Shown: positions 1-64,000 of the stretch, in pieces
How positions within the stretch are numbered: the first letter of the stretch is position 1
Layout: every line of letters starts with the position of its first letter
Assembly: GCF_040712075.1 (NCBI RefSeq)
Contig: NZ_JBFCVL010000003.1
Coordinates: forward strand, 186,001-250,000
Length of the DNA: 64,000 nucleotides
Source of the DNA: Fodinicurvata sp. EGI_FJ10296
Lineage (GTDB): Bacteria; Pseudomonadota; Alphaproteobacteria; DSM-16000; Inquilinaceae
Reading direction: 5' to 3'
The notes under the pieces: generated by a model
Seen by the model: the letters and a program-made list of their open reading frames with translations, nothing else
Told to the model about the DNA's origin: nothing
The model's database searches: none
Position numbers and translations under genes: made by a program

Positions 1-140
1 CGTCGAGTGTAGTCATGTGCCGTGTATCCTTTTGGTTTCGTTCACGGCAGCAAGATATCCGGTCGTTCTCCGGCAGCCTCTCCACTTCTTGCGATCGAAC
101 CGACCCATCTCCAAAATAGGCGATGCTAGAGCAAGCTTCT

Positions 141-1340
141 CTATTGATTAACCGATCGAGCCCAATCCGCCATCAACGCCCGCCGCTTTTCGAAGACATC
201 GCCGCGCCGATAGGCCCGCTCGACCGCTGACCCGACAATATGAGCGAGTGCTTGTTCGGCGATTTCGGAGGGGTAGCTGGTCGTCTCGGCGACCCAATCC
301 CGGAACGTCGATCGGAACCCGTGCGCCGTCAGATCGCCCCGACCCATCCGGCGGAGAAGCATGAGGAACGCCATGTTGCTGAGCGGCTTGCCCTTGCGCT
401 GGCCCGGGAAGACATAGCCGGTCCGGCCGAACATGGTGCCCATGTCCTGAACGATCCTGGCGGCTGCTGGCGGCAGCGGGACGCGGTGTTCCTTGCCGGC
501 CTTCATCCGGTCGGCCGGAATGGTCCAGACGGCGCCGCCATCGCGATCGAGATCGATCTCATCCCATGTCGCGCCGAGGACCTCTGACGTCCGGGCGACG
601 GTCAGGATCGCGAACTCCAGCGCCCGGGCACTGGTCCCCACCTGTTCGCGCAGCGCCTCCATGAAAGCCGGCAACTCGGCATATGGTAGCGCCGCGTGGT
701 GCTCGACCTTCTGAACCTTCGACTTGGCCGGCAGGATGTTCTGAAGGTGACCGCGCCAGCGGGCCGGGTTCTCGCCCTCCCGATAGCCGCGAGCCGTTGC
801 CCAATCCAATACCGATTCGATGCGGCCACGCAGCCGGCTTGCGGTTTCGGATTTGCTCGACCAGATCGGCTCGATTGCCTTTAGCACCAGGTCGGTATCG
901 ACGTCAGCCACCGGCCTGTCGCCGAACACCGGATAGGCATAGGTCTTCAGCGTCGATCGCCATTGGCCCTTGTGCTTGCCATTGCGCCAGGCAGCCTCGT
1001 GTGCCTCTATATAGGATTCGGCGGCTGTCTCGAATGTGATCGCCCGGGCGGCATCCATGGCCGACGCTTCGAATTGGCGCTTCCGATGGTCCATGGGATC
1101 GATACCGCCGGCGAGCAGCTTGCGCGCGGCCAGTGCCTTTTCGCGCGCCTCGGCCAGCGACACCAGATCCACCGAACCGACGCCCATGACGCGGGCCCGG
1201 CCCTGGAACCGATATCGGACCAGCCACGACTTCGCCCCGGTTGGCCCGACATTGAGCCAGAGGTTCCCACCGTCGCCATAACGACCCGGCTCCTTGACCG
1301 TCGCCACCTTTCGCGCGGACAGCTTGCCCGTCGCCGCCAT
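141..1340 (-). CDS. Tyrosine-recombinase integrase (P4-type, DUF4102 arm domain)
   Basis: Site-specific recombinase that would integrate and excise a mobile element at a tRNA gene. The 399-residue protein has an N-terminal arm-binding domain (about 1-90, with the GRYGDGGNLWL and KSWLVRY blocks), a core-binding region (about 100-185) and a C-terminal catalytic domain. All expected active-site residues are visible: Arg250 (ARTSEVLG), a Lys near 280-283, His340 and Arg343 (AHGFRST), His367 (LAHIVG) and the nucleophile Tyr377 (AYRRG). Length is normal for the P4-integrase family and there is no truncation. It lies 150 bp beyond the 3' end of the tRNA-Ser gene, on the same strand, which is the usual arrangement when the tRNA is the attachment site. 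The rest of the element would then lie to the left, outside the window. Function confident; island membership inferred. Confidence 0.93.
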   Translation of the reverse strand: MAATGKLSARKVATVKEPGRYGDGGNLWLNVGPTGAKSWLVRYRFQGRARVMGVGSVDLVSLAEAREKALAARKLLAGGIDPMDHRKRQFEASAMDAARAITFETAAESYIEAHEAAWRNGKHKGQWRSTLKTYAYPVFGDRPVADVDTDLVLKAIEPIWSSKSETASRLRGRIESVLDWATARGYREGENPARWRGHLQNILPAKSKVQKVEHHAALPYAELPAFMEALREQVGTSARALEFAILTVARTSEVLGATWDEIDLDRDGGAVWTIPADRMKAGKEHRVPLPPAAARIVQDMGTMFGRTGYVFPGQRKGKPLSNMAFLMLLRRMGRGDLTAHGFRSTFRDWVAETTSYPSEIAEQALAHIVGSAVERAYRRGDVFEKRRALMADWARSVNQ

Positions 1341-1490
1341 CCCGACCCCCCAGATCCATGGTACATGTTGTTGTACACACTGACACGCGTTCGCAGTAAA
1401 TCACGATGGGTCGACGTAGACAAACGCCATCGCTAACGCCTTGATTTCTGGGCGTTTTCTGCTTTTCCGAGATGTCAATAAAAGGAGTAT

Positions 1491-1515
1491 TGGCGGAGAG
1501 AGAGGGATTCGAACC
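1491..1515. other. Candidate attachment-site core at tRNA-Ser 3' end
   Basis: The 3' end of the tRNA-Ser gene (T-arm, acceptor strand and CCA) faces the adjacent integrase gene. P4-type integrases commonly recombine inside such a 3' tRNA segment and restore the tRNA. No second copy of the segment is visible in the window, so the far attachment site would have to lie to the left. The assignment rests on position only. Confidence 0.3.
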
Positions 1516-1582
1516 CTCGATACGGCGTAAACCGTATACACGCTTTCCAGGCGTGCGCCTTCGACCGCTCGGCCATCTCTCC
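1491..1582 (-). tRNA. tRNA-Ser(GGA)
   Basis: Read on the minus strand, the gene starts GGAGAGATGGCCGAG and its 7-bp acceptor stem pairs GGAGAGA with TCTCTCC, followed by discriminator G and an encoded CCA. The anticodon loop is CTGGAAA between ACGC and GCGT arms, giving anticodon GGA. A long variable arm (TATACGGTTTACGCCGTATC) and the TTCGAATC T-loop are typical of a class II serine tRNA. Total length is 92 nt including CCA. Confidence 0.95.
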
Positions 1583-1787
1583 GCAGCGAGCGGGAACCTA
1601 ATCATCTGACGGCGCCGATGCAAGCGCATTGTCGCGGTCGGCGAACCGGCCCCGCCGTTTCGGAGGTATTGATACGTTAACGGGCGCAAACATCTCTTGA
1701 CCCGCGCGCTTGCATCCGTCCCAATGGCGAGGGCTACACTCCTGCATCATTCGATCTGCCACGAATTCTCCCGGGACACCCTGCAAT

Positions 1788-2096
1788 ATGATCGTCGGAC
1801 GCTTCATCGGCTGGATCTTCGTGCTTCTGGCGTTGGTCGTCCTCGCCCTGGACATTCTGGCCTGGGCCAACGAAGGCGCGTTTACGCTCACTTCGGCGGG
1901 ACAGCTCTGGTTCAACATCGACCGGGGCAGCATCGGCGTCACCCAGGCCTTCATCCAGCGCTACCTGCTGCCGGAAATCTGGGACCCGGTCATCGTCACA
2001 CTGTTGCTGTGGCCCGCCAGCGCCATCTTTCTCGGTCTCGGGATCATTTTCCTCTTCCTGTTCCGCCGGCGCCGTCAGACCCGTTTCATCGGCTGA
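1788..2096 (+). CDS. Small integral membrane protein of unknown function
   Basis: A 102-residue protein starting at the ATG of MIVGRFIGW. It has one strong N-terminal membrane segment (about 5-25, FIGWIFVLLALVVLALDILAW) and a second near the C-terminus (about 68-94, VIVTLLLWPASAIFLGLGIIFLFLF), followed by a basic RRRR tail that should lie in the cytosol. The middle part is polar and may sit in the periplasm. I do not recognise a named family. An upstream in-frame ATG at 1710 is less likely because the added residues do not look like protein. The 3' end overlaps the convergent hydrolase gene by about 11 bp. Coding status is supported by hydrophobic pattern and codon usage only. Confidence 0.65.
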   Translation: MIVGRFIGWIFVLLALVVLALDILAWANEGAFTLTSAGQLWFNIDRGSIGVTQAFIQRYLLPEIWDPVIVTLLLWPASAIFLGLGIIFLFLFRRRRQTRFIG

Positions 2097-2910
2097 CGAG
2101 CCGGACGAGATCTTCGACCGTCGCGCCCAACAGGCCGAGATCGACGGGGCGTGAAAGCCGGTGGTCGCCGTCGTGGACCAGCCTCAGCCGGGCCGGCGCG
2201 TGGCTCAATTTTTCCGTCAGGGCCGCCGATCGCTGCCAGGGGATATCCGTGTCGCATATGCCGTGAATCAGGCGCACCGGGCACGCGATGGTCTCAAGCA
2301 CCGTGCTGTTCGGTGCCAGAACGCGGTGGTTGCCGCCTTCTGTCAGCAGCGCCCGGCTGACGGGATACGGGTCCGGCCCGTAGGGCGTCGGCAGCGACAC
2401 ATGACCGTCGCGATCGAGTGTGGCGCGCTGTGCCGGTGTCAGGCGAGCGGGCAGCAGATCGACGGTGAAGTCCGGCGCCGCCGCGATGGTCGCGATGCCG
2501 GCAACACGAGCCGGCCGTGCTGCTGCCGCCAGCAGGGCGAGCCATCCGCCCATGGACGAGCCCACAAGAACAACCTTCGCCTCGGCCGGCGCCACCGCGT
2601 CGATCACCGCCAGCGCATCACCGCGCCAGCGTCCGATCGTGCCGTCCATCGGTTCACCAGTCGAGCGGCCATGGCCGAAGTAGTCGAACCGCAGGCAACC
2701 GCAGCCAAGCGTCGCCGCCCGATCGCGCAGCGTCAGCGCTTTCTGCCCGTCCATACTGGACCGGAAGCCGGGCAGAAAGACCAGTGTCGGCGCCCCGTCG
2801 ACGCGCGGCTCCAGCCTTGACCAGGCAATGAAATTCGTGGCCTCCCGCGCCAGCCGGCCGGACGTCTCAAGTCCTGCCGTGCCGGATGGTGCGATGCAGA
2901 AATTGCGCAT
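2086..2910 (-). CDS. Alpha/beta hydrolase, ABHD10-like
   Basis: Putative serine hydrolase (esterase or thioesterase), 274 residues, cytosolic since no signal peptide is seen. The oxyanion region LVFLPGFRSSMDGQKA, the nucleophile elbow GSSMGGW, a late acid in HGICDTDIPW and a final histidine in GDHRLS give a complete Ser-Asp-His triad. The overall pattern (FLPGF, then FDYFGHGRS, then GSSMGG) resembles the ABHD10/YqiA-like group of small hydrolases. The substrate cannot be told from sequence. It is transcribed divergently from the glycosyltransferase gene, with about 100 bp between the starts, and convergently with the small membrane protein. Confidence 0.85.
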   Translation of the reverse strand: MRNFCIAPSGTAGLETSGRLAREATNFIAWSRLEPRVDGAPTLVFLPGFRSSMDGQKALTLRDRAATLGCGCLRFDYFGHGRSTGEPMDGTIGRWRGDALAVIDAVAPAEAKVVLVGSSMGGWLALLAAAARPARVAGIATIAAAPDFTVDLLPARLTPAQRATLDRDGHVSLPTPYGPDPYPVSRALLTEGGNHRVLAPNSTVLETIACPVRLIHGICDTDIPWQRSAALTEKLSHAPARLRLVHDGDHRLSRPVDLGLLGATVEDLVRLVSR

Positions 2911-3011
2911 GACTATGTGGTTCCGGCCATTGGTCGTGGTAATCCCATTCGGGAATATTGTTTCGCGCTGGCGAATCCTCTAAACAAGAAGCCTAGTGTG
3001 ATGGCGGTGGC

Positions 3012-4271
3012 ATGAAGCCCGATCAATTTCCAAGACTGTTCGGTATCTCCGAAGACCCCGGCGCCGACCCTTTTGCCATGCAAAACCGTCTCGGGGCGGG
3101 CGGTCCCACCGTGCTGCAGGTCGTCCCGGAACTCAATACCGGCGGAGTCGAGCGCGGCACCGTCGATATGGTCGGTGCCATAACCCGCGCCGGTGGACGG
3201 GCTCTGGTGGTATCGTCCGGCGGACGGCTGGAGCGGGAGGTGGCGCGCCTTGGCGGCCGCCACATCACCCTTCCGGTCAAAAGCAAGGCACCGCTGACGA
3301 TCTTCCGCAACATCCGGCGCCTGGAGGAAATCATACGCGACCAGGGCGTCGATATCGTCCATGCCCGCAGCCGCGCTCCGGCCTGGTCGGCCTATTTCGC
3401 GGCCCAGCGCTGCGAAGTTGCCTTCGTGACCACCTTCCATGGCGTCTACAACGGCCACCGGGGACCAAAGCGGCTCTATAACAGCGTCATGGCCCGAGGC
3501 GACCGCGTGATTGCCATTTCGCACTATGTCGCCCGGCATATCCGCACCGTCTATGGCACCGACTGGGCCCGAATTCGCGTAATCCACCGGGGGATCGACA
3601 CCGACGTCTTCCGCCCCGATGCCGTCAGCCCGGAACGCTCCATCCAACTCGCCACCAAATGGCGCCTGCCCGACGACAAATTCGTGATCCTGCTGCCCGC
3701 ACGGCTGACCCGCTGGAAGGGCGCGCTGACATTGATTCGTGCGGCGGCGCTGCTCAATCGCGACGATATCCGGATTCTTCTGGTCGGCGACGACCAGGGT
3801 CGGACCGGTTTCGTCCGCGAGCTGGAAAAGACCATCGCGGAGCTGAACCTGACTGGCGTCGTCCAGATTGCCGGTCACTGCGACGACATGGCGGCCGCCT
3901 ACAAGCTGTCCGACGTCGTGGTCCATGCGTCGGTCGAGCCGGAGGGATTCGGCCGCGTCATCGTCGAGGCGCAGGCCCTTGGCCGGCCGGTCATCGCGAC
4001 CCGGATCGGCGCACCGCCGGAAACCGTCGTCCACGAGGAAACCGGATGGCTGGTCGACCCGGATGACCCACAGGCACTGGCCGATGCCCTGACGCGGGCA
4101 CTGTCGCTTTCACCGGCCGAGCGGGAGATCTGGGCCGCACGGGCGATCGAGAACGCCCACGGCCGGTTCACCCGCGAACGCATGGCGACCCGGACACTGG
4201 CCCTTTACGGCGAAGTCACCGCCCATACGCCATGGCTCGAACTGGGCGATCAATCCACCGATTCGCCATGA
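3012..4271 (+). CDS. Glycosyltransferase family 4 (group 1)
   Basis: Predicted retaining GT-B glycosyltransferase that moves a sugar from a nucleotide-sugar to a cell-envelope acceptor. The 419-residue protein has the N-terminal acceptor-domain motif VVPELNTGGVERGTVDM, which is typical of GT4 enzymes. The C-terminal donor domain carries PARLTRWKGALTLI and the EX7E motif (EGFGRVIVE) followed by ALGRPVIATRIGAPPETV. No membrane segment or signal peptide is present. It stands alone between divergent and unrelated genes, so the glycan (LPS core, exopolysaccharide or glycolipid) is not indicated by context, although LPS genes occur further on in the window. Start at 3012 has a weak ribosome-binding site. 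Confidence 0.88.
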   Translation: MKPDQFPRLFGISEDPGADPFAMQNRLGAGGPTVLQVVPELNTGGVERGTVDMVGAITRAGGRALVVSSGGRLEREVARLGGRHITLPVKSKAPLTIFRNIRRLEEIIRDQGVDIVHARSRAPAWSAYFAAQRCEVAFVTTFHGVYNGHRGPKRLYNSVMARGDRVIAISHYVARHIRTVYGTDWARIRVIHRGIDTDVFRPDAVSPERSIQLATKWRLPDDKFVILLPARLTRWKGALTLIRAAALLNRDDIRILLVGDDQGRTGFVRELEKTIAELNLTGVVQIAGHCDDMAAAYKLSDVVVHASVEPEGFGRVIVEAQALGRPVIATRIGAPPETVVHEETGWLVDPDDPQALADALTRALSLSPAEREIWAARAIENAHGRFTRERMATRTLALYGEVTAHTPWLELGDQSTDSP

Positions 4272-4398
4272 GGGGCGGCGATGGGGTGTTGGGATTGATG
4301 GCCGCTGCCATTAAGTATGGTAGTACGCGCCGTCGCCGCCGGTTTCCGCTGTTAGTTGCGGCTGACCGACAAAGGCGGCCGATACCCGTTCGGACGAC

Positions 4399-4426
4399 TT
4401 GACACGAGGGGCGCACAGCCTACGCT
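4399..4426 (+). promoter_or_regulatory. Weak candidate promoter for thrS
   Basis: TTGACA followed after 16 bp by TACGCT, about 95 bp before the thrS ATG. The -35 is perfect but the -10 matches only half of the consensus. This is the best sigma-70-like pair I see in the 249-bp gap; no T-box leader is evident. Confidence 0.28.
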
Positions 4427-4520
4427 GCCCGGCCACCTTTCGCATCTGCCATGCGCATCGGCGGCCACTGGCATTCACTTTTGACGACGATTTGTCACCC
4501 TAGCTTTTGCGAGATCAACG

Positions 4521-6491
4521 ATGGCCTTGGAGTCCATGGAAAACGCCACAAAACCCGACGCCGCCAGCGGCGCCGTGGTCGTCACCCTGCCCGACGGCGC
4601 ACAGCGAACGTTCGACGGCCCGGTGACCGGGCGGACCCTGGCCGGCTCCATCGCCAAGTCTCTGGCGAAGAAGGCTCTCGCCGTCAAGATCGACGGCCGC
4701 CTGACCGATCTCGATGCCGTCATCGACCGCGACTCCGTTGTCGAAATCGTAACCCGCGACAGCGAAGACGCGCTGGAACTGATCCGGCACGACACGGCTC
4801 ATGTCATGGCCGAGGCCGTCCAGTCGCTGTTTCCCGGCACACAGGTAACGATCGGACCGTCGATCGAAAACGGCTTCTATTACGACTTCGCGCGCGAAGA
4901 GCCGTTTTCGCCGGAAGACTTCCCCCGGATCGAGCGGAAGATGGCGGAGATCATCGCCCGCGATGAGGCTTTCACACGCGAAGTGTGGGACCGCGACGCT
5001 GCCATCGCCTTTTTCCGCGACCGTGGCGAGCAGTTCAAGGTCGAACTGATCCAGGACCTGCCGCCCGAAGAACCGATCTCGATCTATCGTCAGGGTGAGT
5101 GGCTCGACCTTTGCCGGGGGCCGCACATGCCCTCCACGGGACGGATCGGCAAGGGGTTCAAGCTCACCAAACTGGCCGGCGCCTATTGGCGCGGCGACCA
5201 CCGCAATCCGATGCTGCAGCGGATTTACGGTACCGCCTGGCGCAACGAAGAGGAACTCGCCGCCCATCTCGAACAGATCGCCGAGGCCGAGCGGCGGGAC
5301 CACCGGCGCATCGGGCGCGAGATGGAGCTGTTTCATCTTCAGGAAGAAGCCGTCGGTTCGATCTTCTGGCACCCCAAGGGCTGGACGCTCTACCGGACGC
5401 TGGAAGGCTACATCCGGGGCCGGCTGGAGCAGTCGGGCTATCGCGAGGTGCGCACGCCGCAATTGATCAGCCGCTCGCTCTGGGAAGAATCGGGCCACTG
5501 GGAAAAATTCCGCGACAACATGTTTACGGTCGCGGACGAAGACGAACGCGTGCTCGCGATCAAGCCGATGAACTGCCCGGCCCATGTTCAGATATTCAAG
5601 CAGGGCCTGGTGAGTTATCGCGACCTGCCGATCCGCATGGCGGAGTTCGGCTGCTGTCACCGCAACGAGTCGTCGGGCAGCCTGCACGGCATCATGCGCG
5701 TGCGCCAGATGGTTCAGGACGATGCCCATATATTCTGCCGCGACGATCAGGTCACGCCCGAAAGCGTGGCGTTCTGCGATCTGCTGCAGACCGTCTACAA
5801 GGATCTCGGCTTCGACGAAGTCAAGGTGAAGCTCGCGACCCGGCCCGAGGTTCGCGCCGGGTCCGACGAGGTATGGGACAAGGCCGAGGCAGGCCTGCGC
5901 GACGCCGTCGTTGCGGCAGGGCTCCCCTTCGAGGTGGAGCCGGGCGAAGGCGCGTTCTACGGACCGAAGCTGGAATTCCACCTGAAGGACGCCATCGGCC
6001 GGTCCTGGCAATGCGGCACGCTGCAGCTCGATTTCGTCCTGCCCGAACGTCTGGACGCGAATTACATCGGCGAAGACAGCCAGAAGCACCGGCCTGTCAT
6101 GCTGCACCGGGCGATCCTCGGCTCGATGGAACGGTTTATCGGCATCCTGATCGAAAACTATGCCGGCCGGTTCCCGATGTGGCTGGCGCCGCTGCAGGTG
6201 GTCGTCGCCACCATCACCAACGAGGCGGATGACTACGCCCGCGAGGTGCTGGAGTCGCTGCGCCGCGCCGGTTTGCGGGCCGAGATCGACCTGCGCAACG
6301 AGAAGATCAACTACAAGGTGCGCGAGCACAGCCTTCAGAAAGTGCCGGCGATCCTGGTCGTGGGCAAGAGGGAGTCCGAGGAACGGACCGTCGCGCTGCG
6401 CCGTCTTGGTGGCAAAGCGCAGGAAATCCTTGCTCTGGAAGACGTTGTGAATACACTTGGTCAGGAATCGCGCAGCCCGATCTCTTCTTGA
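4521..6491 (+). CDS. thrS: Threonyl-tRNA synthetase
   Basis: Charges tRNA-Thr with threonine, with editing of mischarged serine. The 656-residue protein has the family architecture: a TGS domain (about 15-75, LPDGAQRTF), the editing domain with [11 protein letters not shown], the class II catalytic core and an anticodon-binding C-terminus ([14 protein letters not shown] to the end). The core contains the zinc-binding Cys in KPMNCPAHV and the motif 2 segment [17 protein letters not shown]. Motif 3 is near [13 protein letters not shown]. Two in-frame ATGs (4521 and 4536) could start it; neither has a strong Shine-Dalgarno. It heads the conserved thrS-infC-rpmI-rplT-pheST translation block. Confidence 0.98.
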
Positions 6492-6572
6492 TGGAAGATT
6501 TCGGGTTAGCGGTGTTTGTCGTTTCAACCGTCCGGGCCCTTACGGCCGGGGCCAACCGTCTTAAACCGACAC

Positions 6573-6588
6573 AGGAGAGTTTTCCATA
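6573..6588 (+). promoter_or_regulatory. Shine-Dalgarno and AUA start codon of infC
   Basis: AGGAG at 6573-6577 lies 8 nt before an ATA codon at 6586. Translation from ATA gives [18 protein letters not shown], which matches the usual N-terminus of alphaproteobacterial IF3, and no ATG or GTG serves this position. The next possible start, GTG at 6634, would cut off the conserved N-terminal segment. A rare start codon is how IF3 is known to autoregulate in other bacteria. Confidence 0.85.
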
Positions 6589-7122
6589 GCCAGAGGACCT
6601 CAGAACACCCAACCGTCCCGTGAGGGACCACGGGTGAACCGTCAGATCGATGCCATGCGCGTTCGCCTCATCGGCGCCGACGGCGAAGCCGTGGGTGTCG
6701 TTCATATCCGCGAGGCGCTCGCAGCGGCCGAGGAGGCGAGTCTCGATCTCGTCGAGATCAGCCCCAACGCGGAGCCGCCGGTCTGCAAACTGCTCGATTA
6801 CGGCAAGTATAAATACGAGCAGCAGAAGAAGAAAAACGAGGCGCGCAAGAAGCAGAAGGTTATCGAGGTCAAGGAGATTAAGCTCCGACCAAATATCGAT
6901 GACAATGATTACAACATCAAGCTTCGCAACGCACGTCGCTTCATCGACGATGGCGATAAAGTCAAGGTGACAATGCGGTTTCGTGGCCGTGAAATGGCGC
7001 ACCAGGACATTGGCATGGGCGTTCTGCACCGGGTGCGGGACGAACTTGATCCAATCGCCAAGGTCGAGCAGATGCCGAAAATGGAAGGGCGCCAGATGGT
7101 CATGGTGCTTTCGCCCCGTTAA
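6586..7122 (+). CDS. infC: Translation initiation factor IF-3
   Basis: Binds the 30S subunit, prevents premature joining with 50S and checks start-codon and initiator-tRNA pairing. The 178-residue protein starts at ATA (6586) with an AGGAG ribosome-binding site. It shows the two IF3 domains: N-terminal (INxxI-like region [23 protein letters not shown], through [22 protein letters not shown]), a lysine-rich linker ([13 protein letters not shown]) and the C-terminal domain ([26 protein letters not shown]). The rare start codon makes its own translation sensitive to IF3 level, as established for infC in E. coli. It follows thrS by 94 bp. Confidence 0.97.
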
Positions 7123-7211
7123 CGGGTTCGCCATTCCGGCCCCGGAACCCGACCCTGGAATCTGTTCCACCGGATCCGTGGGGCCTGACGAATGGCGAAG
7201 ATCGACGGGGC

Positions 7212-7240
7212 TTGCCTTGTAGCCTGGGGACGGTTATAAG
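7212..7240 (+). promoter_or_regulatory. Candidate sigma-70 promoter for rpmI-rplT
   Basis: TTGCCT, a 17-bp spacer and TATAAG, placed about 108 bp before the rpmI start in the 225-bp infC-rpmI gap. The -10 matches 5 of 6 and the -35 4 of 6 consensus bases. The resulting leader would be about 100 nt. Confidence 0.5.
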
Positions 7241-7347
7241 GCGCGCTCGCGAACCGGGTGGCGTGGCTCGGCTGTGGAACGGTGACGTTTCCGAATGCCA
7301 GGGCATGCCCGACCACCCATGTGATACCGTCAGACGAGGACGAGAAA

Positions 7348-7548
7348 ATGCCCAAGATGAAGACCAAGAGCAGCACGAAGGGGCGGTTCACACTGACCGC
7401 CACCGGAAAGGTCCGCTTCAACAGCGCGTATCGTCGCCACCGGCTGATTTCCAAGGACAAGTCGGCCAAGGAACGAAACCAGGGGACCAAGATCATGTGC
7501 GACGCGGATGCGCGCCGGGTCAAACGGTTCATGATGCCGAACGCGTGA
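7348..7548 (+). CDS. rpmI: 50S ribosomal protein L35
   Basis: A 66-residue basic ribosomal protein of the large subunit. The sequence begins MPKMKTKSSTKGRF and contains the L35 landmarks RFKxT-like FTLTATGKVRF and the Y-R-R-H-R-L block, ending near FMMPNA. I chose the ATG at 7348 because MPKMKTK is the universal N-terminus; longer in-frame upstream sequence looks non-coding. A GAGGACGAGAAA ribosome-binding region precedes it. It is followed 17 bp later by rplT, the normal pairing. Confidence 0.98.
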   Translation: MPKMKTKSSTKGRFTLTATGKVRFNSAYRRHRLISKDKSAKERNQGTKIMCDADARRVKRFMMPNA

Positions 7549-7565
7549 CGAAGGAGACCTTATAA

Positions 7566-7931
7566 ATGGCACGTGTGAAACGGGGTGTAACAACCCACGC
7601 CCGCCACAAGAAAGTAATCGATGCCGCCAAAGGCTATCGCGGCCGCCGGAAGAACACATTCCGGATCGCGAATCAGGCGGTTGAGCGCGCGGCACAGTTT
7701 GCCTATCGCGATCGGCGCAACAAGAAGCGGACCTTCCGCGCCTTGTGGATTCAGCGGATCAACGCCGGTGTGCGCGAACTTGGCATTACTTATAGCCAGT
7801 TCATGTACGGCATGAAGGCGGCGGGCATCGAAGTCGACCGCAAGGTCCTTGCCGATCTGGCCGTCAAGGAGCCGGAAGCCTTCAAGGCATTGGTCGAACA
7901 GGCCCAGGCCGCCCGCGACAAGGCCGCCTGA
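7566..7931 (+). CDS. rplT: 50S ribosomal protein L20
   Basis: A 121-residue rRNA-binding protein needed early in 50S assembly. The start [17 protein letters not shown] and the segments [21 protein letters not shown] and [21 protein letters not shown] are diagnostic of L20. The length is standard. It has a good AAGGAGACCTTATAA ribosome-binding region and follows rpmI in the same operon. In other bacteria L20 represses translation of the infC-rpmI-rplT message; no matching operator structure was searched for here. A rho-independent terminator lies about 50 bp downstream. Confidence 0.98.
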
Positions 7932-7978
7932 TTCGGGAAACCGGAGCGGGCGCTCTCAATGACGGGACGCTTTCGACG

Positions 7979-8006
7979 AGGGGCCAAGCCGTGGGTTTGG
8001 CCCCTT
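7979..8006 (+). terminator. Rho-independent terminator after rplT
   Basis: AGGGGCCAA pairs with TTGGCCCCT around a short GC-rich loop, followed by TTCGT. The stem is strong and the T-tract short. It separates the rpmI-rplT unit from pheS. Confidence 0.65.
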
Positions 8007-8159
8007 TCGTGTCTGTCTCTCCCGCCCCTGATCGTTCTCGTTCCGGTCTCCGCATGCTTTAACGCGTCTATGCGGGCCATGAACCGCGTGCCGCCGGTAC
8101 TCCGGACGAGCCGCACGGTGGCGCCGACACCGATTTGACGCCGGATGGGATGATGCCGG

Positions 8160-9239
8160 ATGGAAGACCTCGACACACTACGCAACGATCTGCTGGCCCG
8201 GGTGCGCGACGCTGCCGACCTCGACAGCCTGGAAGCAGCAAGGGTCGGCGCACTCGGCCGAAAGGGCGCCATCACCGCCCTGATGAAATCGATGGGCGAG
8301 CTCTCGGTCGAGGCCCGCAAGGAACGCGGCGCGGCGCTGAACCGGATCAAGGACGAAGTGGCCGAGGCGATCGCCGAACGCCAGACGGCCCTGTCCGAGC
8401 AGGCGCTGCGGACCCGGTTGGAGCGCGAGCGGATCGACGTATCGCTGCCCCCGCGTCCTGAGCCGGCAGGCCGGATACACCCGATCACCCAGACGATCGA
8501 CGAATTGACGGCAATCTTCGCAGATATGGGATTCTCCGTCGCCGAGGGTCCCGACATCGAAGACGACTTCAATAATTTTACCGCCCTGAACATGCCGGAA
8601 GACCATCCCGCACGGCAGATGCAGGACACTTTCTATATGCCGCCGTCGGGCGGGGCGAATGCCGGCCGCGTCCTGCGCACACATACCAGCCCGGTTCAGG
8701 TCCGTACCATGCTGAAGGGCAAGCCGCCGATCCGGATCATCGCGCCGGGGCGGACCTATCGCTCCGATTACGACATGACCCATACGCCGATGTTTCATCA
8801 GGTCGAGGGGCTGGTCATCGACACCAACACCCATATGGGCCACCTGAAGGGTTGCCTGGTCGAATTCTGCCGGGCCTATTTCGGCATCGACGACCTGCCG
8901 CTGCGCTTCCGGCCGAGCTTTTTTCCGTTCACCGAACCGTCGGCCGAAGTCGATATCGGCTGCGACCGTTCCGGCGGCGAACTCAAGCTGGGCAATCACG
9001 GCGACTGGCTGGAAATACTCGGCTGCGGCATGGTTCACCCGCAGGTACTGGAGAATTGCGGACTGGACAGCACGCAGTACCAGGGCTTCGCCTTCGGCAT
9101 GGGGATCGAGCGGATCGCGATGCTGAAATACGGCATTCCCGATCTCAGAACATTTTTCGAGGCGGATCTGCGCTGGCTGCGCCACTACGGTTTCGTGCCC
9201 CTGGCCACACCGTCGCTGGCCGCCGGCCTGACCGCCTGA
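8160..9239 (+). CDS. pheS: Phenylalanyl-tRNA synthetase alpha subunit
   Basis: Catalytic subunit of the alpha2-beta2 enzyme that charges tRNA-Phe. The 359-residue protein has the N-terminal coiled-coil (about 1-90, [16 protein letters not shown]), then the class II core with [21 protein letters not shown], the [18 protein letters not shown] segment, motif 2 ([20 protein letters not shown]) and motif 3 ([20 protein letters not shown]). All are standard. Start is the ATG giving [12 protein letters not shown]. pheT follows after 108 bp, the usual partner. No Phe-rich attenuator peptide was recognised in the 228-bp upstream gap. Confidence 0.98.
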
Positions 9240-9347
9240 GATGCACCGATTTTGCAGCCGGCCCCGCCTGGGCCGCCTTTCCCCTTCATTTGAGCGCCGC
9301 CGACCACACGACGGGCGTACGCTTGTTCACAATCGCGGAACGGTTCG

Positions 9348-11756
9348 ATGAAATTCACCCTGTCCTGGCTGAAGGATCATCTCGATACGGATGCCGATCT
9401 TGAGCGGCTGACCACCGCGCTGACCGCGCTCGGGCTTGAGGTCGAGGACGTGACCGACCCGGGACGGGCACTCGCGGCTTTCCGGATCGCCCGGGTAACC
9501 GCGTGCGAACAGCATCCCGACGCCGACCGGCTGCGGGTATGCCGGGTCGATTACGGCCGGGGCGACCAGGTCCAGGTCGTGTGTGGCGCACCCAACGCGC
9601 GCGCGGACATGATCGGCGTGTTCGCACCATCGGGCACGGTCGTCCCCGGAACCGGCATGACCCTGAAGCCAAGCAAGATCCGAGGCGTCGAAAGCAACGG
9701 CATGCTGCTGTCGGAGCGCGAACTCGGCCTGTCCGACGCCCATGAGGGCATCGTTGACTTGCCGGTCGATGCGCCGGTCGGCACGCCCTATGCCGACTAT
9801 GCCGGCCTCAACGACCCACTGATCGAGATTGGCCTGACCCCCGACCGCGCCGACTGCGCCGGCGTCCGCGGCATTGCCCGCGATCTGGCTGCGGCCGGTT
9901 TCGGCACGCTGAAACCGATGGTTGGCGACGCCGTCGCCGCGACCGCCGGCCCCTGCCCTGTCGGCGTCACCATCGCGCCGGAGATGAAAGAGGCGGTGCC
10001 GGTCTTCGCCTTGCGGCGGATTCGGGGCGTGGCCAACGGCGAAAGCCCGCAATGGCTGAAGGACAAGTTGCGGTCGGTCGGCCTTCGCCCGATCTCGACG
10101 CTGGTCGACATCACCAATTTCTTCACCATGGACCAGGCCCGGCCGCTGCACGTCTTCGATGCCGGAAAGGTCAAAGGCAATCTGGTCCTGCGCCCCGCCC
10201 GCGCCGGTGAAACGCTCGACGCGCTCAACGACCGTTCCTATAGGCTGGCCGACGGCATGACCGCGATTGCCGACGACAGCGGCGTCGTCTCGCTGGCCGG
10301 TATCGTCGGCGGCACCGCCACTGCCGTCGACGAGCAGTCGACCGATATCCTGCTGGAGTGCGCCCTGTTCGACCCGGCGGCGACCGCGCGGACGGGACAG
10401 GCGCTGCAGATCAACAGCGACGCGCGATACCGGTTCGAGCGCGGCGTCGACCCTGAAACCGTGCTGCCGGGGATCGAAGACGCCACGCGCATGATCCTGG
10501 ACCTGTGCGGCGGCGAGGCTTCGGAAACCATGATCGCGGGCGACGTACCCGATCTGCGCCGAACCATCACCCTGCGTTCCGACCGTACGGCGACGCTCGG
10601 CGGCTGCGATGTACCAGCCGACCAGCAGGCCGACGTACTCCGGCGGCTGGGTTTCGACGTCAGACCCGCTTCCGTTAACGGACTGACGGTTACGACGCCG
10701 AGCTGGCGCCGCGACGTCGTCGGCGAAGCCGATCTGGTCGAAGAAGTGCTGCGCGTCACCGGATACGATCAAATCCCCGTCGTGCCCCTGCCCCGCCCTC
10801 ACGTCATAACCCGGCCGGCTTTGTCCGAGGGTCAGCGCCGCATCGCACGTGTTCGCCGGATGCTGGCGACCCGCGGCCTGTTCGAAGCCGTGACCTGGTC
10901 GTTCATGGGCGAGCGCGATGCCCGGCTGTTCGGTTTCGACGACGAAGCGATGCGTCTGGTCAACCCGATTTCCGCCGATCTCGATGTCATGCGCCCGTCG
11001 GTCGTCGGCAATCTGGTCCGCGCAGCGGCGAAGAACATCGACCGCGGTCAGGAAAACCCGGCGTTGTTCGAAGTCGGCCCGCTGTTCAGGGACGCTTCGG
11101 ATGCCGGACAGATCCAGACGGCAACGACACTGCGCGCCGGCCACACCGGCCCCCGGCACTGGGCCGCAACGCCAAGGGCGGTCGACGCCTTCGACGCCAA
11201 GGCTGACGCCATCGCGGTGCTGACCTTGCTCGATGCCCCGGTGGCCAACCTTCAGGTCAGCGCCGACGCGCCGTCCTGGTACCATCCAGGCCGGTCCGGC
11301 TGCCTCAGGCTCGGCCCGACCGTTCTGGCCCATTTCGGCGAGTTGCACCCCTCAGTGGCGGCAGCGCTGGATATCGAGGGACCGGTTGCCGCATCCGAAA
11401 CCTTCGTCGACTCCGTCCCTGCCCCCAAGCGCAAGCAGCAGGGCGCCGCGCGGCCGCCGGTGGCGATGTCGGCCTATCAGCCGGTGGACCGCGACCTCGC
11501 TTTCGTCGTCGACGCGGATGTACCGGCAGAAAAGATTGTCCGCGCGGCCCGTGCGGCGGACAAGGTGCTGATCACCGATGTCGGCATCTTCGACGTCTAT
11601 CAGGGCGACCGTCTGGAACCGGGGCAGAAAAGCGTGGCCATCACCGTGCGACTGCAGCCGACCCAGGCGACGCTGACGGAAAAGGAAATCGAGGCCGCCA
11701 GCGACAAGATCGTTGCTGCGGTGACAAAGCAAACAGGCGGGCGTCTTCGTTCCTGA
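9348..11756 (+). CDS. pheT: Phenylalanyl-tRNA synthetase beta subunit
   Basis: Non-catalytic large subunit of PheRS, responsible for tRNA binding and editing of tyrosyl-tRNA-Phe. The 802 residues show the N-terminal tRNA-binding OB-fold domain (about 39-150, VTACEQHPDADRLRVCRVD). The B3/B4 editing region follows (ISTLVDITNFFTMDQARPLHVFDA), then B5 and the core-like domain, and finally the C-terminal anticodon-binding ferredoxin-like domain (AYQPVDRDLAFVVDADVPAEKI, near 705-800). The length is normal. The start MKFTLSWLKDHLDTDA is the usual N-terminus. It ends the translation block; the next gene has its own short leader. Confidence 0.98.
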   Translation: MKFTLSWLKDHLDTDADLERLTTALTALGLEVEDVTDPGRALAAFRIARVTACEQHPDADRLRVCRVDYGRGDQVQVVCGAPNARADMIGVFAPSGTVVPGTGMTLKPSKIRGVESNGMLLSERELGLSDAHEGIVDLPVDAPVGTPYADYAGLNDPLIEIGLTPDRADCAGVRGIARDLAAAGFGTLKPMVGDAVAATAGPCPVGVTIAPEMKEAVPVFALRRIRGVANGESPQWLKDKLRSVGLRPISTLVDITNFFTMDQARPLHVFDAGKVKGNLVLRPARAGETLDALNDRSYRLADGMTAIADDSGVVSLAGIVGGTATAVDEQSTDILLECALFDPAATARTGQALQINSDARYRFERGVDPETVLPGIEDATRMILDLCGGEASETMIAGDVPDLRRTITLRSDRTATLGGCDVPADQQADVLRRLGFDVRPASVNGLTVTTPSWRRDVVGEADLVEEVLRVTGYDQIPVVPLPRPHVITRPALSEGQRRIARVRRMLATRGLFEAVTWSFMGERDARLFGFDDEAMRLVNPISADLDVMRPSVVGNLVRAAAKNIDRGQENPALFEVGPLFRDASDAGQIQTATTLRAGHTGPRHWAATPRAVDAFDAKADAIAVLTLLDAPVANLQVSADAPSWYHPGRSGCLRLGPTVLAHFGELHPSVAAALDIEGPVAASETFVDSVPAPKRKQQGAARPPVAMSAYQPVDRDLAFVVDADVPAEKIVRAARAADKVLITDVGIFDVYQGDRLEPGQKSVAITVRLQPTQATLTEKEIEAASDKIVAAVTKQTGGRLRS

Positions 11757-11860
11757 TCCGGGGACCTGACCGGGAAACCTGTACGGCGACACAACCGCAG
11801 ACAGTGGCGCCCCGGCCCTGCTACGATAGGGCGAATCAAATCAACAGGCTGGGGCGGACC

Positions 11861-13600
11861 ATGCGGTCGATGAAATCGGACTTCCTTCGGGCCTTTTCAG
11901 GCCTGACGTTCTTGTGCGCGACAGTTGCGGGTGCATCCGCAGCGGAGACGGCGACATCTGAAGCAGGCGCAACAGCGCCGGGCGACGGCGCGGGCGTTGC
12001 CGACGGCCATGCCGGCCATATGTCCGGCGACGCGCCGTCGCACGCTCTGTCTCAGGACGATCTCGAACCATTCGTCGACCCGCTGCCGATCCCGCCGGCG
12101 GCCGCGCCCGTCGGCACGCATGAGGGGCGGCCGCTTTACGAGATCACCATGGAAATGGTCGATCAGCAGATCCACCGAGATCTGCCGCCGACGCCGGTGT
12201 TCGGCTATAACGGCGTCTGGCCGGGACCGACCTTCGACATACCGATCAATGATGAAATCTATGTCGACTGGGTGAACGACCTGCCGCCACACTATCCGGA
12301 CTGGCTGCCGGTTTCCGCCAGCCATCATGTGCCCGACGACACACCGCGCACCGTGGTTCACCTTCACGGCGGCATCACGCCCAGCGCCTCGGACGGCTTT
12401 CCCGATTGGACCTGGGCGCCCGGCAACCGTGCCCGCTACCATTATCCCAACCTCGACGAACAGGGCGACGGCTCGATGCTGTGGTACCACGACCACGCCA
12501 TGGGCAATACGCGCCTCAACGTCTATGCGGGGTTGGAGGGGTTCTATCTTCTGCGCAACAGCGAACTGGAGGCCGAACTCGATCTGCCGACCGGCGACTA
12601 CGAAATTCCGCTGGTGCTTCAGGATCGCAACGTCGCCGCCGACGGTACACTCGTTTATCCCGGCGTCTGCCGCGAGTTCGGCACTGTCAACGGTGCGATC
12701 TTTCCCTTCCTTGAAGTCGAGCCCCGGCGGTACCGGTTCCGCGTTCTGAACGGCAGCAATTTCCGCATCAAGCAACTGGCGCTGTCCAACGGCCTGCCGT
12801 TCCATCTGGTCGGTGTGGATGACGGCTTCCTCGCCGAAACGGTGGAAACATCGTCGCTGCTGCTCGCCCCGGCCGAGCGGGCGGACATCGTGATCGACTT
12901 CACCGATCATGCCGGCGAAGACATCGTCCTGCAAAACACGACGTCCTGCTTCGGCCCGCAGCGCGACGGCCAGGGGCGGGGCGGCGATGTCGACCTTCCC
13001 CATATGATGCAGTTCCAGGTCGCCGACGCGGCCGACGATCCGGACGACAGCCGCATTCCGGCCCATCCGGTCCCCGACGACGGCGAACTGGCCCGCATCC
13101 TGGATGAGGTATCGGTCGAACGCGACATCACCCTGGACGAGGGCGACGACTTTCTGTTCCTGATCAACCAGAAGCATTTCGACGCGCCCGTCGAGATCAA
13201 ACCGCGTCTGGGCGACTCCGAGATGTGGAACCTGATCAACCTGACCGACGAGTCCCATCCGTTCCACATCCACCTGATCAGCTATCGCATCGTCGAGCGC
13301 GTGCCATTCACCGAAGACGGCGCCCAGGCCTATATCGATGACCGCGACGCCGGCACGCTACAGCCGCTGGACAGCTATCTGGATCTCGACGCCGCCGAAC
13401 CCCCGGCCGCCACCGAACGGGGCCCAAAGGACGTCGCGCTGGCGCCATTCGGCTATGTCACCCGGATCGCGATGCGGTGGTACGGATTTCCCGGCATGTA
13501 CGTCATTCATTGTCATCTGCTGGATCACGAGGACAATGACATGATGCGGCCGATCGAGGTCCTCGCCCGCGACGAGCGGGCCGAGGAGGCCGACAATTGA
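11861..13600 (+). CDS. Exported multicopper oxidase (CotA/bilirubin-oxidase type)
   Basis: Predicted periplasmic laccase-like enzyme that oxidises a substrate (phenolics, bilirubin-like compounds or metal ions) and reduces oxygen to water at a four-copper centre. From the ATG at 11861 it has 579 residues with a signal peptide (MRSMKSDFLRAF, hydrophobic core, cleavage near ASA-AET). All four copper-binding motifs are present: HLHGG (about 167), WYHDHAMG (about 210), HPFHIHL (about 466) and HCHLLDHEDNDMM (about 550). The last gives the type 1 ligands including an axial Met. Three cupredoxin domains are implied. The upstream in-frame ATG at 11804 is less likely because it would bury the signal peptide. 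The MFS gene follows after 28 bp. Confidence 0.9.
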   Translation: MRSMKSDFLRAFSGLTFLCATVAGASAAETATSEAGATAPGDGAGVADGHAGHMSGDAPSHALSQDDLEPFVDPLPIPPAAAPVGTHEGRPLYEITMEMVDQQIHRDLPPTPVFGYNGVWPGPTFDIPINDEIYVDWVNDLPPHYPDWLPVSASHHVPDDTPRTVVHLHGGITPSASDGFPDWTWAPGNRARYHYPNLDEQGDGSMLWYHDHAMGNTRLNVYAGLEGFYLLRNSELEAELDLPTGDYEIPLVLQDRNVAADGTLVYPGVCREFGTVNGAIFPFLEVEPRRYRFRVLNGSNFRIKQLALSNGLPFHLVGVDDGFLAETVETSSLLLAPAERADIVIDFTDHAGEDIVLQNTTSCFGPQRDGQGRGGDVDLPHMMQFQVADAADDPDDSRIPAHPVPDDGELARILDEVSVERDITLDEGDDFLFLINQKHFDAPVEIKPRLGDSEMWNLINLTDESHPFHIHLISYRIVERVPFTEDGAQAYIDDRDAGTLQPLDSYLDLDAAEPPAATERGPKDVALAPFGYVTRIAMRWYGFPGMYVIHCHLLDHEDNDMMRPIEVLARDERAEEADN

Positions 13601-13628
13601 GGGGTCGCCGAGGGGAACACGCCTGCCG

Positions 13629-14918
13629 ATGATGTTCATTTCGAAACTGCGGTCCCTTCCCCTGTCGGCCTGGATGCTGTGCCTGTGCCAGGGGTTGGGA
13701 CTGACGGTCGCCGTCGTGGCGGTGAACATCGGCGCGCTGGCCGGTCAGTCGGTAGCGCCGTCGTCCGGCCTCGCGACCGTTCCTTATGGCCTGCAGTTCG
13801 CTGCCTTGATGCTGGCCGCGCCGCTGAATGCCGGTCTGATGGGGCGTTTCGGGCGCAAGCCGGTTTTTCGGGTCGCGGCGATGCTGGGCATGCTGGCGGG
13901 CATTGTCGGCTGGTATGCAGTAACGGTCGAGAGCTTTTGGCTGCTCTGCGCCGCCCATGCCCTGCTCGGGCTGTTTCTGGGCACCGTCAACCTCTACCGT
14001 TTTGCCGTTCTGGACTACACGGCGCCGGATCTGCACAGCACGGCGCTGTCGCTCGTCATGTTCGGCGGTGTGTTCGGGGCCATCCTCGGCCCGCTGATCG
14101 CCCGCGAGGCGCCTGATCTACTGGCCATGCCGGTCTTCGCCGCCGGCTATCTGGGCATCGGCGTGGTGTCCGCCGCCGTACTGCTCGTGGTCGGCGCCGT
14201 TCGCATGACACCGGCCGCCGGAAATACCACCGGGACCGGCGGAACGGGGACCGCCGGGGCGCGTGGCGGCCCCGCAGCCGCCACTCCGGATCGTGCGGCA
14301 CTGCTCGGCATTAATCCGTTCACCATCGCCGTCCTGTCCGGGGCTGTCAGCTACGGTCTGATGAACCTGCTGATGATTGCCGCCTCGTTGGCCATGGACG
14401 GCCACAACCACGGCTTTGCCGCCATCAGCTATTCGATCCAGATCCATGTCCTGTGCATGTTCTTCCCGTCGTTCTTTTCCGGCATGGTCATCGAACGGAT
14501 CGGCATCAGGGCGTTTTTGATGCTCGGCGGTGTACTGCAGATTCTGGCATCACTCGTAGCCATGATCGACACCGACGTTGCGGCATTTGCCGTCTCGCTG
14601 GTTCTGCTCGGCCTCGCCTGGAACGCGCTCTATGTCGGCGGCAGCTATCTTGTCGGCCGTTCGGTGCGCGGCGAAGACCGTTTCGCAGCGCAGGGCGTAA
14701 ACGAGTTCGTGGTTGCGATCGCGTCGGCCGCCGGCGCCCTGCTGCCGGCCGTCGGTCTGGGCCTGCTCGGCTGGAACGGGTTGAACGTGCTGTCGATCAT
14801 GGTGGCGGCCGTCCTGATCGTCCTGATCGCGCTGGTGCTCGAACCGGCTGCCATGACAGCCACGGCCGATGACGCCGGCAGCCGGCAGATGTCCGGCGTA
14901 CCGCGCTTCGAGGAATAG
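13629..14918 (+). CDS. Major facilitator superfamily transporter
   Basis: Inner-membrane secondary transporter of 429 residues with about 12 predicted hydrophobic segments. The loop between segments 2 and 3 carries LMGRFGRKPVFRVAAMLG, the MFS motif A signature (GxLxDRxGRRP type). A Gly/Thr-rich linker (NTTGTGGTGTAGARGG, about 199-215) joins the two six-helix halves. The substrate cannot be deduced; the close spacing to the multicopper oxidase gene suggests a shared transcript and perhaps a related substrate or product. GTG/ATG choice is not an issue, but two adjacent ATGs (13629, 13632) are possible starts. Confidence 0.88.
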   Translation: MMFISKLRSLPLSAWMLCLCQGLGLTVAVVAVNIGALAGQSVAPSSGLATVPYGLQFAALMLAAPLNAGLMGRFGRKPVFRVAAMLGMLAGIVGWYAVTVESFWLLCAAHALLGLFLGTVNLYRFAVLDYTAPDLHSTALSLVMFGGVFGAILGPLIAREAPDLLAMPVFAAGYLGIGVVSAAVLLVVGAVRMTPAAGNTTGTGGTGTAGARGGPAAATPDRAALLGINPFTIAVLSGAVSYGLMNLLMIAASLAMDGHNHGFAAISYSIQIHVLCMFFPSFFSGMVIERIGIRAFLMLGGVLQILASLVAMIDTDVAAFAVSLVLLGLAWNALYVGGSYLVGRSVRGEDRFAAQGVNEFVVAIASAAGALLPAVGLGLLGWNGLNVLSIMVAAVLIVLIALVLEPAAMTATADDAGSRQMSGVPRFEE

Positions 14919-15139
14919 CCTGAAAACAGCCGCCAAGGCACAGTTCCGGACCTTGACATCCGGGACGATCCGCGCGATTGAAATAGTATGACCAGCATCG
15001 GCCAACCTTTTTCGCGACGACGAACGGACAACGGTCCCAGACCGCCCGTCTGAATGTCGGCACCCCGCGCCCATATTGATAAATGGCGCACGGGTTGTCG
15101 GCGGTACGTTGCCGATCAGCCGAAAACAGGTCTATTTCC

Positions 15140-15703
15140 ATGGTTACGCTCGCGCCGGAATCCCCCGACGACCACCACGCCATCAATCTTTTGCTCGACC
15201 AGGCCTTTGGCCGGGACCGTTCGCAGAAGACGTCGTACCGCTATCGCGACGGCATCGATCCGATCGCCGGTCTTTCCATGACGGCACATAATGGCGACCG
15301 TCTGGTCGGATCGATCAGGTACTGGCCGATCCGGATCGGCGCGGATGGCCACCCGGGCCTGCTTCTGGGGCCGCTTGCCGTGGCAAATCACAGCCAGGGC
15401 ACCGGGGTCGGTGCGGCGCTGGTCTTCAGCACGCTGGAAACGGCGACGGCAGCCGGACACGAAATCGTGCTGCTGGTCGGCGACCTGCCCTATTATTCGC
15501 GATTCGGGTTCGTCCCGGCCGCGCCCCATGGAATTTACATGCCTGACGAGAATCCCGATCGGCTGCAGTTGACGGCCCTTGCGCCCGGCGCGTTAAAGGG
15601 CATGGCCGGTCCGGTGCGCCGCTGGGATGCCCGCGGCGAAACGATCGCGCCGGCCGGGGGCCCGATCGGACAGCACCCGATGTCCAGCGCGCTGGACGCC
15701 TGA
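15140..15703 (+). CDS. GNAT-family N-acetyltransferase (YhbS-like)
   Basis: Predicted acetyl-CoA-dependent acetyltransferase, 187 residues, cytosolic. The central fold is clear: GDRLVGSIRYWPIRI (beta strands), then LLGPLAVANHSQGTGVGAALV, which contains the acetyl-CoA pyrophosphate loop Q/R-x-x-G-x-G/A (here QGTGVG). VLLVGDLPYYSRFGFVPA follows and is typical of YhbS-like members. Start chosen at the ATG giving MVTLAPESPDD because earlier in-frame residues are not family-like. The acceptor substrate is unknown. It precedes lepA by about 108 bp. Confidence 0.85.
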   Translation: MVTLAPESPDDHHAINLLLDQAFGRDRSQKTSYRYRDGIDPIAGLSMTAHNGDRLVGSIRYWPIRIGADGHPGLLLGPLAVANHSQGTGVGAALVFSTLETATAAGHEIVLLVGDLPYYSRFGFVPAAPHGIYMPDENPDRLQLTALAPGALKGMAGPVRRWDARGETIAPAGGPIGQHPMSSALDA

Positions 15704-15811
15704 GCGAAAGAATCGCGCCATTCGGGAACGACGCGGCATCGGCGACCGTTGCGGTCGGGCGCGCAGGTCTCTATGGTCGCGCCGGCACAGGACAGATGAG
15801 ACTGATATCCA

Positions 15812-17620
<1,809 letters not shown>

Positions 17621-17705
17621 AAACGCGAACCGGGCTCTTGCGGATCGAGGCCCCTGATCAAGTCAAAGGCGATCAGGTAGGTCGGCGCGTCCCACCCGGT
17701 CCAAT

Positions 17706-17795
17706 TCCCGGGCGCTGCGCGGCACGAAGTGACGCGTTGCCAACCCGGGATCTCGGCAGCAGCAACTTCCAGAGCGCGAGACGCGAACCGGGCCC
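17706..17795 (+). repeat. Dispersed intergenic repeat, eroded copy (copy C)
   Basis: About 90 bp resembling the core of the elements at 38751-38914 and 48824-48970. The invariant block CACGAAGTGACGCG is at 17723-17736, preceded by CGGGCGCTGCGCGG and followed by CCGGGATCTCG and CGAACCGGG. The terminal inverted repeats seen in the other copies are not intact here. It lies in the 213-bp gap between the convergent lepA and glpR genes. Confidence 0.7.
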
Positions 17796-17833
17796 CCAAG
17801 TCTCGGGCGAAGCGACCCGCAGCCGCCTTTCGA

Positions 17834-18643
17834 TCACGCCGATTCGGCTGTTGCCGCGCCGTCCGGGGATGCCTCACGCGCGGCGTCGGAAATCTCGATC
17901 CGGGTTCCCCATTCGCGGCATCGCTCCACCACCGGCACCGGCGGCGGCGCGTCGGTGACGAAGAGATCGACATCCGCCAGCGAGGCGATGCGCACAGGCG
18001 CCGTCCGCGCGAATTTCGAGGTGTCGGCGGCCAGGAATGTCCGGCGCGCCTGGCGGATGATCGCCTGGCTGACACGCACCTCGCGGAAGTCGAAATCAAG
18101 CAGATCACCCTCCTCGTCCAGAGCCGAGGTGCCGATTACGGCGATATCCACCTTGAAATGCTGAACGATCTCCAGCGTCACATCGCCGACCAGGCCAGCA
18201 TCCGCGCGGCGCAAGACGCCGCCGGCGACGATGACTTCGGCGGTTTCGTTGGAGGCGAGGATGTTGGCCACGTTCAGGTTATTGGTCACCACCAGTAGAT
18301 TGCGATGGTTCAGCAGCGCCCGCGCGACGGCCTCTGTCGTCGTGCCGATATTCAGAAACAGCGAGGCCGCATCGGGGATTTCCGCCGCCACCCGGGCGGC
18401 GATGCTCTCTTTCTCGCGGGCGTGGAGAACGCGCCGGTCCTCGTAGCCGATATTGCTAACGCCCGAAGCCAGGATGGCGCCGCCATAGACGCGGGTGAGT
18501 TTGCCGGCATCGCAGAGCTCGGTCAGATCCCGGCGGATCGTCTGCAGCGCGACCCCGAAATGGGCGGCCAGATCCTCAACGACCACGTTGCCCTGCTCGC
18601 GCGCGAGCTTGAGAATCTCCTGGTGTCTGAAAATCTGCGCCAT
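17834..18643 (-). CDS. glpR: DeoR-family repressor, GlpR-like
   Basis: Predicted transcriptional repressor of the glycerol genes, responding to a phosphorylated sugar or glycerol-3-phosphate. The 269-residue protein starts MAQIFRHQEILKLA. It has an N-terminal winged helix (about 15-60, VEDLAAHFGVALQTIRRDL) and a C-terminal DeoRC sensor domain with the phosphate-binding pattern FLNIGTTTEAVARAL, then VTNNLNVANIL and VIGTSALDEEGDLLDFD. It is divergent from glpD with a 283-bp intergenic region, the expected place for its operators. The GlpR name is inferred from this context and the family; ATG at 18676 is a possible but less likely start. Confidence 0.88.
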   Translation of the reverse strand: MAQIFRHQEILKLAREQGNVVVEDLAAHFGVALQTIRRDLTELCDAGKLTRVYGGAILASGVSNIGYEDRRVLHAREKESIAARVAAEIPDAASLFLNIGTTTEAVARALLNHRNLLVVTNNLNVANILASNETAEVIVAGGVLRRADAGLVGDVTLEIVQHFKVDIAVIGTSALDEEGDLLDFDFREVRVSQAIIRQARRTFLAADTSKFARTAPVRIASLADVDLFVTDAPPPVPVVERCREWGTRIEISDAAREASPDGAATAESA

Positions 18644-18874
18644 TGTCCCGTCAGTCGACCGAAGAAACGACATCACGCCATCGATCGCTCAGCACTGTTG
18701 CAAGACCGAAGGGGAATGATGCCAATCCGATTACCACATCTATCGCTCCCGAAACAGCCAAATTGCCGTCCCCGCTTATGAGGATTCGCACGTCCCGAGG
18801 CGGATGGCGCGGGGCGCAATATCTGCTCTTCGTTACCTAAATGACGCTTTATCGCGCAAAACCGAACATCAAGC

Positions 18875-18903
18875 TTGACATATCGTCATCGCTGGGGAAC
18901 ATT
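18875..18903 (+). promoter_or_regulatory. Candidate promoter for glpD-glpSTPQUV
   Basis: A perfect TTGACA at 18875-18880, a 17-bp spacer and AACATT (3 of 6 match to the -10 consensus), ending about 24 bp before the glpD GTG. The AT-rich stretch just upstream (18835-18870) is the likeliest place for GlpR operators, but I could not define a clear half-site pair. Confidence 0.38.
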
Positions 18904-18926
18904 GTGTCGAGAATAGGGAGGAAGAA

Positions 18927-20510
18927 GTGGCCAATCCGTCGGAAGCTGACCCCGACATTTACGATCTCCTCGTCATCGGCGGCGGGATCAACGGTTGCGG
19001 GATCGCGCGCGATGCCGCCGGTCGCGGGCTGCGGGTCGCGCTGGCCGAAAAGGGCGATCTGGCTCAGGCGACGTCGTCATCATCGACCAAGCTTTTTCAC
19101 GGCGGTCTGCGCTATCTGGAATTTTTCGAGTTCGGTCTTGTTCGCAAAGCCCTGATGGAGCGCGAGACCCTGTTGCGCGCCATGCCGCATATCAGCTGGC
19201 CGCTACGGTTCGTGCTGCCATTCCACCCCGGAATGCGCTTCGACAGCGATACGCCAACGTCGCGGCTGGTCTCGACGATCATGCCGTGGATGCGGGGACG
19301 CCGACCGGCCTGGCTGATCCGGCTGGGGCTGTTTCTCTACGATCATCTGGGTGGCCGTGAATTGCTGCCCGGGACGCGAACGGTCGATCTGCGCACCGAT
19401 CCGGTGGCGGCACCGCTTCAGGACCAGTTCGTCCGCGCTTACGAGTATTCCGATTGCTGGGTCGACGATTCCCGCCTGGTGGTCCTGAACGCCCGCGATG
19501 CCGCCGAACGCGGCGCCACGATCATGACCCGGACCGAGGTCACCAGCGCGCGACGCGACGGCGATCTCTGGCGGATCACCGTCACCGGCGCCGACGGGGT
19601 CGAAAAACACATTGAGGCGCGCGGTCTGGTCAATGCCGGCGGTCCCTGGGTCGGCGACATTCTTGCCGACCGGCTGCATGTGCAGTCACGCGAGCGGGTC
19701 CGTCTGGTTCGGGGTTCGCACATCGTGACGCGGCGGCTGTTCGATCACGACAAGTGCTACTTTTTCCAGGGCACCGACGGGCGCATCATCTTCGCCATCC
19801 CCTATGAAATCGACTATACGCTGATCGGCACCACCGACCAGGAACACCATGGCAGCCCGTCAGACGCCGTCTGCACGCCGGAGGAGCAGGATTATCTCTG
19901 CGACTTCGCCAGCCGCTACCTGAAAAAGCCGGTGACCCGCGACGACATCGTGTGGACCTATTCCGGCGTGCGGCCCCTGTATGACGATGGTGCGAAATCG
20001 GCAACTGCGGCAACGCGCGACTACGTCCTGTCGACCGACGAGCAGGGACCCGTTCTGCTCAACGTTTTCGGCGGCAAGATCACGACCTATCGCCGGCTGG
20101 CCGAAGCAGCGCTGGCGCGGATTGCCCCGCATTTTCCGCGTATCGGCGCACCGTGGACAGCCGGCGTTGCCCTGCCGGGCGGCGCATTTCCGGTTGAGAA
20201 AGCAAAGGATCTTCCCGCCGACCTCAAGCGCGAGTATCCTTTCTTGTCGAACTTCTGGGCGCTGAGGCTGGTCCGCGCCTACGGAATCGAGGCCCGCGAC
20301 ATCCTGAGGGACGCCCGGTCCGCCGACGATCTGGGACGGGACTTCGGCGCCACGCTGACCGAGGCCGAGCTGCGCTGGCTCATGGCGCGCGAATATGCGC
20401 GCACGGCGGATGACGTGGTGTGGCGCCGATCGAAGCTCGGCCTGAAGCTGACGCCGGAACAGATTGCCGCCATAGACGACTGGATGACCAACGGCCACCG
20501 GCCAGCTTGA
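18927..20510 (+). CDS. glpD: Glycerol-3-phosphate dehydrogenase, aerobic
   Basis: FAD enzyme of the inner-membrane surface that oxidises glycerol-3-phosphate to dihydroxyacetone phosphate and passes electrons to quinone. The 527-residue protein has the N-terminal FAD motif LLVIGGGINGCGIARDAAGRG. It also has SSSSTKLFHGGLRYLE, the substrate/FAD-binding segment typical of GlpD, and ALVNAGGPWV-like GLVNAGGPWVGDI. The C-terminal domain contains WTYSGVRPLYDDG and VFGGKITTYRRLAE. The start is GTG at 18927 with GGGAGGAAG upstream. It leads the glp operon; the first transporter gene follows after 62 bp. Confidence 0.97.
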   Translation: MANPSEADPDIYDLLVIGGGINGCGIARDAAGRGLRVALAEKGDLAQATSSSSTKLFHGGLRYLEFFEFGLVRKALMERETLLRAMPHISWPLRFVLPFHPGMRFDSDTPTSRLVSTIMPWMRGRRPAWLIRLGLFLYDHLGGRELLPGTRTVDLRTDPVAAPLQDQFVRAYEYSDCWVDDSRLVVLNARDAAERGATIMTRTEVTSARRDGDLWRITVTGADGVEKHIEARGLVNAGGPWVGDILADRLHVQSRERVRLVRGSHIVTRRLFDHDKCYFFQGTDGRIIFAIPYEIDYTLIGTTDQEHHGSPSDAVCTPEEQDYLCDFASRYLKKPVTRDDIVWTYSGVRPLYDDGAKSATAATRDYVLSTDEQGPVLLNVFGGKITTYRRLAEAALARIAPHFPRIGAPWTAGVALPGGAFPVEKAKDLPADLKREYPFLSNFWALRLVRAYGIEARDILRDARSADDLGRDFGATLTEAELRWLMAREYARTADDVVWRRSKLGLKLTPEQIAAIDDWMTNGHRPA

Positions 20511-20572
20511 TACGGGCGGCATTCGACAGGAACGACACCCGGTAATCGGGTGCGTCCAAGGGAGGAACGGGT

Positions 20573-21661
20573 ATGGGACTGACGCTCGATGCCGTCAGCA
20601 AGACAGTGGACGGTCTGGTGCACATGCACCCGACGACGCTGACCCTGGACAGGGGAACGATGAACGTCCTGCTTGGACCGACGCTGTCGGGCAAGACGAC
20701 ACTGATGCGCCTCATGGCCGGTCTCGACAAGCCCGCAAGCGGGCGCGTTCTGTGGGAAGGACAAGACGTTACCGGCGTGCGGGTCCAGGACCGCAAGGTG
20801 GCGATGGTCTATCAGCAATTCATCAATTATCCGTCCATGTCGGTCTTTGAGAACATCGCATCGCCGCTCCGGCTGATGGGAAAACCGAAGGCCGAAATCG
20901 ACCGGGCCGTACACAAAACAGCCGACATGCTCAGGCTGACGCCCATGCTGGACCGCAAGCCGCTGGAGCTGTCCGGCGGGCAGCAACAGCGATGCGCGCT
21001 GGCGCGGGCACTGGTCAAGGACGCCGGTCTCGTTCTGCTGGACGAGCCGCTGGCCAATCTGGACTACAAACTGCGCGAGGAACTGCGGGCCGAGATTCCG
21101 AAGATCTTCGCCGAATCCGGCGCCGTCTTCGTCTATGCCACGACAGAGCCGGAAGAGGCCCTGCTGCTGGGCGGAAACACGGTGGCCCTTTGGGAAGGCC
21201 GGGTGACGCAATTCGGGCCGACGCCGGAGGTCTATCGCAATCCGGCCGACACGACGACCGCAAGGGTCTTCTCCGATCCGCCGATGAACTTCATCGCCAT
21301 GTCCAAGACCGGCAACCGGCTGATCTTCGGTGGAAGCAAGAGCTGCCCGGCAACAGGAGCCCTCGCCGGACTGGACGATGGCCGATATCTGGCCGGATTC
21401 CGGCCCAATCATCTGGAGATGCACCGTCATAGCGCCGATGCGATCGCGTTCGATTGCGCGCTGAAGGTGACGGAAATCACGGGCTCGGAGACATTCGTTC
21501 ACCTCGACTACGAGTCCGAGCGGTGGGTCGGCCTCGTCCACGGCGTCCAGAATCTGCAACCGGGCGTGCGGATGCCGATTTATCTGGACCCGGCGCACAT
21601 TTATGTATTCGCGGATGACGGGCGGCTCGTCGCGCCCGCGTCCTATGCGATTGCGGCCTAG
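20573..21661 (+). CDS. glpS: Glycerol ABC transporter ATPase GlpS
   Basis: One of two ATPases energising the glycerol ABC importer known from Rhizobium (glpSTPQUV). The 362-residue protein has Walker A GPTLSGKTT (35-43), an intact signature LSGGQQQRCALARAL, Walker B LVLLDEPLANLD and a C-terminal MOI/TOBE-like regulatory domain. Unusually for a sugar ATPase the Walker A has a Leu-Ser insert instead of the NGAGKST form, still fitting GxxxxGKT. It follows glpD by 62 bp and is separated from glpT by 86 bp that contain a strong hairpin. Family assignment rests on gene order and motif pattern. Confidence 0.9.
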   Translation: MGLTLDAVSKTVDGLVHMHPTTLTLDRGTMNVLLGPTLSGKTTLMRLMAGLDKPASGRVLWEGQDVTGVRVQDRKVAMVYQQFINYPSMSVFENIASPLRLMGKPKAEIDRAVHKTADMLRLTPMLDRKPLELSGGQQQRCALARALVKDAGLVLLDEPLANLDYKLREELRAEIPKIFAESGAVFVYATTEPEEALLLGGNTVALWEGRVTQFGPTPEVYRNPADTTTARVFSDPPMNFIAMSKTGNRLIFGGSKSCPATGALAGLDDGRYLAGFRPNHLEMHRHSADAIAFDCALKVTEITGSETFVHLDYESERWVGLVHGVQNLQPGVRMPIYLDPAHIYVFADDGRLVAPASYAIAA

Positions 21662-21690
21662 ACCGGAATCCGGTTTCAGGATTCCGGTCT
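21660..21690 (+). terminator. Perfect 12-bp hairpin between glpS and glpT
   Basis: AGACCGGAATCC pairs perfectly with GGATTCCGGTCT across a 7-nt loop, starting inside the glpS stop codon. It is not followed by a T-tract, so it may be an mRNA-stabilising or partial-termination structure that tunes glpS against the downstream genes. Confidence 0.55.
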
Positions 21691-21747
21691 CAAGCCTCGG
21701 GCCCAAAGAATAAATCCGGAGCCGGTTGCGGTTCCATGGGGAGAGAG

Positions 21748-22854
21748 ATGGCTAAGATCACGCTCGACAATCTGGCGCATTCCTATCTGCCAATGCCGCA
21801 GACTGACGACGACTTTGCGCTGAAGCAACTGGACCATGTCTGGGAGGACGGTCAGGCCTATGCCTTGCTGGGGGCATCGGGGTGCGGCAAGTCGACGCTG
21901 CTGAACATCATCTCGGGCCTTCTGACGCCGTCGCGCGGGCGCATTCTGTTCAACGACCGCGATGTCACTCATGCCCGTACTGCAGAACGCAATATTGCCC
22001 AGGTATTCCAGTTTCCCGTCGTCTACGACACGATGAGCGTTCACGACAATCTGGCCTTTCCGCTGCGTAACCGGGGCATGGATGCCACCTATGTGCGCGA
22101 CCGCGTCAACGCCATCGCGCGCATGATCGGCCTTGAGGACGTTCTGAGAACCAAGGCGCAGGGCCTGACGGCCGATGCCAAACAGAAGATCAGCCTCGGC
22201 CGGGGCATGGTGCGCGAGGATGTCAACGCGATCCTGTTCGACGAGCCGCTGACGGTCATCGATCCGCATATGAAATGGGAGCTGCGCACGCAGCTCAAGG
22301 CGCTGCACCAGCAGTTCGGCCACACCATGATCTATGTGACCCACGACCAGACCGAGGCCCTGACCTTCGCCGACAAGGTCGTCGTGATGCACGAGGGCCG
22401 GGTGGTGCAGATCGGAACGCCGGAGGCCCTGTTCGAAAGGCCGGGGCATACCTTCGTCGGGTATTTCATCGGCTCGCCGGGCATGAACCTGCTCGATGCC
22501 GAGGTCGAGGGCGACGTCGCCCATGTGCGGGGACACCAGATCGCATTGGCCGACGCTTACGGGAAACTGACCGGCCGGGTGCAGATCGGCATTCGCCCCG
22601 AATTCGTCAGCCTGGCGCAGAACGGCGACGGCCTGCCGGTCAGCGTGCGCCGGGTCGAGGATGTCGGTCGCCATCAGATCGTCCGGTCGGACTTTTTCGG
22701 TACGGAGATAAACGTCATCGCACAGGAAGGCCACTCGATCGGAACGGACATGAACCGGGTCACGTTCGCCCCGGATCGGGTGAACGTCTATGTCGACGAC
22801 TGGCGCGTCGGGCCGATCGGGGCCACCGACGATCCGCAAAGGGAGGCGGTGTAA
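21748..22854 (+). CDS. glpT: Glycerol ABC transporter ATPase GlpT
   Basis: Second ATPase of the glycerol importer, presumably pairing with GlpS. From the ATG preceded by GGGGAGAGAG it has 368 residues, with Walker A GASGCGKST (about 41-49) and Walker B AILFDEPLTVID followed by a switch His in YVTHDQTEAL. The position of the ABC signature (about 140-153) reads LTADAKQKISLGRG, so the canonical LSGGQ is missing. One composite ATP site may therefore be weak or inactive. A TOBE-like domain ends the protein. The stop codon overlaps the glpP start (TAATG), implying translational coupling. Confidence 0.9.
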   Translation: MAKITLDNLAHSYLPMPQTDDDFALKQLDHVWEDGQAYALLGASGCGKSTLLNIISGLLTPSRGRILFNDRDVTHARTAERNIAQVFQFPVVYDTMSVHDNLAFPLRNRGMDATYVRDRVNAIARMIGLEDVLRTKAQGLTADAKQKISLGRGMVREDVNAILFDEPLTVIDPHMKWELRTQLKALHQQFGHTMIYVTHDQTEALTFADKVVVMHEGRVVQIGTPEALFERPGHTFVGYFIGSPGMNLLDAEVEGDVAHVRGHQIALADAYGKLTGRVQIGIRPEFVSLAQNGDGLPVSVRRVEDVGRHQIVRSDFFGTEINVIAQEGHSIGTDMNRVTFAPDRVNVYVDDWRVGPIGATDDPQREAV

Positions 22855-23726
22855 TGGAAAAGCCGGTCAACAACAAAGCCTGGCTCCTGGTTCTGCCGGT
22901 GCTGATCCTGGTCGCCTTCTCGGCCATCATTCCGCTGATGACCGTCGTCAACTATTCGGTCCAGGACACGTTCGGCAACAACGTCTTCTTCTGGGCAGGC
23001 CTGGACTGGTACCGGGATATACTGGCGTCGGAGCGCATGCACGGCGCCCTCGGCCGGCAGATCATGTTCTCCGCCATCATTCTGGCGATCGAGGTGCCGC
23101 TGGGCATCATCGTGGCGCTGTCGATGCCGAAAAAGGGGTTCTGGGCGTCGGTCTGCCTGGTGCTTATGGCGTTGCCGCTGCTGATCCCCTGGAACGTCGT
23201 CGGCACGATCTGGCAGATCCTGGCAAGGGTCGATATCGGCCTTCTCGGCTACACCCTCGACCAGATCGGCGTGAACTACAATTACACCCAGAACGCCGTT
23301 GCCGCCTGGATCACGCTGGTCGTGATGGATGTCTGGCACTGGACGTCGCTGGTCGCGCTGCTGGCCTATGCCGGGCTCCAGTCGATCCCGCAGGCCTATT
23401 ACCAGGCCGCCGAGATCGATCAGGCCAGCCGCTGGAAGGTCTTCCGCTATATCGAATTGCCCAAGATGCAGGGCGTCCTGCTGATCGCGATACTGCTGCG
23501 GTTCATGGACAGCTTCATGATCTACACCGAACCCTTCGTCATTACCGGGGGCGGTCCCGGCAGCGCGACGACCTTCCTCTCCATCGACCTCGTCAAGATG
23601 GCGCTCGGACAGTTCGACGTCGGTCCGGCCGCCGCATTCTCGATCATGTACTTCCTGGTCATTCTGCTGATTTGCTGGGTCTTTTACACGATAATGGTCA
23701 ATCTCGATAAGCAGGGAGGCAAGTGA
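22854..23726 (+). CDS. glpP: Glycerol ABC transporter permease GlpP
   Basis: Inner-membrane channel subunit of the glycerol importer, 290 residues, with six predicted membrane helices. The start MEKPVNNKAWLLVLPVLILVAFSAIIPL includes the first helix. The cytoplasmic coupling loop EAA motif is visible as YYQAAEIDQASRWKVFRYIELPKM. The gene starts in the stop codon of glpT and its own stop overlaps the glpQ start (TGATG), so the two permeases and the ATPase are probably made in fixed ratio. Confidence 0.93.
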   Translation: MEKPVNNKAWLLVLPVLILVAFSAIIPLMTVVNYSVQDTFGNNVFFWAGLDWYRDILASERMHGALGRQIMFSAIILAIEVPLGIIVALSMPKKGFWASVCLVLMALPLLIPWNVVGTIWQILARVDIGLLGYTLDQIGVNYNYTQNAVAAWITLVVMDVWHWTSLVALLAYAGLQSIPQAYYQAAEIDQASRWKVFRYIELPKMQGVLLIAILLRFMDSFMIYTEPFVITGGGPGSATTFLSIDLVKMALGQFDVGPAAAFSIMYFLVILLICWVFYTIMVNLDKQGGK

Positions 23727-24580
23727 TGGCGGTCACGACAGCAAGCAATCCCGCCGCGCAGCGAACCTTTTCCCTGCCAGGAATCCGGGTCGGAACCGTA
23801 GTGATGGTCCTGTACCTGACCTTCATGTTGCTGCCGATTTACTGGCTGATCAACATGAGCCTAAAGACCAATAACGAGATCCTGAACACGTTCTCGCTCT
23901 GGCCGCAGGCCCTGACCTTCGACAACTACCTGACCATCCTGACCGACTCCTCCTGGTATATGGGCTATGTCAACAGCCTGATCTATGTGGTGATGAACAC
24001 GGTTCTGTCGGTCGCCGTGGCCCTGCCTGCGGCCTATGCCTTCAGCCGATACCGGTTTATGGGCGACAAGCATCTGTTTTTCTGGCTGCTAACCAACCGA
24101 ATGGCGCCGCCGGCTGTCTTCGCGCTGCCGTTCTTTCAGCTCTATAGTTCCGTTGGCCTGTTCGACACCCATATCGCCGTCGCCCTGGCCCACTGCCTGT
24201 TCAATGTGCCGCTGGCAGTCTGGATTCTCGAAGGCTTCATGCGCGGCGTGCCCAAGGAAATCGATGAAACGGCCTATATCGACGGCTATTCATTCCCCAG
24301 GTTCTTCGTCCGGATCTTCATGCCGCTGATCGCATCCGGCATCGGCGTGGTCGCGTTCTTCTGCTTCATGTTCAGCTGGGTCGAATTGCTGCTGAGCCGG
24401 ACGCTCACCAGCGTCAACGCCAAACCGATCGCCGCAACCATGACCCGCACAGTGTCAGCCTCGGGCCTCGACTGGGGCGTGCTGGCGGCAGCCGGTGTGC
24501 TGACGATCGTTCCCGGCGCGCTCGTGATCTATTTCGTTCGCAACTACATCGCCAAGGGCTTTGCCCTGGGCCGGGTCTGA
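23726..24580 (+). CDS. glpQ: Glycerol ABC transporter permease GlpQ
   Basis: Second permease subunit, 284 residues, forming a heterodimer with GlpP. It has an N-terminal helix (VGTVVMVLYLTFMLLPIYWL), several further hydrophobic segments and the EAA-loop sequence VPKEIDETAYIDGYSFPRFFVRIFMP. ATG at 23726 overlaps the glpP stop; a GTG one codon earlier is also possible. glpU begins 14 bp after its stop. Confidence 0.93.
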   Translation: MAVTTASNPAAQRTFSLPGIRVGTVVMVLYLTFMLLPIYWLINMSLKTNNEILNTFSLWPQALTFDNYLTILTDSSWYMGYVNSLIYVVMNTVLSVAVALPAAYAFSRYRFMGDKHLFFWLLTNRMAPPAVFALPFFQLYSSVGLFDTHIAVALAHCLFNVPLAVWILEGFMRGVPKEIDETAYIDGYSFPRFFVRIFMPLIASGIGVVAFFCFMFSWVELLLSRTLTSVNAKPIAATMTRTVSASGLDWGVLAAAGVLTIVPGALVIYFVRNYIAKGFALGRV

Positions 24581-24594
24581 GGGGGGGCCGACAA

Positions 24595-24867
24595 ATGGGA
24601 TGGATGGCATGGACATGGCCGACGGCGATCTTCTTCATTGTGATCGCCAGCCTGCTGACGACTTTCACCGTTCTCGGCGTTCTCTATCCTGAGACACCGC
24701 GCCGGGGCGTTCTCAGGATCGATACCACGCGGGGCGACAGGCTCTTTATCACGCTGCTCGGCTCCGCGTTCATCAATCTGGCATGGCTCGGCCTGATTGG
24801 CGGACCCCAATGGTGGGCGCTCGGGCTATGCCTGATTTACGCCGCAGCGGTTTTCCGCTGGGTGTAA
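24595..24867 (+). CDS. glpU: Small membrane protein GlpU (DUF2160)
   Basis: A 90-residue inner-membrane protein found between the permease and binding-protein genes in rhizobial glycerol operons. Two or three hydrophobic segments are visible (about 8-28, WPTAIFFIVIASLLTTFTVLG; and about 50-88, ITLLGSAFINLAWLGLIGG and WWALGLCLIYAAAVF), with a short basic cytosolic loop containing RIDTTRGDR. The biochemical role is unknown; it may be an accessory subunit of the transporter. Position, length and DUF2160-like pattern support the name. Confidence 0.82.
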   Translation: MGWMAWTWPTAIFFIVIASLLTTFTVLGVLYPETPRRGVLRIDTTRGDRLFITLLGSAFINLAWLGLIGGPQWWALGLCLIYAAAVFRWV

Positions 24868-24949
24868 CCGGAAGGACCGCGCGCCGGCGACGACCATTGT
24901 CAAGACGGCTCGCAGGATAACCATAACTTCAATCCAAGGGAGAGAAACA

Positions 24950-26659
24950 GTGAATTATCTTCTGAAATCGGCGACGGCCATGGGATTGGCCCTGTCCGCG
25001 GTAGCCGGACCGGCCATGGCGGACATGGAGGCGGCGCGCGCGTTCCTCGACGCGGAAATCGGCGATCTCTCCGTCCTGAGCCGTGAAGATCAGGAAGCCG
25101 AGATGCAGTGGTTCATCGATGCCGCCGAGCCCTATCAGGGCATGAGCATCAATGTCGTCTCCGAAACCATCACCACCCATGAATACGAGGCCAGCGTCCT
25201 GGCGCCGGCATTTTCGGCGATCACGGGCATTGAGGTCACGCACGACCTGATCGGCGAAGGCGACGTCATCGAGCGTCTGCAGACCCAGATGCAGACCGGC
25301 GAGAACATCTACGACATGTATGTCAACGATGCCGACCTGATCGGGACGCACTGGCGCTATCAGCAGGTCCGCAACCTGACCGACTGGATGGATGGCGAGG
25401 GCGCCGAGGTTACCAACCCGAACCTGAACCTCGACGACTTCATAGGCCTGTCGTTTGCCACGGCGCCGGACGGCAAGCTCTACCAGCTTCCGATCCAGCA
25501 GTTCGCCAACCTCTACTGGTTCCGCCACGACTGGTTCACCGATCCCGAAATCATGGCCGATTTCGAGGAAGAGTACGGTTACGAACTGGGCGTGCCGGTC
25601 AACTGGTCGGCCTATGAAGACATCGCAGCGTTCTTTACCGGCCGCGAGATCGACGGCGAGACCGTCTATGGCCACATGGACTATGGCCGTCGCGACCCGT
25701 CGCTGGGCTGGCGCTTCACCGATGCGTGGCTGTCCATGGCCGGCGCCGGCGATGTCGGCGAGCCGAACGGCTTTCCGGTCGATGAATGGGGCATCCGGGT
25801 TAATGACGACTACCAGCCCGTCGGCTCCTGCGTCACGCGCGGTGGGGCGACCAACAGCCCGGCGGCGGTCTATGCCATCGAACGCTATACTGACTGGCTC
25901 CAGAACTATGCGCCCCCGGCCGCTGCCGGGATGAACTTCTCCGAATCCGGTCCGGTTCCGGCCCAGGGCAACATCGCCCAGCAGATCTTCTGGTACACGA
26001 CGTTCACGGCCGACATGGTCCGCCCGAACCTGCCGGTTACGAACGAGGACGGCACGCCGCGCTGGCGCATGGCCCCCTCGCCGCATGGCGCGTATTGGGA
26101 AGAAGGCATGAAGGTCGGCTATCAGGATGCCGGCTCGGTCACGCTGATGCAGTCGACGCCCGTCGATCGTGCACAGGCGGCGTGGCTCTATGCCCAGTTC
26201 ATTGCGTCGCAGACCGTCGACACAAAGAAATCCCATGTCGGTCTGACCTTCGTGCGCGAGTCGACGATCCAGCACGAAAGCTTCACCGAACGGGCACCGG
26301 AACTGGGTGGACTGGTCGAGTTCTATCGTTCGCCTGACCGCATCCGCTGGTCGGATACCGGCCTGAACGTGCCGGATTATCCGCGACTGGCCCAATTGTG
26401 GTGGCAGAATATCGGCGACGCGTCGTCCGGCGCCTCGACGGCGCAGGAAGCCCTCGACGCGCTGTGCGAACAGCAGGAAGAGGTGATGGACCGACTGCAA
26501 CGCTCCGGCGTGCAGGGCGACCTCGGCCCGGTCCTGAACGAACCGCGCGATGCTGAATACTGGCTCTCCGAGCCGGGCTCGCCGAAGCCCGAGCTGGAAA
26601 ACGAGAAGCCGGAGCCCGAGACCGTTACCTACGAGGAGCTGGTCGCTTCCTGGCAGTAA
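24950..26659 (+). CDS. glpV: Periplasmic glycerol-binding protein GlpV
   Basis: Substrate-binding protein that delivers glycerol to the GlpPQ channel. The start is GTG with GGGAGAGAAACA upstream, and the N-terminus is a clear signal peptide (hydrophobic core, cleavage near AMA-DME). The mature protein of about 545 residues is larger than most sugar-binding proteins, as is usual for this family. It contains typical extracellular solute-binding-protein segments such as GENIYDMYVNDADLIGTHWR and LPIQQFANLYWFRHDWF. The acidic, proline-rich C-terminus (SPKPELENEKPEPETV) is a flexible tail. It ends the operon; a hairpin follows. Confidence 0.92.
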   Translation: MNYLLKSATAMGLALSAVAGPAMADMEAARAFLDAEIGDLSVLSREDQEAEMQWFIDAAEPYQGMSINVVSETITTHEYEASVLAPAFSAITGIEVTHDLIGEGDVIERLQTQMQTGENIYDMYVNDADLIGTHWRYQQVRNLTDWMDGEGAEVTNPNLNLDDFIGLSFATAPDGKLYQLPIQQFANLYWFRHDWFTDPEIMADFEEEYGYELGVPVNWSAYEDIAAFFTGREIDGETVYGHMDYGRRDPSLGWRFTDAWLSMAGAGDVGEPNGFPVDEWGIRVNDDYQPVGSCVTRGGATNSPAAVYAIERYTDWLQNYAPPAAAGMNFSESGPVPAQGNIAQQIFWYTTFTADMVRPNLPVTNEDGTPRWRMAPSPHGAYWEEGMKVGYQDAGSVTLMQSTPVDRAQAAWLYAQFIASQTVDTKKSHVGLTFVRESTIQHESFTERAPELGGLVEFYRSPDRIRWSDTGLNVPDYPRLAQLWWQNIGDASSGASTAQEALDALCEQQEEVMDRLQRSGVQGDLGPVLNEPRDAEYWLSEPGSPKPELENEKPEPETVTYEELVASWQ

Positions 26660-26675
26660 CGGGCGCTTTGCTCAA

Positions 26676-26699
26676 CGGCGGGGACTTTTGTCCCCGCCG
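26676..26699. terminator. Hairpin between convergent glpV and hydratase gene
   Basis: CGGCGGGGAC pairs with GTCCCCGCCG around a short T-rich loop in the 93-bp gap between two convergent genes. No clear T-tract follows on either strand, so termination strength is uncertain, but the position fits a bidirectional terminator. Confidence 0.55.
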
Positions 26700-26752
26700 C
26701 CACACTGCCAACGCGCTTCAGGCTCGTATGAACCCGGGCGACGCGAAAGGCC

Positions 26753-27640
26753 CTATTCGAAGGCGACGGTGACTGCCGGGTCCGTGTCGAATGGAAGTCC
26801 GATATAGGTAACCGTCAGCCGTTCGAGATCGACCGGCTGCATGGGCGGCCCGAAGCTGCCGAGGCTGATGCGGTCGCCCGCCTGCAGCGACAGCCCTCGG
26901 GCGGCCAGTTCGCCGGTCAGCCAGAGCATGGCGTTCAATGGATTGCCGAGAATGGCCGCGCCCGGGATTTCCGCGACCACCTTCCCCGCATCCTCGATGC
27001 GCACGGTCATGGCGCCCAGCGCGTCGACGGTTTCCTCGGTCGCCGAAAGAGATATTTCGGGTCCCGCGACTCCGGTGCGCGCACCGACATTGATGGCCGT
27101 GATCACGTCGGCCGACATCGGCTCACCCGCCGCAACCATCAGGTCGGGAAGTTCGATGAACGGCACGAAGGAGTCCAGATGGGCCAGGACTTCGAGCGGC
27201 GTCGTTGCCTCCATGATCGCCGGATCGGCCACCGTCACGATCAGATCTGCCTCGACCACTGGTCGGCCACCGAAGCCGCGCGAGACGGTTGCGCCGTCCT
27301 CCAGAATCGATCCCGGCAGCAAGCGGCCGGCGAGCGGATGATCGACGCCGAAATTCTCCTGCGCCGCCGCCGATGTCAGGCCCACTTTCCAGCCTGACGG
27401 TTGCTGTCCGTCATCGACCAGACCCGCCACCACGGCGTTCTGAACGCAAATGGCGTGGTCGCCATCGGCGATTGCGGGCGCGGACATCGCCTCGCGATGC
27501 TGCCAGGCCATGACGATTTCATCCGCGATCGCCTGTGTGCCGTCGGGGCAGCCGGCCGCAGCAAGAGCCGGCGCGCCTGGGCTCATGAGAGCACCGATCA
27601 GGCCGCTCGCAAACAGGTACCCGTATCTCCGGATCATCAT
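26753..27640 (-). CDS. Exported 2-keto-4-pentenoate hydratase-like protein
   Basis: Belongs by sequence to the fumarylacetoacetase-C-terminal/2-hydroxypentadienoate hydratase family. The supporting segments are GWKVGLTSAAAQENFGVDHPLAG, VVEADLIVTV, FVPFIELPDL and GAAILGNPLNAMLWL. That family normally works in the cytosol on meta-cleavage products of aromatics. Here the 295-residue protein begins MMIRRYGYLFASGLIGALM and continues to ALAAAGC, a signal peptide, possibly with a weak lipobox ending at Cys. The start at 27640 is fixed by GGGAGG six bases upstream. It is the first gene after the convergent glpV and is followed by nothing aromatic-related. The periplasmic location is an inference from the signal sequence; substrate unknown. 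Confidence 0.8.
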   Translation of the reverse strand: MMIRRYGYLFASGLIGALMSPGAPALAAAGCPDGTQAIADEIVMAWQHREAMSAPAIADGDHAICVQNAVVAGLVDDGQQPSGWKVGLTSAAAQENFGVDHPLAGRLLPGSILEDGATVSRGFGGRPVVEADLIVTVADPAIMEATTPLEVLAHLDSFVPFIELPDLMVAAGEPMSADVITAINVGARTGVAGPEISLSATEETVDALGAMTVRIEDAGKVVAEIPGAAILGNPLNAMLWLTGELAARGLSLQAGDRISLGSFGPPMQPVDLERLTVTYIGLPFDTDPAVTVAFE

Positions 27641-27690
27641 CCAGCACCTCCCTGCCCCGTTTTCCCACCGCTCATCAGCCAGCCCAGACC

Positions 27691-28275
27691 TCAGCCTTCC
27701 CAGACCCGGGCCACATCCTCTACCGCAGGCCGGGGGCGTTCGGTCGGCTGTTCGCGGGCGGTGCCCAGATAGACGAAGCCGACGATACGGTCGGTTTCGG
27801 GGTTGTGGCCGAGATGGGCGACGACATCGGGGCTGTAGGCCGGCCACTCGGTAATCCACTGGGCGGCATAGCCCATGGCCAGCGCCGCACACAGGATGTT
27901 GTAGCAGACGAGACCGGCCGACAGCAGTTGTTCCTGTACCGGGATCTTCGGATGGTTGACATCCGGCGTCGAAACCACCGCAAGCACCAGCGGCGCCCGG
28001 GTCATGCGTTCGGCCTCGACCGCGATCTTGTTTTCGTTCGCCGCCGGATAGTCGCGCTTGAAAATCTCACCCAATCTGGCGCCGAGCGCTTCCTGTCCCG
28101 CGCGGTGGAGAATCTTGATCCGCCAGGGCGTCAGTTTGCCATGGTCGGGAACTCTGGTGGCAACCTTCAGGATGCGATCCAGCGAAGCCGCGTCGGGCCC
28201 TGGCTCGACCATATCGCGAACCATCACCGACCGTCGTGCTTCCAGAAATGACAGCACCGCTTCGTTTTCCGGCAT
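27691..28275 (-). CDS. Nitroreductase-family flavoprotein (YdjA-like)
   Basis: A 194-residue FMN-dependent oxidoreductase that would use NAD(P)H to reduce nitro compounds, quinones or similar acceptors. Family markers are LEARRSVMVRDM near the N-terminus (the FMN phosphate-binding Arg-Arg-Ser), TRVPDHGKLTPWRIKIL, and the C-terminal YLGTAREQPTERPRP. The short length is that of the YdjA-type single-domain group. It starts at ATG of MPENEAVLSF, 7 bp after the stop of the upstream epimerase gene, so the two are probably co-transcribed. Confidence 0.88.
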   Translation of the reverse strand: MPENEAVLSFLEARRSVMVRDMVEPGPDAASLDRILKVATRVPDHGKLTPWRIKILHRAGQEALGARLGEIFKRDYPAANENKIAVEAERMTRAPLVLAVVSTPDVNHPKIPVQEQLLSAGLVCYNILCAALAMGYAAQWITEWPAYSPDVVAHLGHNPETDRIVGFVYLGTAREQPTERPRPAVEDVARVWEG

Positions 28276-28281
28276 CGTTCT

Positions 28282-29205
28282 TCAATCCTTCCGTCTCTCG
28301 TCGAGAATCGCTCTCAAGCCTTCCCGGTATGTCGGATAGGCAAGCGTCACATCCAGCAGATTCTTCATCCGGGCGTTCGAGATGCGCTTGTTCTCGCTGT
28401 AGAAATCGCGCGCCATCGGACTCATGTCGGCGTCATCGAACGCCACGGCTTCCGGGATCGGGACGCCCAGCAGGCGGCAGGCCTCGGCGATTACCTGTTC
28501 CGACGGCGACGGCTCGTCGTCGCACAGATTGAATACCGGACCGATTCCCGGCCGGTCGATGGAGGCGACGACGGCATCGGCGAGATCATCGACGTGAATG
28601 CGGTTGAACACCTGATTCGGCTTGATGATTCGCCGCGCCGTTCCGGCTTCGACCTGATCGATGGCCGATCGGCCCGGCCCGTAGATGCCCGGTAGCCGGA
28701 AAATGTGAACCGGGACGCCGGCAGCCCGGCCCGCTTCGGTCCACGCCGCTTCGGCCGCTGCGCGTCTTTTCGCCCGAACCGACCGTGCGGCGATCGGGAC
28801 CGTTTCATCGGTCCATTCCCCTTTGCGATCCCCATAGACACCGATCGTGGACAGATAGCCGATCCACGTTTTGCCGGCCCAGATGCCATTCCCGCCACCC
28901 GGAGCGTCCGCGAATGCCAGCAGCGCCGGATCGCCGGATTCCAGCGGGGCCGCGCTTTGCAGCACGATATCCGCACCGGCAACGGCGGCGACCAGCGCGT
29001 CGGAAGCCGGTTTTAACCCATCCCCGGTAAAGACGATGGCGTCGATACCTTCGGCGCGAAGCCGCTCGGCTTTCTCCTCTGTCCGAACGGAACCGCCGAC
29101 TGGCCATCCGCGTTCACGGAGTCGACGGGCGACCCGCACGCCTGAGAAGCCCAGACCGAAGCAGAAGAATTTTGGTGTTGACCCTCGGCTCACGTTGCCC
29201 CTCAC
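28282..29205 (-). CDS. NAD-dependent epimerase/dehydratase family protein
   Basis: A 307-residue extended short-chain dehydrogenase-like protein with an N-terminal Rossmann motif, FCFGLGFSGVRVARRL (GxGFSGxxxA instead of GxxGxxG, as in the YeeZ-like group). It also has YLSTIGVYGDRKGEW, the usual Ser/Tyr region, and later IFRLPGIYGPGRS. The catalytic YxxxK motif is not obvious (YGDRKGEW lacks the Lys spacing), as is common in atypical members, so an NAD(P)-binding but atypical enzyme is possible. Possible start at 29205. It is transcribed with the nitroreductase gene. Substrate unknown. Confidence 0.8.
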   Translation of the reverse strand: MRGNVSRGSTPKFFCFGLGFSGVRVARRLRERGWPVGGSVRTEEKAERLRAEGIDAIVFTGDGLKPASDALVAAVAGADIVLQSAAPLESGDPALLAFADAPGGGNGIWAGKTWIGYLSTIGVYGDRKGEWTDETVPIAARSVRAKRRAAAEAAWTEAGRAAGVPVHIFRLPGIYGPGRSAIDQVEAGTARRIIKPNQVFNRIHVDDLADAVVASIDRPGIGPVFNLCDDEPSPSEQVIAEACRLLGVPIPEAVAFDDADMSPMARDFYSENKRISNARMKNLLDVTLAYPTYREGLRAILDERRKD

Positions 29206-29321
29206 CTAATATTTGCCAATCGTGCCGCATCGGTTGTACGACGGGCGCCCATGGCGGGGGCAAGCCTGCCCGCCGCATTCTTCCTCATTCGTATATCCAT
29301 TCCATACGGGAGCGCAAAATC

Positions 29322-30257
29322 TTGTGTCAGGCGGCAAGACGCGTGTTCGCTTCGCTATGTCCCGCAGTCCGTTCGGCATCGGTGCCCGCGGTCCTGTCCG
29401 GACCGGTGGTGGCGGTAGCAGCGGCGGGGTCATTGCTGGTCGCGGTGGCTGATTTTCCGGCCCACGCGGCAGTATCGAATACGCCGCCGGAAGCAGCGAC
29501 CCGCGACTACGAAAGTTGTCTCGGCACCGCGCGCAGCGACGGTGAGGCCGCGCTTGCTTTGGCCGACATGCTGGCTGCCGACGGCCACTCCCGTGCCGCG
29601 GCCCATTGTCGGGCCGTGGCATACACGACACTCGATCGACCCGCCGACGCCGCAGCGGCGCTGCTGCGACTGGCCGAGCAGACCGACGCTGACGCAGAGA
29701 AGGATGGTTTGCACGGTGATCGTCTGCGCCTCGAAGCGGCCCGTCTGTTTCATCAGGCGGGCAACCCCGAAGCAGCCCGGTCGGTTCTGGGAACCATCGT
29801 CAATGGGGCCGCCGACCCGACGCGCAACGACATCCTGATGTCGGCGTCGCTGTTGTCGGCGGATCTCGCGTGGTCGGCCCGCGATCTGAATGCCGTCGAA
29901 ACGTCGCTTGATCGCGCAGCGTCAATCGACCCCGACGCGCCGGCGGTACTGGTCCGCCGCGCGGCTCTGTTTCGGGCCCGGAACAACCCTCAAGCCGCCG
30001 TCGATCTTCTGGCCCGACCGGAACTGGAAACACCTCCGCCGGAGATCTTGCTGGAACGAGGGCTTGCCAATCTCGATACCGGCCGCCTTCCTGCCGCACG
30101 GGCGGACTGGGTGCGGTTGATCGCCCTTTATCCGGACAGCGCCGCCGCCAATGCGGCGCGGCGCAATCTCGACCGGCTCGAAGCCACGCTGGAGTCACTG
30201 GACACCGGACGCACCGTCGATCCCGATCGCGGTGAGACACCCGGTTCAGACCGGTAG
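29322..30257 (+). CDS. Exported TPR-repeat protein, TTG start
   Basis: A 311-residue protein of tetratricopeptide-like helices with no enzymatic motif. The body repeats the TPR pattern (SDGEAALALADMLAADGHSRAAAHCRAVAYTTLDRPADAAA, then AARLFHQAGNPEAARSVL, SLDRAASIDPDAPAVLVRR and ERGLANLDTGRLPAARADW). It probably scaffolds other proteins. I chose the TTG at 29322 because GGGAG lies about 9 bases before it and the resulting N-terminus (CQAARRVFASL, then a hydrophobic stretch ending PAHA) looks like a signal peptide. No ATG or closer alternative fits. It is transcribed away from the epimerase gene and converges with the esterase gene. Confidence 0.72.
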   Translation: MCQAARRVFASLCPAVRSASVPAVLSGPVVAVAAAGSLLVAVADFPAHAAVSNTPPEAATRDYESCLGTARSDGEAALALADMLAADGHSRAAAHCRAVAYTTLDRPADAAAALLRLAEQTDADAEKDGLHGDRLRLEAARLFHQAGNPEAARSVLGTIVNGAADPTRNDILMSASLLSADLAWSARDLNAVETSLDRAASIDPDAPAVLVRRAALFRARNNPQAAVDLLARPELETPPPEILLERGLANLDTGRLPAARADWVRLIALYPDSAAANAARRNLDRLEATLESLDTGRTVDPDRGETPGSDR

Positions 30258-30279
30258 CGGCCGGCCTGCCCGGCGCGCC

Positions 30280-31293
30280 TCACGACGCTGACAGTGCCCT
30301 CGCCATGGCCGGCAAGCTGACATCGAGCCGGTGTTCCACGCCGCTGTGGGTGCCGGAGAACTCCTGATATTCGTGATCGACGCCATGCCCGATCAACGAC
30401 CTGCTCAGGCGGCGGGCGCCGTAAAGCAGGTTGTATTGGTCGGCATCGCCGCAGTCGATGAACAGAAACGCCAGCGACGCCAACGCCTCTTTGTGCTGCC
30501 CGGCAATCAATGCCGGATCGTGATCCAGCCAGGCCTGCCATCTCTCGGGCACCAGTTCGCAGGTATCGGTCGTCACCGGCAGGCGGACCCCGAAAGGTGC
30601 CGAGGAATCCGGATCATAGGTCGCCGCCATGGCCAGGATCATCAGTGCATGGATATCGTTGCCGGCTACCTTGTCGCTGTCTTCGAAGGCCGTCATGAAC
30701 CGCTCGACCGACCCGTCATGCCTGGCGAGCGCCCGCAGCACCACCGGCATGTCCGGCAGATAACAGAGATCGAACCCCATATCGCCCGAATGGCACGCCG
30801 CCGCCGACCAGACATAGGGGTGGCGCATGGCATTCATCAGCGCCCCATAACCACCGGAAGATTTGCCGAACAGTCCGCGCCGACCGGCGCCGCCGCACCG
30901 GAACCGGCCCTCGACCGCCTTCACCATGTCGGTCGCCAGGAAGTCTTCCCACCGCCCGAAAACCGGCGAGTCCAGGTACTGATTGCCGCCCAGCCGCGTA
31001 AAGGCGTCGGGAAACGCCACGACCGCCGGCGGCATGACGCCTGTGTGGATCAATCTGTCCAGCCGTTCCGGGACATTTTCGCTGAAATTCTTCCAGCTCG
31101 TGCGTCCCAGCCCGCTGCCTGTGAAACCGGCCAGATCAACCATCAAAGGCAGTCCGGCTCCGTCATGGCCGGCCGGCACGTAAACGTCGATGGCGCGGCA
31201 CGTGGGATCGTCCAGCATGTTGCCGGCAAGGGCTGCGCTATCGACAAACAGCCGGGAGACGGTCCCGGCCGGGGGAATGGGGCGTTTGTGCAC
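30280..31293 (-). CDS. Putative esterase (esterase D/enterochelin-esterase-like)
   Basis: An alpha/beta hydrolase of 337 residues, predicted to cleave an ester; substrate unknown. Visible motifs are VDLAGFTGSGLG near the N-terminus, the nucleophile elbow GLFGKSSGGYGALM, an acid in FIDCGDADQY and a late His in SGTHSGVEHR. These match the putative-esterase family. The start is GTG at 31293: AAGGAG lies 7 bases upstream and the product begins HKRPIPPAGTVSRLF. No signal peptide is seen, so it is probably cytosolic. It converges with the TPR gene with 22 bp between the stops. Confidence 0.85.
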   Translation of the reverse strand: MHKRPIPPAGTVSRLFVDSAALAGNMLDDPTCRAIDVYVPAGHDGAGLPLMVDLAGFTGSGLGRTSWKNFSENVPERLDRLIHTGVMPPAVVAFPDAFTRLGGNQYLDSPVFGRWEDFLATDMVKAVEGRFRCGGAGRRGLFGKSSGGYGALMNAMRHPYVWSAAACHSGDMGFDLCYLPDMPVVLRALARHDGSVERFMTAFEDSDKVAGNDIHALMILAMAATYDPDSSAPFGVRLPVTTDTCELVPERWQAWLDHDPALIAGQHKEALASLAFLFIDCGDADQYNLLYGARRLSRSLIGHGVDHEYQEFSGTHSGVEHRLDVSLPAMARALSAS

Positions 31294-31779
31294 GATTGTC
31301 TCCTTGGCGAAGGCCCTGGGATTGCCAGGGCGACCCGTCAGTCCATCTGGTCTCCGGTCCGATAGCATATAGAGGCCGCCGTCGGCCAGTCTGCCCGCTA
31401 GCCGACCAGGAATAGGTCCGATTTGGTACTATCTGTCCGGGATCGACGAACCATTGGGTTGCCTCATCGCGGCAGACCGCGTCCAGGCCGATTTATATGT
31501 CAATAGTTATGCCCTATAGTCGATTTTCCTCTCGCGTCGGCCCGGAAAATCCTGTAGAAAGTTTACGACGCGCCCGCGGATTGCCCCGCGGATTGCGATG
31601 GCGCGATGATTTTTGTCTGCGGTTTCGGCGGCTGCCGCCCCTTTGGCACGCCGCACTGGCCGCAGCGCGAACCGTAGGCAGGCATCAGGAATTGAATCCG
31701 GGCGATTGCGACCGGCGCCGACTGGCGGCCGGAGGAACGCTCGACCCGGCGAACACGAACAATACGGCGGGGAAAAGCC
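31294..31779. other. 486-bp gap between esterase and gltD
   Basis: No credible gene was found. It holds the divergent control regions of the esterase and gltD genes: a candidate promoter at 31492-31520 and, near 31572-31594, a direct repeat of CCGCGGATTG. The gltD leader would be about 260 nt, long enough for regulation, but no known riboswitch was recognised. Confidence 0.6.
31492..31520 (+). promoter_or_regulatory. Candidate sigma-70 promoter for gltD-gltB
   Basis: TTTATA, a 17-bp spacer and TATAGT (4/6 and 5/6 matches), about 260 bp before the gltD ATG. It is the best promoter-like pair in this gap. Confidence 0.45.
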
Positions 31780-33225
31780 ATGGCCGGCAACATGCTGAAA
31801 TTCGTGACTACCGACCAGGAGATGCCCGACAAGCGCTCGGCAGAGGCACGGCGGGCGGATTGGCACGAAATATATGGTGAGTACATCAAGGAAAAGGCCG
31901 AAACGCAAGCCGGCCGGTGCTCTCAATGCGGCGTGCCCTTTTGTCAGGTGCACTGCCCGCTGCAAAACAACATCCCCGACTGGCTGATGCTGACGGCAGA
32001 GAACCGCCTGGAAGAGGCTTACGAAGTCTCTCAGGCGACGAACACGTTTCCGGAGATCTGCGGGCGGATCTGCCCGCAGGACCGCCTGTGCGAAGGCAAC
32101 TGCGTCATCGAACAGGCCGGACACGGCACGGTGACCATCGGCCAGATCGAGAAATACATCACCGACACCGCCTGGGACAACGACTGGGTCAAGCCGATCC
32201 GGCCGCGGCGCGAGCGCGATCAGTCGATCGGGGTCGTGGGCGCCGGACCCGGCGGTCTCGCCGCCGCCGAAAGACTGCGCCGCCAGGGATATCAGGTCCA
32301 TGTCTACGACCGGTATGACCGCGTCGGCGGGCTGATGATCTATGGCATTCCCAATTTCAAACTCGAAAAGGAGGTCGTTCAGCGGCGCACTGCATGGCTC
32401 GAAGACGGCGGCGTCATTTTCCATACGAATTTCGAAGTCGGTCGCGACGCGACCCTGGAAGAACTGCGCGGCAAGCACGACGCGCTGCTGATCGCGACCG
32501 GCGTCTACAAGGCCCGCGACTTTCAGGCGCCCGGCGCGGGATTGAAAAACGTTCTGCCGGCGATGGACTATCTGACCGCCAGCAACCGCAAGGGCCTGGG
32601 CGACGATGTTCCGGCCTTCGAGGACGGGCAGCTGAACGCCAGGGGCAAGCACGTCGTCGTCATCGGCGGCGGCGACACCGCCATGGATTGCGTGCGCACC
32701 GCCATCCGGCAGGAAGCCGCGTCGGTAAAATGCCTCTACCGACGCAATCGCGCGAACATGCCGGGCTCCCAGCGCGAGGTCGCCAACGCCGAGGAAGAAG
32801 GCGTCGAGTTCATCTGGCAGTCCGCACCGGAAGCCTTCATCGGCGACGAAGCGGTCAAAGGCGTCCGCGCCTATCGCATGCATCTGGGCGCACCGGATTC
32901 CAGCGGCCGGCAAAGCCCGCAGCGGATCGAAGACAGCGACTTCACGATTGAAGCCGACATCGTGATCAAGGCGTTGGGCTTCGACCCGGAAGACCTGCCG
33001 GGGCTGTTCGGCAGCCCGGACCTGAAAGTCAGCCGCTGGGGCACCGTCAGCGTGTCGTGGAAGACGATGATGACCAATCTCGACGGTGTGTTCGCCGCCG
33101 GCGACATCGTCCGTGGCGCCAGCCTGGTCGTGTGGGCGATCCGCGACGGCCGCGACGCCGCCGACGCCATGCACGCGTGGCTCAAGGAGCGGGCGCGGAC
33201 CGAAGAAGCGGTCGCCGCCGAATAA
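31780..33225 (+). CDS. gltD: Glutamate synthase (NADPH) small subunit
   Basis: Beta subunit of GOGAT; it takes electrons from NADPH and passes them to the large subunit for glutamate formation from glutamine and 2-oxoglutarate. The 481-residue protein has the N-terminal cysteine clusters CSQCGVPFCQVHCP and CGRICPQDRLCEGNC that help bind 4Fe-4S centres. The FAD motif is GVVGAGPGGLAAAERL (about 148) and the NADPH motif VVIGGGDTAMDC (about 290). The C-terminal GDIVRGASLVVWAIRDGRDAA is typical. It has GGGGAAAAGCC before the ATG. It lies upstream of gltB by 69 bp, the reverse of the E. coli order. Confidence 0.97.
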   Translation: MAGNMLKFVTTDQEMPDKRSAEARRADWHEIYGEYIKEKAETQAGRCSQCGVPFCQVHCPLQNNIPDWLMLTAENRLEEAYEVSQATNTFPEICGRICPQDRLCEGNCVIEQAGHGTVTIGQIEKYITDTAWDNDWVKPIRPRRERDQSIGVVGAGPGGLAAAERLRRQGYQVHVYDRYDRVGGLMIYGIPNFKLEKEVVQRRTAWLEDGGVIFHTNFEVGRDATLEELRGKHDALLIATGVYKARDFQAPGAGLKNVLPAMDYLTASNRKGLGDDVPAFEDGQLNARGKHVVVIGGGDTAMDCVRTAIRQEAASVKCLYRRNRANMPGSQREVANAEEEGVEFIWQSAPEAFIGDEAVKGVRAYRMHLGAPDSSGRQSPQRIEDSDFTIEADIVIKALGFDPEDLPGLFGSPDLKVSRWGTVSVSWKTMMTNLDGVFAAGDIVRGASLVVWAIRDGRDAADAMHAWLKERARTEEAVAAE

Positions 33226-33294
33226 CCGCCCGCCCTCCGGCCGAACGCCCCTGTTTCAAGACCGCAAGGTCGACCGCTAAAAGGAAGACAGCCC

Positions 33295-37902
<4,608 letters not shown>

Positions 37903-37934
37903 CCTCAATTCAGCAGCGTCCAGATTTCTCTGGC

Positions 37935-37970
37935 ATCCCGCGCGGCATCAAAAAAACGCCGCGCGGGATT
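37935..37970. terminator. GC-rich hairpin after gltB
   Basis: ATCCCGCGCGGC pairs with GCCGCGCGGGAT around a loop containing a run of A, 32 bp after gltB. The following ATTCTT is only a weak T-tract. Probably the gltDB terminator. Confidence 0.6.
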
Positions 37971-38014
37971 CTTCATGGCTTGACCGTGGCGCGCCCGGAA
38001 AGAAAAGTAGGGCC

Positions 38015-38683
38015 ATGAGAACCTTGTTGCATCATTGGATGTCAGCGCCGTCACGGATCGTGCGCGTCCTGTTGGCCGAAATGTCGCTGCCGTTCGATCT
38101 CGAACTGGAGCGTACCTGGGAGCGCCGCCGCGAGTTTCTGGCGATGAACCCGGCGGGCGAGGTCCCCGTGCTGATCGACGAGGACGGGACGACGCTGACG
38201 GACGCGTCGGTGATCTGGGAATATCTGGCCGAGGTCCATCCCGAATCATCTCTGATCGGCGCAGATCCGGTCAGCCGGGCCGAGTGCCGGAGGCTGGCAA
38301 ACTGGTTCAACGTCAAATTCGCGTTCGAGGTCACCGAGAACCTGATCGGCGAAAAGGTTCTCAAGCGATTCCAGGGCCAGGGCTACCCCAACTCCGACGC
38401 GATCAGAGCCGGCAAAGCCAATATCCACTACCATCTGGATTACATTGCATTTCTGGCCGACCGGCGGAACTGGCTGTCGGGCAACAGTTTTTCGCTGGCA
38501 GATATTGCGGCCGGCGCGCATCTGTCGACCGTCGACTATCTCGGCGACGTGCCCTGGGACGAACATCCCGGCGCAAAAGACTGGTATGCCCGGATAAAGT
38601 CCCGGCCCAGCTTTCGCCCGCTGCTCAGCGACACCATTCCGGGCATGACGCCGGTACCCCATTATGCCGATCTGGATTTCTAG
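38015..38683 (+). CDS. Glutathione S-transferase family protein
   Basis: A 222-residue cytosolic protein with an N-terminal thioredoxin-like domain (SPSRIVRVLLAEMSLPFDLELERTWERR, then NPAGEVPVLIDEDGTTLTDASVIWEYLAE) and an all-helical C-terminal domain with the N-capping pattern SLADIAAGAHLSTVDYLGDVPWD. The EVPVLID strand with cis-Pro and the following Asp/Ser for glutathione binding are intact. The catalytic residue of this class is not certain. The conjugated or reduced substrate is unknown. It stands alone, with a dispersed repeat 68 bp downstream. Confidence 0.9.
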   Translation: MRTLLHHWMSAPSRIVRVLLAEMSLPFDLELERTWERRREFLAMNPAGEVPVLIDEDGTTLTDASVIWEYLAEVHPESSLIGADPVSRAECRRLANWFNVKFAFEVTENLIGEKVLKRFQGQGYPNSDAIRAGKANIHYHLDYIAFLADRRNWLSGNSFSLADIAAGAHLSTVDYLGDVPWDEHPGAKDWYARIKSRPSFRPLLSDTIPGMTPVPHYADLDF

Positions 38684-38750
38684 GCGCTGTCGGCCAGACC
38701 CCCGAACCTGACTCTGCGGGCTTCAAGGACTTTCGTGTATCCTCGCCCCC

Positions 38751-38914
38751 CCACCCCTGATCGTCCCCGCCCTTGTCGTCCTGGGATACCGATCGAGGAC
38801 CTCGAGCCGGATGCACCCGGTTCGTGTGTCACGATCGAGAGTGGCTGCACGAGGTCCCGGGTCGGCGGCGCGTCACTTCGTGGCCGCGCAGCGCACGGGA
38901 CGATCAGGGCGTGG
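38751..38914 (-). repeat. Dispersed intergenic element with terminal inverted repeats (copy B)
   Basis: 164 bp with near-perfect terminal inverted repeats: CCACCCCTGATCGTCCC at the left end and its complement GGGACGATCAGGGCGTGG at the right end. It is an inverted version of the element at 48824-48970. The shared core CACGAAGTGACGCG is on the minus strand at 38869-38882, and the blocks GGGACCTCG and GAACCGGGTGCATCCGG are also shared. There is no coding potential. It lies between gst and the SIMPL-like gene. Confidence 0.85.
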
Positions 38915-39087
38915 AAATCATTTCCGTTTTCGATCTCGTTGCGTGAATGCCGCAGGACATTATCTGGCCCCTGATCGCCCGGGCCTGATCGTTGAAATGC
39001 CTATTCGATACCGCAATTTTGCCCGCTTGGGGCTCAATGCTTCCTGGAATTCGCCAATTCGGTGCCAATGATCGATCAGGAGGTCCC

Positions 39088-39855
39088 ATGAAGTCCCCAG
39101 CCCTCACCGCGAGACTGCTTCCCCTTTCGGCTCTGCTCTCGGTGCTGCCAATCACCGCCGCACTGGCCCAGACGCCGGGCTATCCGCCCATTGTCGACGA
39201 GATCACGCTCACCGTGGCTGAGGAAGGCTGGGTCGAGACGGACACCGCCCGCGTCGTGATCCGGCTGGAAGCGGCCGGCGAAGGATCGGAAGCCGCCGAG
39301 TTGCGCGCCGACTTCCTCGACGTCCTGGAAGATCTCGATCCGGATGCCGACTGGCGCTTCCTGTCATACGATCGCCGTCAGGACAACACCGGCCTGGAAC
39401 GCTGGACTGCACGGGCGGAAGCGCGACTACCGGAAACGGGGCTCGACGGACTCGCTGATGAAGCGCGTGAAGCCAGCCGCCCGGGACTTGCCGTTCAGGT
39501 GGAGGAGACGGATTTCAGCCCCACGCTGGCCGACCGCGAATCGACCACGGCCGACCTGCGGCAGGAAATCTATCAGCGCGCGGGCGAGGAACTGGTCAGG
39601 CTTAACGACGCCTTTCCCGAGCGTGATTTCCGCCTTGCCGGCATCGATTTCGACTATGGCGAGTATCAGCCGATGATGATGGAGCGCGCCGCGCAGCCCA
39701 TGCAGGCGATGGATGCCGGCGGTGGCCGCTCGGCCGCGCCAAGCGTCGCCGTCGCCGAGCGCGTGGAAGTCAGGGCACGAATCCGCCTTTCGGCCTTCGG
39801 CGAAGCGCCCGCCGCCAGCGATAATACCGACGGCGACGCCCGGAACGGCAACTGA
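39088..39855 (+). CDS. Secreted SIMPL/DUF541-like protein
   Basis: A 255-residue protein with a clean signal peptide (MKSPALTARLLPLSALLSVL to ALA-QTP), so it is exported. It contains ITLTVAEEGWVETDTARVVIRLEAAGEGSEAAE near the N-terminus and VAERVEVRARIRLSAF near the C-terminus, the repeated beta-strand pattern of SIMPL (DUF541, Omp28/BP26-like) proteins. A long low-complexity stretch (MMMERAAQPMQAMDAGGG) and an acidic, disordered C-terminal tail are present. The function of such proteins is not settled (stress tolerance reported). The start has AGGAGG seven bases upstream. The family assignment is moderate. Confidence 0.7.
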   Translation: MKSPALTARLLPLSALLSVLPITAALAQTPGYPPIVDEITLTVAEEGWVETDTARVVIRLEAAGEGSEAAELRADFLDVLEDLDPDADWRFLSYDRRQDNTGLERWTARAEARLPETGLDGLADEAREASRPGLAVQVEETDFSPTLADRESTTADLRQEIYQRAGEELVRLNDAFPERDFRLAGIDFDYGEYQPMMMERAAQPMQAMDAGGGRSAAPSVAVAERVEVRARIRLSAFGEAPAASDNTDGDARNGN

Positions 39856-39902
39856 CGCGACGTCATTTCATTGACACCGGGCCCGCTTGATCCCGCTTCG
39901 GG

Positions 39903-40889
39903 TCAGGCGGGTCTGGTTGGCGGCGTTCCCTGGCGGTATCGGCTGAACTGGCCGCCGATCCGATACCGGTCCAGGTAGCTTGGCAGAATGCCTTCCAGGG
40001 CGGTCGTCTCGACACCAAGATCGGCAAGCGTGGGCAGTGCACCGGATACGACATTGTCGTGTTGCAGCTGGGTGACCTGATCGCGCGTCAGAATTTTCAA
40101 CGGCAACCGTTCAAAGATGCTGCCCATGATCCGTGCCACGCTCCATGGCAGCGGCAGGAGAATCCGGCGCCGTCCGATCACCTTGAGCATCAATTCCATC
40201 AACTCGCGGAACGTATAGCTTCGCGGTCCGCCCAGTTCGAAGATTTTGCCCTGGCTATCGTCCCGGTCGAGGCATGCCATGACGGCATCGGCAACATCTC
40301 CGACATAAACAGGCTGGAACCTGGTCTTTCCACCGCCGATCAGGGGCAGGAATGGCGAGAACCGCGTCATATTCGCGAAGCGGTTGAAAAATCCGTCCTC
40401 TGCCCCGAAGACGATCGACGGGCGCAGGATCGTCGCCGCCGGGAAGCCTTCGAGCACAGCCGCCTCGCCGGCAGCCTTGCTGCGGGCATAGTCCGACGGC
40501 GAGTCCGGCGACGCGCCGATTGCCGATACCTGAATCAGGCGCTTCACGCCGGCTTCGGCGGCTATTCTGGCGATCCGGCCGGGCGCTTCGGCGTGAACGG
40601 CCGAGAAGGTCTGCTTGCCCGACGGGGCCAGAATTCCCACCAGATTGATGACGAAATCCGACCCGTCGACGACGGCAGCGACCGAGTCGTCGTCGCGGAT
40701 ATTGGCCGGCAGCGGGACGATCTGACCCACCGACCCCATGGGTTTGAGAAACAATGCCTTGTCCGGGTCGCGCGTCGCGACCCGGACACGCCAGCCCCGC
40801 TTGGCCAGATCACGCACGATGTAGCGGCCCAGAAAACCGGCACCGCCGAATATCGTGACGACGCGGTGGGTTGATGCGGGTGTCGGCAT
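39903..40889 (-). CDS. Complex I NDUFA9-like NAD(P)-binding protein
   Basis: An atypical extended SDR, 328 residues, starting MPTPASTHRVVTIFGGAGFLGRYIV. The Rossmann motif GGAGFLGRY is at about 14-22, with QVSAIGASPDSPSDYARSKAAGEAAV, in which YARSK supplies the Tyr-x-x-x-Lys pair, and LRPSIVFGAEDGFFNRF. These are hallmarks of the bacterial homologues of mitochondrial complex I subunit NDUFA9. The enzymatic reaction, if any, is unknown; bacterial versions are often encoded near tRNA or other housekeeping genes. The upstream ATG at 40976 is less likely. A CGGAGCG ribosome-binding site precedes the chosen start. Confidence 0.88.
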   Translation of the reverse strand: MPTPASTHRVVTIFGGAGFLGRYIVRDLAKRGWRVRVATRDPDKALFLKPMGSVGQIVPLPANIRDDDSVAAVVDGSDFVINLVGILAPSGKQTFSAVHAEAPGRIARIAAEAGVKRLIQVSAIGASPDSPSDYARSKAAGEAAVLEGFPAATILRPSIVFGAEDGFFNRFANMTRFSPFLPLIGGGKTRFQPVYVGDVADAVMACLDRDDSQGKIFELGGPRSYTFRELMELMLKVIGRRRILLPLPWSVARIMGSIFERLPLKILTRDQVTQLQHDNVVSGALPTLADLGVETTALEGILPSYLDRYRIGGQFSRYRQGTPPTRPA

Positions 40890-41182
40890 GCGTTCGCTCC
40901 GGCAATGGTTCAGCGTTCGATATCGGACTGCAGTCGGGACCGGTCGCTGCGCCGCCAGCGCGGCATCATCCGTCATCGTCCCGATGCATCATCCATCATC
41001 CGGGCCTTATATAGGACGACGACGGCGGACTCTAGAGGGGATTCGCCCTACGTCGGCCAGACCCGCTCCCGGACTGTCCGATTCGGCATACCGGGCTCAC
41101 GACCGCCCCCGCGAACGTCCGCTGGCGACGGGCGACATCGAATTTATTTTCGCGACAATCGGACGTCGCTGGCGAACTGATG

Positions 41183-41211
41183 TTGACAGGACGCTCGGCG
41201 TTCATTATCTA
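41183..41211 (+). promoter_or_regulatory. Candidate promoter of tRNA-Leu
   Basis: A perfect TTGACA, a 17-bp spacer and TATCTA, ending 12 bp before the tRNA. The -35 is perfect; the -10 matches 3 of 6, common for stable RNA genes in alphaproteobacteria. It lies in the 333-bp gap between the NDUFA9-like gene and the tRNA, where I see no gene. Confidence 0.55.
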
Positions 41212-41222
41212 CCCGCTCCAGA

Positions 41223-41309
41223 GCCCAGGTGGCGGAATTGGTAGACGCGCTAGCTTCAGGTGCTAGTTCCTGTATGGGAGTGGAAGTTCGAGTCTTCTCC
41301 TGGGCACCA
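41223..41309 (+). tRNA. tRNA-Leu(CAG)
   Basis: 87 nt including encoded CCA. The acceptor pairs GCCCAGG with CCTGGGC with discriminator A. The D-arm is GGCGGAATTGGTAGACGC and the anticodon stem-loop CTAGC-TTCAGGT-GCTAG gives anticodon CAG. A class II variable arm and TTCGAGTC T-loop follow. The sequence of the first half is almost that of E. coli tRNA-Leu(CAG). Confidence 0.96.
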
Positions 41310-41351
41310 TGTAATACCGCTAGGCCGCGCAGATTGCGGTCGATGTCGATG

Positions 41352-41387
41352 CCCGCCCTCTCCTTCCGGTGACGGCGGGTTTTTTTC
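41352..41387 (+). terminator. Rho-independent terminator after tRNA-Leu
   Basis: CCCGCC pairs with GGCGGG, followed by a run of seven or eight T (41380-41387). The loop is about 16 nt, but the T-tract is the clearest in this window. It separates the tRNA from the RNase D-like gene. Confidence 0.72.
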
Positions 41388-41477
41388 GTTCGCGCCAGCC
41401 GCGACGGCGCGGAATCACGATCAGGATGGTTCACAAGAACCCGGAATGGTTCACAAGAACAAGGAAGCCTGCGCCTC

Positions 41478-42110
41478 ATGTTCACTGGCTCGACGCCCCC
41501 GCCGCCTCAACTGCATGTCGGCGATCTGCCGGCCGATATCACCTTCGGGCCGACCGTTGCCGTCGACACGGAGACCATGGGCCTCAACCCGGCCCGCGAC
41601 AGGCTTTGTCTCGTCCAGCTTTCGTCCGGCGACGGCACATCCCATCTTGTGCAGATACCGAAGGGACAATACGAGGCGCCGAATCTGGTCCGTCTTCTCA
41701 GCGATCCGGCAACTTTGAAGCTGTTCCATTTCGCCCGATTCGACGTCGCCGTGCTAAAAGCCTATCTCGGCGTCCAATTGCACCCCGTCTATTGCACAAA
41801 GGTGGCGTCAAAGCTGGTTCGGACTTATACTGATCGGCATGGGCTGAAAGATCTTTGCCGGGATCTGCTTGGCGTGGAAATATCGAAGCAACAACAAACG
41901 TCGGATTGGGGTGCTGAAATATTGACTTCGGACCAGCAACGATACGCAGCAGGCGACGTTCTCTATCTTCATGCCCTCAAGCACCAGCTCGACATTCTGC
42001 TGGCACGCGAGGACCGGACCCATATCGCTCAAGCCTGTTTTGATTTTCTGCCCATCCGCGGCGAACTCGATCTCGGCGGCTGGGATGATCCCGATATCTT
42101 CAGCCATTAA
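41478..42110 (+). CDS. RNase D-like 3'-5' exonuclease, single-domain
   Basis: DEDDy exoribonuclease, 210 residues. Metal-binding residues are visible as Asp and Glu in VAVDTETMG (Exo I), Asp in LFHFARFDVAVL (Exo II) and Tyr and Asp in RYAAGDVLYLH (Exo III). Unlike E. coli RNase D it ends after the catalytic domain, with no HRDC RNA-binding domains. This is the usual short form in many alphaproteobacteria. Likely substrates are tRNA 3' ends or structured RNA, which is noteworthy next to a tRNA gene but not proof. Start at ATG of MFTGSTPPPP has GGAAGCCTGCGCCTC upstream. Confidence 0.9.
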   Translation: MFTGSTPPPPQLHVGDLPADITFGPTVAVDTETMGLNPARDRLCLVQLSSGDGTSHLVQIPKGQYEAPNLVRLLSDPATLKLFHFARFDVAVLKAYLGVQLHPVYCTKVASKLVRTYTDRHGLKDLCRDLLGVEISKQQQTSDWGAEILTSDQQRYAAGDVLYLHALKHQLDILLAREDRTHIAQACFDFLPIRGELDLGGWDDPDIFSH

Positions 42111-42337
42111 GGACGGCGGTCCGGGAAAGGCAGCGGGGCAAGCGCCGGAGTCGGCTGCGGCCGGTCCCATACCGCTTGCCCGTACCTCTGCATTTGCCGT
42201 CGGCCGGCCGAACGCCTGATTTTCGCCTTGCCAGGATCACCATGCGGTCGCATCTCCGGAGGTATAGTGATCCGATTTTCGTTGGTACGTTCGTAGTTCG
42301 CCGCCCGATCGGCCTCATCAACAGAGACTGGGATTTC

Positions 42338-43354
42338 ATGACCGTCCGCCAGCAGCCGATGCCGCACGACAACGCCACGCCCGATACTTCTGCCCCCGAC
42401 GCGGACGCGGTTGCTGCAGGGCGGCGTGTGCTCGCAACGGAAATCGCCGGGCTGGAACGACTGGCGGCAGATCTCGGCGCGTCCTTCGCCGCAGCCGTCG
42501 AAACGATCATGGCGGCGACGGGACGGGTTATCGTGACCGGCATGGGCAAAAGCGGTCATGTCGGCCGCAAGATCGCGGCGACCCTGGCCTCGACCGGCAC
42601 ACCGGCATTCTTCGTCCATCCCAGCGAGGCGAGCCACGGCGACCTCGGCATGGTGACGCCGCAGGATTGCGTGATGGCGTTGTCGAATTCCGGCGGTACC
42701 GCCGAGTTGGCGGACATTATCGCCTACTGCCGTCGTTTCTCGATGCCGATCATTGCCGTCACCGGCGGAGCCCGAAGCCCACTTGCCGAACAGGCGACGG
42801 TGACTCTGTTGCTTCCGGCCACGCGGGAAGCCTGCCCCATGGGCCTGGCGCCGACAACATCCACCACGATGACGCTGGCGCTCGGCGACGCTCTGGCGAT
42901 CGCACTGCTGGAGCGCCGGGGTTTCTCCTCCGAGGATTACAAGATCTTTCACCCGGGCGGCGCGCTCGGCGCCCAGCTGATCAAGGTGTCCGAAGTGATG
43001 CATGCCGGCGACGAACTGCCGCTTGTTACGCCGGAAACGCCGATGGCCGAGGCCATTCTGACCATGACCGCAAAGCGATTCGGCGTCATCGGCATCACCG
43101 GCGCCGACGGCGCCCTTGCAGGCATCGTTACCGATGGTGATCTTCGCCGCCACATGTCCGACACGCTGCTGCAGCGGCCGGTCGGAGAAATCATGACCAC
43201 AGGGCCCCGGCGAATCGGCCCCGGCGCGCTTGCGGCGGAAGCCCTCGGCGTCATGAACACCCATGCCATCACCGTCCTGTTCGTCACCGACGAAAGACGT
43301 CAGCCGCTGGGCATATTGCATATTCACGATGTGCTCCGGGCAGGCGTAGCCTGA
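42338..43354 (+). CDS. kdsD: Arabinose-5-phosphate isomerase (KdsD/KpsF)
   Basis: Converts ribulose-5-phosphate to arabinose-5-phosphate, the first step to Kdo for lipopolysaccharide. The 338-residue protein has the SIS sugar isomerase domain (GKSGHVGRKIAATLASTGTPAFFVHPSEASHGDLG, then SGGTAELADIIAYC) and two C-terminal CBS domains (after the KVSEVMHAGDELPLV and RPVGEIMTTGPRRI segments). The start is the ATG giving MTVRQQPMPHD; longer in-frame sequence upstream is not family-like. It is followed 5 bp later by lptC, so Kdo supply and LPS export are transcribed together, a conserved arrangement. Confidence 0.96.
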   Translation: MTVRQQPMPHDNATPDTSAPDADAVAAGRRVLATEIAGLERLAADLGASFAAAVETIMAATGRVIVTGMGKSGHVGRKIAATLASTGTPAFFVHPSEASHGDLGMVTPQDCVMALSNSGGTAELADIIAYCRRFSMPIIAVTGGARSPLAEQATVTLLLPATREACPMGLAPTTSTTMTLALGDALAIALLERRGFSSEDYKIFHPGGALGAQLIKVSEVMHAGDELPLVTPETPMAEAILTMTAKRFGVIGITGADGALAGIVTDGDLRRHMSDTLLQRPVGEIMTTGPRRIGPGALAAEALGVMNTHAITVLFVTDERRQPLGILHIHDVLRAGVA

Positions 43355-43359
43355 CAGCG

Positions 43360-44082
43360 GTGATGGCGATGGACGCGATGCATACGGGGTCCGGCTCTGG
43401 AAGTGACCTTCGGGACGCCCCTGGAAACAGCCTCGAACAGCGCGGCCGGCGGGCCGCCCGTTTCGGGCCCAGGCGGCGCGATGAAAGCCGGCACAGGGCG
43501 CATTCGCGATTCGTCAGCCTGTTGCGGATCGTCCTGCCGTTGCTGGTCCTTGCCATTGTCAGCTTGATATTCCTGTGGCCCCAGCTGCGCGATGCGGGGC
43601 TGCCGGCAACGACCGTCAGCATCAGCACCTCCGGCGGCGACACCACGGTTCTCAATCCCCGCTACGAGGGGACCGACGCCGGCGATCAGCCCTATCGGAT
43701 CACCGCCGCACAGGCGACGCGGCCGGCCGACAGCGCGGATCGGCTCGACCTGCAGGAACCGGTGGCAGAAATGACGCTGACATCGGGTCGACGTGTGACC
43801 ATCGATTCCGTCAGTGCCGTTTACAATGAAACGACCGAGGATCTGGTCATGCGCGGCGACGTCGAACTGCATCGCGATGACGGATATGTCTTTCGTACCT
43901 CCGAAGCGCACGCCAATGTCGGCGAACAGGTAGTTTGGGGCGATCAGCCCGTGACCGGCAGCGGTCCCGCCGGTACTATCGACGCCGAGGGGTTTCGGGT
44001 CGAGGATTCAGGCAATACGATCATCTTTACCGGTCAATCCCGACTGGTCTTGACGAACGGGCGTGGGGAGCGAAACCAATGA
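43360..44082 (+). CDS. lptC: LPS export protein LptC
   Basis: Single-pass inner-membrane protein of the Lpt bridge, passing LPS from LptBFG to LptA. The 240-residue protein has a basic N-terminal cytosolic tail (RRRDESRHRAHSR), one membrane helix (about 51-73) and a periplasmic beta-jellyroll ending NTIIFTGQSRLVL. GTG at 43360 and ATGs at 43363 and 43369 are all possible starts. Its stop overlaps the lptA start (ATGA), implying coupled translation. Confidence 0.92.
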   Translation: MMAMDAMHTGSGSGSDLRDAPGNSLEQRGRRAARFGPRRRDESRHRAHSRFVSLLRIVLPLLVLAIVSLIFLWPQLRDAGLPATTVSISTSGGDTTVLNPRYEGTDAGDQPYRITAAQATRPADSADRLDLQEPVAEMTLTSGRRVTIDSVSAVYNETTEDLVMRGDVELHRDDGYVFRTSEAHANVGEQVVWGDQPVTGSGPAGTIDAEGFRVEDSGNTIIFTGQSRLVLTNGRGERNQ

Positions 44083-44927
44083 ATCAAACACTGAAACAAA
44101 TGCATCGCCGGGGCGCCTTGCCGACGGTATCTGCGGCGGTTGCCGTTGCTGCGCTGTGGCTGGCCGCCGGAACCGGCACCGTAGACGCCCAGGGCCTGCC
44201 CTTCGGCTCTTCGTCGGACGAACCGATCGAGGTCGACGCCGCCGAGGCGCTGGAATGGTTCGAAGAAGAGCAGATCTACGTCGCCCGGGGCGACGCGCGG
44301 ATGCGCCAGGGCGACGGCACCATCTACGGCGACGTACTTACAGCCCATTACCGGGAAACCGAGGACGGCGAGACCGAGATCTATCGCTTCGTGGCCGAGG
44401 GCAACGTCGTGGCGGAAAACCCGACCGAACGCGCCACCGGCGATCGCGGCGTCTATGAACTGGACGACGACGTCTTTGTCCTGACGGGATCGGAAGTCAG
44501 CTATGAGACCCCGATTGAACGCGTGACGGCGTCCGATCGGCTGGAATACTGGCAGAGCCGCAATCTCGCGCGCGCTATCGGCGATGCCATGGCTGTTAAC
44601 AAGGAGGACGGCAATCAGATTTCCGCCGATGAACTGGTCGCCGAATTCGGCGAGAACGACAACGGAGATCGCTCGATCAGTGTCGTCAACGCCGAGGGCA
44701 ATGTTGAAATCATCACGGATACCGACGTCGCCCACGGCGACGAGGGTGTATACGACCTGCGCACCGGCATCGCAACATTGACCGGCAATGTCGCACTGAC
44801 CCGGGGCGACAATCAGCTGGAGGGCGACGTCGCCGAGGTCAACATGAACACAGGTGCGAGCCGACTGCTTTCGTCGGGAGAAGAAGGGACCGGCGACCGC
44901 GTCCGCGGCCTTCTGTTCTCGAACTGA
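44079..44927 (+). CDS. lptA: LPS transport periplasmic protein LptA
   Basis: Periplasmic bridge protein that carries LPS across the periplasm. The 282-residue protein starts [12 protein letters not shown], with a signal peptide ending near TVDA-QG. The body repeats the OstA beta-strand pattern ([67 protein letters not shown]). It is longer than E. coli LptA (185 residues), as is usual in alphaproteobacteria. It sits between lptC and lptB in the LPS-export block. Confidence 0.92.
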
Positions 44928-44974
44928 GCGCCCGCCCCCCTTATGCCCCGCCCCCTCATACGCCGAGATATCCG

Positions 44975-45772
44975 ATGGATGGCCGCAGCGATCAGTTGAT
45001 GACGACCGGGCCCGCGACCGATGGCGAGCCCGCTGGCGTGGAAGAGGGCCTGGGTGGTCTGGAAGCCCTGCATCTGGGCAAACACTACCGCCGGCGGCCA
45101 ATTCTTCGCGACGTGTCCCTGAGGGTGCGACGGGGAGAGGCCGTGGGTCTGCTCGGCCCGAACGGCGCCGGCAAAACCACGAGCTTCTACATCATCACCG
45201 GGTTGGTGATGCCGGACACAGGCAGCATCCTTCTCGATGGCGAAGACGTCACCGGATTGCCCATGTATCGGCGCGCCCGGATGGGGATCGGCTACCTTCC
45301 GCAGGAAGCTTCGATCTTCCGCGGGCTGACCGTCGAGCAGAACATTCTCGCCGTCCTTGAAGCAACGGAACCCGATCGCGAGGTCCGCGCCGCCATGCTG
45401 GAGGATCTGCTGGCCGAATTCTCGATCAGCCATCTGCGGCGGGCATCGGCACTCGCGCTGTCGGGCGGGGAAAGACGGCGTTGCGAGATCGCCCGTTCTT
45501 TGGCCAGCCGGCCGAATTTCATGCTCCTCGACGAGCCTCTGGCCGGCATCGACCCGATTGCCGTCTCGGATATCCGCGACCTCGTCACTCAGTTGCGCGA
45601 CCGGGGTATCGGCGTCCTTATAACGGACCACAATGTTCGTGAGACATTGGAGATTGTCGACCGCGCCTATATCCTCCACGATGGCGCTGTGCTGATGGAG
45701 GGTGCGCCGCAGGATATCGTCGCACACGGCGATGTCCGGCGAGTCTATCTCGGTGAACGTTTCAGCCTTTAA
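44975..45772 (+). CDS. lptB: LPS export ABC ATPase LptB
   Basis: ATPase powering LPS extraction by LptFG (the FG genes are not in this window). The 265-residue protein has Walker [10 protein letters not shown], the signature [17 protein letters not shown], Walker [18 protein letters not shown] and the switch motif [12 protein letters not shown], all typical of LptB. The N-terminal 30 residues are a variable extension. The gene is followed after 12 bp by rpoN, the usual neighbour in proteobacteria. Confidence 0.96.
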
Positions 45773-45784
45773 CGAAGCCGGTAT

Positions 45785-47338
45785 ATGGCGCTCACACAAC
45801 GACTTGATCTGAGGCAGTCGCAGCAACTTGTGATGACGCCCCAGTTGCAGCAGGCCATCAAGCTGCTGCAACTGTCGAATCTCGAACTGGTCGAGTATAT
45901 CGATCAGGCTGTGGAGCAGAATCCGTTGCTCGAACGGGGCCGTGCCGAGGATGAGGGACAGTCGCCCGACGACCGCGGCATGGCCGACTATGCGCCGCCC
46001 GAGCCCGAAGCCAGGAGCGATGACGCGGATCGCACCGGTCTCGACGTGCTGACATCGTCTGAACATCTGAGGCCCGACAACGACGGCCCGCTCGATGTCG
46101 GGTCGGACGACTTCAACAGCGACTTCGGCCCCGGCGACGGTCAGCAGGGCAATCCCGGCGAGGCCACACCGGAATACAAGGAAAACTGGGGTAACGGCGG
46201 CTCCCGGGACTTCGACGGCACCCACCCGGAAATCGATGAATTTCTTGCCGGCGAGATTACGCTGCGCGACCACCTGACAGGCCAGATCAATGTCGATATC
46301 AGCGAGCCCCTGATCCGGCGCGTCGCCCTCCATCTCCTGGAGTATCTGGACGATGCCGGCTATTTTGGGGGTTCGGAAGATGAAATCGCCCGCGAACTGA
46401 CGGTGTCCGTCACGATCGTCGGGACAGCCCTGCACCGGGTTCAGCAGCTCGATCCTCCGGGGATTTTTGCGCGGACGCTTCGGGAATGCCTGGCTATTCA
46501 ACTCGCCGGAAAAGATCGGCTCGACCCTGCGATGTCGGCGCTGCTGGATCACCTGCCGCTGCTGGCGAAACGCGACTACGCCACCCTGACGCGGCTATGC
46601 GGCGTCGACATGGAAGACATGTCAGCCATGGTGGCGGAGATCAGGGCGCTGAACCCCCGCCCGGCGGCACGATTCGGCGCAGCCCCAGTTCATACGGTGA
46701 CTCCCGACATTCTCATGTCGCGCAAGGCCGATGGCAGCTGGCTGATCGAATTGAACCCTGAAACGCTGCCCCGGGTGCTCGTCAACCGCCCCTATTATCA
46801 GGAGGTGTCGCAGTCGATGACGGAGAAGAGCGACAAGGAATACCTTTCCGAGTGCATGGCGTCGGCCAACTGGCTGGTGAAGTCGCTCCACCAGCGCCAG
46901 ACCACGATTCTCAAGGTTGCCGGCGAAATCATCCGTCAGCAATCGCCCTTTTTCGAAAGCGGCGTTCGGGCGCTGAAGCCTCTGGTGCTCAAAGACATCG
47001 CCGATGCGATCGGCATGCACGAAAGCACGGTCAGCCGCGTGACCTCCAACAAGTTCATGGCGACGCCGCGCGGCGTCTTCGAGCTGAAATATTTCTTTAC
47101 CTCCTCCATCCAGGGTGCGGATGGCGGCGTGGCTCATTCGGCCGAGGCCGTAAGATCGCGGATCAAGGCACTCGTCGACGCCGAAACGAGCGATACGGTG
47201 CTGTCGGATGATCGAATCGTCGAAATTCTTCGGGCAGACGGTGTCGACATCGCCCGTCGAACGATAGCAAAGTATCGCGAAGCGCTTCGCATACCGTCAT
47301 CGGTCCAGAGGCGCCGCGAAAAGGGGATACGACCTTGA
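45785..47338 (+). CDS. rpoN: RNA polymerase sigma-54 factor
   Basis: Alternative sigma factor for nitrogen- and stress-related promoters that need an AAA+ activator. The 517-residue protein shows region I (Gln-rich, QRLDLRQSQQLVMTPQLQQAIKLLQLSN), an acidic region II rich in Asp/Glu, the core-binding domain and the C-terminal DNA-binding part. The RpoN box is visible as ARRTIAKYREAL, and an HTH near HESTVSRVTSNKFMATPRGVFELKYFF. It is co-transcribed with lptB and followed by hpf and ptsN, the conserved rpoN cluster. Confidence 0.97.
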   Translation: MALTQRLDLRQSQQLVMTPQLQQAIKLLQLSNLELVEYIDQAVEQNPLLERGRAEDEGQSPDDRGMADYAPPEPEARSDDADRTGLDVLTSSEHLRPDNDGPLDVGSDDFNSDFGPGDGQQGNPGEATPEYKENWGNGGSRDFDGTHPEIDEFLAGEITLRDHLTGQINVDISEPLIRRVALHLLEYLDDAGYFGGSEDEIARELTVSVTIVGTALHRVQQLDPPGIFARTLRECLAIQLAGKDRLDPAMSALLDHLPLLAKRDYATLTRLCGVDMEDMSAMVAEIRALNPRPAARFGAAPVHTVTPDILMSRKADGSWLIELNPETLPRVLVNRPYYQEVSQSMTEKSDKEYLSECMASANWLVKSLHQRQTTILKVAGEIIRQQSPFFESGVRALKPLVLKDIADAIGMHESTVSRVTSNKFMATPRGVFELKYFFTSSIQGADGGVAHSAEAVRSRIKALVDAETSDTVLSDDRIVEILRADGVDIARRTIAKYREALRIPSSVQRRREKGIRP

Positions 47339-47505
47339 TGGCAGCCATGATGGCAGGCCGGTTTGCGTTTGCCTGCCGACGATTTGGGTTTACCCTGTGC
47401 GAACCGGGCCCGGATCGGCTCTTCGAGCCGGGCGAAAGGTACACGAGCGGCGATGCCGTTTTCGTCACTGCGAACAGGAGGCGCCGTGCCCCGCCGCGCC
47501 CGCGC

Positions 47506-47535
47506 TTGACAATGATCTGGCAGCGTCCCTATGGT
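47506..47535 (+). promoter_or_regulatory. Candidate promoter of hpf
   Basis: TTGACA, an 18-bp spacer and TATGGT (perfect -35, 4/6 -10), about 75 bp before the hpf ATG in the 271-bp rpoN-hpf gap. It would let hpf and ptsN be expressed separately from the rpoN unit. Confidence 0.5.
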
Positions 47536-47609
47536 CCCGGCCCGCGAGACTGGGGCCACCGAAGACGCTACAGCTTCCGTCCTCATCCATCACTTCTGGA
47601 AGTACGACC

Positions 47610-48215
47610 ATGCAGCTTACGGTCAAGGGCAAACAGCTCGATGTAGGCGATGCTCTCCGCACACATGTGGAAACTGAGCTCACCGAGATTACGGAGAAAT
47701 ATTTCTCCAATCCGATACAGGCGTCCGTCGTTTTCACCAAGACGGCCCATCTCTATCGGACCGATATTGCTGTGCATGTCGGCCGCGACATTCATATGAA
47801 TGCGCAGGCCGAAGCCGACGCTCCCTATGCCGCATGCGACAAGGCCGTCGAGAAGATCGCCAAGCGGCTGCGCCGCTACAAGCGCCGGCTGCGCGATCAC
47901 CACCGGGACGTTGGTTCGACGGGCGAGGTCATGGCAGCCCACGCCTATGTCCTCGAGGCAGAGCCCGAGGCCGAAAGCGATGACTACAACGAACCGGATC
48001 ATCCGGTCATCGTGGCCGAGACGCCGACGGATATCGAAACCCTGACCGTCCCGCAGGCCGTCATGCGCCTCGACCTGGCTGACCTGCCGGCTCTGATGTT
48101 CCGCAATCCCAAACAGGGAAACCTGAATATGGTCTATCGTCGGCCGGACGGGAATATCGGTTGGGTCGATCCTCAGGTCTCAGGCTCGCAAGACACCGAG
48201 ACTGCAGCAAAGTGA
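47610..48215 (+). CDS. hpf: Ribosome hibernation promoting factor, long form
   Basis: Binds the ribosome to inactivate and dimerise it in stationary phase or under stress. The 201-residue protein has the N-terminal RaiA/S30AE domain (MQLTVKGKQLDVGDALRTHVE, then VVFTKTAHLYRTDIAVHV and basic AKRLRRYKRRLRDHH) and the C-terminal dimerisation domain (LPALMFRNPKQGNLNMVYRRPDGNIGW). The two-domain layout is the long form, which makes 100S ribosomes alone. ATG at 47610 gives the standard start; there is no strong Shine-Dalgarno. ptsN follows by 31 bp. Confidence 0.95.
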   Translation: MQLTVKGKQLDVGDALRTHVETELTEITEKYFSNPIQASVVFTKTAHLYRTDIAVHVGRDIHMNAQAEADAPYAACDKAVEKIAKRLRRYKRRLRDHHRDVGSTGEVMAAHAYVLEAEPEAESDDYNEPDHPVIVAETPTDIETLTVPQAVMRLDLADLPALMFRNPKQGNLNMVYRRPDGNIGWVDPQVSGSQDTETAAK

Positions 48216-48246
48216 TCAGTCGGTCCCCCACGAAAGGATCGCCGTT

Positions 48247-48705
48247 ATGGTGGACTTCGTAACGCCGGCCAGCATCATCCCGGTCCTGAGGGGTACCAGC
48301 AAGAAGCAGGTATTGCAGGAATTGGCCCGGCACGCCGCCACTGTAACGGGGCTGCGTGAACGGGCCATTTTCGACGTCCTGCTGGACCGCGAAAAACTGG
48401 GCACCACGGGTGTCGGCCGCGGTGTCGCGATACCGCACGGCAAACTGCCGCAACTGACCAGTGTTCACGGATTTGTTGCCAAGCTTGAAAAGCCGATCGA
48501 CTTCGACGCTGTGGACGACGCTCCGGTCGATCTGATTTTCATGCTGCTGGCGCCTGAAAAAGCCGGCGCCGATCACCTCAAAGCCCTCGCCAAGGTCTCG
48601 CGCCTGTTGCGGGACCCCGCCTTGTGCCAGAAACTGCGGGGCTGCGAGACGAGCGATGCGATTTTTGCCGTGATCGCGTCCCAACTCGACGCCAGCGCGG
48701 CCTGA
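48247..48705 (+). CDS. ptsN: Nitrogen-regulatory PTS protein IIA-Ntr (PtsN)
   Basis: Phosphorelay protein of the nitrogen PTS that links carbon, nitrogen and potassium metabolism. The 152-residue EIIA(Fru/Ntr) domain contains the phosphorylated His64 in GVGRGVAIPHGKL and the downstream FDAVDDAPVDLIFMLLAPEKAGADHLKALAKVSRLL. It is the typical neighbour downstream of hpf in rpoN clusters. The gene ends 119 bp before the dispersed repeat at 48824. Confidence 0.95.
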   Translation: MVDFVTPASIIPVLRGTSKKQVLQELARHAATVTGLRERAIFDVLLDREKLGTTGVGRGVAIPHGKLPQLTSVHGFVAKLEKPIDFDAVDDAPVDLIFMLLAPEKAGADHLKALAKVSRLLRDPALCQKLRGCETSDAIFAVIASQLDASAA

Positions 48706-48823
48706 CCGCCAGACCCTCCGGCACGGCCGCCGCCGTCCAGGGAGCGCATCGTCATTCCTCATCGCGCCCGACTTGATCGCTACGGTATTCACACAATGAG
48801 ATCGATAGCGGAAATGGTGAGTT

Positions 48824-48970
48824 CCACACCCTGATCGTCCCGGGCGCAGCGCGACACGAAGTGACGCGTTGGCGATCCGGGACCTCGTGGAGCAACTCTC
48901 AGTCGTGACACTCGAACCGGGTGCATCCGGCTCGGGGGTCCCCGATGGATGTCGGGGACGATCAGGGTGG
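48824..48970 (+). repeat. Dispersed intergenic element with terminal inverted repeats (copy A)
   Basis: 147 bp bounded by CCACACCCTGATCGTCCC and the inverted GGGACGATCAGGGTGG. It contains the shared core CACGAAGTGACGCG at 48855-48868 and the blocks GGGACCTCG and CGAACCGGGTGCATCCGG. An inner pairing (ATCCGGGACC with GGTCCCCGAT) could fold a second stem. It matches the element at 38751-38914 in the opposite orientation. No coding potential and no target-site duplication were seen. It lies in the 443-bp ptsN/DUF1150 gap. Confidence 0.87.
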
Positions 48971-48993
48971 AGGATGGGAAGGGTTACATAGGA

Positions 48994-49027
48994 AAAAAGC
49001 CGCCGAATGTTTATCGGGCGGCTTTTT
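48994..49027. terminator. Strong bidirectional terminator
   Basis: AAAAAAGCCGCC pairs with GGCGGCTTTTT around a loop of about 11 nt. It has A-runs on one side and T-runs on the other, so it can terminate both the ptsN message and the convergent DUF1150 message. It lies 24 bp after the dispersed repeat. Confidence 0.85.
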
Positions 49028-49148
49028 CTGATGCAATCGAGACGGTCAACCGGCTCCCGTATTTTGCGACTGCTGACGCTGCCACCAATGGGTCACGGAC
49101 GAACTGCGTCCACCCGCCCTGTGGTGCCAGCGTCAAACAGGCTCCTCG

Positions 49149-49382
49149 TCAATGGGCGCTGACCGGCTCCAGATCGTTTTGGCGAATCACGGCGAAAGCC
49201 TGATCGCGTTCCGTCATCACGGTCAGCTGCGTGCCATCCGCGGCATGCACGGCGAAGGCTGTTGAGCCCTCCTGATCGATGGTCTTCACATAGGCGATTT
49301 CCTGCGTGCCATAAGCCGCGAAATCCGTCGGCGACATATGCCGGCTCAGTTCCATCGTCGTCTTCACATCCTGGGATTGCAT
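49149..49382 (-). CDS. DUF1150 family protein
   Basis: A 77-residue protein from the ATG at 49382, which has GCGGAGGCAGAT before it. A longer GTG start at 49448 would overlap the hsp20 stop. The sequence (TTMELSRHMSPTDFAAYG, then IAYVKTI, FAVHAADGTQLTVM, ERDQAFAVIRQNDLEPVSAH) has the pattern of DUF1150, a small alphaproteobacterial family of unknown function. It commonly follows a small heat-shock gene, as here. A chaperone-linked role is inferred from that partnership only. Confidence 0.82.
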   Translation of the reverse strand: MQSQDVKTTMELSRHMSPTDFAAYGTQEIAYVKTIDQEGSTAFAVHAADGTQLTVMTERDQAFAVIRQNDLEPVSAH

Positions 49383-49444
49383 ATCTGCCTCCGCACTAAA
49401 ATCTTGCACTGTCGATCTGATTGTAGCGAAATCTGCCGCAGTCG

Positions 49445-49957
49445 TCACTCTGCCGCCCCCGGTCCGTTGCCAGTCCCGTTCCCGTTAAGGCCAGTCCCGT
49501 TCCCGTTGAGGAATGTCTCGGCAATCGCGGATTCCGGAGAGGCCTCGGGCACTTCGATCGGAATCGTCCGAACCGAATCCTCGGGTTCCGGACGTTTGAG
49601 ATCTATCGACAACAGTCCATCTGCCAGCACCGCGCCGACCACCTCCAGGCCCTCGGCCAGGACGAACGACTTCTGGAACTGACGAGCGGCAATGCCGCGA
49701 TGAAGGAATACCCTGGTTGACGACTCATCGATCTGACGTCCGCGGATGCCCAACTGGTTCGCGTTTACCTGAACCTGTATCTCATCTTTCCGGAAGCCCG
49801 CCACGGCCAGCACGATGCGCAAATGGTCGTCATCAAGCCGTTCGATGTTATAAGGCGGGTATCCGTCCGACGACGATTTCGCCACACGATCAAGGGCCCG
49901 CTCGAACTGCTCGAACCCCACCATCAGGGGGCTGTTGAATACCGAAATCCTGTTCAC
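49445..49957 (-). CDS. Hsp20/alpha-crystallin small heat-shock protein
   Basis: ATP-independent chaperone that binds unfolding proteins (IbpA type). The 170-residue protein starts at GTG (49957) with AGGAGAG upstream and begins NRISVFNSPLMVG. The alpha-crystallin domain runs from about 33 to 125 (YPPYNIERLDDDHLRIVLAVAGF, then FLHRGIAARQFQKSFVLAEGLEV and DGLLSIDLKRPEP). The Tail contains the usual short motif region and then a Gly/Asn-rich repeat (LNGNGTG twice). The tandem 21-bp repeat encoding it is listed separately. DUF1150 overlaps or abuts downstream. Confidence 0.92.
   Translation of the reverse strand: MNRISVFNSPLMVGFEQFERALDRVAKSSSDGYPPYNIERLDDDHLRIVLAVAGFRKDEIQVQVNANQLGIRGRQIDESSTRVFLHRGIAARQFQKSFVLAEGLEVVGAVLADGLLSIDLKRPEPEDSVRTIPIEVPEASPESAIAETFLNGNGTGLNGNGTGNGPGAAE
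49470..49511 (-). repeat. Tandem 21-bp repeat in hsp20 C-terminus
   Basis: Two back-to-back 21-bp units (49470-49490 and 49491-49511) that differ at one base. Each encodes LNGNGTG in the disordered tail of the Hsp20 protein, so the copy number could change the tail length without shifting the frame. Confidence 0.85.
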
Positions 49958-50594
49958 GGCGCTCTCTCCTCTGTCGAGCGAGTAGCCGGTCCGAAGCCGC
50001 CGGCGGAAAATCCACCCGACGCGCTGAACGAACCTGCGCCCGTACCTGACCGTCGCCGCCCAAGGTGGCACGACCGACGGATCTTCGTCATCAAACTGTC
50101 GCTGGAGGCGTCGTTTGCCAAAGCAGCGGCGGCTGATGCCTCGATGAACGATGCAGCGCCCGGATCCGAAACGCAATTGCGAATGAGCGAACCCGTGCGC
50201 CTACCAGTAATCTGCCCCCAACTGGGGGCCTCCACGCGGGATCCTCCACTGGAGCAACTCCCGTATCCTTACTTGGCTACGCGCCGGCCGGGAATCAACT
50301 CCGCCGCAACTTTCCCGGCAAGGTGTCAGACAGCGGCCGGGAACGATGGCGCGTGCCCGCGAGCCAGGTAGCCCGGGGCCAGGCAGATTTGCGGATTTCT
50401 GGTAATTAAATTTCAATTCAGACGGCCCTGATCCGGATGGAAAAGTGTGACGGAACTTTTTTGGTGTCCTGAATGCGACGCGTTGTATCCTCAGTTCGAC
50501 GCGCCGGCCGACACCGGCAAAACCCCTTCGAACCCCCCGGAAAAGTGCCGTTTGCGGCAATTCCGTGGAGGCCAAATCCTTTGGCAATAATGGC
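49958..50594. other. Non-coding stretch upstream of hsp20
   Basis: No credible gene. The longest reading frames here show arginine-rich, frame-shadow-like composition. An AT-rich patch at about 50400-50460 (including AATTAAATTTCAATT) contrasts with the surrounding GC. It is the likely control region of hsp20 or the upper part of the betaine-gene control region. Confidence 0.5.
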
Positions 50595-50607
50595 GCGTCA
50601 GTGACGC
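50595..50607. promoter_or_regulatory. Palindrome upstream of betaine genes (site 1)
   Basis: GCGTCAGTGACGC, with 6-bp arms around a central G, 371 bp before the first methyltransferase start. A possible operator. Confidence 0.35.
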
Positions 50608-50632
50608 CCCCGATGCAGTACCGTCACGTCAT

Positions 50633-50653
50633 TGCAACAACATCCCTGTTGCA
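50633..50653. promoter_or_regulatory. Inverted repeat upstream of betaine genes (site 2)
   Basis: TGCAACA and TGTTGCA separated by 7 bp, 325 bp before the first methyltransferase start. A candidate binding site for a two-fold-symmetric regulator. Confidence 0.4.
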
Positions 50654-50730
50654 TCCCGGCCCCCGTTCGGCATATACCCACTCAGCCGCATCGATCCGAG
50701 ATTGACGATTTGGGGCTTATAGGAATGAAG

Positions 50731-50746
50731 CTGTAGCTGACTACAG
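50731..50746. promoter_or_regulatory. Palindrome upstream of betaine genes (site 3)
   Basis: CTGTAG-CTGA-CTACAG, 232 bp before the methyltransferase start. It could be an operator or a small RNA hairpin. The rest of the gap up to 50977 shows no recognisable riboswitch. Confidence 0.4.
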
Positions 50747-50977
50747 CGATCTACATATGACGGCGCGCTCTTCACGGCGACCCGTTCGGCGCCGATCGAC
50801 AGCGCCCTTGATCAACCAATGTTCTTGTCGGCTGAGCTTACGGGTTCATTCGGCTATCCATGTCGCTCGCCGGTCTCAGGGCACTGTGACCGTTGATGCG
50901 CACTGCGCATTTCGATCCGGGTGGACCCGGCGGCAGGGCGATGTGGAATACCCAGTTATCCGCTAGGAGGCACACAG

Positions 50978-51754
50978 ATGCACAACGAACATTATAAAAG
51001 CGAATATACGACCGACTTCGTTTCCCGTTGGGACGACCTCATCGGGTGGGAAGGCCGGCAGAAGGCCGAAAACGGCTTTTTTGAAAACATCCTGAAGAAG
51101 CACGGCTGCGAATATGTCTGCGACAACGCCGCGGGCACGGGCTACCATGCCATTACGCTGGCGCAGCAGGGCTTCAAGGCCGTCGCCACCGACGGCGCGC
51201 GCACCATGGTCACCAAGATCAAGGAAAACGCCGAGCGGTTGAACGTCAAGCTCGCAGGTGCCGAGACCGTGGAATGGGCCGATCTGGACACCCATTACGG
51301 CGCCGAGCATTTCGACGCGCATCTCTGCCTGGGCAACGCCTTCACTCACCTTTTCGAGCATGAGGCGCGCCTGGAAAGCCTCAAGGCGATGTTCCGCTCG
51401 CTCAAGCCCGGCGGCGTGCTGGCGCTCGACCACAGGAACTACGACAGCATTCTCGACAACGGTTTCTCGACCAAGCACCAGTTCTACTACACGGGTGACG
51501 AGGTCGATGCCCGCCCGGTCGAGATTTCCGACAAGGTCTGCCGTTTCGAGTATTCCTATGCCGACGGTAGCAAGTACCACCTGAACATGTTCCCGCTGCG
51601 TCAGAAATACGTCCGCGACCTTCTGACCGAGGCCGGCTTCGAGCAGATCCAGACGTTCGGCGACTTCAAGGCGAACTTCAACGACGAAGAAGCCGATTTC
51701 ATCCAGCAGATCGCCGTCAAGCCCGGGAAGCTCAGCAGCAACGGACGGGGGTAA
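50978..51754 (+). CDS. Glycine/sarcosine N-methyltransferase
   Basis: SAM-dependent enzyme for the first two methylations of glycine (to sarcosine, then dimethylglycine) in betaine synthesis. The 258-residue protein starts MHNEHYKSEYTTDFVSRWDDLI and has AGGAGG seven bases before the ATG. The SAM site is CDNAAGTGYHAITLAQQGFKAVATDGA, then MFRSLKPGGVLALDHRNYDSIL. This matches the GSMT family of halophiles (Ectothiorhodospira, Actinopolyspora, cyanobacteria). The SDMT-like gene follows after 2 bp and then metK, so pathway and SAM supply are together. Confidence 0.93.
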   Translation: MHNEHYKSEYTTDFVSRWDDLIGWEGRQKAENGFFENILKKHGCEYVCDNAAGTGYHAITLAQQGFKAVATDGARTMVTKIKENAERLNVKLAGAETVEWADLDTHYGAEHFDAHLCLGNAFTHLFEHEARLESLKAMFRSLKPGGVLALDHRNYDSILDNGFSTKHQFYYTGDEVDARPVEISDKVCRFEYSYADGSKYHLNMFPLRQKYVRDLLTEAGFEQIQTFGDFKANFNDEEADFIQQIAVKPGKLSSNGRG

Positions 51755-51756
51755 TC

Positions 51757-52626
51757 ATGGCTAATGCCAAGACCGATGCCCGGGGATCTTCCCCGGGCCT
51801 GTCCGACAAGATCTCCAGCGTCGTGGAAGAAGCGCAGCGGTACTATGACGGTGCCGCCGACGCGATCTACCGTGATATCTGGGGCGAAAACATCCATATC
51901 GGATATTTCGACTCGCCGGATGAAAGCCTTCAGGCAGCCATGCGGCGGTCGAACGAAAAGATGGCCGAACCGGCCGGATTGACGACCGACCATTATGTTC
52001 TCGACGTCGGCTGCGGTTACGGCGCCCTGGCACGGTTTCTCGCGCAGCAGTTCGGCTGCCGCGTGCTGGCGACGAACATTTCCGACAAGGAACTGGAATG
52101 GGGCCGTCAACTGACCGCGGACCAGGGTTTGTCCGACAAGGTTGCGTTCGACTGGGCCGATTTCCACGACCTGCCTTACGATGACGCGACGTTCGACTAT
52201 TACTGGTCGCAGGAAGCCTTTCTGCACGCTGCCGACAAACAGCGCGTGCTGGACGAGGCGGCGCGGGTTCTGAAGCCGGGCGGAAGCTTGGTGTTTACAG
52301 ACCTGCTGGTTCGCTCGGGCACATCTGCCGCCGACCGCGAGCGGATCTACGACCGCGTGAAATCGCCGGATATGTGGGATCGCAGCGATTACATAAGCGC
52401 CCTGGGCGATGCCGGTTTCACGGTTACACGCCAGGAGGACTGGTCCGACAACGTCGCACCTACCTATGCGTTTGTCCGGAACCAGCTGGAAGGGCGTCGT
52501 GACGAGTTCGAATCCCGGATTGGTAAGGATGTCGTCGATCGCACGTCGACAGCCTTGAAATTCTGGGTCGATAGTGCGAATGCAGGTAAGATCGGCTGGG
52601 AATACTTCATAGCCCGCAAGGACTGA
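51757..52626 (+). CDS. Sarcosine/dimethylglycine N-methyltransferase
   Basis: SAM-dependent enzyme for the last methylation(s) to glycine betaine. The 289-residue protein has the SAM motif [19 protein letters not shown], then [53 protein letters not shown] and FTDLLVRSG. The N-terminal [25 protein letters not shown] is characteristic of SDMT relatives. It is co-transcribed with the glycine methyltransferase, with metK about 110 bp behind. The pathway makes betaine as an osmolyte; context is the basis for the end product. Confidence 0.93.
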
Positions 52627-52738
52627 GACCACCCCGTTCATGACCGGAAGGCAGGGCCGCCGGCGGCGGAGCCATCCTGCAGTTCAGGCGCCGTGCTGCC
52701 GGCCTCGAACGGATAGCAGACAGAAAGAAGGACTTATA

Positions 52739-53914
52739 ATGGCCAGACAATTCATTCTCTCTTCGGAATCCGTTTCCGAAGGTCATCCCGACAAGATGGC
52801 GGACAAGATTTCCGACAGCGTTCTCGACGCCATCCTCGAGCAGGACCCCAAGGCGCGTGTGGCATGCGAGACCATGGTCACCACCGGTCTGGTGATTCTG
52901 GCCGGCGAAATCACGACGACCGCGCAGGTCGACTATCAGAAGATCGCCCGCGAAACCGTGCGCGACATCGGCTATACCGACAGCCGGATGGGCTTTGATT
53001 GCGATACCTGCGGCGTCATGGTCGCGCTGGACAAGCAGTCGCCCGATATCGCGCAGGGCGTTGACGAAGGCGCCGGCCTCGATCTCGATCAGGGCGCGGG
53101 CGACCAGGGCCTGATGTTCGGTTATGCGTGCCGCGAGACCGATGAATTGATGCCGATGCCGATCCAGCTTTCGCATCAGCTGACCAACCGGCACGCGATG
53201 CTGCGCAAGGACGGCACCCTGAAATGGGCGCGTCCCGACGCCAAGTCGCAGGTTTCGGTGGTCTATGAAGGCGATCGCCCGATCTCGGTCGACACGGTCG
53301 TCCTGTCGACGCAGCACGACGAAGAAGTCACCTATGACGAGCTGAAAGAGTCCGTCATCGAGCAGATCATCAAGCCGGTCATCCCGGCGAACATGATCAC
53401 CAAGGATACGAAATATCTGGTCAACCCGACCGGCCGTTTCGTCATCGGCGGACCAATGGGCGATTGCGGCCTGACCGGCCGCAAGATCATCGTCGACACC
53501 TATGGCGGTCTCGGCCGTCACGGCGGCGGCGCCTTCTCCGGCAAGGACCCGTCCAAGGTCGACCGTTCAGCCGCTTATGCGGCACGCTACGTTGCGAAGA
53601 ACGTCGTTGCTGCCGGCCTCGCCGACCGTTGCGAAGTTCAGCTCGCCTACGCCATTGGCTGGTCGCAGCCGGTTTCGGTCCATGTCGATACGTTCGGCAC
53701 CGGCAAGATCGCCGAGGTCACGATCGAGAAGCTCATCCGCGAGCATTTCGACCTTCGCCCGAAGGGCATCGTGAAGATGCTCGACCTGCTGCGTCCGATC
53801 TACCGCAAGTCCGCCAGCGGCGGTCACTTCGGTCGTCCGGAGCCGGAATTCTCCTGGGAGAAGACCGACCGGGCCGATGCGCTGCGTCAGGCCGCGGCAT
53901 CTGCGGCGGAATAA
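52739..53914 (+). CDS. metK: S-adenosylmethionine synthetase
   Basis: Makes SAM from methionine and ATP. The 391-residue protein starts [19 protein letters not shown] and has the metal and ATP-binding segments [24 protein letters not shown] and the C-terminal [27 protein letters not shown]. Length and motifs are standard. The start has AGAAAGAAGG upstream. Being downstream of two glycine methyltransferases, it may serve both housekeeping and betaine synthesis. I did not recognise a SAM or SAM/SAH riboswitch in the leader; a terminator follows. Confidence 0.97.
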
Positions 53915-53951
53915 TCGCCGCATAAGGCAGCATTCGTGCTGTCAGCCGACA

Positions 53952-53986
53952 GAAAACCGGCGGCCCTCTGGGGCCGCCGGTTTTTC
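53952..53986. terminator. Strong terminator between metK and the aminotransferase gene
   Basis: AAAACCGGCGGCCC pairs with GGGCCGCCGGTTTT across a 4-5 nt loop, flanked by A and T runs. It fits both metK (plus strand) and the convergent aminotransferase (minus strand). Confidence 0.88.
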
Positions 53987-54019
53987 TTTGTGCGGAATTG
54001 GTGAGCCGCGATCGCCTGC

Positions 54020-55327
54020 CTATCGCACGATCGTCACCATCGCTCCGAGCAACGCCGAGACCTCTTCGGCCGTGTTGTAGTGGCACAGCGATACCCGCAC
54101 GCAATCCTGCATGCCCAGCGCGTTCAGCAGGTGGCCGGAATAGGCGTCGTTCTTGCGCGCGTGGATGCGAATGCCGTGTTCGGCCAGTTGGGCGACGACA
54201 TCCGGCGCTGACAGGCCATCGACGGTGAACGACACGATGCCCTCGCGCGCCGGGCTGTCCATCGGCCCGATCAGGCGCACCGCCGGGATATCGGCCAGAC
54301 CGGCATGTTCGCCATCACCATGCATCAGGCAATGGATCAGCGCGCGCTCGTGCCCCGCCATGGCCGCGCCCGCCGCCAACAGCCGCGCACGGCGGTCGGT
54401 GGCCACCGGCCCCACCTGCTCCGCCAGCCATTCGAAATAGGCGATCACCGCCGACTGCGCCGCGTGCATGCCCATATCGCGGGTACCGAACTCCCACAGG
54501 CTCTCCGGCGCCCCCAGCATCCGTTCGTGCGGCAGGGCGATCAGCCGATCGGCCATCCAGGCAAAGCCGGCCGAGACGCGGGAATAGGTCTTGTACGGCG
54601 AGAACACATAGGCGTCGGCGCCGCTGGCGGCCACGTCCAGCGCCCCGTGCGGCGCGTGCTGAATGCCGTCGATGACAATGAAGCAATCCGGCGCCACGGC
54701 CCGGATGGCACTGACGATGGCGGGCAGATCGACCCGCATGCCGGTCAGCGGGCTGGTGTGAACGATCGTCGCCAGACAGGTGTCCGGCGTCACGGCGGCG
54801 GCATAGTGATCCGGCGTCACCACGCCCGTCTGCGCATCGAGACCGACATCGATCCACTGCCGGCCGGTCCGCTCGGCCCATTGCCGGGCGCTGTCGAAGG
54901 TTGCGGGGTGCTCCAGCGCCGACGACAGCACCGGCCCCGCCGGCCGCGAAAGGCACACCGCCCGCACGAAGCGGTAAAGCAGTTCCGTGCCCGTTTCGCC
55001 CGCGATGACCTGGCCTTCCGTCGCGCCGAAGAAGTCCCACAGCCCCGCGCGCGCCTCGCGGATGATCTCGCTCAGATACGCCGAGGCCGGGTTGTCGCGG
55101 CCTTCCTGGTCCGGAATGGCCGAGATGTCGGCGTTGGCGGCGATCGCGGCCTTGAGTTTCAGCGATCCGCCTCCGCTTTCGAAAAAGATCCGGGACTTGC
55201 CGGTGATCGGACAGGCATCGACATGGTGAAACCGGTCGCGGATGGCCGCCGACAGGTCGGACGGAAACGGGGCGCCGCGATCGGCAATGGGCGTGTCGGC
55301 ATGCAGGCTGGCGTTCGTGATCGTCAT
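54020..55327 (-). CDS. Class V aminotransferase (PLP), desulfurase-like but lacking the catalytic Cys
   Basis: PLP enzyme of the fold-I class V group (cysteine desulfurase, isopenicillin-N epimerase-like), 435 residues from the ATG of MTITNASLHADTPIADRG. The PLP Lys is K246 (FSPYKTYSR), with Asp220 and His224 (IVIDGIQH) upstream as usual. In the position aligned with the SufS catalytic Cys (motif HHCAMPLLERLG) the protein has Tyr396 (RKNDAYSGHLLNALG). It is therefore unlikely to be a cysteine desulfurase and more likely a transaminase, lyase or epimerase. Gene 13 bp after hyuB, same strand; substrate unknown. Confidence 0.85.
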   Translation of the reverse strand: MTITNASLHADTPIADRGAPFPSDLSAAIRDRFHHVDACPITGKSRIFFESGGGSLKLKAAIAANADISAIPDQEGRDNPASAYLSEIIREARAGLWDFFGATEGQVIAGETGTELLYRFVRAVCLSRPAGPVLSSALEHPATFDSARQWAERTGRQWIDVGLDAQTGVVTPDHYAAAVTPDTCLATIVHTSPLTGMRVDLPAIVSAIRAVAPDCFIVIDGIQHAPHGALDVAASGADAYVFSPYKTYSRVSAGFAWMADRLIALPHERMLGAPESLWEFGTRDMGMHAAQSAVIAYFEWLAEQVGPVATDRRARLLAAGAAMAGHERALIHCLMHGDGEHAGLADIPAVRLIGPMDSPAREGIVSFTVDGLSAPDVVAQLAEHGIRIHARKNDAYSGHLLNALGMQDCVRVSLCHYNTAEEVSALLGAMVTIVR

Positions 55328-55340
55328 TCTGTCATCCAAT

Positions 55341-57008
55341 TCAATCTTGACGGTGCGTCGTGCCGGTCTCGGGATCGACCCGAACACCATAGTCGCGGAG
55401 CGCGGCCTCGGTCGAGACCCGGCCCCAGGCAATATCCTCGGCCACGGCTGCGGGATCGCGCTGATGCGGATCGCCGAAGCCGCCGCCGCCGGCTTCGCGG
55501 ATGGTCAGCGTGTCGCCCGTGGCCAGCCGGAACCGGCCCTTTGGCGGGATGGGAACATCATTGACCAGAAAAACGCGCCGCGCGCCGTTGCCGCCGCCGT
55601 CGAAGCCCCGGGCGGGAAAGCGTGTCCGCAGCCCGAAAATGTCGATGGTCGCCGTTCCCGGCCCGTGGTTGCACAGTCTGGCTTCCTGGCCCAGTCCGCC
55701 GCGCCATCGACCGATGCCGCCAGTGTCCGGGATCAGGCGGCGGTAAAGCACCCTGATGCCGGTTTCCCGCTCGAAGATCTCGGTGGCGACCACGGCGTTG
55801 TTGGTCGGGAACGGCACGGCTGTCTGGCCATCCTTGCCGCACATCGCGCCCAATCCGCCTGCCAGAAAATACTGAGTGACCACGTCGCGCCCGCTGGGCG
55901 AAGCAGCCGTGACGAGCATCAGCGAGGCCATGCCGGCATCGGCCTGCACCGCGTCGCCCAGCACCGGTGCCAACGCGCCGAAGATCGCCGGTACGATGAA
56001 CCAGCCGACCGTATGGCGGCCGCCGGTCGGGGCGGGCTTGCGGGCATTCAGGATACACCCTTCAGGCGCGGTCACCGTGATCGGCCGGATGGCGCCCTGA
56101 TTGTTGGGGATGCCCGGGATCAACAGGCATTTCAGCGCATAGGTGGTGAAGGATCGCGTATAACAGAACGGCACATTGATGGCGCTGGCCACCATCGGCC
56201 CGGTGCCCTCGAAATCAACCGTCGCACGGTCGCCCTCGATCGTCACCGAACAGACGATATCGACATCGTCGTCGACGCCCTCCAGCCGGACGGCGCCGTC
56301 ATAACGGCCGTCGGGGATCGCCGAAAGCCGGGCACGCAGGGCGGCCTCCGATTGCCCGATGATCGCGTCGGCCAACGGCGCCAGATCATCCAGGGCATAA
56401 TCGTCCATGAATTCGCCGATCAGCCGGGCGCCGACATCGGTGCCGACGACATTGGCCTCGATGTCGCCCATCACCTCGTCCACCGAGCGGACGTTCAGCC
56501 GGACCAGGTCGTGCACCAGGGCATCCGGCCGGCCGGCCTCGTAAAGCTTGCAGATCGGCAGAATGATGCCTTCGTGATGCAGGTCGGGATTGGCGATATT
56601 CAGCCCCGCACCGCCGATATCCGGCAGATGCGTGATCGTCATGACGAAGGCAACGACCCGCCCGTCGCGAAACACGGGCCGGGCGACGCAGATATCCGGC
56701 GTGTGACCGGTGCCCAGCCAGGGGTCGTTGGTCGCCAGCACGTCGCCCGGCGCCAGCGTTTCCGCCGGGAATCGCGCCAGCATATGGGCCATGGTCAGCG
56801 GCGCGGTGCCGATGAAGGCCGGCATCGACAGGGTCGCCTGCGCGATCGACCGGCCCTCGGCGTCGAAGATGATGCAGGCCAGATCCCACGCCTCGCGCAC
56901 CCCGACGGAAAAAGCCGAGCGCACGATCGCGGTCTGGATCTCGTCGGTGATGGCGATCAGCCGGTCCCACATGATCCCGGTGCTGACGGCGTCAAGTTTG
57001 TCGGTCAC
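55341..57008 (-). CDS. Hydantoinase/oxoprolinase subunit B (HyuB-like)
   Basis: B subunit of an ATP-dependent hydantoinase/5-oxoprolinase-type enzyme, 555 residues. Family signatures include IVRSAFSVGVREAWDLACIIFDAEGRSIAQ, then DVLATNDPWLGTGHTPDICV, FRDGRVVAFVMTITHLPDIGG and the C-terminal GGGGFGDP-like GGGGFGDPHQRDPAAV. Together with the A subunit it would open a lactam or imide ring using ATP; which one cannot be read from sequence. ATGA overlap with hyuA upstream (start at 57008, hyuA stop at 57005). Followed by the class V aminotransferase. Confidence 0.92.
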   Translation of the reverse strand: MTDKLDAVSTGIMWDRLIAITDEIQTAIVRSAFSVGVREAWDLACIIFDAEGRSIAQATLSMPAFIGTAPLTMAHMLARFPAETLAPGDVLATNDPWLGTGHTPDICVARPVFRDGRVVAFVMTITHLPDIGGAGLNIANPDLHHEGIILPICKLYEAGRPDALVHDLVRLNVRSVDEVMGDIEANVVGTDVGARLIGEFMDDYALDDLAPLADAIIGQSEAALRARLSAIPDGRYDGAVRLEGVDDDVDIVCSVTIEGDRATVDFEGTGPMVASAINVPFCYTRSFTTYALKCLLIPGIPNNQGAIRPITVTAPEGCILNARKPAPTGGRHTVGWFIVPAIFGALAPVLGDAVQADAGMASLMLVTAASPSGRDVVTQYFLAGGLGAMCGKDGQTAVPFPTNNAVVATEIFERETGIRVLYRRLIPDTGGIGRWRGGLGQEARLCNHGPGTATIDIFGLRTRFPARGFDGGGNGARRVFLVNDVPIPPKGRFRLATGDTLTIREAGGGGFGDPHQRDPAAVAEDIAWGRVSTEAALRDYGVRVDPETGTTHRQD

Positions 57009-59113
57009 GACCGCACGTCTCCCTGTTGGATGGCTTCCGACGCGATGGCGACGACCAGATTGCCGAACCCGTCGACGGTCACGCTGTCACCGACGCCGAT
57101 GACGCAGGTTGCCTCGTTTTCCTCGATCAGCGCCGGCCCGGTAATCCGGCTGTCCGATGTCAGCGCGTAGCGGTCATAGACCGGACAATCGGTATAGCCG
57201 CCGGCTTCGGGGAAATAGGCGCGCCTTGTGCCTTTTCGGGCCCCGCCGCCAGACACCGATGCCAGCGAGCACCGGTCCAGCCCGGTCGCCGGACGCGGGC
57301 CGCGCAGTTCGGCCTTCCAGCTGACGATCTCGATCGGCTTGTCGGGAAAGCTCTTGAAGAACACCCGCTCATACGCCTCGGCAAACAGGGCGGGCAACGC
57401 GGCGACCTGATCGGCGGGCGACAAACCATCGGGGATCGTCACCTCGATGTCATAGCCCTGGCCGACATAGCGCATATCCAGCGACCGGGTGACGACGGCG
57501 GTACGGGTGCCGGAGCCGAGCGCCGCCGACGCTTCGGCCGCAACCCCGGCGAAGATGTCCTCGTACGCCCCGACCGACAGGCCGTCCAGCGCCACCCGGT
57601 GCGAGCGCAGCGCCTCGAAGGTCAGCGGGCTGAACAGCATGCCCACGGCCGACATCACACCGGCGGCGGCCGGCAGAATGACCTCCGGCACGCGTAGTTT
57701 GCGGGCGACGCGGGCGGCGTGGGCAGGGCCGGAGCCACCGAACGCGATCATGGCCGAGCGGCGATAGTCGAAACCGCGTTCGGAGGCGTGATTGCGGAAC
57801 GCCCGCGCCACGTCCTCGTTGATGGTTTCGTGCACGCCCCAGGCCGCGCGCACTGCCGAGACGTTCAGCGCCGCGCCCAAACGCCGGCCGATGGCGTCGG
57901 CCGCGCCGTCCGCATCCAGCGCCATGGTCCCGCCGAGGAAGAAATCCGCGCTGAAATACCCCAGCACCAGATTGGCGTCGGACAGCGCCGGCCGGGTGCC
58001 GCCGCGCCCATAGCAGACCGGCCCCGGATCGGCGCCCGCGCTCTGTGGCCCGACGCTGATGGCGCCGCGGTCGTCGACCGCCGCCAGCGACCCGCCGCCG
58101 GCGCCGATCTCGATCATGTCGATGACCGGGATTTTTGCCGGAAGGCCGCTGCCCATGCGGAACTCGTGGACGCGCGCGACTTCCATCTCATAGCGCTTCA
58201 GCGGAACGGCATCCTTGACCAGCGCGCCTTTCGCCGTCGTCCCGCCCATGTCGTAGGCGAGCAGATTGGGGCGGCCCAGCACCTCGCCCCATCGCGCCGC
58301 CAGCAGGATGCCGCCGGCCGGCCCGGATTCCAGCAGCCGCACCGGATAGCGGCGGGCGGTGTCCGGGGCGACCGTCCCGCCGCTGGACGTCATCAGGAAC
58401 AGATCGCCACCGAAGCCGAGTGCATCCAACCCCGCTTCCAGCCGACCGAGATAACGGTCGAGCATCGGGCGGGTATAGGCGTTCATCAGCGTCGTCGACC
58501 AGCGCTCGTACTCGCGCATGAACGGAAAGACATCCGCCGATGTGCTGACATGCAGATCGGGAAAGGCCGCCGTTATGGCCGCTGCCGCCTGGCGCTCGTG
58601 GCTGTCATTGGCATAGCTGTTGATAAAGCAGACCGCGACCGCCTCGACGCTCTGTCGGCGCAGCAGTGCGGCGAGCTGGTCGATCATGGCCGCTTCGTCC
58701 AGCGCCTCGACCACGGCGCCGGAGGCGTCGACGCGTTCGGCGGCTTCCACGCGCATCGGTCGGGGCACCAGCGCCTGGGGATAGGCAATGCGCAGGTCGT
58801 ACATGTCGTAGCGCCGCTCGCGCGCGATATCGATCATGTCGCTGAACCCGGCCGTGCAGATCATGGCGGTGGGGGCGCCGCGCCGCTCGATCAGGGCATT
58901 GGTGACGAGTGTCGTGCCGTGGACGATGGTCGACACGTCGCCGGATCCGATCGCTGCCTTGTCCATCAGGCGCGGCAGCCCGTCCAGCACCGAGCGCGCA
59001 GGGTCGTCGGGCGTCGTCAACTGCTTGTGAATGGTGAAACGGCCGGAGGCGTCGTCGAGTGCGGCGAAATCGGTAAAGGTGCCGCCGATATCGATGCCGA
59101 TACGATGGCTCAT
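57005..59113 (-). CDS. Hydantoinase/oxoprolinase subunit A (HyuA-like)
   Basis: ATP-binding A subunit of the same enzyme, 702 residues from the ATG of MSHRIGIDIGGTFTDFAALDD (ASKHA-type phosphate loop). Other family blocks are VHGTTLVTNALIERRGAPTAMI, DMGGTTAKGALV, IEIGAGGGSLAAVDDRGAISVGPQSAGADPGPVCYGRGG and IAFGGSGPAHAARVARKL. The overlap with RidA (ATGA, 59110-59113) and with HyuB argues for translational coupling of the whole set. Members act on hydantoins, 5-oxoproline, caprolactam or acetophenone-type substrates, so the name does not fix the substrate. Confidence 0.93.
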   Translation of the reverse strand: MSHRIGIDIGGTFTDFAALDDASGRFTIHKQLTTPDDPARSVLDGLPRLMDKAAIGSGDVSTIVHGTTLVTNALIERRGAPTAMICTAGFSDMIDIARERRYDMYDLRIAYPQALVPRPMRVEAAERVDASGAVVEALDEAAMIDQLAALLRRQSVEAVAVCFINSYANDSHERQAAAAITAAFPDLHVSTSADVFPFMREYERWSTTLMNAYTRPMLDRYLGRLEAGLDALGFGGDLFLMTSSGGTVAPDTARRYPVRLLESGPAGGILLAARWGEVLGRPNLLAYDMGGTTAKGALVKDAVPLKRYEMEVARVHEFRMGSGLPAKIPVIDMIEIGAGGGSLAAVDDRGAISVGPQSAGADPGPVCYGRGGTRPALSDANLVLGYFSADFFLGGTMALDADGAADAIGRRLGAALNVSAVRAAWGVHETINEDVARAFRNHASERGFDYRRSAMIAFGGSGPAHAARVARKLRVPEVILPAAAGVMSAVGMLFSPLTFEALRSHRVALDGLSVGAYEDIFAGVAAEASAALGSGTRTAVVTRSLDMRYVGQGYDIEVTIPDGLSPADQVAALPALFAEAYERVFFKSFPDKPIEIVSWKAELRGPRPATGLDRCSLASVSGGGARKGTRRAYFPEAGGYTDCPVYDRYALTSDSRITGPALIEENEATCVIGVGDSVTVDGFGNLVVAIASEAIQQGDVRS

Positions 59114-59541
59114 GAGCCGGCCCCCGACGCTGTCCCGGCCCCGTTCCCGGCCTGCCCCCGGCTGCGCCTCAGCGCCGTTACCTCGATTTCCACCCTGATC
59201 TCCTCGACTGCGAACATGCAAACGATGGTCGTATTGGTTGGCCTGGGGTCGTCAAAGGTCCCGGCCAGGACCCGGCACACCGCGTCCAGATCGGCCCGGT
59301 CGGCCAGATAGACCCGAAGCCGGACGATATCGGCCAGATCGGCATCGGCCTTTTGCAGCGTCTGCCGGATCGTCGCCAGACACTGAACGGCCTGTTCATG
59401 GGCGTCGTCCGATATCGCCCCGGTTTCGAAGTCATAGCCGGCCGTGCCGGACACGAAGATCCAGTCGCCGTCGACGACGGCGCGGCTATAGCCGGCCATC
59501 GCCTCGAAGCGGGAACCGCTTGTGATTGCGTATCGTGTCAT
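59110..59541 (-). CDS. RidA-family protein lacking the conserved Arg
   Basis: Rid (YjgF/YER057c/UK114) fold protein, 143 residues. The family pattern is clear: VVDGDWIFVSGTAGYDFETG, QAVQCLATIRQTLQKADADLADIVRLRVYLAD and RVEIEVTAL (E120). In archetypal RidA, an Arg in the (F/Y)PARS segment at about position 105 catalyses imine hydrolysis. Here the aligned segment is RPTNTT, with Asn103. So this is one of the Rid subgroups without imine deaminase activity, possibly a binding or different catalytic role. It overlaps hyuA by 4 bp and has a basic or low-complexity tail (GQAGNGAGTASGAGS). Confidence 0.9.
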   Translation of the reverse strand: MTRYAITSGSRFEAMAGYSRAVVDGDWIFVSGTAGYDFETGAISDDAHEQAVQCLATIRQTLQKADADLADIVRLRVYLADRADLDAVCRVLAGTFDDPRPTNTTIVCMFAVEEIRVEIEVTALRRSRGQAGNGAGTASGAGS

Positions 59542-59573
59542 TGGGGCACGGGCCTGATCAGCGTCGTTTCACG

Positions 59574-60581
59574 TCAGCGGCCGATTTCCGACCGATACTC
59601 GGTTATGATCTCTTCGGCCGGCGTGCCGACATCGGCGATGAAGTCGTCCCAGATCGCCTGACCGGACTCGACCATCGCTTCGTGCAGATCGCCTTCCACC
59701 GTTGATACGCTGATCCCCTCGCCTTCGAGCTTCGCCAGCTTTTCCTCGTCGTCGGCTTCGGACCGTGCCCAGAACTCCGGCCGCATCTCGTCGGCAACGG
59801 TGCGAATGGCCTCCTGATGCTCGTCCGACAGCGCGTTCCAGGCATCGAGATTGACGGCCATGACGCTGATCGGATTGACGTAATCCATGATCGTCATGTG
59901 GCCGAGGAACTCCCAGAACGCACCGTCGACACCGGAACTGGTCGAGGTCGTGACGCCGTCGATGACGCCGGAGGCCAGCCCCGGCACGACGTCGCCCCAT
60001 GGCATCTGAACCGTGCTGGCGCCCAGCTCATCGAAGAACTGCGACTGGATGGAATCCGCGGTGCGGATGCGCACGCCAGAGAAATCGTCGCGCGTTTCGA
60101 TCGCGCGGTCGGCATAGACCTGCCCGCCCGGCCAGGCCACGTCGTACAGGATGACCTGGTTGTTGTCCGCCGCGATCTCTTCGTAATACGGGCGCGCGAT
60201 CTCGTTGAGCGTCCAGGCCTCGTCATAGCCCACCGCCAGATACGGCAGAGCGTTCACGCCCATCAGCGGCGCTTCACCGACCTGCTGCATCAGGTGATAG
60301 TCGGCGGCTTCAACGATGCCGTCGCGCACGGCGCCCATGACCTCGGGCCCCTGAAGGCCAAGCGCCCCGGCCGGATGCACGGTGATTTCAACGGCGCCGT
60401 CGGTGACCTCCGCAACCCGGTCGGCAAAGGCTTCGGCGTTCTCGGTGTGGAAGTTCCCGGCCGGAAACGCGATATGCATGTTCCAGCGATGATCCTGCGC
60501 CTCTGCGCTTCCGGCTGAAAGGCCCGCTAACGCGGCCCCCGCCATCAAGGTGGCGGACAATCCTGTTTTCGTTCCCGACAT
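59574..60581 (-). CDS. TRAP-transporter solute receptor (DctP family)
   Basis: Periplasmic receptor of a TRAP transporter, 335 residues, with a signal peptide (MSGTKTGLSATLMAGAALAGL, cleavage near AEA-QDH). The body has family markers such as NFHTENAEAFADRVAEVTDGAVEI, GALGLQGPEVMGAVRDGIVEAA and DDFSGVRIRTADSIQS. The last supplies the Arg that usually salt-bridges a carboxylate ligand. No DctQ or DctM membrane genes are in the window, so the receptor would need partners elsewhere. Placed before RidA/HyuAB on the same strand, it probably collects the substrate of that cluster, likely a carboxylate. Confidence 0.88.
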   Translation of the reverse strand: MSGTKTGLSATLMAGAALAGLSAGSAEAQDHRWNMHIAFPAGNFHTENAEAFADRVAEVTDGAVEITVHPAGALGLQGPEVMGAVRDGIVEAADYHLMQQVGEAPLMGVNALPYLAVGYDEAWTLNEIARPYYEEIAADNNQVILYDVAWPGGQVYADRAIETRDDFSGVRIRTADSIQSQFFDELGASTVQMPWGDVVPGLASGVIDGVTTSTSSGVDGAFWEFLGHMTIMDYVNPISVMAVNLDAWNALSDEHQEAIRTVADEMRPEFWARSEADDEEKLAKLEGEGISVSTVEGDLHEAMVESGQAIWDDFIADVGTPAEEIITEYRSEIGR

Positions 60582-60677
60582 TTCGTGACTACTCCCCGTT
60601 TTCAGTGTTTCCCGTCGCCGGCGACGCATGGTCTCACCACATCACCGTGTGCGGCCCGAGATGATCTTTACATCGAA

Positions 60678-60691
60678 TGATCGTTTGATCA
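60678..60691. promoter_or_regulatory. Candidate GntR operator TGATCGTTTGATCA
   Basis: Two-fold symmetric TGATC and GATCA separated by 4 bp, between the divergent gntR and dctP genes. Operators of FCD/FadR-type GntR regulators are usually short palindromes in such gaps. Position is the main evidence. Confidence 0.5.
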
Positions 60692-60792
60692 AGAATGTGC
60701 TGACGGATAAACGGCGATGACATTGACGCTTTCGGCCCGTCCGCTAATTGGTTCCAATGGTGGTCGGCAACGCAGGGGATGGGAATTCAACG

Positions 60793-61527
60793 ATGTCGGA
60801 TCCGACGGTCAGGATGGTTCAACCGATCAAATCGCGCCAGACCGTCCAGGATGGCGTCTATCGTGCGCTGCGCGAGGCGCTGGTGCGCGGCCGGTTCGAC
60901 CCGAACCATACGCTGACCATTCCGGCCCTGGCCGAGGCGTTCGAGACCAGCCACATGCCGGTGCGCGAGGCGCTGCGCCGCCTGGTCGCCGAGAACGCGC
61001 TGGAAATGTCGCCTAATGGCTCGGCCCGTGTGCCCGGCATCAGCCGCGCGCGCATGGACGACATTTTCCGGACCCGGATCGTGCTGGAGGGGTATGCCAC
61101 CGAACTGGCCGTCCCGCGCCTGAGCGCGCGCGACCGCCGGGCGATCGAGCAGGCGCGCATCCAGCACGAGACCAGCGGCGTCGAAGACGGCGTTTACGAG
61201 ATGCTCGACCGGAATCAGGAATTCCACTTCCAGATCTATGCCGGTTCGGGGTCCGAGGTCATGCCTCAGTTGATCGAGGCGCTGTGGCTGCGGCTCGGCC
61301 CCTATATGCGCGCGCTGTCGCACCATATCGAACCGCTGCTGGGCCAGGCCGATTTCGCCAACGGCGCCCAGTATCACCGACGGATCGTGGCGGCACTGGA
61401 CGCGGGCGACGCCGCAGCGGCCCGGTCGGCCGTGGAAGACGATATCCGCGCGACGCAGGCGTTATTGCACACGCTCGTACCGGCTGACCAAGACGCCGAA
61501 AGCGAATCCGTGATAGAGGAAGCCTGA
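60793..61527 (+). CDS. GntR/FadR-family regulator (FCD domain)
   Basis: Transcriptional regulator of the divergent catabolic genes, 244 residues. The start is MSDPTVRMVQPIKSRQTVQDGVYR. The winged helix (about 21-70, ALREALVRGRFDPNHTLTIPALAEAFETSHMPVREALRRL) is classical GntR. The C-terminal FCD domain is visible in DDIFRTRIVLEGYATELAV, HFQIYAGSGSEVMPQLIEALW and GAQYHRRIVAALDAGDAAAARSAVEDDI. That domain typically binds a small carboxylate. It faces dctP across a 211-bp gap holding the palindrome and is followed 14 bp later by the acyl-CoA dehydrogenase gene. Confidence 0.92.
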   Translation: MSDPTVRMVQPIKSRQTVQDGVYRALREALVRGRFDPNHTLTIPALAEAFETSHMPVREALRRLVAENALEMSPNGSARVPGISRARMDDIFRTRIVLEGYATELAVPRLSARDRRAIEQARIQHETSGVEDGVYEMLDRNQEFHFQIYAGSGSEVMPQLIEALWLRLGPYMRALSHHIEPLLGQADFANGAQYHRRIVAALDAGDAAAARSAVEDDIRATQALLHTLVPADQDAESESVIEEA

Positions 61528-61541
61528 CCAACCAGAATGAC

Positions 61542-62744
61542 ATGGCAGAGGAAACACCGGAGATGGCAATGCTGACGGCGGAACAGGAAGCGCTGAAACA
61601 ACGGGCGAGACAGGTCGCCACCGACCGGATCGAGCCGCTGGCGGCGTCCGTCGACCAGACGGAAGAATATCCCTGGGCCAGCATCGACGTTTTGAAGGCC
61701 GAAGGGTTCCTGGGCATGACCATCCCCAGGGCGTATGGCGGCCAGGGGCTGGGCTTTCTCGATGCCGTGCTGGTGATCGAGGAAATGGCCCGCGCCTGTG
61801 CCACCACCGGCCGCATTGCCGTGGAAACCAACATGGGCGCGCTGTCGGCGATCATGGAATACGGCACAGAGGACCAGAAACGCCTCGCCGCCGAACTGGT
61901 GCTGGGCGGCGACAAACCGGCGATCTGCATCACCGAGCCCGAAGCCGGCAGCGCCGCCACCGAGATGACGACACGCGCCGACAAACGCGGCGACAGCTAT
62001 GTGCTCAACGGCCACAAGCACTGGATCACCGGCGCCGGCGTGTCGCAACTGCACCTGATCTTCGCCCGCACCTTTGACGAGGACGGCACCGAACTGGGCA
62101 TCGGCGGATTCATCGCGCTGCGCGACGAGACCGACGGCCTGAAGGTTTTGCGCCGCCAATACGCCATGGGCGTGCGCGGCCTGCCCGAAGGCGAACTGGC
62201 GATCGAGGATGTCGTGGTGCCCGCCGACCGCGTCCTGACCTCGCCGCGCGGGTTCAAGCGCGGCTTCGGCGACCTGATGAACGCCTATAACGGCCAGCGC
62301 GCGGGTGCCGCGACCGTGGCGCTGGGCATCGCCCGGGCGGCGTTCGAAAAGGCGCTGGACTATGCCCAGGAGCGCGAGCAGTTCGGCCGCCCGATCTGCG
62401 AGTTCCAGGGGCTGCAATGGATGCTGGCGGATATGAGCATCGAGATCGACGCCGCCCGCCACATGATCCACGACGCCGCCGCCAGGGGCGTGCCCGGCAC
62501 CGATCACCCGTTCCCGGAACCGGCGGCCGCGGCCAAGGCCAAGATCTTCGCCTCTGAAATGGCGCTCAGGGTGACCAACAACGCGCTGCAGGTTTATGGC
62601 GCCAAGGGCTATGGCCGCGACTGCCCGATGGAACGCCATGTCCGCGATGCGCGCATGTTTACCATCGCCGGCGGCACCGCCCAGATCCTGCGCACGCTGG
62701 TGGCCTCGAAACTCCTCAACCGCCGCCTGCCGCAGGGGCGGTAG
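61542..62744 (+). CDS. Acyl-CoA dehydrogenase-family flavoprotein with atypical catalytic residue
   Basis: FAD enzyme of the acyl-CoA dehydrogenase fold, 400 residues. Markers include PRAYGGQGLGFLDAVLVIEEMAR, ICITEPEAGSAATEM, YVLNGHKHWITGA and the C-terminal LQVYGAKGYGRDCPMERHVRDARMFTIAGGTAQILRTLVASKLL. The glutamate base of medium-chain enzymes (E376 of MCAD, TEYPVEK) aligns with Asp360 here (RDCPMER). The alternative base position of long-chain and isovaleryl enzymes aligns with Gln252 (NGQRAG). The substrate is thus not a standard fatty acyl-CoA or the chemistry differs. Same strand and 14 bp after gntR. A longer or shorter start (61563) is possible. Confidence 0.88.
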   Translation: MAEETPEMAMLTAEQEALKQRARQVATDRIEPLAASVDQTEEYPWASIDVLKAEGFLGMTIPRAYGGQGLGFLDAVLVIEEMARACATTGRIAVETNMGALSAIMEYGTEDQKRLAAELVLGGDKPAICITEPEAGSAATEMTTRADKRGDSYVLNGHKHWITGAGVSQLHLIFARTFDEDGTELGIGGFIALRDETDGLKVLRRQYAMGVRGLPEGELAIEDVVVPADRVLTSPRGFKRGFGDLMNAYNGQRAGAATVALGIARAAFEKALDYAQEREQFGRPICEFQGLQWMLADMSIEIDAARHMIHDAAARGVPGTDHPFPEPAAAAKAKIFASEMALRVTNNALQVYGAKGYGRDCPMERHVRDARMFTIAGGTAQILRTLVASKLLNRRLPQGR

Positions 62745-62822
62745 GGTCGCGCCCGATGATCGTGATGTGGGTTTCGTGGAAGCTTTTTCCCGATGCATGA
62801 ATGGATCGGGATGACTCTTGCG

Positions 62823-62855
62823 GGCTGCGCCTGCGGTTTACCCGCAGGCGCAGCC
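62823..62855. terminator. Hairpin between the acyl-CoA dehydrogenase and anchor genes
   Basis: A perfect 14-bp stem, GGCTGCGCCTGCGG with CCGCAGGCGCAGCC, around a 5-nt loop, placed between convergent genes and 5 bp from the stop of the minus-strand gene. No strong T-tract is seen. Confidence 0.7.
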
Positions 62856-62859
62856 AGTC

Positions 62860-63495
62860 TCAGTACGCTTCGATGATCTCGTTGTAGTCACCGCTGACCT
62901 GCAGGGTCACAGTGATTTCGGCGCTGTCGCGGTTGCGCCAGAACCAGCCGTGGTTGCCATCAAAAGCCGCCTCGATAGAGCCTTCCCCCGAGGTTTCGCC
63001 CCGGCCCCGCTCATAGGTGATGGATTGATCGCCGCCGTGGGCGTGCAGATCGAAGTTGATCCGTCCGCCCTCTGCGAACCAGGCGTAGTCTGCGGTGGCA
63101 CCCTCGGCCATCACCATCTTGATATCGGCAGAAGCATCGGGGGCGAGCGTGAAGGTCAGCACGTCCTGCCAGACATCTTGTTCTTGCGCATGTGCTGTCC
63201 CCACAAAGACGCCGAGGATGTTGTTGAGCAGGCTGGATTGATCATCGCCCGCCGCCTCCATCTGGCGATCCATTTCGGCCTCCTGGGCAAGCTGCGTCTT
63301 GATCTCGCCCATCTCGGTAAGCCCTAGCACGCGACCAACCCGTGTTGGATCGACGCCGTATTCCGCAGGAAGCACGACAGTGACGAGGATCGCCACAGCA
63401 GCGACGCCCGCAATGATGGTAGACCGACGAAGCTGGGCCGAGCTCGGCAGTTCTTCGAGGCTCGGTTTTTCTGCGTTGAACATGTGTTTCTCCAA
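62860..63495 (-). CDS. Transmembrane-anchored periplasmic protein of unknown function
   Basis: A 211-residue protein with one membrane segment near the N-terminus (about 26-42, STIIAGVAAVAILVTVVLPAEY). The rest is polar and presumably faces the periplasm, ending in VTLQVSGDYNEIIEAY. The centre holds DVLTFTLAPDASADIKMVMAEGATADYAWFAEG and INFDLHAHGGD, a beta-rich pattern I do not recognise as a named domain. It is followed on the same strand upstream by a HupE/UreJ-type membrane protein gene, a pairing often seen beside metal-handling genes, so a role with a metal transporter is possible but inferred. Confidence 0.75.
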   Translation of the reverse strand: MEKHMFNAEKPSLEELPSSAQLRRSTIIAGVAAVAILVTVVLPAEYGVDPTRVGRVLGLTEMGEIKTQLAQEAEMDRQMEAAGDDQSSLLNNILGVFVGTAHAQEQDVWQDVLTFTLAPDASADIKMVMAEGATADYAWFAEGGRINFDLHAHGGDQSITYERGRGETSGEGSIEAAFDGNHGWFWRNRDSAEITVTLQVSGDYNEIIEAY

Positions 63496-63502
63496 TAATT
63501 CT

Positions 63503-64000
63503 TCAGGATGCTACGAAGTAGCCGGTGATCTGATAGCCCACGAGGATGAAACCCATTGACATCATGGCGACATTGGCGGTGTAGGCCTGACGAAAGAAGG
63601 CCGGTGATTTCCGCCAATAGCCCATGACAATCAGGATCACGGCGAGCGCCATTATCTGACCGATCTCGACGCCGACGTTGAACGCCAGCAGATTGGGCAG
63701 AAGCCCTTCCGAGGCGATTTCATAGTCGAGAATCTTGGTGGCAAGTCCCGTGCCGTGGAAGAAGCCGAAGATCAGCGTCGCGGCCTTGGTGTCTGGCTGG
63801 AACCCGAACCAGCGCTGATAGGCGCCAAGATTGTCGAGCGCCTTGTAAACCACCGAAAGGCCAATAATGGCATCGACGATATAGGCATTCACGCCCCAGC
63901 CAAACCATACTCCTGCCAGCATGGTGACCGAATGGCCAATGGCGAAGAGGCTGACATAGATGGCAACATCCTTCATCCTGTAAAGGAAGAAGACGACGCC
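63503..64000 (-). CDS. HupE/UreJ-type membrane protein, partial
   Basis: The reading frame runs off the right edge of the window without a stop, so the N-terminus is missing. The visible part, about 166 residues, has several hydrophobic helices with the His-containing motif LFAIGHSVTMLAG, then VYKALDNLG and GFFHGTGLATKI, which are characteristic of the HupE/UreJ_2 family. Family members are thought to move nickel or cobalt or to serve as metal permeases; the actual metal cannot be told. ATG at 63976 is inside the conserved part and so is probably not the true start. Confidence 0.82.
   Translation of the reverse strand, partial: GVVFFLYRMKDVAIYVSLFAIGHSVTMLAGVWFGWGVNAYIVDAIIGLSVVYKALDNLGAYQRWFGFQPDTKAATLIFGFFHGTGLATKILDYEIASEGLLPNLLAFNVGVEIGQIMALAVILIVMGYWRKSPAFFRQAYTANVAMMSMGFILVGYQITGYFVAS

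Follow-up and report, generated by a model that had tools for sequence, protein, structure and literature searches.

From its sequence, the dispersed intergenic repeat found in this 64,000-nucleotide stretch (hereafter "the window") very probably represents a family of MITEs (non-autonomous DNA transposons) whose ~240-bp units end in 18-bp inverted repeats and enter GC-rich palindromes, duplicating 10 bp of the target. We made this assignment because of the terminal repeats, the 10-bp target duplication, the many dispersed copies, the lack of a transposase-size open frame, and the location of transposase sequence beside such ends in other genomes, and it bears out the description of the repeat as "MITE-like" in a first-pass annotation. 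By the descriptions available, it is a new family within this known kind of element, set apart from ISRm22, QMITE2, and CIR elements. The window copies and their parts are as follows:

38714..38955 (− strand): complete element of 242 bp (copy A), bounded by the outer terminal repeats CTGCGGGCTTCA.../...TGAATGCCGCAG
38704..38713 (no strand): GAACCTGACT, possible target duplication to the left of copy A
38956..38965 (no strand): GACATTATCT, possible target duplication to the right of copy A
38755..38767 (+ strand): inner stem arm of copy A, 13 nt, perfect pairing, formerly taken for the end
38897..38909 (+ strand): opposite arm of the copy A inner stem, 13 nt
38839..38899 (− strand): core REP-like hairpin of copy A, contig position C3:224839-224899 in its own genome
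48780..48970 (+ strand): copy B, left outer terminal repeat CTACGGTATTCACACAATG present, right outer end lost
48839..48898 (+ strand): core REP-like hairpin of copy B, contig position C3:234839-234898 in its own genome
48827..48841 (+ strand): inner stem arm of copy B, 15 nt, perfect pairing
48955..48969 (+ strand): opposite arm of the copy B inner stem, 15 nt
48938..48959 (+ strand): short hairpin within copy B, GTCCCCGA...TCGGGGAC
17706..17792 (+ strand): copy C, core hairpin fragment only, without terminal repeats

Two main copies in opposite orientation had been proposed, and both are present with perfect inner inverted arms (13 nt in copy A, 15 nt in copy B). Their bounds needed revision: the "ends" named in the first-pass annotation, CCCTGATCGTCCC, are the inner stem, the true ends lie ~40–50 bp further out, and the conserved unit starts at 38714 and stops at 38955 in copy A, where 38714-38725 pairs with 38944-38955, and starts at 48780 in copy B. 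The "right end" of copy B in our end scoring is a 9/14 match within a terminator-like hairpin, which we took as chance. The third copy stands as a match to the core part, with no ends seen there. The arms offered as an example of pairing exist with their copy labels swapped, the pair ATCCGGGACC/GGTCCCCGAT belonging to copy B (48875-48884/48937-48946) and the pair GGACCTCG/CGAGGTCC to copy A. Since the left and right 10-bp sites flanking copy A match at only 5/10 positions, they have either decayed or reflect no duplication at all. The longest open frames wholly within the element measure 57 aa (copy A) and 45 aa (copy B) among the window copies, and no transposase-size frame occurs inside either. 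Pfam supports the proposed neighbor genes gst, ptsN, and lepA, giving GST, PTS_EIIA_2 (ptsN-like), and LepA, respectively.

When copy B was used as a blastn query against its own 4.83-Mb genome, at least 54 rows were obtained at E ≤ 1 (40 of 87 candidates scored), many more than three copies and far more than chance would give, the top-scoring copy besides the query reaching E 4.5e-54. The outer ends are 18-bp inverted repeats, CTACGNNATTCACANATC in this genome, and the end pattern was detected with ≤2 mismatches at 34 sites, some of them lone, vs none for a reversed-pattern control. For target duplication, we examined 26 copies of this genome and kept 17 with both ends matching at ≥9/14, including copy B (through its chance end match), a tandem array, and two family II copies. 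Fourteen of the 17 measured 224–244 bp, a range in which copy B's figure rests on the chance end, while the tandem array measured 575 bp and the family II copies 299 and 517 bp. Flank pairs at exactly 10 bp matched at ≥8/10 for 9 of the 17 copies (three at 10/10) vs 1.1% of mismatched pairs, and the mean flank match was 6.4/10 at shift 0 vs 2.1–3.5 at shifts of 1–4. A good duplication was absent in 8/17 copies, the two of family II (1/10 and 2/10) included.

Nearly identical ends, CTAYSGNATTCACANATC in relatives, bound different, palindrome-rich interiors in the sister genus, in other alphaproteobacterial families, and in two viral contigs. With ≤1 mismatch, the end pattern was detected in 8/17 genomes of the family, among them 6/6 of the sister genus (reversed-pattern control, 0), and a degenerate pattern without mismatch was detected in 7/385 genomes of the class, its own included (control, 0). 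Across all inward-facing end pairs in loci outside its own genome (n = 33, two loci being counted with two partners each), 13 displayed duplications of ≥8/10 vs a null of 2.5%, and 20 lacked a good duplication; this count supersedes an earlier one of 8/20 on hand-picked elements (null 2.9%). Six viral stretches carry the end, and two of these hold inward pairs of 381 and 291 bp with perfect 10-bp duplications, too short to contain a transposase. The whole element was found in 0/384 other genomes of the class (≤2 candidates scored per genome), and 18-mer scans of the element returned 81 genome stretches and 3 viral stretches, in which no alignment >40 bp occurred among the best 20 (blastn). The search in relatives called for at first pass thus recovered the ends and, in the genomes searched, not the whole element. 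With many more copies present and the ends seen again in relatives, the family is not one of three copies with nothing related elsewhere.

The sequences beside such ends in two genomes point to an IS4-family (Tn5-like) mobilizer. In genome G339, an end (17/18 positions) is followed by IS4-family transposase sequence, which scored 114.8 bits against NF033590 as a fragment (cut-off, 160); both copies in this genome extend past contig ends, and the longer of them carries a frameshift. In genome G371, an end (18/18) begins 24 bp after a transposase remnant, for which no left end was found. A relative of these proteins in genome G296 scored 255.4 bits against NF033590 and matched the Tn5/IS50 transposase, its closest solved relative, at E 5e-40 (PDB). 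The Tn5-like IS of G296 (1,424 bp) carries related but different ends, CTACGGCCTTKACGGAA; an IS4-family partner in G339 and relatives would be expected between ends of the form CTACGGCATTCACACAT. The check for a transposase with matching ends, proposed at first pass, thus gave such an end beside incomplete IS4-family sequence in two genomes, and no complete IS carrying both of the element's ends was found in the genomes searched, its own included. Six DDE_Tnp_1 matches were obtained in its own genome, with no pair of element ends within 1.5 kb and with 5/18 mismatches in the best single end matches nearby. We also considered as a partner a 1,414-bp end pair with a perfect 10-bp duplication in G296, and rejected it on its interior, an IS110-family remnant.

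The 28 copies examined for gene context each lie past the 3' end of one or more called genes, with 15 in convergent, 13 in tandem, and 0 in divergent settings. In the same genome, convergent settings account for 9% of the intergenic sequence by bases and for 14% of the intergenic regions ≥30 bp (P 3e-9 and 1.5e-6, respectively, for 15/28). The targets are GC-rich palindromes, with a palindromy of 5.1/11 vs 2.85 for the intergenic background in a first test, and 5.4/11 vs 3.2 at random positions of the same loci in a second. A resemblance of cargo to target was rejected as a general rule (z > 3 in 8/18 elements of other genomes and in 1/10 own) and stays a possibility.

Both the convergent excess and the palindromic target sites would be expected if the insertion targets were specifically transcription terminators, which would give the 3' position directly and would refine the MITE reading rather than compete with it; in the sister genus, CCCTCCC...GGGAGGG hairpins make up many of the targets. 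We regard this refinement as rather doubtful: the 10 target sites that were reconstructed have a mean fold energy (-15.9) hardly apart from that of random convergent intergenic sequence (-14.2; tandem, -12.5; divergent, -11.2), and a purging of insertions upstream of genes predicts the same pattern. The position past genes is also compatible with a conserved structured RNA or a 3'-UTR regulatory element under selection (terminator, stabilizer, or small RNA), as is the predicted fold, which is strong (z -4.7 and -5.9), yet such a fold arises from inverted ends and nested palindromes alone, and with respect to tandem genes the copies face both ways (6 same, 7 opposite). The first-pass annotation had stated that the inner arms keep pairing despite base changes; over 21 copies this signal is weak, though above shuffles, with 7/38 pairs changed on both sides (in 8 cells) vs 2.2 pairs in shuffles, of which 0/500 reach 7, and 0–4 in slid versions. 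The strand test, with the helix set one base off left out, counted 18 G-T and 45 A-C cells, a single pair supplying 14 of the A-C ones. Rfam gave no match to the element at gathering score, the window yielding two tRNAs only, and the whole element was found in none of the other genomes searched. On the silent Rfam search and the weak covariation, we rejected an RNA gene despite the strong fold, and the "RNA-structural element" of the first pass has only the slightest chance of being the primary identity.

Were the repeat of the REP/BIME palindromic type and spread by a RAYT (Y1/HUH) transposase rather than a DDE-type MITE, this would explain the REP-like interior hairpins, the solitary core hairpins, the mixed arrays (C5:472383-472809 in its own genome), and the GTAG with which the terminal repeat closes, as in REPs. 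To our knowledge, REP/BIME repeats of the RAYT type involve no target duplication, whereas the element displays 10-bp duplications and long terminal repeats. REP/BIME repeats are tied to HUH tyrosine transposases in the passages of PMC3733652 that concern them, whereas PF01797 (Y1_Tnp) gave 0 matches in the element's own draft genome, the same search being positive in 5/14 control genomes. With IS4-family transposase sequence lying beside such ends elsewhere, we consider the RAYT route very improbable and retain the MITE reading.

The closest known systems are ISRm22, whose host is an alphaproteobacterium, and QMITE2, linked to IS1111 of the IS110 family, both compared here by description. ISRm22, of the IS4 family in Sinorhizobium meliloti, is described in the relevant passages as entering palindromic REP elements at the palindrome axis with 6-bp direct repeats (PMC1525189, Tobes and Pareja 2006). 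It shares IS4 membership with the element's candidate mobilizer and a preference for palindromic targets but, as described there, is an IS with 6-bp repeats, whereas the element is non-coding, ~240 bp long, and flanked by 10-bp duplications. According to the same passages, Tn5 has a frequent target that is palindromic, with G/C pairs at the direct-repeat ends, and IS50 has a 9-bp target vs 10 bp here (PMC1525189). QMITE2 of Coxiella burnetii is portrayed, in the part of the source devoted to it, as a MITE of ~190 bp containing a GTAG REP sequence, mostly located in 3' untranslated regions and a target of IS1111, with truncated copies resembling REPs (PMC10969869). On that account it is likewise a REP-bearing MITE past genes, and the G296 MITE with its IS110-family remnant parallels IS1111, but its direct repeats (7–9 bp), terminal inverted repeats (23–29 bp), and host differ from those here (10 and 18 bp). 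CIR elements of Caulobacter and other alphaproteobacteria are also intergenic palindromic repeats, and their description mentions ~110 bp, two arms with a linker, and no terminal inverted repeats, which the element does have (PMC2229807). No published description of the family was found among the matches listed, in a literature coverage outside which figures and most subscription journals fall, and the listed texts containing the letters of the end look unrelated by title. In the portions retrieved from a study of Paracoccus mobile elements, MITEs are mentioned once, in the introduction (PMC3281130).

Judging from these patterns, a borrowed Tn5-like enzyme probably moved the element into small palindromes directly beyond gene ends. 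An IS4-family (Tn5-like) transposase would have cut at the ends and pasted the element in trans, and may since have been lost from this genome or sit in an assembly gap, while insertions upstream of genes would be purged or disfavored. The internal hairpins may be REP-like palindromes that were picked up and then spread along with the element. More speculatively, and with the odds leaning against it, one alphaproteobacterial end set served by palindrome-axis-targeting IS4-family (Tn5-like) transposases might pick up and spread a genome's palindromic repeats. If true, this would constitute a second, RAYT-independent route for multiplying REP-like palindromes, and would account for the different hairpins between shared ends in different genomes.

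A single end set carrying differing palindromic repeats, seen here in a genome where no RAYT transposase was detected, bears on how REP-like palindromes spread where RAYT transposases are absent, since these palindromes ride within elements bearing ordinary DDE-transposon hallmarks. It also cautions against naming such strong folds regulatory RNA. If the transposase both targets and picks up palindromes, the origin of many alphaproteobacterial intergenic hairpin families would become testable.

We recovered both of the oppositely oriented repeats that the first-pass annotation had reported in the window (copies A and B), and its third copy (copy C, 17706–17792) as a core fragment only. A search of the whole genome was proposed there; run with copy B as query, it returned at least 54 blastn rows at E ≤ 1 in the genome of Fodinicurvata sp. 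EGI_FJ10296 (G000; 4.83 Mb, 32 contigs), a lower bound since 40 of 87 candidates were scored; at least 21 of the rows, the query's own place counted, span ≥147 of its 191 bases at 80–100% identity. In an alignment of 30 copies, conservation extended well beyond the sequences previously taken for the ends: 18-bp outer inverted repeats, CTACGGTATTCACACATCGAGATCGAT at one end and GATCTGTGAATCGCGTAG at the other, delimit the element and enclose the CCCTGATCGTCCC arms as an inner stem. A REP-like core hairpin and smaller hairpins lie between the inner arms, and the core hairpin also occurs solitary elsewhere in the genome. Open frames fully within the element reach at most 57 aa (copy A) and 45 aa (copy B). 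At the expected right outer end of copy B lies a strong intrinsic-terminator-like hairpin (48993–49027; GCCGCC...GGGCGGC, preceded by A's and followed by T's). In addition, the outer terminal repeat of many copies contains GATTC, i.e., a GANTC (CcrM-type) site, where G precedes ATTC, often at one end only.

Element copies and arrays in the own genome
Window 38714–38955: copy A, complete, with both outer ends
Window 48780: left outer end of copy B, its sole outer end present
G000:C11:22927–23489 (locus L074): three element units in tandem
G000:C5:448731–449027 (L107:1232–1528): second MITE family, with a REP-like CCCCGGAGGCGCGAAGCGCCATCCGGGG interior

The element is a MITE by its features, i.e., its ends, a fixed duplication, small size, many copies, and no gene. 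For the duplication, we set the ends of 26 copies from the motif only, keeping 17 (both ends ≥9/14) and dropping 9; this threshold is loose, copy B having been admitted through a chance match in the adjacent hairpin, and the 17 include one tandem array and two second-family copies. Flanks taken at exactly 10 bp agreed at ≥8 positions in 9/17 copies and at all ten in three, compared to 1.1% of mismatched left/right pairs reaching 8/10, and mean agreement was 6.4 in the correct register versus ≤3.5 at shifts of 1–4 bases. Copy A scored 5/10, copy B 3/10, and the second-family copies 1/10 and 2/10. The tandem array scored 2/10 as placed; by inspection, moving its left end by one base yields flanks GGTGGTGACC and AGTGGTGACC, a 9/10 direct repeat.

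An RNA-structural element had been suggested as the alternative to a MITE. The consensus is predicted to fold better than shuffled sequences on both strands (z of −4.7 and −5.9), a result that terminal and nested inverted repeats would yield by themselves. The suspected covariation of the arms was weak, though above shuffles, across 21 copies: double-sided changes occurred in 7 of 38 pairs (8 cells), compared to 2.2 double-changed pairs in shuffles (0/500 reaching 7) and up to 4 in slid versions.

The second family has the outer end and inner arm in common with the first around a different interior. Its whole query returned 64 rows in the own genome, and the 10-bp duplication was absent from the two copies tested. 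At G000:C5:472383–472809 (L065), core hairpins alternate with the second family's hairpin in opposite orientation at a period of ~203 bp, a BIME-like arrangement. Since element or hairpin fragments sit at or within about 150 bp of contig ends (L068, L069, and L072, on contigs C14, C12, and C8), the own-genome assembly probably breaks at additional copies.

The whole element was found in none of 16 other family genomes searched in full (one 52-bp match) and in none of 384 other class genomes with ≤2 candidates scored per genome (one 26-bp match). The core hairpin alone gave four weak matches in three genomes of the sister genus, g3. The suggested search of relatives did reveal that the terminal repeat recurs: CTACGNNATTCACANATC was detected with ≤1 mismatch in 8/17 family genomes, including 6/6 of genus g3, and CTAYSGNATTCACANATC without mismatch in 7/385 class genomes, i.e., the own genome plus single genomes of six other families (0 for the reversed-pattern control of the former and for the control of the latter). 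Single CTAYSGNATTCACANATC matches in the class set carry little proof, because base counts predict about three by chance in such a set; one genome, G296, has seven. What inward-facing end pairs enclose differs greatly between genomes: the interiors have CCTCTCCCGC...GCGGGAGAGG palindromes in g3 and ATTCCCGCGAAGG palindromes in G066; those of G009 have CCCGGATCAAGTCCGGGGACGACG and those of G296 CCTCTCCTGGAAGGAGAGGG. All such pairs in the non-own loci examined were taken, 33 in number and 90–1,414 bp long, with two partners counted at each of two loci. A 10-bp duplication at ≥8/10 flanks 13 of them, versus 2.5% of mismatched pairs; two of the 13 sit in viral contigs, both at 10/10.

End pairs in viral contigs
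L302:10843–11223: 381 bp, these ends, perfect palindromic 10-bp duplication CCGGCGCCGG
L304:3319–3609: 291 bp, these ends, perfect palindromic 10-bp duplication CCGCTTGCGG

Targets tended to be palindromic. Ten sites rebuilt by flank joining (only duplications ≥7/10 taken) averaged 5.1/11 pairs versus 2.85 for the intergenic background, with 0/20,000 random draws as high, and targets of 20 elements chosen outside the own genome reached 5.4/11 versus 3.2/11 at random positions in the same kind of loci. Hairpin stability of the rebuilt targets was not clearly greater than that of convergent intergenic sequence. Likeness between cargo and target was rejected as a general rule, holding in only 8/18 elements from other genomes and 1/10 own ones. 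Using a home-made codon-model gene caller (its call at C7:27140 overlaps an element and is doubtful), we placed 28 copies between genes: 15 convergent, 13 tandem, and 0 divergent. In a 400 kb background, convergent regions represent 9% of intergenic bases (P = 3e-9) and divergent ones 29% (P = 7e-5); when regions ≥30 bp are counted instead, the shares are 14% (P = 1.5e-6) and 21% (P = 0.0016). This bias fits a site preference and a purging of upstream insertions alike.

A transposase with matching ends, which the first-pass annotation had advised looking for, was found in part: IS4-family sequence lies beside such ends in two genomes, G339 and G371, but is incomplete there. Two G339 contigs carry the end CTACGGCATTCACACATT (17/18) followed by a shared sequence, which on one contig reaches IS4-family transposase sequence (NF033590, 114.8 bits, a fragment against a cut-off of 160), frameshifted and truncated by the contig end. 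In G371, an 18/18 end begins 24 bp past a related, internally deleted transposase remnant, for which a left end was sought and not found. G296 has Tn5-like elements at two places, 1,423 and 1,424 bp long, with proteins 99–100% alike, one of them seemingly frameshifted; NF033590 matched here at 255.4 bits, and Tn5 transposase was the best PDB match (E 5e-40). The elements' own ends, CTACGGCCTTKACGGAA, bear only partial likeness to MITE ends.

Tn5-like insertion sequences between half-hairpins in G296
L324:1535–2958: MITE end on the right side only
L329:589–2011: a MITE end on either side, with 4 and 1 mismatches

Around L324, the right MITE end resembles 3/14 other G296 ends over 25–27 of the 30 bases past the terminal repeat, and the left one around L329 has 25/30 such bases in common with one other G296 end. 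Flanks of the MITE ends around L329 agree at 3/10, i.e., no duplication. Flanks of both loci are hybrid or inverted, as if two copies had recombined. Elsewhere in G296, an IS110-family transposase remnant, split between two frames, lies inside a MITE whose 10-bp duplication is perfect (L305:1061–2474; G296:C1:2355560–2356973), and a 1,357-bp end pair (L295:162–1518; 3 and 0 mismatches, 8/10 duplication) has an interior without match to the Tn5-like protein. In the own genome, no pair of these ends lies within 1.5 kb of the six DDE_Tnp_1 matches, and no Y1/RAYT match was detected. Overall, evidence for an IS4-family mobiliser is good but incomplete, and its assignment as Tn5-like is likely, not proven.

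Insertion at a palindrome axis and a REP-bearing MITE in 3′ UTRs are both published ideas: ISRm22 (IS4 family) is described as inserting at the axis of REP palindromes (PMC1525189), and QMITE2 as carrying a REP inside and lying mostly in 3′ UTRs, with members of type II MITE families said to have possibly only their ends in common (PMC10969869). Within the literature searched, what is new is this element family itself, together with common ends around differing palindromic interiors in many genomes.
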